DNA of 22,994 bases from a virus: positions 1 through 22,994 of IMG/VR virus record IMGVR_UViG_3300025697_000159. One strand, written 5' to 3'. Below the pieces are notes generated by a model. It worked only from the letters and a program-made list of their open reading frames with translations, ran no database searches and was not told where the DNA came from. Of this stretch, positions 1-22,994 are shown piece after piece. Each line of letters begins with the position of its first letter. The stretch's first letter is position 1. The translations under genes were made by a program, and so were the position numbers.

Positions 1-226
1 TGTTTGGATTAGCAACAGCATACTCAGCCTGTTTATCTATAGTTTCCTGTAATGTCCATTTACATTTACCAGTAGAACGATTCGTCAATTTGTCATAGAA
101 ACAGTTGGGGCATTCAAGCTTCCTAGATTGTTTATAAATAAGAATTCTTCTACTTAACGACTTTATGACATCACGAATTGCTTTGCGGTGTTTATTTTTA
201 GTATTTGGTCGGATTCTATTTCTCAT
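1..226 (-). CDS. Partial phage protein with CPNC metal-binding-like motif
   Basis: The gene begins at ATG 226-224 and runs off the left edge, so only about 75 N-terminal residues are visible and all three bases of the stop are missing. The start is backed by an AGGAG at 238-242, 11 nt upstream. The N-terminus is strongly basic (RNRIRPNTKNKHRKAIRDV), followed by a CPNC pair and a third cysteine (GKCKW), which suggests a zinc-binding knuckle completed beyond the window. It follows the 316-residue gene by 18 nt in the same operon. I do not know its function; a small structural or nucleic-acid-contacting phage protein is possible because of its charge and cysteines. Confidence 0.75.
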   Translation of the reverse strand, partial: MRNRIRPNTKNKHRKAIRDVIKSLSRRILIYKQSRKLECPNCFYDKLTNRSTGKCKWTLQETIDKQAEYAVANPN

Positions 227-244
227 TTAAATTTAAACTCCTAT

Positions 245-1195
245 TTAATCTACCAATACACCTGAAATTCCTGTTAAAGTTAGTGACTTAATTAAATCAT
301 CTAATCTTTTCTTTAAAGATTCTAATAACTGTCTTCTGTTATCTAGTCCTGGTGAAGGATCATATCGCGTTCCTTCATCAGTTACAACCGCACCATCTTC
401 TCCTGTGTCTAACCAAAATTCCGAATATAATAATTCATACGCGGTCTTAAGCATATAAGCTTCTGTTGTAGCAGTAACAGTTGTTAGTCCAATAGGTGGA
501 GGACAATTATCATAAGCATCCATGATTTCTCTGTCGGACCATCTAAATGTGTAATACCATATATCCAAACCAATTTCTTCGCACCCCGACCAAGTAGTAG
601 CTTCTATAGTATCTAAAAATCTTAAAAATCTATAACCATTTACAGAAGGGTTAGTTGTTTGGTTATATGTGGTTCCACCCATAGTTAAACTTACTGGCCA
701 CCCCTTTTCGTCGAATTCTAACGTTTTATCATCATCATGTATAGAGGAAGCAACATTTTCTCCGTATTCGCGCCTTAAATCTATAGGATCTCCAATTAAC
801 AATCTTATTCTGTCCACCACCAATTGTTCTGCTGTATCATATTCAACTTCTGGAGGATAAAGTGGATCGTAATAAAAATCATATGCTTCACCTAAAACTG
901 GAACTGTCCAAGCACTAGCACTTCCAGTGGATTCCTTATAATATCTGGATATATACCAATCACTGGGAACACCAATAGGATCAGTAAAATAATATTGTGT
1001 ATAAGATGCATCCAATAAAACATCAGAAACACCAGTTCTACTACTAATTGTGTCATTTCCACTAGCAGTAGTATAATCACTAATATCTATAGTTGAAGAT
1101 GGGGTCCCTGTTCCTGTATATCTTCTTATTTGTATTCTGTCATAGATTTGTAACAAGGTTGTCAAATCTGAAACGGTTAAGGTTAAAGAAATCAT
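245..1195 (-). CDS. Phage structural-like protein of unknown function (316 aa)
   Basis: Start ATG 1195-1193 follows AAAAGGAGTTTATAA, a strong ribosome binding site. No signal peptide or membrane segment is visible. The N-terminal 100 residues are rich in Ser, Thr and Tyr and look like beta structure (DRIQIRRYTGTGTPSS, SDWYISRYYKES). The middle holds VVDRIRLLIGDP, a phrase reminiscent of helical head-tail connector proteins, and the C-terminus ends in a charged helix (RRQLLESLKKRLDDLIKSL). This mixture suggests a virion protein, perhaps an adaptor or neck component of a second structural cluster. I do not recognise the family with certainty. It lies downstream of the fibre module and just upstream of the CPNC gene. 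Confidence 0.7.
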   Translation of the reverse strand: MISLTLTVSDLTTLLQIYDRIQIRRYTGTGTPSSTIDISDYTTASGNDTISSRTGVSDVLLDASYTQYYFTDPIGVPSDWYISRYYKESTGSASAWTVPVLGEAYDFYYDPLYPPEVEYDTAEQLVVDRIRLLIGDPIDLRREYGENVASSIHDDDKTLEFDEKGWPVSLTMGGTTYNQTTNPSVNGYRFLRFLDTIEATTWSGCEEIGLDIWYYTFRWSDREIMDAYDNCPPPIGLTTVTATTEAYMLKTAYELLYSEFWLDTGEDGAVVTDEGTRYDPSPGLDNRRQLLESLKKRLDDLIKSLTLTGISGVLVD

Positions 1196-1216
1196 TTATA
1201 AACTCCTTTTGTAAAA

Positions 1217-1375
1217 TTAACTTTCATCTGTATCTATTTCATGACCAACTACATCTAACTTATACATTTCATGCCCTGTCATTTCAGGAGCACAAACAGG
1301 GAATGGTGTATCTTCTCCCTCGACATATTCTGCCCATAAATTATATCCTACACTAGAAATTGTCTTAATATTCAT
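1217..1375 (-). CDS. Small hypothetical phage protein (52 aa)
   Basis: This short gene fills the gap between the GIY-YIG gene and the 316-residue gene. Its ATG (1375-1373) overlaps the TAA stop of the GIY-YIG gene as TAATG, and GGAG lies 9 nt upstream, inside that gene. The product is acidic and soluble, starting MNIKTISSVGYNLWAEYVEG, with one cysteine and no recognisable domain. The stop is 21 nt before the next start, which has its own AAAAGGAG site. Tight coupling on both sides and tyrosine/tryptophan-rich content argue for a real gene. Function unknown. Confidence 0.6.
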   Translation of the reverse strand: MNIKTISSVGYNLWAEYVEGEDTPFPVCAPEMTGHEMYKLDVVGHEIDTDES

Positions 1376-2019
1376 TATGATTCACTCCAATATGATAAAT
1401 TTGAATCTATATCTTTATTATACTTTCTACATTTATATCCTTTATGATGATTACGCCTACCACTGGCACACGCGTTTAAATTATTTACACATAAATCATT
1501 ATTTCTACAAAATTCTGATAAACCTTCAACAATAAATTTATTTCCATTAATATCTACTACAACATATTTCTTACTACTATGATGTAAAGACCCATATTTA
1601 CCATACATGTGATTTTTATTTCCTAATTGTGCCAATCCTATTTTCTTATTCCACTCCATAGTATGTGGATGTTTTTTACCCATTTTTGCTATAGACATTT
1701 TATTTCTTGTTTCTTTGGTGTGTCTTCTGCATAGTGGACTTTCTCCCCCATCTGTCATATTGTATCCATATCCTTTAATATTGCTTTTATATTTTTTTAT
1801 ATAATATTTTTCCTTTTTATTCAACTCTTCCTTAGATTTACAATTACAAAGTATTTGCCATTTGAAATTATCTTTTCCGTATTTCCTTATAGCATTATGA
1901 AAGTAGTATCCAGTATTACCCACAGTTTCATGTTTATATTTACGTACCTCTAATGAAAATATAGTTTGTCCTATATAAACTTTATCATTAATTATATTAA
2001 CCACCGCATAAACTATCAT
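1375..2019 (-). CDS. GIY-YIG homing endonuclease (free-standing)
   Basis: The N-terminal 90 residues match the GIY-YIG nuclease fold: VYAVVN replaces the usual GIY strand at residues 3-8, KVYIGQT holds the YIG at 15-17, Arg26 fits the conserved catalytic Arg, and GYNMTDGGE at 85-93 is the usual end of the domain. Residues 94-120 (SPLCRRHTKETRNKMSIAK) resemble a NUMOD3 DNA-binding motif, and 150-197 (YVVVDINGNKF, LNACASGRRNHHKGYKC) resemble a NUMOD1/intron-nuclease repeat. Such enzymes nick or cut a recognition site and spread by repair. It starts at ATG 2019 after TAGGAG and overlaps the next gene by one base, so it sits as a clean insertion between phage genes. I see no intron or intein boundaries. 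Confidence 0.92.
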   Translation of the reverse strand: MIVYAVVNIINDKVYIGQTIFSLEVRKYKHETVGNTGYYFHNAIRKYGKDNFKWQILCNCKSKEELNKKEKYYIKKYKSNIKGYGYNMTDGGESPLCRRHTKETRNKMSIAKMGKKHPHTMEWNKKIGLAQLGNKNHMYGKYGSLHHSSKKYVVVDINGNKFIVEGLSEFCRNNDLCVNNLNACASGRRNHHKGYKCRKYNKDIDSNLSYWSES

Positions 2020-2027
2020 AATTACTC

Positions 2028-2561
2028 CTAAATTGGTCCAGACATTTTGTATGGCAACTCATCAGAGTCTGTTTTATACCATGCAAAAATTGTTCCTGAG
2101 GTAACAGGGCTTGTCCAATCAACAGCATCGTCCGCTTTTATCCTAGTAATTAAATAATCTGTCTTTCCTTCTGGAACATTTCTTGCTATTTGTGATGCAG
2201 TTGGACCACCGGTCCTTAACACATCTTCTACAGATGTATTATAATTCTGTGTCTGTTTTATAACATCATATACATTTTCTTCATTTACAATTAATTCTTC
2301 AGCATTTGTTGTAAATCCTGTACATGTTGCATATATTGTATAATTACCAGCGTCTACCATACCACCAACAATTACTTTTCTATATATCCCAGAATTTGTA
2401 GTTGATTCTGGAAGAACCCCTGCCATAGGTGGAGATAAAGAATCATCATCAGCATCAAGAATATCGTAATTAACAGTTTCGCCTATGGCATTTTGTCCTG
2501 TGTCTTCATCTATAAGTGCCACAGTTATTGTAAATTGTTCCTCTATATCTACTCGGATCAT
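2028..2561 (-). CDS. Phage tail-associated structural protein (177 aa, hypothetical)
   Basis: Start ATG 2561-2559 is preceded by AAGGA with 8 nt spacing. Residues 1-95 look like an immunoglobulin-like or carbohydrate-binding-like beta sandwich (EEQFTITVALIDEDTGQ, GIYRKVIVGGMVDAGNYTIY), the kind of accessory domain common on phage tails. A helical or linker segment follows (ENVYDVIKQTQNYNTSVEDV) and a beta-rich C-terminus (WTSPVTSGTIFAWYKTDSDE). It lies between a 137-residue fibre-region protein and the GIY-YIG gene; its stop codon overlaps the ribosome binding site of the latter. Assignment as a virion protein rests on context and fold impression only. Confidence 0.68.
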   Translation of the reverse strand: MIRVDIEEQFTITVALIDEDTGQNAIGETVNYDILDADDDSLSPPMAGVLPESTTNSGIYRKVIVGGMVDAGNYTIYATCTGFTTNAEELIVNEENVYDVIKQTQNYNTSVEDVLRTGGPTASQIARNVPEGKTDYLITRIKADDAVDWTSPVTSGTIFAWYKTDSDELPYKMSGPI

Positions 2562-2618
2562 CTTATATATCCTTATATATGTTTTTTATTTCGTTCCTCT
2601 TTTTTATGCTTTAAATTA

Positions 2619-3032
2619 TTAACTTAAATCCATCTGTTTCAACATCGCCAATACAGTCTTATATAATTTCTTCAAAGCTGTTTTTTGTGCGATTGCTAAA
2701 TTTCCGAATGTATTCTCAACATAAGTGTCAAGTTGAGTATAAGACATCTCGGCAACATCAGCTAATTGCGTCAATGCTTCACTACGATTTGTAGCTACGC
2801 TCTCGACTAATTCTGTATCAGTGCTTGATTCAGCACCTCTAATGGCCTCCAGGACTTTCAGCTTGGTGGGTGTGCCTTCGATTTCCACATAGTTATATCG
2901 ATAAAATGTCTCAGTTCCGCCAGCTTCTATTTCTTTTTCAATTTCCTCTATGTTGTAATTGTAATAATAACTGTTTTTGGAAATCTTCTGTATTGTTGGT
3001 GGTGAAGATTTAGATTCTGCTATTGTTTTCAT
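2619..3032 (-). CDS. Small phage protein downstream of the DGR target (137 aa)
   Basis: Start ATG 3032-3030 has AAGGAG 6 nt upstream. The N-terminus is tyrosine-rich and beta-like (KISKNSYYYNYNIEEIEKEI, FYRYNYVEIEGTPTKLKVLE); the C-terminal half is helical and polar (NRSEALTQLADVAEMSYTQL, IAQKTALKKLYKTVLAMLKQ). The organisation, an N-terminal beta tag and a helical tail in a gene just after the receptor-binding protein, resembles small fibre-assembly or fibre-associated proteins, but no family is recognised. It is separated from the DGR target by an 85-nt gap holding a hairpin. It is not an Avd homologue that I can recognise, although its size and helical C-terminus make that worth a structural comparison. 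Confidence 0.7.
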   Translation of the reverse strand: MKTIAESKSSPPTIQKISKNSYYYNYNIEEIEKEIEAGGTETFYRYNYVEIEGTPTKLKVLEAIRGAESSTDTELVESVATNRSEALTQLADVAEMSYTQLDTYVENTFGNLAIAQKTALKKLYKTVLAMLKQMDLS

Positions 3033-3078
3033 TTATATCTCCTTATCGCTGATTGTAATGGATTATGTATTTTATTTT

Positions 3079-3092
3079 TTGCCAAGAGGCAA
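3079..3092 (-). other. Hairpin just downstream of the DGR variable repeat
   Basis: On the minus strand TTGCC-TCTT-GGCAA can fold into a 5-bp stem with a 4-nt loop, 25 nt past the stop of the DGR target gene. The minus strand continues with A residues, not T, so it is not a Rho-independent terminator for this operon. DGRs such as that of phage BPP-1 need a small hairpin or cruciform downstream of the variable repeat for efficient retrohoming, and the position here fits. The stem is short, so the assignment is tentative. Confidence 0.4.
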
Positions 3093-3117
3093 GGATTATT
3101 ACATTGTATATTCTTTA

Positions 3118-3245
3118 TTAGAAGCAGAGCCGAGACCCGAAATCCACATCATCAGCAGTCGAGGCAGCACTAAGAGCCCAATAAAAGAAGCCCGCAACAT
3201 CCCCATAATAAGCATCCCCGCCGAGTGCAGCCACCCGCCAATCGG
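3118..3245 (-). repeat. Putative DGR variable repeat (VR)
   Basis: The last 41 codons of the lectin-fold gene (residues 381-421) are visibly GC-richer than the surrounding DNA. Many codons end in T or C at positions typically variable in DGR targets (Asp390, Tyr392, Tyr393, Asp395, Val396, Phe399, Tyr401, Ala403, Ser405, Ala406, Ala410, Asp411, Asp412, Asp414), as expected if they came from AAC or AAT codons in a template repeat by adenine-directed mutagenesis. Constant positions (DWR, LGG, GSRLCF) match the family. The template repeat and reverse transcriptase are not found in the window, so the exact VR limits are inferred. Confidence 0.72.
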
Positions 3246-4383
3246 CAGCCTGATAATAGTAATCAGTTATATAAGTTGAACTACTACCACCACCAACCGC
3301 TGAAGGTAAAAACCCTCCTTTTGTTTGTTCCAAGGTTGTTTGCCATCCACCAGCATTTATTAGTGTGATTCCACTCCCTCCGGTATCGGTCAATCTGGTG
3401 TAATTTGTGTCTGTATCATCCGCAAAATCCGTTTCTGTATTAGAAACATACGGAATATTATCGTTGATGTTAAATCCGTCTACCCACTTCCAGAGATTGC
3501 CATAGAAGTTTTCTATTCCTCTATAGCTCATATATGCATTGTTGGTATTCCCTCCAGTATTAGCAGTGGCATTGCCGTCACTATTGGATTTGCCTGTAAC
3601 GCCTATGTAGCTGTCTTTAACCCAAGTTCCTCCACTTAATTCAGTCCTGCCCATACCAATCACGTCTTGGCTGTAAAATGAAGCATACTCAACCAGATAA
3701 AGCAACTGAATGGCACTCATTAGATAGAAATCCTGTTGTCTCCAACCTACACCACGGTTCAACGCAATTGCTCTAAACTCAGCTCTGGTCTCATCCATCA
3801 TAGGTGCAAAACCGCTTACGCTACCAAGTTTATCATTCGCCAAATCAATAGACCCGCCTGCCCAGTTATCAGCTTTTCCTGTTCCGCAGTTAACATAAGC
3901 ACTAGTTCCATCATCATATCCTATACCTTCGTATGCTCCTATGTACCTGTTATCTACCCAGGCACCGTCTTTGTAAAACGCTGGATGCCATTCGTAGCCA
4001 GGAAGTAACACTGAAGATATACTCCAATCATGAATATTGGCAGCGGCATCGTATGAATATTTATAAGCAAACTTTGGTATTTCAACCATTACCTGTCCGT
4101 CTGTTCCATCCAATACAGAGGCCGTTGTTCCATCTTCTTTCAATGTTGAATCTGTGGCATAAAGATAATATTGCACAACTCCAGCATCACTTAAAATACA
4201 CCGTTTCATAGCGGCTTGTATTGGTAGCGATGCATTCCCAGGTGATTCAGCAGCGGTTAAGCCTTTCAAAGCCCCAGTTCTCGCCAAAGTAGGACCAGCT
4301 AAATCTTCATCCCACTGAACACCATAAGCAAATAAGTTTTGTACATCTTCAGCCCATGCAACTGCTTTCCATGTCTCAGCCAA
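3118..4383 (-). CDS. DGR target: C-type-lectin/FGE-fold receptor-binding tail protein
   Basis: This 421-residue protein is a probable receptor-binding fibre tip. Residues 1-20 (AETWKAVAWAEDV) form a virion-docking segment also found at the start of the gene ending at 4689. VMVEIPKFAYKYSY near 98-111, GYEWHPAFYKDGAWVDNRYI near 129-148, and NFYGNLWKWVDGFN mark the formylglycine-enzyme-like C-type lectin fold used by DGR variable proteins. The C-terminus (DWRVAALGGDAYYGDVAGFF then GSRLCF) is a classic variable-repeat ending. I chose the TTG at 4383: AAGGGG sits 8 nt upstream and the resulting MAETWK matches its neighbour, whereas a GTG at 4392 would lie on the ribosome binding site. The start overlaps the preceding stop by 8 nt. 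Confidence 0.88.
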   Translation of the reverse strand: MAETWKAVAWAEDVQNLFAYGVQWDEDLAGPTLARTGALKGLTAAESPGNASLPIQAAMKRCILSDAGVVQYYLYATDSTLKEDGTTASVLDGTDGQVMVEIPKFAYKYSYDAAANIHDWSISSVLLPGYEWHPAFYKDGAWVDNRYIGAYEGIGYDDGTSAYVNCGTGKADNWAGGSIDLANDKLGSVSGFAPMMDETRAEFRAIALNRGVGWRQQDFYLMSAIQLLYLVEYASFYSQDVIGMGRTELSGGTWVKDSYIGVTGKSNSDGNATANTGGNTNNAYMSYRGIENFYGNLWKWVDGFNINDNIPYVSNTETDFADDTDTNYTRLTDTGGSGITLINAGGWQTTLEQTKGGFLPSAVGGGSSSTYITDYYYQAADWRVAALGGDAYYGDVAGFFYWALSAASTADDVDFGSRLCF

Positions 4384-4687
4384 TTGTCCCACCCCTTACA
4401 TTCATAAGCTTTTCAGCGCCTTTAGTCACATAAGCAGTATCAGCCATATTCACACATTGCTTTTTAAGTAAATCCAGCACAAGATTAATATGAGTCAACG
4501 GCATCTGAGCCTGGGCAATCATTTCTTCCAGACGCCTGAACAACAGCACAACTTTAGGTTCAAGCGTCTCCTCATATATCTTAGCAAGTTGCATCATTTT
4601 CTGAACTTGCTGTGCTCTTTGTACTTTTGCAGCTTCTATAGCTTCCTCTGAAGGAACTGAAGGTTTCTCTACCTTTTTCTTAGCCAT
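4376..4687 (-). CDS. Helical hypothetical protein upstream of DGR target (103 aa)
   Basis: I place the start at ATG 4687-4685, 1 nt after the stop of the previous gene, with CAGAGGCGG upstream; longer in-frame starts would lie inside that gene. After a lysine-rich N-terminus (MAKKKVEKPSVPSEEA) the protein is almost entirely predicted helix (AAKVQRAQQVQKMMQLAKIY, PKVVLLFRRLEEMIAQAQMP). It could be a fibre chaperone or a small oligomerisation factor for the lectin-fold protein, whose TTG start overlaps its final 8 nt, so the two are probably translationally coupled. Size and helicity recall DGR accessory proteins, but I see no specific similarity to Avd. Function unknown. Confidence 0.7.
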   Translation of the reverse strand: MAKKKVEKPSVPSEEAIEAAKVQRAQQVQKMMQLAKIYEETLEPKVVLLFRRLEEMIAQAQMPLTHINLVLDLLKKQCVNMADTAYVTKGAEKLMNVRGGTIG

Positions 4688-4688
4688 A

Positions 4689-5441
4689 TTATTCCGCCTC
4701 TGTGCAAATATAAACTGCATCATCATTAACCTGGTAAGCAATCATTCCAACAACAGCAGTTAAGGCTGTTTTAGCTGCATCATCAGCAAGACTCTGCAAG
4801 AGCATGTTCTGCATTTGCTGACCATTCCAGTCAAACGCTGCTCCAGCTTCTCCGCTAATAGAAGCTAATACCTGAGCCGCTGTTCTGTAAGATGCATCAG
4901 TTCCATCTGAACCAAGGAATGTATCAGCCGCACCAATAACCAGCTCATCCCATGCGGGAGTTGAATTGCCATAGATAATAGAACCTCTCGTTACGTCCTG
5001 CGCAACAGTATCATCAGCAATAGATCCATCTAACAGAGCATGAGTTCCACCTGCTCCACCAATGTCACTTAGGACCTCAGCACCAGTTCTAAAATCAAGA
5101 TTACCTGAAGCATCCCAGACCACAAACTTGTCTGTATCTTCACCAGCATTGATGCAGGTTTTCATTGTGATCGTACCATCAGCAGCGATTTTGAAAGCAT
5201 CAGCCTCACTTGCTGCTCCAATGCTGCCACCATCAGCAATGATCAAGTCCTCAGCCGTTACAACTTGACTATTAAAGTCAAATCCAGCACCAGCATGGCC
5301 ACTCAAAGCAGCCAGTACATCTGCCGGTGAAGATGCTACGGGTGTACTCGCAACTGAAGCATACATAAAAGTATCTTCAGTCCAAGCGGTTTTTAATACA
5401 ACATCTGTTTCAAACGCCAACTTCTTCCATGTTTCAGCCAT
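4689..5441 (-). CDS. Tail fibre-like protein (250 aa)
   Basis: Start ATG 5441-5439 follows AAAGGAG with 7 nt spacing. The N-terminus MAETWKKLAFETDVV is the same docking motif as in the DGR target gene. The body is a low-complexity, alanine/glycine/aspartate-rich run (IIADGGSIGAASEADAFKIA, DGTITMKTC, VVWDASGNLDF, GGTHALLDGSIADDT) typical of trimeric phage fibre shafts. The C-terminus GMIAYQVNDDAVYICTE resembles that of the 124-residue protein two genes upstream. It is probably a structural fibre or spacer protein at the tail tip, with the DGR target as a sister fibre using the same attachment site. No enzymatic motif is visible. Confidence 0.8.
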   Translation of the reverse strand: MAETWKKLAFETDVVLKTAWTEDTFMYASVASTPVASSPADVLAALSGHAGAGFDFNSQVVTAEDLIIADGGSIGAASEADAFKIAADGTITMKTCINAGEDTDKFVVWDASGNLDFRTGAEVLSDIGGAGGTHALLDGSIADDTVAQDVTRGSIIYGNSTPAWDELVIGAADTFLGSDGTDASYRTAAQVLASISGEAGAAFDWNGQQMQNMLLQSLADDAAKTALTAVVGMIAYQVNDDAVYICTEAE

Positions 5442-5491
5442 TGTCTTACTCCTTTCTTAAATAGGTTATTGCGTTCAATAATAAATCTACA

Positions 5492-5656
5492 TTATTCTTC
5501 TTTTTCTTTAATGGCATTAAGCCAATAAAAAACAGCGCAAGTATCTTCTTTACATGGCATTCCGCTTACGGAACAATGATCTTCAAAACTACAGGAACCA
5601 TTTGGACGACTTGCACGCCACGGACAATTATAACAAAAACTATTAAAATCTATCAT
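5492..5656 (-). CDS. Six-cysteine microprotein (54 aa)
   Basis: ATG 5656-5654 follows GGGGGGAAAAAT, and the frame stays open for 54 codons to TAA 5494-5492. The product carries six cysteines at 8, 11, 22, 28, 35 and 40 (C-x2-C-x10-C-x5-C-x6-C-x4-C), with NSFCYNCPWRAS at the front and an acidic helix (YWLNAIKEKEE) at the end. There is no signal peptide, so zinc or iron-sulfur binding in the cytoplasm is as plausible as disulfides. It lies between two fibre genes, 11 nt after the stop of the upstream one. I do not recognise the family. Good ribosome binding site, coherent spacing and cysteine pattern support a real gene. Confidence 0.66.
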   Translation of the reverse strand: MIDFNSFCYNCPWRASRPNGSCSFEDHCSVSGMPCKEDTCAVFYWLNAIKEKEE

Positions 5657-5667
5657 ATTTTTCCCCC

Positions 5668-6042
5668 CTAAATATCTGTGCAGACATAAACAGACTTGTC
5701 TGCGTTATTATAAAACATTCCCCCCTCAATCGCTTCAAGAGCAGCTGCAGAAGGAATCAAGACCAACTGTGGAATAGTTGTTACTCCATTAGATCCCAGC
5801 ACAACATTATTCAACCATTCGGTTAACTCGGTATATTCCGCTTCAAGAAGATGATAATACTCATCCGCAGCTCCACCTTGTAAGTCAGGCAATGTATTGT
5901 GAATCTTGATCCCACCTTGTATTGTGACCATGACAGCCTGAGTATCACCGATGGTCACATTGATGTCGCTATGATCCTCGTCCAAGATTATATTGATGTC
6001 AGGACCATCATCAATGACTACACTGAGAGTGATGTCAGACAT
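5668..6042 (-). CDS. Short tail fibre / baseplate-associated protein (124 aa)
   Basis: The ATG (6042-6040) overlaps the stop of the BppU-like gene as TAATG, and AGGAG lies 9 nt upstream. Residues 1-45 are beta-rich with repeated hydrophobic/acid alternation (ITLSVVIDDGPDINIILDED). KIHNTLPDLQGGAADEYYHL is a phrase often seen in phage tail fibre and receptor-binding proteins just before a helical collar. The end, GGMFYNNADKSVYVCTD, resembles the C-terminus of the 250-residue fibre. It is probably a short fibre or adaptor placed on the BppU-like organiser, judged from gene order. Confidence 0.75.
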   Translation of the reverse strand: MSDITLSVVIDDGPDINIILDEDHSDINVTIGDTQAVMVTIQGGIKIHNTLPDLQGGAADEYYHLLEAEYTELTEWLNNVVLGSNGVTTIPQLVLIPSAAALEAIEGGMFYNNADKSVYVCTDI

Positions 6043-6383
6043 TAGGTAATTCTCCTTGTGATATCAGTATGGATAAGAAATCCACCCTTTATGAGGGTTC
6101 GTATGATTCCATCATCTTTTTTTATCTGAAAATCATAATAATACTCTTTAGGGTCCAGATCAGTGTCAATATGGGAAAGCGAAAAATTTGAGATGCCGCC
6201 CTCCGGAGCCGTATGCACTGTTACATCCTTTTTAATTTTAGCCTCGTCATCTGTATCATTAACATTCTCTTTGGCAGTGAAATATATTGTCCAGTCAGTT
6301 ATATCAATGGCAGCTCCATCACCGTCTTTGAATGTGAAGTTAAATGTCTTATCATCGCCTCTGAATACTGAAATTTGATTCAT
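6042..6383 (-). CDS. bppU-like: BppU-like baseplate upper protein (N-terminal domain only)
   Basis: This 113-residue protein resembles the N-terminal domain of BppU, the baseplate organiser that carries receptor-binding proteins in lactococcal-type siphoviruses. Typical signs are an early GDDKTFNFTFKDGDGAAIDI strand pair, YFTAKENVNDTDDEAKIKK, and DTDLDPKEYYYDFQIKKDDG followed by TLIKGGFLIHTDITR. It is limited to this one domain, with no long linker or receptor-binding domain, so later domains may be supplied by the genes after it. Start ATG 6383-6381 has AAGGA 8 nt upstream. The call rests on pattern recognition of the family; context at the tail tip agrees. Confidence 0.8.
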   Translation of the reverse strand: MNQISVFRGDDKTFNFTFKDGDGAAIDITDWTIYFTAKENVNDTDDEAKIKKDVTVHTAPEGGISNFSLSHIDTDLDPKEYYYDFQIKKDDGIIRTLIKGGFLIHTDITRRIT

Positions 6384-6404
6384 GATTATCTTCCTTTCAG
6401 GCTG

Positions 6405-7142
6405 TTATCTTGCATCCGTGATATCTGCACTATTCTCCATGAAATTATCAATCCACATTACCTCATTATCGTGAGTGTTCTGAATAACTATTTTATTCAC
6501 CTGAGCAGTACTTGTTCCATCAGTACTTGAAAGGTTCTGCGTCCATGTCTGACCGTCCGTACAGGCCCAAAACTCAAGCTCTGCATTTGCACCCGTACCC
6601 TGCTTAAACCGTAACTTGAGATAAAATATAGATGAATGTGCAGCTACTGTCTCGCCAGCAGTTAGAGTCCCACCCTCTGCCTGAACCTTTATTAGAGCAT
6701 CATGTTCTTGCAACAAGGTTCCTAATAGCGTGGAATCATTATACAATAACACAAGGTTTTCTAAAGATTCATTGTTATCATTAAACCGCAGCATGAACGT
6801 AATCCATGTCTCTGCTCGTGCGGTTACAGCAATAGATACGACTGCATTATTACCAGTAGGAAATTCTAAACCCTCCAAGCCTTCCATTCCCCATGATAGA
6901 TCGTCAAAATCAGGGGTGCCACTCACTGTCGTCCAATCGTCATCATCGGTCTGAGCCTCAAAGCCGTTACAATGGACATAAGAACAACTACTTGCGGCAG
7001 GAGTAACCGCAGCCCCACACACTTTAGCTGAGACTGTTCCACAAACTTTTGCAGGATTATCTACACCAACAATAGCTCCTGCACCAAAGACAAGGGTAGG
7101 AAAAAACAAGAGAAAGGATAATCCTAATAGTGATCGTCTCAT
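6405..7142 (-). CDS. Secreted-type lectin-like phage protein (245 aa)
   Basis: I start at ATG 7142-7140, 5 nt after AAGGAGGATTTG; an in-frame TTG just before it is too close to the ribosome binding site. Residues 1-20 form a Sec signal peptide: RR, a hydrophobic core (LLGLSFLLFF) and a small-residue cleavage region (VFGAGA). After a Cys-containing linker (KVCGTVSAKVCGAA, SSCSYVHCNGFE), residues 75-240 read like a concanavalin/LamG-type jelly roll (WITFMLRFNDNNESLENLVL, SIFYLKLRFKQGTGANAELE, VMWIDNFMENS). Such domains bind glycans. A signal peptide is odd for a virion protein, since tails assemble in the cytoplasm. It follows another signal-peptide gene by 10 nt. Confidence 0.8.
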   Translation of the reverse strand: MRRSLLGLSFLLFFPTLVFGAGAIVGVDNPAKVCGTVSAKVCGAAVTPAASSCSYVHCNGFEAQTDDDDWTTVSGTPDFDDLSWGMEGLEGLEFPTGNNAVVSIAVTARAETWITFMLRFNDNNESLENLVLLYNDSTLLGTLLQEHDALIKVQAEGGTLTAGETVAAHSSIFYLKLRFKQGTGANAELEFWACTDGQTWTQNLSSTDGTSTAQVNKIVIQNTHDNEVMWIDNFMENSADITDAR

Positions 7143-7152
7143 CAAATCCTCC

Positions 7153-9171
7153 TTAAGGAACTTCTACATATGTATAGTCAGGATTAAAATAAAAGACATT
7201 GTCGGTATTCACGAAGCCAAGGATTTGAACAATGTCTCCTGAAGTGTCTGGAGCTGCATAAAGCACATCTCCTGCCGTTCCATCACTGAGGTATACTATG
7301 TCACCCATTTCCCCGGCAAAAGCTGAATCATCTCTGATTTTACCTCTTAAAAGAAGCTTACCTGCTTCACCATTTCCTTTAGATTCAAGGGCAATTCCCA
7401 TGCCTGGATAAGTAACGGCTGCATTTGTTCCAAGGGATTTCTTCCATTCGTTATCTGTGGCATCTGGATAACACACTTCACCGAATACCACATCTTCACC
7501 AAAAGTTACCGTGTCAATGTCCCCACTTGCAGTATCATCAGATAGAGTTGCTGGAAAGATCCGATATTCAGCAATATCAATGTTCTTAATGACCAAATCG
7601 CCATCTTCATTCCACTCATATAACACCACAGCTCCGGTCTGAATAGTCGTCGGCGTAGGTGTTCCAGGGTCAGGACCAGAGGTCCTCGTTATTCTAATCC
7701 AGTAACCAGCGTCTGAATCCCCAGCTCCAGGATCACCTGAATTTGACCATCCAACCAAATTAGCCGCAGTCCAACTAATAACACCAGACTGCTGAAACCC
7801 ATCGGTATCATCATCGACTCCGAAGGATGACCATGTAGAAGCTCCAGTGGAATATTCCCATGTGAGACCAATCTGCTTGCTTGCATTAGAGGTCATAATC
7901 ACATCAAGATTTGAGAACACCGCTGCCGATCCGATCCAGACAATATCAGCGTTTTTCTCGAATATTTCCAGTCCATCTATACCATCTATCCACGTTGATC
8001 CACCGTCTGAGGTGTGCCCAGCAAAAGCGTCTGGGGTAGCCTGATCAGGCGTAGAGTATGCACCAATATGTTGATGAATTGGTGCAACATAAGTGCCAGT
8101 AGATACAGCCGCAACGTCTCCATCAGGATCACCTCCAGCAACCGAGACATCGATTGCATGAATCTCTGAATTTGTGTGCAATAAACCTGCATCAACACTA
8201 ATGTCATACGCTGTAAATATTGTTGCTGCTGTGGCAGGGACGGCGAAGAAGTGATCAATGTCCCCGTCCTGTATGGAGAGAGCATCACAAGCTGATCTTG
8301 CAGCACCTGTGAGTGTTCGACCATCAGGCATAACAAGTCTCAATGCATCCATGCTTTCAGGGACATTTGACACATCTACTCCGCTGAGATTAGATGCAAT
8401 TCCCCTGATCCGGGTATCAGCCGCACCGGGATCAAGATCACTTGGCAAAACTCGAATCCCTGTCCAGTGTTCTTCAGAATCAAGGGCTTCTCCGCCTATG
8501 ATGTCGATTGCCTGATTGTCTGTACCTGTGATGCCAGTCATTGAGATAATGATCGCAGGTTCAGAAGTATTGGCGATTATCAACTTATCGAGGGTATTCG
8601 ATTCAGCCACAGCGTCATAAGTGATCCCATCATCCCCAATAGCAACCCAGCTTGTTCCATCACAAGAGAACATCATTCCCATGCCAGGACCAAGAGATAC
8701 GATAGTAGCCGCAGCATCATCTTTAACCGTGAGGTCTTCTCCTGCGCCATTAGCTGCATTGTAAATCCAGAACACTAAATCCGTGCTCGAAGCCTCAGCT
8801 GACATCACAACGTCTCTATCACTGCCATCCGGATCAAGTTTTTGAATGACGAGGTCAGTAATAACCAGAGTCTTGGTAGCAGCCAGTGTTTCAACATTTT
8901 GATCAAGATTAAGCGTATCAATTATACCACCGGAATAACTAACCTCTTGCCAAACTGCTGCTCCAGCAGTATTGTCAATGAGCAGATAAAACTTAGCGTT
9001 TGCTGTATCTACCCACATATATGGGACGACGTAGCTTGAGTCCGCCACCGTTGGAGCTGCTGCCTTCTTTATATATGGCACACCATCAACACTCCATGGA
9101 CCATTCCATGCAAAAGCAGAGGTCCACAGGAGGCATATCGCAAATGTCATCAAGAAAAATCGTTTTATCAT
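7153..9171 (-). CDS. Large signal-peptide-bearing tail fibre/adhesin-like protein (672 aa)
   Basis: Start ATG 9171-9169 follows AAAGGAGGTACAAA, one of the strongest ribosome binding sites here. Residues 1-21 are a Sec signal peptide ending in AFA before WNG. The rest is beta-rich and low in cysteine: MWVDTANAKFYLLIDN is a fibre-like segment; LVIQKLDPDGSDRDVVM and FSCDGTSWVAIGDDG resemble phage fibre shaft repeats; WEYSTGASTWSSFGVDDD and DAGYWIRITRTSGP resemble large structural adhesins; residues 560-672 (FGEVCYPDATDN, GDIVYLSDGTAGD) recall head-decoration or fibre C-terminal domains. Probably a host-contact protein of the tail tip. Either the signal peptide exports it, or it is a leftover of a bacterial adhesin origin. 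Confidence 0.82.
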   Translation of the reverse strand: MIKRFFLMTFAICLLWTSAFAWNGPWSVDGVPYIKKAAAPTVADSSYVVPYMWVDTANAKFYLLIDNTAGAAVWQEVSYSGGIIDTLNLDQNVETLAATKTLVITDLVIQKLDPDGSDRDVVMSAEASSTDLVFWIYNAANGAGEDLTVKDDAAATIVSLGPGMGMMFSCDGTSWVAIGDDGITYDAVAESNTLDKLIIANTSEPAIIISMTGITGTDNQAIDIIGGEALDSEEHWTGIRVLPSDLDPGAADTRIRGIASNLSGVDVSNVPESMDALRLVMPDGRTLTGAARSACDALSIQDGDIDHFFAVPATAATIFTAYDISVDAGLLHTNSEIHAIDVSVAGGDPDGDVAAVSTGTYVAPIHQHIGAYSTPDQATPDAFAGHTSDGGSTWIDGIDGLEIFEKNADIVWIGSAAVFSNLDVIMTSNASKQIGLTWEYSTGASTWSSFGVDDDTDGFQQSGVISWTAANLVGWSNSGDPGAGDSDAGYWIRITRTSGPDPGTPTPTTIQTGAVVLYEWNEDGDLVIKNIDIAEYRIFPATLSDDTASGDIDTVTFGEDVVFGEVCYPDATDNEWKKSLGTNAAVTYPGMGIALESKGNGEAGKLLLRGKIRDDSAFAGEMGDIVYLSDGTAGDVLYAAPDTSGDIVQILGFVNTDNVFYFNPDYTYVEVP

Positions 9172-9187
9172 TTTGTACCTCCTTTCC

Positions 9188-9532
9188 TTAGATCAATATC
9201 TCAAATAGAACTGTTGCAGAAGTCGTAGTCCCTACAATTGCCCTTAAAGCCGTAACAGGCGCATCCAAATTTGCCGATACTGTCCCTATTTGAGCACCGG
9301 GTAACCAATCTTCCCACACCGCTGTTCCTGCTATAACTTTTGCATCGCTGGAAATCGTGCTCTGAACTTTCGCATCATTTGTTCCAGCAATTGTTCTGAC
9401 AGATATTCTCTGCCCAGCTAATAATGGAGGTATTACTACAGGATCACTTGTGTCTCCATCTTCTATGATCTCCTCATGATGCCATCCAAGAAATCTTGCT
9501 GGAGCTCTTTGTATTAAATGTTGGATAGTCAT
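9188..9532 (-). CDS. Small phage structural protein (114 aa)
   Basis: Start ATG 9532-9530 follows AGAGGAGGGTCGAAAAA. The N-terminus MTIQHLIQRAPARFLGWHHE is followed by an all-beta domain (VIPPLLAGQRISVRTIAGTN, VIAGTAVWEDWLPGAQIG) and a C-terminus of Thr/Ala strands (TALRAIVGTTTSATVLFEIL). It ends 17 nt before the large signal-peptide gene. The compact beta fold and its position in the tip module suggest a small virion or fibre-collar component. No family is recognised. Confidence 0.68.
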   Translation of the reverse strand: MTIQHLIQRAPARFLGWHHEEIIEDGDTSDPVVIPPLLAGQRISVRTIAGTNDAKVQSTISSDAKVIAGTAVWEDWLPGAQIGTVSANLDAPVTALRAIVGTTTSATVLFEILI

Positions 9533-9559
9533 TTTTTTCGACCCTCCTCTGAATTAAGG

Positions 9560-9712
9560 TTATTCTGAATACTGCTCAAGATATGCTCTTAATTGACCGA
9601 GAGCGATCTTTTCTTCGTACGCCTTATCTATGACGCTGAAGCATGTCTTTAATGACTCTGAGTCAAATACCTCGACGGACTCTATCTTTTCCACTATTTC
9701 TTTTTCCAACAT
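9560..9712 (-). CDS. Small acidic helical protein (50 aa)
   Basis: ATG 9712-9710 is preceded by AAAGGAGAAGTC, a near-perfect ribosome binding site, and the frame stays open for 50 codons to TAA 9562-9560. The product is acidic and fully helical in appearance (MLEKEIVEKIESVEVFDSES, IDKAYEEKIALGQLRAYLEQ). It fills the gap between the zinc-ribbon gene and the 114-residue gene. A small regulator or assembly factor is possible; no domain is recognised. The ribosome binding site and exact fit to the gap are the main evidence. Confidence 0.68.
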   Translation of the reverse strand: MLEKEIVEKIESVEVFDSESLKTCFSVIDKAYEEKIALGQLRAYLEQYSE

Positions 9713-9725
9713 GACTTCTCCTTTC

Positions 9726-10082
9726 CTATTTCTTTGTTAATTCTTTCATTATGTCTTGAATAGTCTCGTTATTATATATTGTATCCAAACATTCCTTGTT
9801 TGAACATAGCCAAACACTCTTCGAATCATCATCAGTTTTGGTAGCATTATCCACATTCACCTGAAGAAGCTGCATCGGACTCGAACAAAGAGGACAAAGA
9901 AAGACTGGTGAAGGTATATTCTTCTCTCCCAAGGTGAGCCGCTTCTTTTCTCCTTCTATCCAGTTCTCTGCATCCTCGATCGTCCAACCAGAAGCCTCAA
10001 GATGGCTTAGGTAAGTAAGGACGTCCTGGTGTTGTCTAAACGAAAAGACCATCATATCTTTTTCAAACTTTTCTATATTCAT
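9726..10082 (-). CDS. Zinc-ribbon-like phage protein (118 aa)
   Basis: I choose ATG 10082-10080, which overlaps the TAA of the preceding gene as TAATG, with GGGAG 5 nt upstream; a TTG at 10094 lies on that site and is less likely. Residues 1-55 look helical (NIEKFEKDMMVFSFRQHQDV, GWTIEDAENWIEGEKKRLTL). Residues 63-98 carry CPLC and, 26 residues later, CSNKEC: two cysteine pairs fitting a zinc ribbon. A short helix ends the protein. It may bind nucleic acid or simply be metal-stabilised. It sits in the distal tail module after the Cys-rich protein; its role there is unclear. Confidence 0.7.
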   Translation of the reverse strand: MNIEKFEKDMMVFSFRQHQDVLTYLSHLEASGWTIEDAENWIEGEKKRLTLGEKNIPSPVFLCPLCSSPMQLLQVNVDNATKTDDDSKSVWLCSNKECLDTIYNNETIQDIMKELTKK

Positions 10083-11476
10083 TAGCACTCCCAATCCGAT
10101 CTCTGAAGTATATCAACAATCCAGTGGCAGCCGTGTCCAGCTACATAACATCTGCACTCACCACAAGCAGCACCAACTGGTCCTCTATCACAAGGGAGAG
10201 TCCAATTAGAAAGCCAATACCAAGTTCCAGTGCAATTAAAATCACAAGAACTGATAGTATTCGAAACACAGTTAAGTATACCTTTATATTTATAAGGATG
10301 AACTTCTGTTTCACAAAAACAAAAAGTATTTTGAGTACACTTACTACAAATTGTATTATAGGCAGACCAACTTCCTGTAGTACATACCACATAACCAATG
10401 ATCTCACCTCCACACTCAGTAGTGACAGTAATGACTGCTGTACCACAGGCAGTCGAACCGGCACGGAGAGTATTCGCTAAACCTTCTGTCTGCGCATTAT
10501 CAAGCGTCCATCCTGTTCCGCTTACTTCCCAATTATATGGTCCTCCTAATGGATTTTCATCGAGTATTGCTACTGTCCCAGAGTTGTATCGCAATATAGT
10601 CGTGGCACTCGTATCCTCATCCCAGCTAAGCTCACCACAGCATGTTGCAGGATTTATTTTAAAGCCGATGACTACCGGATTGCTCCAGTCCTGATCAGTG
10701 AATCTTATCAAAACACTATCACCATCTTCAAAAGCAGTTGCATTGCAGTCCATATACTCGATAGAAACTCCTGTCAGAGTTGTACCCTGATTGAGATCAA
10801 GAGACTGCTGACTGCTGACTGCTGCTTCTAAGGTAATATTACAGGTGCCAGCATCTTTATCTAAATTAGACATTGTACCAAATCTATAAGTCGGCATCCA
10901 CTTTTGCCAACCGGGCAACATAGCCAAATTATAAAACACTCCAGCAGGAAACCCAGCTATCGCAGGCTCTAACTGACCGTCTCTCGCAGGAGTATAAGCC
11001 GCATTACCACCATGCCCCGGCTGGATCAAGACAGTCCCTCTCTCTCCGGGGACCTCTATCGTGCCTACATTCCCAGATAAGTCTTCTGTTAAATCACCGC
11101 ACCAAGCTGAGACGGTTGGATCTTCCGGCATGTTAGCATTCAGATAATCTATTTTCTTCTGATATGAGGTCTTCTTTAATTCCGATATATTCCTTAAAAG
11201 GGTTTTAGTCCCTAATTCGTCTTGTTTATCTATGATCTCTTGATATTTAGCGTCTTTCGCAGCACCCGGTCCCAGGAGATTCATCTCATTCGTAAGGATT
11301 ACAATCTCTGCATTGATGTCTGTTATCTCACCCTCAGTCTTTGCTATGCTTGCTTCCACTACAGTTATTTGAGCATTAGCATTGGCAATCTGGGCAGTGA
11401 TTTCATCTCTTTTCAGCGTCAACTGAACGTTGTATTGACCGTCTGTACCACCTGATATGATTATTCCCTTGCCCAT
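10082..11476 (-). CDS. Distal tail protein with coiled coil and cysteine-rich C-terminus (464 aa)
   Basis: The ATG (11476-11474) overlaps the stop of the SPRY gene as TAATG. Residues about 25-112 form a long coiled coil (EITAQIANANAQITVVEASI, KKTSYQKKIDYLNANM). A beta-rich middle follows, with GTVLIQPGHGGNAAY and FYNLAMLPGWQKWMPTYRFG. From residue 279 to the end there are 18 cysteines: an Ig-like stretch (GGPYNWEVSGTGWTLDNAQT) and then a dense block (ICSKCTQNTFCFC, CDFNC, GECRCYVAGHGC, final Cys464). The layout suggests a trimeric stalk carrying a disulfide- or metal-stabilised tip that would be exposed on the virion. The family is not recognised with certainty. Confidence 0.78.
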   Translation of the reverse strand: MGKGIIISGGTDGQYNVQLTLKRDEITAQIANANAQITVVEASIAKTEGEITDINAEIVILTNEMNLLGPGAAKDAKYQEIIDKQDELGTKTLLRNISELKKTSYQKKIDYLNANMPEDPTVSAWCGDLTEDLSGNVGTIEVPGERGTVLIQPGHGGNAAYTPARDGQLEPAIAGFPAGVFYNLAMLPGWQKWMPTYRFGTMSNLDKDAGTCNITLEAAVSSQQSLDLNQGTTLTGVSIEYMDCNATAFEDGDSVLIRFTDQDWSNPVVIGFKINPATCCGELSWDEDTSATTILRYNSGTVAILDENPLGGPYNWEVSGTGWTLDNAQTEGLANTLRAGSTACGTAVITVTTECGGEIIGYVVCTTGSWSAYNTICSKCTQNTFCFCETEVHPYKYKGILNCVSNTISSCDFNCTGTWYWLSNWTLPCDRGPVGAACGECRCYVAGHGCHWIVDILQRSDWEC

Positions 11477-13095
11477 TATTCTGAGATTTCCATTTGCTGC
11501 CTTTTAACACTGACAAAATAAGTTACTACATCAACGGTGAATGAATCGCCATTGACCTCAACCGTATCCCCCGGTTTTAAATACATATCAACTTTCGCAA
11601 GCCTGTAATGATATTTTCCACCACTTATGTAATAATATGATGCCCCATCTAAGATCACTTCTTTGGTTACAAAACTTTCTGTTCTATGTCCTGATAATGT
11701 AATCGATTGATTTTTAGCTCCTTCATCAACCCTAATAGTTTCCAAATCAACTATCACGAGTTGTTCTTTATATTGTTCGACACCATCAATCAAATAAGCC
11801 ATTTCAACTATCAAATCACCGTTTGACCGGGCATTTATTTGCGCTGCATATTCTGCTCCTGGAATCACACAAGACAGATATGTAGGATCGCCATCTCTAA
11901 GTCTGCCTTGAAATGATTTCATTGGAATCACAATGTCAGTCGTATCATCATCTTCACCAGTCAAAGTCAGGTAATATCGTTTGGTTGCTTTATATTCATT
12001 TTGTAAAAGCCATTGCGTCCAATTAAAAGAGGCTATCACGTCGGCTAATCCAGCAGATTCAAGGAGTGTCATCAACCAATCAGCCTGAACACCTATCACA
12101 TCATTTAGTCCAACAGCTTCTGCAATTGTCTTATAAAAATAATAGTCTCTATCGACGGTATCATTCAGACCGGCAGTTTCTGCTAATATCTCGACAAAGA
12201 GGTCAGGAATCACTGAATCAGATAATCCGATAGTCTCAGCCAATAATATAGACAATGATGCTTCTACACTCAATGTATCGCTGAGACCTATTGCGTTGAT
12301 TATCTCTAAGACAAGGAGGTCAGGAGTTATCACGCCAGATAATCCAGCAGCTTCAGCTAATGTCTCGACAAGGAGGTCAGGAGTTATCACGCCAGATAAT
12401 CCAGCAGCTTCAGCTAATGTCTCGACAAGGAGGTCAGGAGTTATCACGTCAGATAATCCAGCAGCTTCAGCTAATGTCTCGACAAGGAGGTCAGGAGTTA
12501 TCACGTCAGATAGCCCAGAAGCTTCAGTGATTTCCAATTCATGAACAACGGGAAAATAACTAAATCCTGTTGGTGAAGAATATGTACAATCAGTATTGAA
12601 AAATCGAGCAGTAAAACTATCATTCTTATAATATACAGACACCATCGGAAAAAAGGTACCTGAAATACCATCATAAGCAAAGCCAGTACCAGCAACAGGA
12701 TCACCTGAATTTTGCCACACTCCATTTAAAGAAAAATAAAGTTTCCCGTTATCTAAATCAAGTGCAATTCCTATAATATCATCTTCGACAAAAGAATCCC
12801 CATAACTTAACAAATCGTTGTTATAATCTTTTCTACCATCAGAAAGATAACAGTAGCTATTCGTATCCCATCCCAGTCTATTATTGAGAACAGCACTCGA
12901 TGTACCTATTCCTATGAATTGTACATCAGAAGGTGAATTGTCTATGTGGATTTCCCAATACCATTTACCACTTAATTTAGAGTCAGTAGCCCGTAGACTA
13001 ACATGGCTATTTCCAAGCGTATTGGCAGCAGTCAGATCCCCATTTGTAAGGGTAAAATAATTTGATTTATCTAATGGGTTCCAAGTAACAGCCAT
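11476..13095 (-). CDS. SPRY-domain tail protein with 19-residue tandem repeats (539 aa)
   Basis: Start ATG 13095-13093 follows AAGGATAAATA. Residues about 5-175 are a SPRY/concanavalin-like domain: SKLSGKWYWEIHIDN, IGIGTSSAVLNNRLGWDTNS, DDIIGIALDLDNGKLYFSLN and NGVWQNSGDP are hallmark segments. Residues about 191-355 hold nine copies of a repeat headed by ExxGL, four of them nearly identical (GLSDVITPDLLVETLAEAA). Residues 365-539 form a separate beta-rich domain (RYYLTLTGEDDDTTDIVIPM, VDMYLKPGDTVEVNGDSFTV), likely the part anchored to the tail tip. The gene follows the distal tail proteins, so a display or binding role is likely. SPRY domains bind proteins or peptides elsewhere; the ligand here is unknown. 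Confidence 0.85.
   Translation of the reverse strand: MAVTWNPLDKSNYFTLTNGDLTAANTLGNSHVSLRATDSKLSGKWYWEIHIDNSPSDVQFIGIGTSSAVLNNRLGWDTNSYCYLSDGRKDYNNDLLSYGDSFVEDDIIGIALDLDNGKLYFSLNGVWQNSGDPVAGTGFAYDGISGTFFPMVSVYYKNDSFTARFFNTDCTYSSPTGFSYFPVVHELEITEASGLSDVITPDLLVETLAEAAGLSDVITPDLLVETLAEAAGLSGVITPDLLVETLAEAAGLSGVITPDLLVLEIINAIGLSDTLSVEASLSILLAETIGLSDSVIPDLFVEILAETAGLNDTVDRDYYFYKTIAEAVGLNDVIGVQADWLMTLLESAGLADVIASFNWTQWLLQNEYKATKRYYLTLTGEDDDTTDIVIPMKSFQGRLRDGDPTYLSCVIPGAEYAAQINARSNGDLIVEMAYLIDGVEQYKEQLVIVDLETIRVDEGAKNQSITLSGHRTESFVTKEVILDGASYYYISGGKYHYRLAKVDMYLKPGDTVEVNGDSFTVDVVTYFVSVKRQQMEISE
12311..12538. repeat. Four tandem 57-bp repeats in the SPRY gene
   Basis: Copies lie at 12311-12367, 12368-12424, 12425-12481 and 12482-12538; the first three differ by a single C/T change visible as cacgcc versus cacgtc (Gly versus Asp codon), and the fourth diverges over its last third. 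The unit is a whole number of codons (19), so gain or loss of copies keeps the frame. More degenerate copies continue down to about 12033. Confidence 0.93.
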
Positions 13096-13123
13096 TATTT
13101 ATCCTTCAGCCAATAGGTTATCT

Positions 13124-13648
13124 TTATGCGTCTGCTGCCGTCAGTGTTACGGTCACTTTGAGAGTGTCATTATCTGCAATAAGTTTTGCGCTGTCAAACT
13201 TGCTTGCAGAATAAAGTCTACCCTTAGCCTCAGCTTCATCACCCTTGACATCTGCACCATCTCCACCAACAAGAGCACCACCATAAATAGTGTGACCGTC
13301 AGAGGTTGCATCAAATATGAACGTCGCTTTATTTAAGCTACTGGTCACACTCTTTGCTGCCACTGCTCCGCCTTCCCATAAAGGCCGTGTTGCTGAATCA
13401 TAATCAGTTTCCTCGGTGAAAACCGGGGTAGCATAGGTTGTACCATCAGCAGGTGAAGTGTCAGTGTTAAAGATGAGGACATACCAGTTCAATAACGGTA
13501 TCGGGGTGCCACCCGTAAACATGATGCGCAGCAACTGATTTAGTCCCTCTGCCGTACAGACATTGCTGTCAATAGTCCGCTCAAGTAGTTTACCGTCTCT
13601 CCAATGTTCGACGTCCCATGTGGTAGTTATAATCGCATCATTTTTCAT
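13124..13648 (-). CDS. Conserved-type phage tail protein starting WRDGKL (174 aa)
   Basis: Start ATG 13648-13646 lies inside the last codons of the preceding small gene (11-nt overlap) with GAGGAG 7 nt upstream. The N-terminus TTTWDVEHWRDGKLLERTID is followed by NVCTAEGLNQLLRIMFTGGT and a beta-rich body with glycine-aspartate turns (FIFDATSDGHTIYGGALVGG) and a strand-rich end (LKVTVTLTAADA). I have the impression of a recurrent phage tail-tip protein type but cannot name a characterised member. It sits between a probable distal-tail protein and the SPRY gene. Confidence 0.75.
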   Translation of the reverse strand: MKNDAIITTTWDVEHWRDGKLLERTIDSNVCTAEGLNQLLRIMFTGGTPIPLLNWYVLIFNTDTSPADGTTYATPVFTEETDYDSATRPLWEGGAVAAKSVTSSLNKATFIFDATSDGHTIYGGALVGGDGADVKGDEAEAKGRLYSASKFDSAKLIADNDTLKVTVTLTAADA

Positions 13649-13793
13649 CTCGGCTCCTCTTCAGATCAATTTTTATGACCTCGTTTTTCTTAACAATCAG
13701 GAAATTGTGATGTTTTGGTTTATCTATAACAAGCTTACCATCACGCCATAATTCCGCTTCAAACCGACTCCCTACTTTACTTTGCTCATCCAT
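13638..13793 (-). CDS. Small WRDGKL-motif protein (51 aa)
   Basis: ATG 13793-13791 begins a 51-codon frame ending at TGA 13640-13638, inside the start of the next gene. Upstream is TATAGGGAAGAT, a usable but closely spaced ribosome binding site. The product (SRFEAELWRDGKLVIDKPKH) shares its core WRDGKL, in the same N-terminal context, with the 174-residue protein that follows, so the two may share a tail-attachment element or a duplication. It fills an otherwise empty 150-nt gap. Function unknown. Confidence 0.62.
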   Translation of the reverse strand: MDEQSKVGSRFEAELWRDGKLVIDKPKHHNFLIVKKNEVIKIDLKRSRDEK

Positions 13794-13800
13794 ATCTTCC

Positions 13801-14151
13801 CTATACACTTAATTTTGATTCAATTTCCATCGTCATCTTTGCATCGCCATTGTCTATCTGCAATTTGCTAATCGCAGCACTAAACACCCCATCAGGGATC
13901 GCTAAATTAACAAAAGTCTCTGTCTGAAAAATCTCCCATAAAGAATCTGAGACACTCTGCGAGAGCACTGCCTCTATAGATATATTGCGATCTCCATCCG
14001 CAAACCCACTGTGAATCACTACAACACCACCATCTAAAGTAGATGATTTGCTCACACGGGCTGTTGCATTTCGGAGTTCAGATTCGTTCTTATAATTCCT
14101 GACTACTATTGCGCCACCAGGATCAAAAGTTGATTTTGTTATTGCTATCAT
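13801..14151 (-). CDS. Probable distal tail component after the tape measure (116 aa)
   Basis: The ATG (14151-14149) directly follows the stop of the tape measure gene. The protein is beta-rich: a short N-terminus (IAITKSTFDPGGAIVVRNY), SSTLDGGVVVIHSGFADGDR in the middle, and paired strands at the end (AISKLQIDNGDAKMTMEIES). Genes in this slot commonly encode distal tail or tail-tip hub proteins, but at 116 residues this is smaller than a typical distal tail protein and no hub motif is visible. The role is inferred from gene order. Confidence 0.65.
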   Translation of the reverse strand: MIAITKSTFDPGGAIVVRNYKNESELRNATARVSKSSTLDGGVVVIHSGFADGDRNISIEAVLSQSVSDSLWEIFQTETFVNLAIPDGVFSAAISKLQIDNGDAKMTMEIESKLSV

Positions 14152-14152
14152 A

Positions 14153-16714
14153 TTATATTCCTAACAAAAATTCTGAACCAGCTTCGGTTGCTCTTATTTG
14201 TATTTTTTCTAATATTTGCCACATGACCATTTCCAGTGCAGGCTCCAATCCATCAGCGCTTATGTTAATCAGCGCATCGCCTTTATTAAGTTTAGCAGTT
14301 CGCTTCTCCATATATTTAAGCTGCGCTTCACCGAGTCTCATTTCTAAATCATGTGCTTCTTCTTTTATCTCCATCTCCTCCTTTATATACTTCTCAATAT
14401 CACTCTTGTCAAACATGTCTGCGTTAGCCCACAGGCCATAGAGAGTATTAAGGCTTTCACTTGTGCTTGAGATGGTAGTAGCAAGTCCTTCAAATATCGA
14501 ATCCATTATGTCTGCGTTAGCTTGGGCTGCGGCTATATCTAACTTAGCCTGCCACTCAAACTGGGTCTGCATATTTCCTGCATTAGCTTCTATCCTTGCC
14601 AACTCAGTGTCGATCTCACCTTGCAACTCTATTTGTAATAACTTCTCCGAAGGAATAGCTTCAATTTCTTTTTTTATGTCAGCTGGGGTTGGATCAGTAG
14701 TAGTAAGGATTATCTCTGTTGTTTTATCAGGTGGAGTCACATCATCAAGCAAAGCAGACCAGTCATTAGCCTTGGTTGTTGCTTGCTCTGAATCGATATC
14801 CACTTTTGTATCTATTTCACTCGGGATTTCCTCCATAGCTCCTGCCATTTCTTCTATCCCAGGAACCACATCCCCGAATGCGTATTTAAGCCTCTCTGAA
14901 TTTGCTTCTGCACGATCTACAACATCTGCTCCAAGAAAATCAATGAATGTCGATAATTCTTCTGTTGCATTTTCTGTCCAGTCCGTGAAAGGCAAGAGTC
15001 CAAATATCTCGACTAACGTTCTTATTGATCCAGCTATTATGATTAATGCAAGATCAAATGAAGTCGCCATTGAATCCCATGCAAAACCTATAGTGGTAGC
15101 AATGTCTTTAAAGACTGTCTCTATAAGCTCAGCATGCTGACCGATAGTCATCGCAAAAGCCGCAAATTTGATTCCAAATTCAGTTACTAATTTTGCTAAT
15201 CCCAGTATATTACCAGCTGATTCTTTTTCTGCATCATCAAGCGCATTGAACCCTTTTACCATATTGATGGTTGCTGTGACCATCGGCTCAAAAGCTTCTA
15301 CCATGCCTTTGGTAACGACTATGAGACTCGTCATTGAGTCAAGCACAAACTGAATTGCCTTAGCCAAATCCTCAGGCTTTGTCAGATCTAATTCACTCAT
15401 GAAGGATTTAAACTCATCCCCTAAACTTCCAAAAGCATCAAGGAATTCATCAAAATCAACTTCCTCAAACGCTTCAGGCATCGCTCCTGCTATTCCTCTG
15501 AGATAATCACCAAACGAACTACTGAACTCATTTAGTGCATCAAACACTGGGCTAAACGTCCCAGAAGAAACGATCCCCTGCAAGGCCAGCTCAATCTCTG
15601 TAGCACCATCAATGGCTTCCACGGTTGCTACACGGAATTGGTCTCCGACAATAATACCGAGATTCTCGAACCCTACCTGAAATCTATTAACAGCAACTTC
15701 AGCACTCTCCAATCTGGCTGCGACTTCTAATGCAGCTGATCCGGCTGCACCCATTGCAACCGCTGTGACTTCAGTTGAGAGCGCTAATCCGTTGAATACT
15801 TCGACCATCCTACCAGCTTGATGGATACCAACGAGTTGCTGAGCAAGAAATAATTTATCACTTTCTTCCGCAGTATTAAAGGCAGTAGCTACATCAAAGA
15901 GTATATCTTTACCGGATCGTAACTCCCCATTTGCGTCTTTTTGCGACACTCCAATCGATGCAAGGGCTTCAGCAACAGGCTTGGAATCATCAATTAATTT
16001 CAATAAACCTGTTTTTAATGCGATTGCAGCTTCACCACCTGAACGAAATACCTCAATCACTGGAGTTAAAACACCAGCAGTTTCTTCAAAAGTAAATCCC
16101 ATCTTATCTGCAATAGGAGAGAGTGTAGCCATACCTATCGCAAGTTGTTCGACATCAGTCGCATAATTATTCGATACTTCATTCAAGATATCGACTAATC
16201 TTGCAGCTTCTGACGCTGGTTCTTTAAATCCTTTTAATGTGGCTATGAGAAGCTCACTTGACGTAGACGCATCTATCGACCCGGCTACGACCAAATCCAT
16301 GGCATTCTTAGTCAGAGTTAGAGACTCTTCAACGGTAAATCCAGCTTGCTTAAAATTAGCTGTACTCAACAAAATTGCAGAACTGGTTTCACCATATGTA
16401 GTCGATAGATCAAGAGCAGCCTTCTGCGCATCACCGAGCAAGGCTATTTCATCACCTATAACTTTTTGAAGCTCAATTGTGGCAGCTTCAAATTCAGCGG
16501 ATTTAGCAAAGGCATAGACTAATCCCCCAGCAGCAACTGCCATTAAAGCAGCATCGACTTTTAATATATCATCAGCAAATCCTGCTAACGGTTCAGCAAT
16601 AGCCTCAATCCTGTTCCCAAGATCAGACATATTCCCGGATACTGAATCAATGGTGCCACTCACTTCATCCGTTCCAACAAAGACTATATCTATAATTCTT
16701 GAGACATTAGACAA
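14153..16714 (-). CDS. Tail tape measure protein (853 aa)
   Basis: The long, mostly helical, alanine-rich protein with an N-terminal TP901-like core (residues about 70-330: FKQAGFTVEESLTLTKNAMD, ATLKGFKEPASEAARLVDIL, GMATLSPIADKMGFTFEETA, FRSGGEAAIALKTGLLKLID) is the tape measure, which sets tail length and is ejected during infection. Hydrophobic stretches are seen near residues 55-68 and 555-580 (LALIIIAGSIRTLVEIFGLL). I start at TTG 16714, with AAGGA 8 nt upstream and 2 nt after the chaperone extension's stop. At about 1.5 angstrom per residue, a general rule for these proteins, the tail would be roughly 130 nm. Confidence 0.95.
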   Translation of the reverse strand: MSNVSRIIDIVFVGTDEVSGTIDSVSGNMSDLGNRIEAIAEPLAGFADDILKVDAALMAVAAGGLVYAFAKSAEFEAATIELQKVIGDEIALLGDAQKAALDLSTTYGETSSAILLSTANFKQAGFTVEESLTLTKNAMDLVVAGSIDASTSSELLIATLKGFKEPASEAARLVDILNEVSNNYATDVEQLAIGMATLSPIADKMGFTFEETAGVLTPVIEVFRSGGEAAIALKTGLLKLIDDSKPVAEALASIGVSQKDANGELRSGKDILFDVATAFNTAEESDKLFLAQQLVGIHQAGRMVEVFNGLALSTEVTAVAMGAAGSAALEVAARLESAEVAVNRFQVGFENLGIIVGDQFRVATVEAIDGATEIELALQGIVSSGTFSPVFDALNEFSSSFGDYLRGIAGAMPEAFEEVDFDEFLDAFGSLGDEFKSFMSELDLTKPEDLAKAIQFVLDSMTSLIVVTKGMVEAFEPMVTATINMVKGFNALDDAEKESAGNILGLAKLVTEFGIKFAAFAMTIGQHAELIETVFKDIATTIGFAWDSMATSFDLALIIIAGSIRTLVEIFGLLPFTDWTENATEELSTFIDFLGADVVDRAEANSERLKYAFGDVVPGIEEMAGAMEEIPSEIDTKVDIDSEQATTKANDWSALLDDVTPPDKTTEIILTTTDPTPADIKKEIEAIPSEKLLQIELQGEIDTELARIEANAGNMQTQFEWQAKLDIAAAQANADIMDSIFEGLATTISSTSESLNTLYGLWANADMFDKSDIEKYIKEEMEIKEEAHDLEMRLGEAQLKYMEKRTAKLNKGDALINISADGLEPALEMVMWQILEKIQIRATEAGSEFLLGI

Positions 16715-16716
16715 AA

Positions 16717-17315
16717 TTAATTTCCTTTCAGACCTTCGTAGAATTTAGACCAGAGCGCTATTTCCACCTGAGTTACAAACCCCTGCGGAAATAGGTCCGG
16801 CCTTGCCTCATAGAGAAAACACTTCTTATCATGACATAAAGCTAATGAATTCCTCACGTCGCTATTTCCCCAGAGGCTTTCGATTCCCCCAAAGTCTTAC
16901 CTTCACCAGTAAGCTCAAATATTTTATTCGTAAGCTGGAAAAAAGTCGTAGGGAATGAATCAGCTAACCTGACAGCAATCTCTTGCGTAATCTCTGGTAT
17001 CACTGAACCATACCTCAATGACGATATCCTCCGTACGAGATCATCCGGCGTATTATCCCCTAAACCAAGCACTTCTTTTATAGAGTCTATTTTTTCGCTG
17101 TGTAGTTCAGACGAGATGCCGGAAAGGATCGATCCTACATCCTTATTTAACTTGACAGCCTCATTGACCTTCGCCAACTCATGCCCAGTTAATCCTCTTA
17201 CCTGCCATATCGCCGGTTCATCATCTTCAAAGAACACTGACAGTCCTGGGACTGGGATGTCTTCCATCCTATGGCTAAAACTTGACTGACCAAACTTTTC
17301 TGTGTTAAATGCCAC
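16717..17315 (-). CDS. Tail assembly chaperone, -1 frameshift fusion (199 aa, gpGT-type)
   Basis: Ribosomes that slip at TTTGGGG (16887-16893, read T TTG GGG) leave the 153-residue frame after Gly143 and translate 56 more residues to TAA 16719-16717. The added tail includes RNSLALCHDKKCFLYEARPD and FVTQVEIALWSKFYEGLKGN, a sensible protein sequence that exactly fills the gap before the tape measure gene. Tail chaperones of long-tailed phages, such as lambda gpG/gpGT, use this arrangement: the short form coats the tape measure and the extended form recruits tail tube subunits. A GAAGG 6 nt before the slip site could act as a stimulator. Confidence 0.9.
16854..17315 (-). CDS. Tail assembly chaperone, zero-frame product (153 aa, gpG-type)
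   Basis: Start ATG 17315-17313 is preceded by AAACGGAGGTATAGTGGC. The protein is mostly helical after a short beta N-terminus: VPGLSVFFEDDEPAIWQVRG near 22-41, GHELAKVNEAVKLN, then a C-terminal helical bundle (IPEITQEIAVRLADSFPTTF, FFQLTNKIFELTGEGKTLGE). The IWQVRGLTGHELAKVNEA phrase and position between major tail protein and tape measure fit the chaperone family. It shares its first 143 residues with the frameshifted form. Acts in the cytoplasm during tail assembly and is not expected in the mature virion. Confidence 0.88.
   Translation of the reverse strand: MAFNTEKFGQSSFSHRMEDIPVPGLSVFFEDDEPAIWQVRGLTGHELAKVNEAVKLNKDVGSILSGISSELHSEKIDSIKEVLGLGDNTPDDLVRRISSLRYGSVIPEITQEIAVRLADSFPTTFFQLTNKIFELTGEGKTLGESKASGEIAT
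16887..16893 (-). promoter_or_regulatory. Programmed -1 frameshift slippery heptamer TTTGGGG
   Basis: Minus-strand T TTG GGG has the X XXY YYZ form in the correct phase: it spans codons 141-143 (Thr, Leu, Gly) of the chaperone. After a -1 slip both tRNAs can re-pair (TTG to TTT at two positions, GGG to GGG fully). The -1 frame then stays open to the tape measure gene. I see no strong downstream hairpin; a weak CCTC/GAGG pairing and an upstream GAAGG are possible stimulators. Confidence 0.88.
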
Positions 17316-17327
17316 TATACCTCCGTT

Positions 17328-18356
17328 TTATGATAGAAATGACACACTTGCATTCTCAGAGGCTATTATTACACTGGCCTGATTCTGATCTGCAACCGGG
17401 AAAGTCCTGGCGACTCCAATTTCACCTTGTGTTAAGACAAATGGATTCTTATTCCGATCAGGATAAAACTTTACCGTGATTACTTTATCCTGCTCATTCA
17501 GAAGCGCATCCGAGACGTTATTTGCCATAATAGCCGTGAATCCGCCAGTGCCAAGCGCTCTGGACACCGCAGCTATGGTTCCATTGTAATACTGGGTTGA
17601 AGAAACCGATGGGGAGTTTTCACACGGCTTGAAGTCCAAAGTCTTGGACAGATCAGAATACGAAGGAGTATAATATTGAACAAATACCTCCTTGACTACT
17701 CCACCAGTATGTATGGCAGGGAGCACTGAATCAAACTTTATGTGGGAATTCTTTTCACCAGCTGTTTCAGCCAATATGCCTTTGCCAATATTGAACTCCT
17801 CCCAAGTCGGATAATCAAATCTCTGGGTATTGGTTCCAACAACCTGAAATATCTCCGCCGCAGTCAATGCTCCAGCTGTTGATGACGTTACCCTGATCTG
17901 ACCGATCTCAACACTGTTCACCGGGATATAAGGAGGTCCTCCTGCTGCGTCCCTTACTGCGCTGAACGTTGTATCAGCACCTTCTTCTCCAGGGACTATC
18001 GCTATCGTCCCGGCTGAATCCATTGTCACAGATATGATCTTAGACTTACCTGGACCTGTACCACGGGTAAACGTACCAGTCGCCGCAACAACTGTATGTT
18101 CAGTGCCTTTGGAATAGGCAGTGAACCCAGCAATGGTTATTGTATCGTCAGTGGCATGCAAAGAAAGGACATTCCTTCCTGAGACCATACCATTCGGTCT
18201 AACGTCCGGACCATAATCAGCTGCATCGCTGGAGTAGCCACTCCATACAGTCCCGAGATAATGCACATCATGAGCACCGCCATCGGTCATTTTGGCGTAG
18301 GCAGTCAGCGTCCGCCCTGTTTCTATGCTGATTTTTGCTTTGGCACTTGTCGACAT
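17328..18356 (-). CDS. Major tail protein (tail tube subunit, 342 aa)
   Basis: Start ATG 18356-18354 follows AAAGGAGGTTTATT, an excellent site suited to a highly made protein. The sequence is beta-rich with few charged helices (TGRTLTAYAKMTDGG, RNVLSLHATDDTITIAGFTA, GEEGADTTFSAVRDAAGG, SVEIGQIRVTSSTAGALTAA, AIHTGGVVKEVFVQYYTPSY). It directly precedes the chaperone pair, which is the fixed place of the tail tube gene in siphoviruses, and no sheath gene is present. It should polymerise into the hollow tail tube. At 342 residues it is larger than many tube proteins, so an extra domain may be present. It is a possible acceptor for the adjacent glycosyltransferase. Confidence 0.85.
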   Translation of the reverse strand: MSTSAKAKISIETGRTLTAYAKMTDGGAHDVHYLGTVWSGYSSDAADYGPDVRPNGMVSGRNVLSLHATDDTITIAGFTAYSKGTEHTVVAATGTFTRGTGPGKSKIISVTMDSAGTIAIVPGEEGADTTFSAVRDAAGGPPYIPVNSVEIGQIRVTSSTAGALTAAEIFQVVGTNTQRFDYPTWEEFNIGKGILAETAGEKNSHIKFDSVLPAIHTGGVVKEVFVQYYTPSYSDLSKTLDFKPCENSPSVSSTQYYNGTIAAVSRALGTGGFTAIMANNVSDALLNEQDKVITVKFYPDRNKNPFVLTQGEIGVARTFPVADQNQASVIIASENASVSFLS

Positions 18357-18368
18357 AATAAACCTCCT

Positions 18369-20483
18369 TTAGTTTGTGCTGACTCCAATCGGTTCTAATA
18401 GTTGCTTAACTTCTTCAGCAGCAATGGCTTGATCTGCTTCTTGCAAAAACCCTATTGATTCTTTTAATTTACTCAAGCAATCAACACCATCACCTAATAA
18501 ATATGCCGTCATATGCTTAAGAACAAAATATAAGCTATCCGGCTTCTGAGAGAATATGAAACGGCTACCTTTTGCATCTGGTCGCTTTGTAAACATCTCA
18601 TATTGCTTCAGATAATTCCGTGCTCCCTCGAGTAGCATCTGGCCATTGCCTGTAACTACTCCGAACTCAGTTGTGACATAAGATATATCTAAGTCATCAG
18701 GTAATATTCTCTGCGCTTCTATCAACCATTTGTAAGCTCTTCCATAATTCTTTTGCTCCAGATATAACCGGATGATAGAATAGTATACGGTCTCATTGAA
18801 TCCATTACACAGAGACTTGCTCTCAAGATATTTCTCACCATAGCTGATCGCCTTGCTATAATCCTCAATCGTTCCATAAAACTGCATAAGATAGAAAAGC
18901 AGTTCATAGTCTTCAGGATCTTTTATCAGCGCTTTTTTTAACAATGTCCCTGTGCGCTTAGTCTTCTTCTTAGATTCTTTCTTCGAGATTTGATAATGCG
19001 ATCCATGATGAATAATTGTAACATCGTTATACAGGACAGCTCCAAATTTCTCAGCACCTTCATAGATCGGTATATTGTGGACTGCTCTACGATATTTGAT
19101 TTTGCCATTTCTAAAAATTCGTGATGCATTAAATTGAGTCCCTGATTCCTGACATACATCCTGAAGCTTAACTGACACCCCGTTATATTCAGGACTTAGC
19201 CTCGCTAATGTCTTCTTCAACCCTTCTTTATTACCTGTCAACTCTTCATCAGCATCTATCTGCAATAGCCAATCACCTGTTGAATGACGAATAACTTGAT
19301 TTCTATGAAGCGAAAAGTCATCCTTCCACGGATGCCTGTGAACCTTAGCACCGTATGACTTAGCTATCTTGATGCTTTTATCTGTTGACCCGGTATCGAC
19401 AATCACTATCTCGTCAGCGATGTCCTTAATAGATTCAAGACACCTACCTATGTGTTTTTCCTCATTTCTCATCATCATCGTAACCGACAACCTTATAGGT
19501 TTCACAAGGTTATCAGGCATGAATGTAGATACAGGAGCTGCATGACTTTTGATGACCGCCTCTATCTGCCCAATTTTATCTGAAAAAGAATAATAAGAAG
19601 TTATGTAGTTTCTATATTCAACCGGATCATACTCTTCAGACAAAATCATGCTGCAAAATTCAGAAACCTTGGACCACAAATATTTGATAGGGTATATTGT
19701 ATCAGCACCTACAAAATTATGAATAACTGGTTTCAAACCCATTGCCATGGCTTCCATGATTCCTTTGCCTTGGCTTTCCAGAACTGAAGAGCAAACGATG
19801 TGACTCTTATCTTCCAACCATTCCTCCGGCTTCTCTATCCAACCATGGAATTTGATTCGTCCAGCAAGCAATGGATTTTGCTCTTGCATCTGCTTGAGAT
19901 AGAGAGCGTATCGCTCCTCTTGAAATGCACCTCCGACATGGAGTGTATAATCAGGCTGAATGCTCAATAGCTCTGCAAAGGCTGTGAACAATAACACAGG
20001 CGCTTTCTTAAAATTGAGAAAACCAAGATATGCGAGGTCCTTCCCCTTTTTAACCCGTGACAGCGCAAATCTATCAGTGTCAATCCCGTTCGGTATCATA
20101 TGAATTCGATCAACGTTCTTCTCAATACAAGGATATTTCTGGAGGACTATGTCCTTAATGTGATCGGCAACAAATATCAAATCTGTAATCGCTGACCACT
20201 TAATATAATCGAGATATGGTGTGAATGCCTCATAGCTGTGAAGCCGTAATATCACCTGCTTCTGGTACAGCAACTGCTCAAATCGTGTGACATTGATCGC
20301 TGAATTATCAGCCCATTCGATCCAAATTATGTCAGCCCATTTTACAGCGTTAAATGTCTGCTCAAGATCATTGGTCACACAGACCTTCGTCTCATAGTTC
20401 GCCTTGAAATAATCTGAGATTTCGGATAAATGGTTGTCATTACCGGGTGAACATATAATTGCTACTTTTTTCAAATTATACAC
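18369..20483 (-). CDS. Two-domain glycosyltransferase (GT-B GT4-like + GT-A GT2-like, 704 aa)
   Basis: Residues 1-315 are a GT-B enzyme of GT4 type: IPNGIDTDRF at 130-139, LAYLGFLNFKKAP at 150-162, LHVGGAF, and an E-x7-E motif (Glu236...Glu244 in ESQGKGIMEAMAMG). Residues 331-560 are a GT-A enzyme of GT2 type: SVTMMMRNEEKHIGRCLESI, VDTGSTDKS with Asp363, and the DxD motif QIDADEEL (Asp410, Asp412). Residues about 500-690 look like TPR-type helical repeats (EDYELLFYLMQFYGTIEDYS). Together they could add two sugars in sequence. No membrane segment is seen, so it acts in the cytoplasm. The GTG start overlaps the preceding stop by 8 nt and has a weak ribosome binding site, suggesting coupled translation. 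Confidence 0.92.
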   Translation of the reverse strand: MYNLKKVAIICSPGNDNHLSEISDYFKANYETKVCVTNDLEQTFNAVKWADIIWIEWADNSAINVTRFEQLLYQKQVILRLHSYEAFTPYLDYIKWSAITDLIFVADHIKDIVLQKYPCIEKNVDRIHMIPNGIDTDRFALSRVKKGKDLAYLGFLNFKKAPVLLFTAFAELLSIQPDYTLHVGGAFQEERYALYLKQMQEQNPLLAGRIKFHGWIEKPEEWLEDKSHIVCSSVLESQGKGIMEAMAMGLKPVIHNFVGADTIYPIKYLWSKVSEFCSMILSEEYDPVEYRNYITSYYSFSDKIGQIEAVIKSHAAPVSTFMPDNLVKPIRLSVTMMMRNEEKHIGRCLESIKDIADEIVIVDTGSTDKSIKIAKSYGAKVHRHPWKDDFSLHRNQVIRHSTGDWLLQIDADEELTGNKEGLKKTLARLSPEYNGVSVKLQDVCQESGTQFNASRIFRNGKIKYRRAVHNIPIYEGAEKFGAVLYNDVTIIHHGSHYQISKKESKKKTKRTGTLLKKALIKDPEDYELLFYLMQFYGTIEDYSKAISYGEKYLESKSLCNGFNETVYYSIIRLYLEQKNYGRAYKWLIEAQRILPDDLDISYVTTEFGVVTGNGQMLLEGARNYLKQYEMFTKRPDAKGSRFIFSQKPDSLYFVLKHMTAYLLGDGVDCLSKLKESIGFLQEADQAIAAEEVKQLLEPIGVSTN

Positions 20484-20967
20484 CGTATGTAGTCATGTCA
20501 TAAGGATTAGTTTGATATGCTACTATAAACCTGACAAGCACACCGCACCATGGTTTTTCTCCCTGGCCTATTATGTAATCATACCCTTGAAATATTAGAT
20601 CTGATATCGTCTCATCAAGCTCATAGTTAGGATCATCTGATACTTTTGGCGCAGTAGTAGCTCGATTTAACACAGTTATGATATCTGCTGCTAACTTATT
20701 CGCAACATCAACGAAAGGCTCATCCCTCGTCAAACTATGACTCTCAATGAGTAACTCAAGCTGTCTATTATCATCATTGTAGACATTACGTGTATTTGTA
20801 AGCGATGTACACCAATAATTGACGGCTGGCAAATCATATCCAGCAAATGGCTCGAGTCTTGCACGTTCTATCTTATTAACCGTATAATGATACCCATTGG
20901 CAGTCGTTATCTTGGTCAATCTCGCATCAACTTCATCTAATATAGTCGTTACAGCTGGATCTGTCAT
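20476..20967 (-). CDS. Probable tail terminator protein (163 aa)
   Basis: Start ATG 20967-20965 follows GAGAGGATTAAA. The fold impression is alpha/beta: an N-terminal helix (TTILDEVDARLTKITTANGY), strand-rich middle (ERARLEPFAGYDLPAVNYWC, NRQLELLIESHS), a helix (FVDVANKLAADIITVLNRAT) and final strands (KPWCGVLVRFIVAYQTNPYD). Ending in a strand with 'VAYQTNPYD' and lying after a gp10-like gene fit tail terminator/tail completion proteins, which cap the tail tube and join it to the head. Position is the strongest argument. The glycosyltransferase start overlaps its end. Confidence 0.72.
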   Translation of the reverse strand: MTDPAVTTILDEVDARLTKITTANGYHYTVNKIERARLEPFAGYDLPAVNYWCTSLTNTRNVYNDDNRQLELLIESHSLTRDEPFVDVANKLAADIITVLNRATTAPKVSDDPNYELDETISDLIFQGYDYIIGQGEKPWCGVLVRFIVAYQTNPYDMTTYGV

Positions 20968-20968
20968 T

Positions 20969-21568
20969 TTAATCCTCTCCGATTAGGACAATCAATTTCG
21001 ACAATATCGTCGGTATTTGATCATCTGCTGCATCAATCATACCAAGTCGAGCAGGGACCACAACTTTTTTCTTCAAAACCATCATCATCTTATCCCCTAT
21101 AAAAACTCCCCAATTCCCTGCCTTTGATTTGTGTATGTGGGCTCCTGCATTAAACAATTCCTTTGCAGACTTCTTCATCACCCCGGCAGGAGTCAAATTA
21201 GATTTTGTCGGGATATTAAGGTAAGGACCTCCAGGTACTCCTGAATATTTATTAATAGCCTTGATGACACCACCGAATTCCTGAAGAGGAGCGTATTTCA
21301 CTGGCACTCCAGCTACATTAGCAGAGCTAAAAAACGATGCCCGTAAATTTCTAAGGCTGCTCCCGGTTAAGCTTGTTCTTAATGACCTCCGTAGAGTACC
21401 AGTTCGTGAATGTATGATTTTAGATGAAAATCTGAGCTTGACCTCCTTATCCGCATCTAATACCGCTTCTTGAAATACCTTCTTGGCCTCATCAAATGTT
21501 TTATCAGGAAGCTTATTAAGATAATCACTAATTTCTGCAAGGTTCCTGACTTCTATGCCCAGAGTCAT
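20969..21568 (-). CDS. HK97 gp10-like / GpZ-like tail completion protein (199 aa)
   Basis: The ATG overlaps the preceding stop as TAATG at 21568. An N-terminal helical region (LAEISDYLNKLPDKTFDEAK) leads to HSRTGTLRRSLRTSLTG, the Thr-Gly-x-Leu-Arg-x-Ser pattern seen in HK97 gp10-like proteins, then YAPLQEFGGVIKAIN, another family mark, and VVVPARLGMIDAADDQIPTI near the C-terminus. These proteins sit at the head-tail joint and help complete the tail. Order gp6-like, gp10-like, terminator is standard. A central segment (residues about 105-150) with proline/glycine is longer than in minimal members. Confidence 0.85.
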   Translation of the reverse strand: MTLGIEVRNLAEISDYLNKLPDKTFDEAKKVFQEAVLDADKEVKLRFSSKIIHSRTGTLRRSLRTSLTGSSLRNLRASFFSSANVAGVPVKYAPLQEFGGVIKAINKYSGVPGGPYLNIPTKSNLTPAGVMKKSAKELFNAGAHIHKSKAGNWGVFIGDKMMMVLKKKVVVPARLGMIDAADDQIPTILSKLIVLIGED

Positions 21569-22122
21569 TATATCACCATCAGCGGATGCTTGTCTTTGCT
21601 CAATATCCTTTTAACTTCCTTCAGAAGACCAAGCTCTGGTCTTTGCACACTACCTCCTTCTGCTGAGACACTACTTGCACCTATATGATCTTTAGCCTGA
21701 AACTCATAAGCTGTCTGCAATAAGGCAGCTCTATTCATCGAATTGGTGGCTTCCGTAATTCCTCCTGTATATACCACAACCATCTTCGCACTGGACAGCA
21801 AAGTCAGGAGCTTAATCCCATATTCTGTAATTTCATATTCCTCATTTTCATCATAGGTCTCAGAATCACCACTAATCGTGACCGTGACCGATGAAATAGC
21901 AGTAATAGGAATTGCTGGCAGTGATACCATAGATTGCTTGCATGAGCCAAAATAGATCGTCTCCGTTCGTTCTTTTGACTCAAGCAATCTACCAATATGC
22001 TCCTCGATAGCCGACGTCACAGACGGCCTAAGGAGATTCAGCGCAGGGTAATCCCTTATTGCTTCCTTCTCTAAGCCGAGGAGCGCCTTCAGATCTTCGT
22101 ATGTCACAAGCTCAAGTGTCAT
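21568..22122 (-). CDS. gp6-like head-tail connector protein (184 aa)
   Basis: Start ATG 22122 overlaps the stop of the preceding gene as ATGA. The N-terminus LVTYEDLKALLGLEKEAIRD, the helix LRPSVTSAIEEHIGRLLESK, and strands SKERTETIYFGSCKQSMVSL and VVVYTGGITEATNSMNRAAL fit the HK97 gp6-like/YqbG-type connector family, which forms the ring between portal and tail. The length is greater than the roughly 100-residue HK97 form and closer to the longer relatives. The next gene starts within its TAA codon. Acts in the neck of the virion. Confidence 0.83.
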   Translation of the reverse strand: MTLELVTYEDLKALLGLEKEAIRDYPALNLLRPSVTSAIEEHIGRLLESKERTETIYFGSCKQSMVSLPAIPITAISSVTVTISGDSETYDENEEYEITEYGIKLLTLLSSAKMVVVYTGGITEATNSMNRAALLQTAYEFQAKDHIGASSVSAEGGSVQRPELGLLKEVKRILSKDKHPLMVI

Positions 22123-22517
22123 TTCTTAGCCTTATCCCTCTTCATATCGTCCATTGGCCCTTTGCCTTTTACACTGGGACTGGGCTTCTTGGCCACAGGC
22201 TTCTCCGGGGTATCGGTCTTGGTCTTTTCCGGCACATCAGGTTTCACAGTCTCTGGAGTATCTGCTTTTACTTCCTCCGGCACATCAGGTTTCACAGTCT
22301 CTGGAGTCTCAATCTCTTCGGCTTCCTCACCTGTCACATCGTCTGGTTCCTCAGCTTCGACAACCTCAGGCGCTTCCACCTTCACGGCTATCTGTAGCTG
22401 GTCAACAAAAACAATAGCAAGGCTAAGAGGTATGTCATATATTTCTCCAGCCTTATACTCTTTGACTTGGACCCCATCTATACTTCCCTTTTCTGTTTTT
22501 AACATTTTAATCTTCAT
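22119..22517 (-). CDS. Acidic Pro/Glu/Thr-repeat protein before the connector (132 aa)
   Basis: Start ATG 22517-22515 follows GGAGGTAAAGT. Residues 1-48 look like a small beta domain (KEYKAGEIYDIPLSLAIVFV), while 50-110 are low-complexity, with a 16-residue unit TPETVKPDVPEEVKAD repeated, and the C-terminus is lysine-rich (KRDKAKK). The N-terminal beta domain resembles small proteins that often lie between the major capsid gene and head-tail connectors in phage operons, though none is named with confidence. The flexible acidic tail suggests an extended linker. It ends inside the connector's start codon. Confidence 0.7.
   Translation of the reverse strand: MKIKMLKTEKGSIDGVQVKEYKAGEIYDIPLSLAIVFVDQLQIAVKVEAPEVVEAEEPDDVTGEEAEEIETPETVKPDVPEEVKADTPETVKPDVPEKTKTDTPEKPVAKKPSPSVKGKGPMDDMKRDKAKK
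22228..22307. repeat. Two 32-bp direct repeats, 48-bp period
   Basis: Identical 32-bp copies at 22228-22259 and 22276-22307 lie in the acidic protein gene with a period of 48 bp, 16 codons, so copy change preserves the frame. They encode the repeated TPETVKPDVPE segment. A looser related segment precedes at about 22199-22227. Confidence 0.9.
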
Positions 22518-22530
22518 ACTTTACCTCCCT

Positions 22531-22994
22531 TCATCCCGATCTAAAATTAGGAGAAAATTCTCCATGGTATTTCATTTCAGCTTGGCGTCTGGCTTCTGCT
22601 GCGTCTTGCAAATCTGCAAACCTACCAAGGAAAATTTCTTTACCATCAACAACTATACGAGCACGAAATTTATTTTTATTTTTGTCCCAACCCACACCAA
22701 CAATACCACTATTGTTATCTGATCGAATGCCTTGATTTATCGCATTCTGTGAATAAGTCACTTCACGCAAATTATTAGATAAATTATTCAGCTTAATCCG
22801 ATCCCTGTGATCAAACATATATTTGTGCTCAAAATCGCCTTTTACAAAATTAGATAAATTCAGCTTCTCACCACCATGGATCGTATAAACATATCCACAT
22901 TTATTATGCCATTTATGTTTTTTAATCTCATTAAGATTTTCTCCATCAAAGAAAGTCTCAGCAATCACTTTACCGTTTTTATTATACAGTTCCA
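22531..22994 (-). CDS. HNH/AP2 homing endonuclease (N-terminus beyond the window)
   Basis: The frame is open to the right edge, so the start is outside; the visible reading begins ELYNKNGKVIAETFFDGENL. GTG 22968 could be mistaken for a start but lies mid-domain. Residues downstream show YMFDHRDRIKLNNLSNNLRE, the Asp-His...Asn-Asn core of an HNH_3-type nuclease, and then SGIVGVGWDKNKNKFRARIV with IFLGRFADLQDAAEARRQAE, a typical AP2 DNA-binding domain. The histidine usually found in the first strand (LHR) appears as LSN, so activity may be altered. Such genes are mobile and are often free-standing in phage genomes. It ends 13 nt before the acidic protein gene. Confidence 0.88.
   Translation of the reverse strand, partial: ELYNKNGKVIAETFFDGENLNEIKKHKWHNKCGYVYTIHGGEKLNLSNFVKGDFEHKYMFDHRDRIKLNNLSNNLREVTYSQNAINQGIRSDNNSGIVGVGWDKNKNKFRARIVVDGKEIFLGRFADLQDAAEARRQAEMKYHGEFSPNFRSG

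Follow-up and report, generated by a model that had tools for sequence, protein, structure and literature searches.

The locus considered here raises the question of how a phage tail gene can end in a putative variable repeat (VR) of a diversity-generating retroelement (DGR) in a record that contains neither the reverse transcriptase (RT) nor the template repeat (TR) of such an element. The viral record IMGVR_UViG_3300025697_000159 is an entire contig of 22,994 bp, and it was analysed at its full length (the window). The contig is classed as linear by IMG/VR, so the record may be a fragment. The minus strand encodes a tail module, including a tail terminator-like gene, a tape measure gene (14153-16714), further structural genes and a 424-aa protein, referred to below as the variable protein. 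The structural module also contains GIY-YIG/NUMOD3 and HNH/AP2 homing-endonuclease-like genes (1375-2019 and 22531-22992). A 704-aa protein encoded among the tail genes (18369-20483) was judged by eye to be a candidate glycosyltransferase, and the tail gene encoding a 539-aa product (11476-13095) contains 57-nt tandem repeats at 12310-12527.

The variable protein gene (3118..4392, minus strand; start codon uncertain) encodes a predicted C-type-lectin-fold phage tail protein, the C-terminus of which reads DWRVAALGGDAYYGDVAGFFYWALSAASTADDVDFGSRLCF, with the stop codon at 3118. The protein matches phrog_5302, annotated as 'tail protein' (E 2.3e-86). The search against Pfam gave no family above the cut-off for this protein, for the 137-aa protein encoded next to it, or for a 106-aa ORF of the related locus L028. 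The only PDB sequence match, obtained with a sequence profile, was the DGR protein 5VF4 (E 0.0013). The AlphaFold model (pLDDT 86.9) predicts the C-type-lectin fold of known DGR targets, and the top Foldseek matches of this model were TaqVP (5VF4, E 1e-10) and Mtd (1YU0, E 1e-3). TaqVP of Thermus aquaticus and Mtd of the Bordetella phage BPP-1 share both this fold and a C-terminal VR with the window protein, but they are only about 14-16% identical to it, and both originate from complete DGRs (PMC6328139). The neighbouring 137-aa gene (2619..3032, minus strand) has the corresponding place in relatives, behind the variable gene or, where there is one, behind the cassette, and its product is 61% identical to that of L028, 58-60% to those of L001 and L002 and 43% to that of L012.

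The first-pass annotation had assigned positions 3118-3245 to the variable repeat of a DGR, describing a GC-rich C-terminal island with a run of NNT/NNC codons at positions variable in known DGR targets. Homology with the TRs of relatives, which spans about 3121-3240 (minus strand, 40 codons), is in good agreement with these coordinates, and the composition is as described. The last 123 coding nucleotides of the gene have a GC content of 56.1%, reached by 36 of the 22,626 other 123-nt segments of the record, and the coding strand has far more T (42) than A (12), an extreme AT skew that none of the other segments reaches. Eleven codons of the VR fall at columns that read AAY in the relatives' TRs. 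These columns were set from the TRs of 14 relatives, and the window sequence was not used; 10 of the 11 window codons at them end in T.

The codon positions affected by substitutions carry a further signature. In comparison with L085, the nearest relative (79% identical), the 11 columns contain 8, 9 and 1 differences at positions 1, 2 and 3, versus 17, 17 and 56 differences in 129 flanking codons. The contrast between the first and second positions and the third one (17 + 1 vs 34 + 56 in the flank) corresponds to an odds ratio of 28 with p = 8.5e-6, where the p-values for VR columns assume independent substitutions. The outcome was similar for the comparisons of the window with L001 and with L002. 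Ordinary evolution yields the opposite pattern. As the window has no TR of its own, the concentration of substitutions at TR adenines was read from the comparisons with L085, L001 and L002, and it was found there. The 3' end of the VR, CGGCTCTGCTTCTAA, the place of a possible initiation of mutagenic homing element (IMH), is identical in the intact loci L028 and L036. The assignment of 3121..3240 to a DGR VR is supported by homology to the relatives' TRs, by the codon-position signature and by the fold match with TaqVP and Mtd.

A complete functional DGR requires both an RT and a TR, and the record contains neither, as the first-pass annotation had noted. No RT was detected in the 22,994-bp record with the RVT_1 profile or the DGR-RT profile A2, and no TR was found on either of its strands. 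The template-copy search that had been proposed was run on the window and on the whole records of relatives, on both strands and with non-adenine mismatches counted; in cassette-less records it yielded only chance A-rich matches. No TR fitting the window VR was found, the best candidate having 16 non-A mismatches of 99. Likewise, no RT or TR was found in the assembled records of L085 (44 kb), L003 (69 kb), L001 (29 kb), L008 (26.6 kb) and L040 (38 kb), the last of which is probably complete because it has terminal repeats of about 127 nt. When IMG/VR was scanned for a degenerate VR/TR pattern, the one contig returned was unrelated; a scan for the exact 3' end of the VR returned the L085 contig alone.

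The relatives, in contrast to the window, include many loci with intact cassettes. The searches for relatives, from which near-identical records may be missing, yielded 18 loci in the first round and 80 viral and 7 genomic loci in the second. In many relatives, a near-copy of the VR, the TR, is located 30-200 nt downstream of the VR. The mismatches between TR and VR over 90 nt typically comprise 13-23 at adenines of the TR and 0-2 elsewhere, and the RT encoded after the TR possesses the DGR motif IGNxxSQ together with YxDD. L028, a contig of a Deltaproteobacteria MAG, and the IMG/VR loci L036-L038, L007, L012 and L071 encode a homologous variable protein with the same VR columns as the window. 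These loci also contain a TR, an RT-17 spacer RNA and an intact DGR RT (IGNYLSQ, YCDD), whereas the window contains only remnants. The aligned TRs of L036, L037 and L038, which originate from three metagenomes, are identical, and 369 nt of flank contain 0-1 differences, but the VRs at the ends of their variable genes (positions 1974, 7136 and 2086, respectively) differ at 8-11 of the 11 variable codons. This indicates that the family is active now or was active very recently.

Some details of the cassettes in relatives deserve mention. In L007 and L012, TAG stands in the TR opposite the conserved Trp codon (TGG) of the VR, and the protein would be truncated if the copy were left unmutated. Many adenines of these TRs also stand at codons whose G stays conserved in the VRs. 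The variable genes of L071 and L073, which belong to the same metagenome, differ at 10 of 360 flanking nucleotides, and their VRs differ at 21 TR-adenine sites. L071 has both TR and RT, L073 has neither, and the similarity of the two loci stops 14 nt past the variable gene. It seems that the variable gene moves without its cassette. In L028, a 106-aa ORF (12593-12913), to which a fragment in L035 is likely homologous, overlaps the stop codon of the RT gene and possibly encodes an accessory DGR protein.

The gene order of L028 is the same as that of the window, with identities of 54% for the tape measure protein, 48% for two more tail genes, 72% for the variable gene and 61% for the 137-aa gene. 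Between the variable gene and the 137-aa gene, L028 contains a TR, an RT gene and the 106-aa ORF (11237-12926, about 1.69 kb), and the window contains a scar of 85 nt (3033..3117, minus strand). Part of this scar, AATGTAATAATCCTTGCCTCTTGGCAAAAAATAAA (3071..3105, minus strand), is identical at 33 of 35 positions to the element located behind the TR of L071, with a Smith-Waterman score of 60 against 32 for the best of 200 shuffles, and it includes the hairpin TTGCC-TCTT-GGCAA at about 3078-3092. This remnant represents the 5' part of the Rfam RT-17 RNA (RF03020), which was matched by cmscan at 3023-3096 (36.5 bits, E 1.4e-5 in a 351-base search). The 5' hairpin and the A-rich tail of the RNA family are present at 3071-3105, but its middle stem-loops are missing, and because of this the match does not reach the gathering score of 40.4, which ten intact cassettes pass.

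The position of the spacer element is informative. In 25 relatives, its core motif is located 164-297 nt past the VR end, after the TR, and never adjoins the VR. In the window, the core motif (3077-3091) lies 29 nt from the VR end, which is also its offset from the TR end in L071; in other relatives, the offset from the TR end is 21-40 nt. The VR thus now carries the downstream flank of the TR, as expected from a collapse of VR and TR. An interpretation of the hairpin after the VR as a homing hairpin or a terminator was rejected, since the RT-17 match and the offset data identify it as the TR-side spacer element.

The other part of the scar resembles the end of an RT gene. The sequence 3029..3079 (minus strand) encodes KNKIHNPLQSAIRRYK followed by a TGA stop codon; within the sequence ATGA, this stop codon overlaps the start codon of the next gene. 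The RTs of relatives end similarly, with QNKIHNPLPSRII at the C-terminus in L007, VKNRVHNPLYN and further residues in L071, and ENKLHNPMGVF at the C-terminus in L041. The peptide score of 47 was not attained by any of 500 shuffles (maximum 41), and the nucleotide match alone is modest, being equalled by 15 of 500 shuffles. The spacer and RT remnants overlap within an A-rich stretch, which is plausibly the deletion junction. The presence of both remnants within 85 nt indicates that a local cassette existed and was then deleted in place, and this deletion accounts for the machinery missing from the window. The scars next to the VR had escaped the first-pass annotation, which left the machinery to lie to the left of the contig, elsewhere in the genome or to be absent. 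This can now be narrowed insofar as the local cassette is gone, although a second cassette might exist outside the contig.

The phylogenetic analysis of the variable protein with the VR excluded grouped the window (98/99 support) with four cassette-less loci and the cassette-bearing L028. In the 38-row tree, the cassette state changes at least seven times on well-supported branches, and some of the absences on it may reflect contig ends. Several loci retain parts of the cassette. In L001, the TR leader and head are kept directly before the 137-aa gene. In L035, the TR is kept, a fragment similar to the 106-aa ORF comes immediately after it, and no RT is present in 50 kb. In L059 (11518-12102), the RT is reduced to about 60 N-terminal residues; next comes an ORF whose end resembles that of the 106-aa ORF, and then a homologue of the 137-aa gene. 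This deletion is an independent event. The cultured Synechococcus phage S-EIV1 (L105), with a complete 79-kb genome, has a decayed DGR at 5921-6400, in which the TR is intact and the RT match breaks off after about 28 residues. Among the cassette-less loci, no traces of TR/spacer or RT that exceeded the shuffles were found in L002, L005, L008, L040 and L003, and in L085 and L073 such traces are at most borderline. The whole range occurs within the family: intact and evidently active cassettes (L036-L038), several partial deletions that arose independently, and losses without a trace.

The best explanation, with a probability of about 0.87, takes the variable gene for the receptor-binding-type target in a phage DGR that lost its cassette by deletion in place. 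The ancestral order would have been the variable gene with its VR, the TR, the spacer RNA element, the RT, perhaps a small ORF and the 137-aa gene, as in L028. The present VR would have been written by mutagenic retrohoming, in which the TR is copied with errors at adenines; the process is evident in relatives and presumed for the window. In one loss, VR and TR would have collapsed, probably because the two direct repeats recombined, placing the 3' flank of the TR behind the VR. In the other, the body of the RT gene would have been removed from the spacer hairpin to the last RT codons via the A-rich stretch common to both ends. The two losses are read from the remnants; their sequence in time and the route of recombination are inferred. 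The VR is now probably frozen as a fixed variant, unless a cassette elsewhere serves the phage. Against this explanation stand the fragmentary nature of the 23-kb contig, owing to which a second TR and RT may be located elsewhere in the genome, the modest nucleotide match of the RT remnant and the RT-17 score, which is low as a truncated element would lead one to expect.

If such a remote RT and TR still rewrote the VR, the local remnants would derive from an earlier redundant cassette. The VRs of the window and L085 differ at 10 of 11 variable codons, nearly all at positions 1 and 2, which implies that diversification went on after or close to the split of the two phages; the VR has no stop codon and no visible decay, and remote targets have been described for Treponema denticola (PMC4891356). 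However, the window and the whole records of L085, L003, L001, L008 and L040 are devoid of RT and TR, and the remnants demonstrate that a local cassette has gone, so this scenario is considered unlikely. Service in trans, where a co-infecting phage or a prophage with a matching TR supplies the TR-RNA and the RT, is most improbable. Compared with the TR of L071, the VR of L073, a locus without a cassette, has 4 of 83 non-adenine mismatches, a fit as good as that of the VR of L071 itself, but transfer of the variable gene alone explains this pair equally well. L073 was dropped as proof of trans-acting mutagenesis because it resembles L071 in the variable gene alone. Nor does any TR found fit the window VR, as the best candidate mentioned above indicates. 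It is very unlikely, too, that the VR fused to the TR-side spacer hairpin is a live target rewritten in trans with an RT and a TR that the host or a second phage supplies; if this were true, a phage could shed its cassette yet still be diversified.

It is also conceivable that the gene was never a DGR target and encodes a lectin-fold tail protein of the usual kind, GC-rich at its C-terminus and subject only to ordinary diversifying selection. Tail receptor-binding proteins evolve fast, which fits this proposal. The conservation of third codon positions alongside changes in the first and second ones, the position-by-position homology to VRs accompanied by TRs in many relatives, and the cassette remnants adjoining the gene do not; the proposal is already strongly disfavoured, and its probability is close to negligible.

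Incomplete and lost cassettes are known from other DGRs as well. In crAss-like phages, 66 of 91 genomes contain incomplete DGR cassettes with truncated target or RT genes, and VRs were found in 80 and TRs in only 30 (PMC7290462); these phages represent another group, and the window still shows legible remnants from either end of the segment that was lost. Isolates of T. denticola without RT and TR retain leftover target genes (PMC4891356), and the target gene outlives the core DGR as in the window, but this is a cellular DGR and not a phage tail gene. In view of these examples, the window represents a further decayed phage DGR of a kind already known, and its scars are unusually readable. DGR surveys that start from the reverse transcriptase (PMC8144416, PMC6199706) are blind to target genes whose cassette is gone. 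Since a single tail-gene family spans the range from intact cassettes to traceless loss, it can be asked when freezing a receptor-binding variant benefits the phage.
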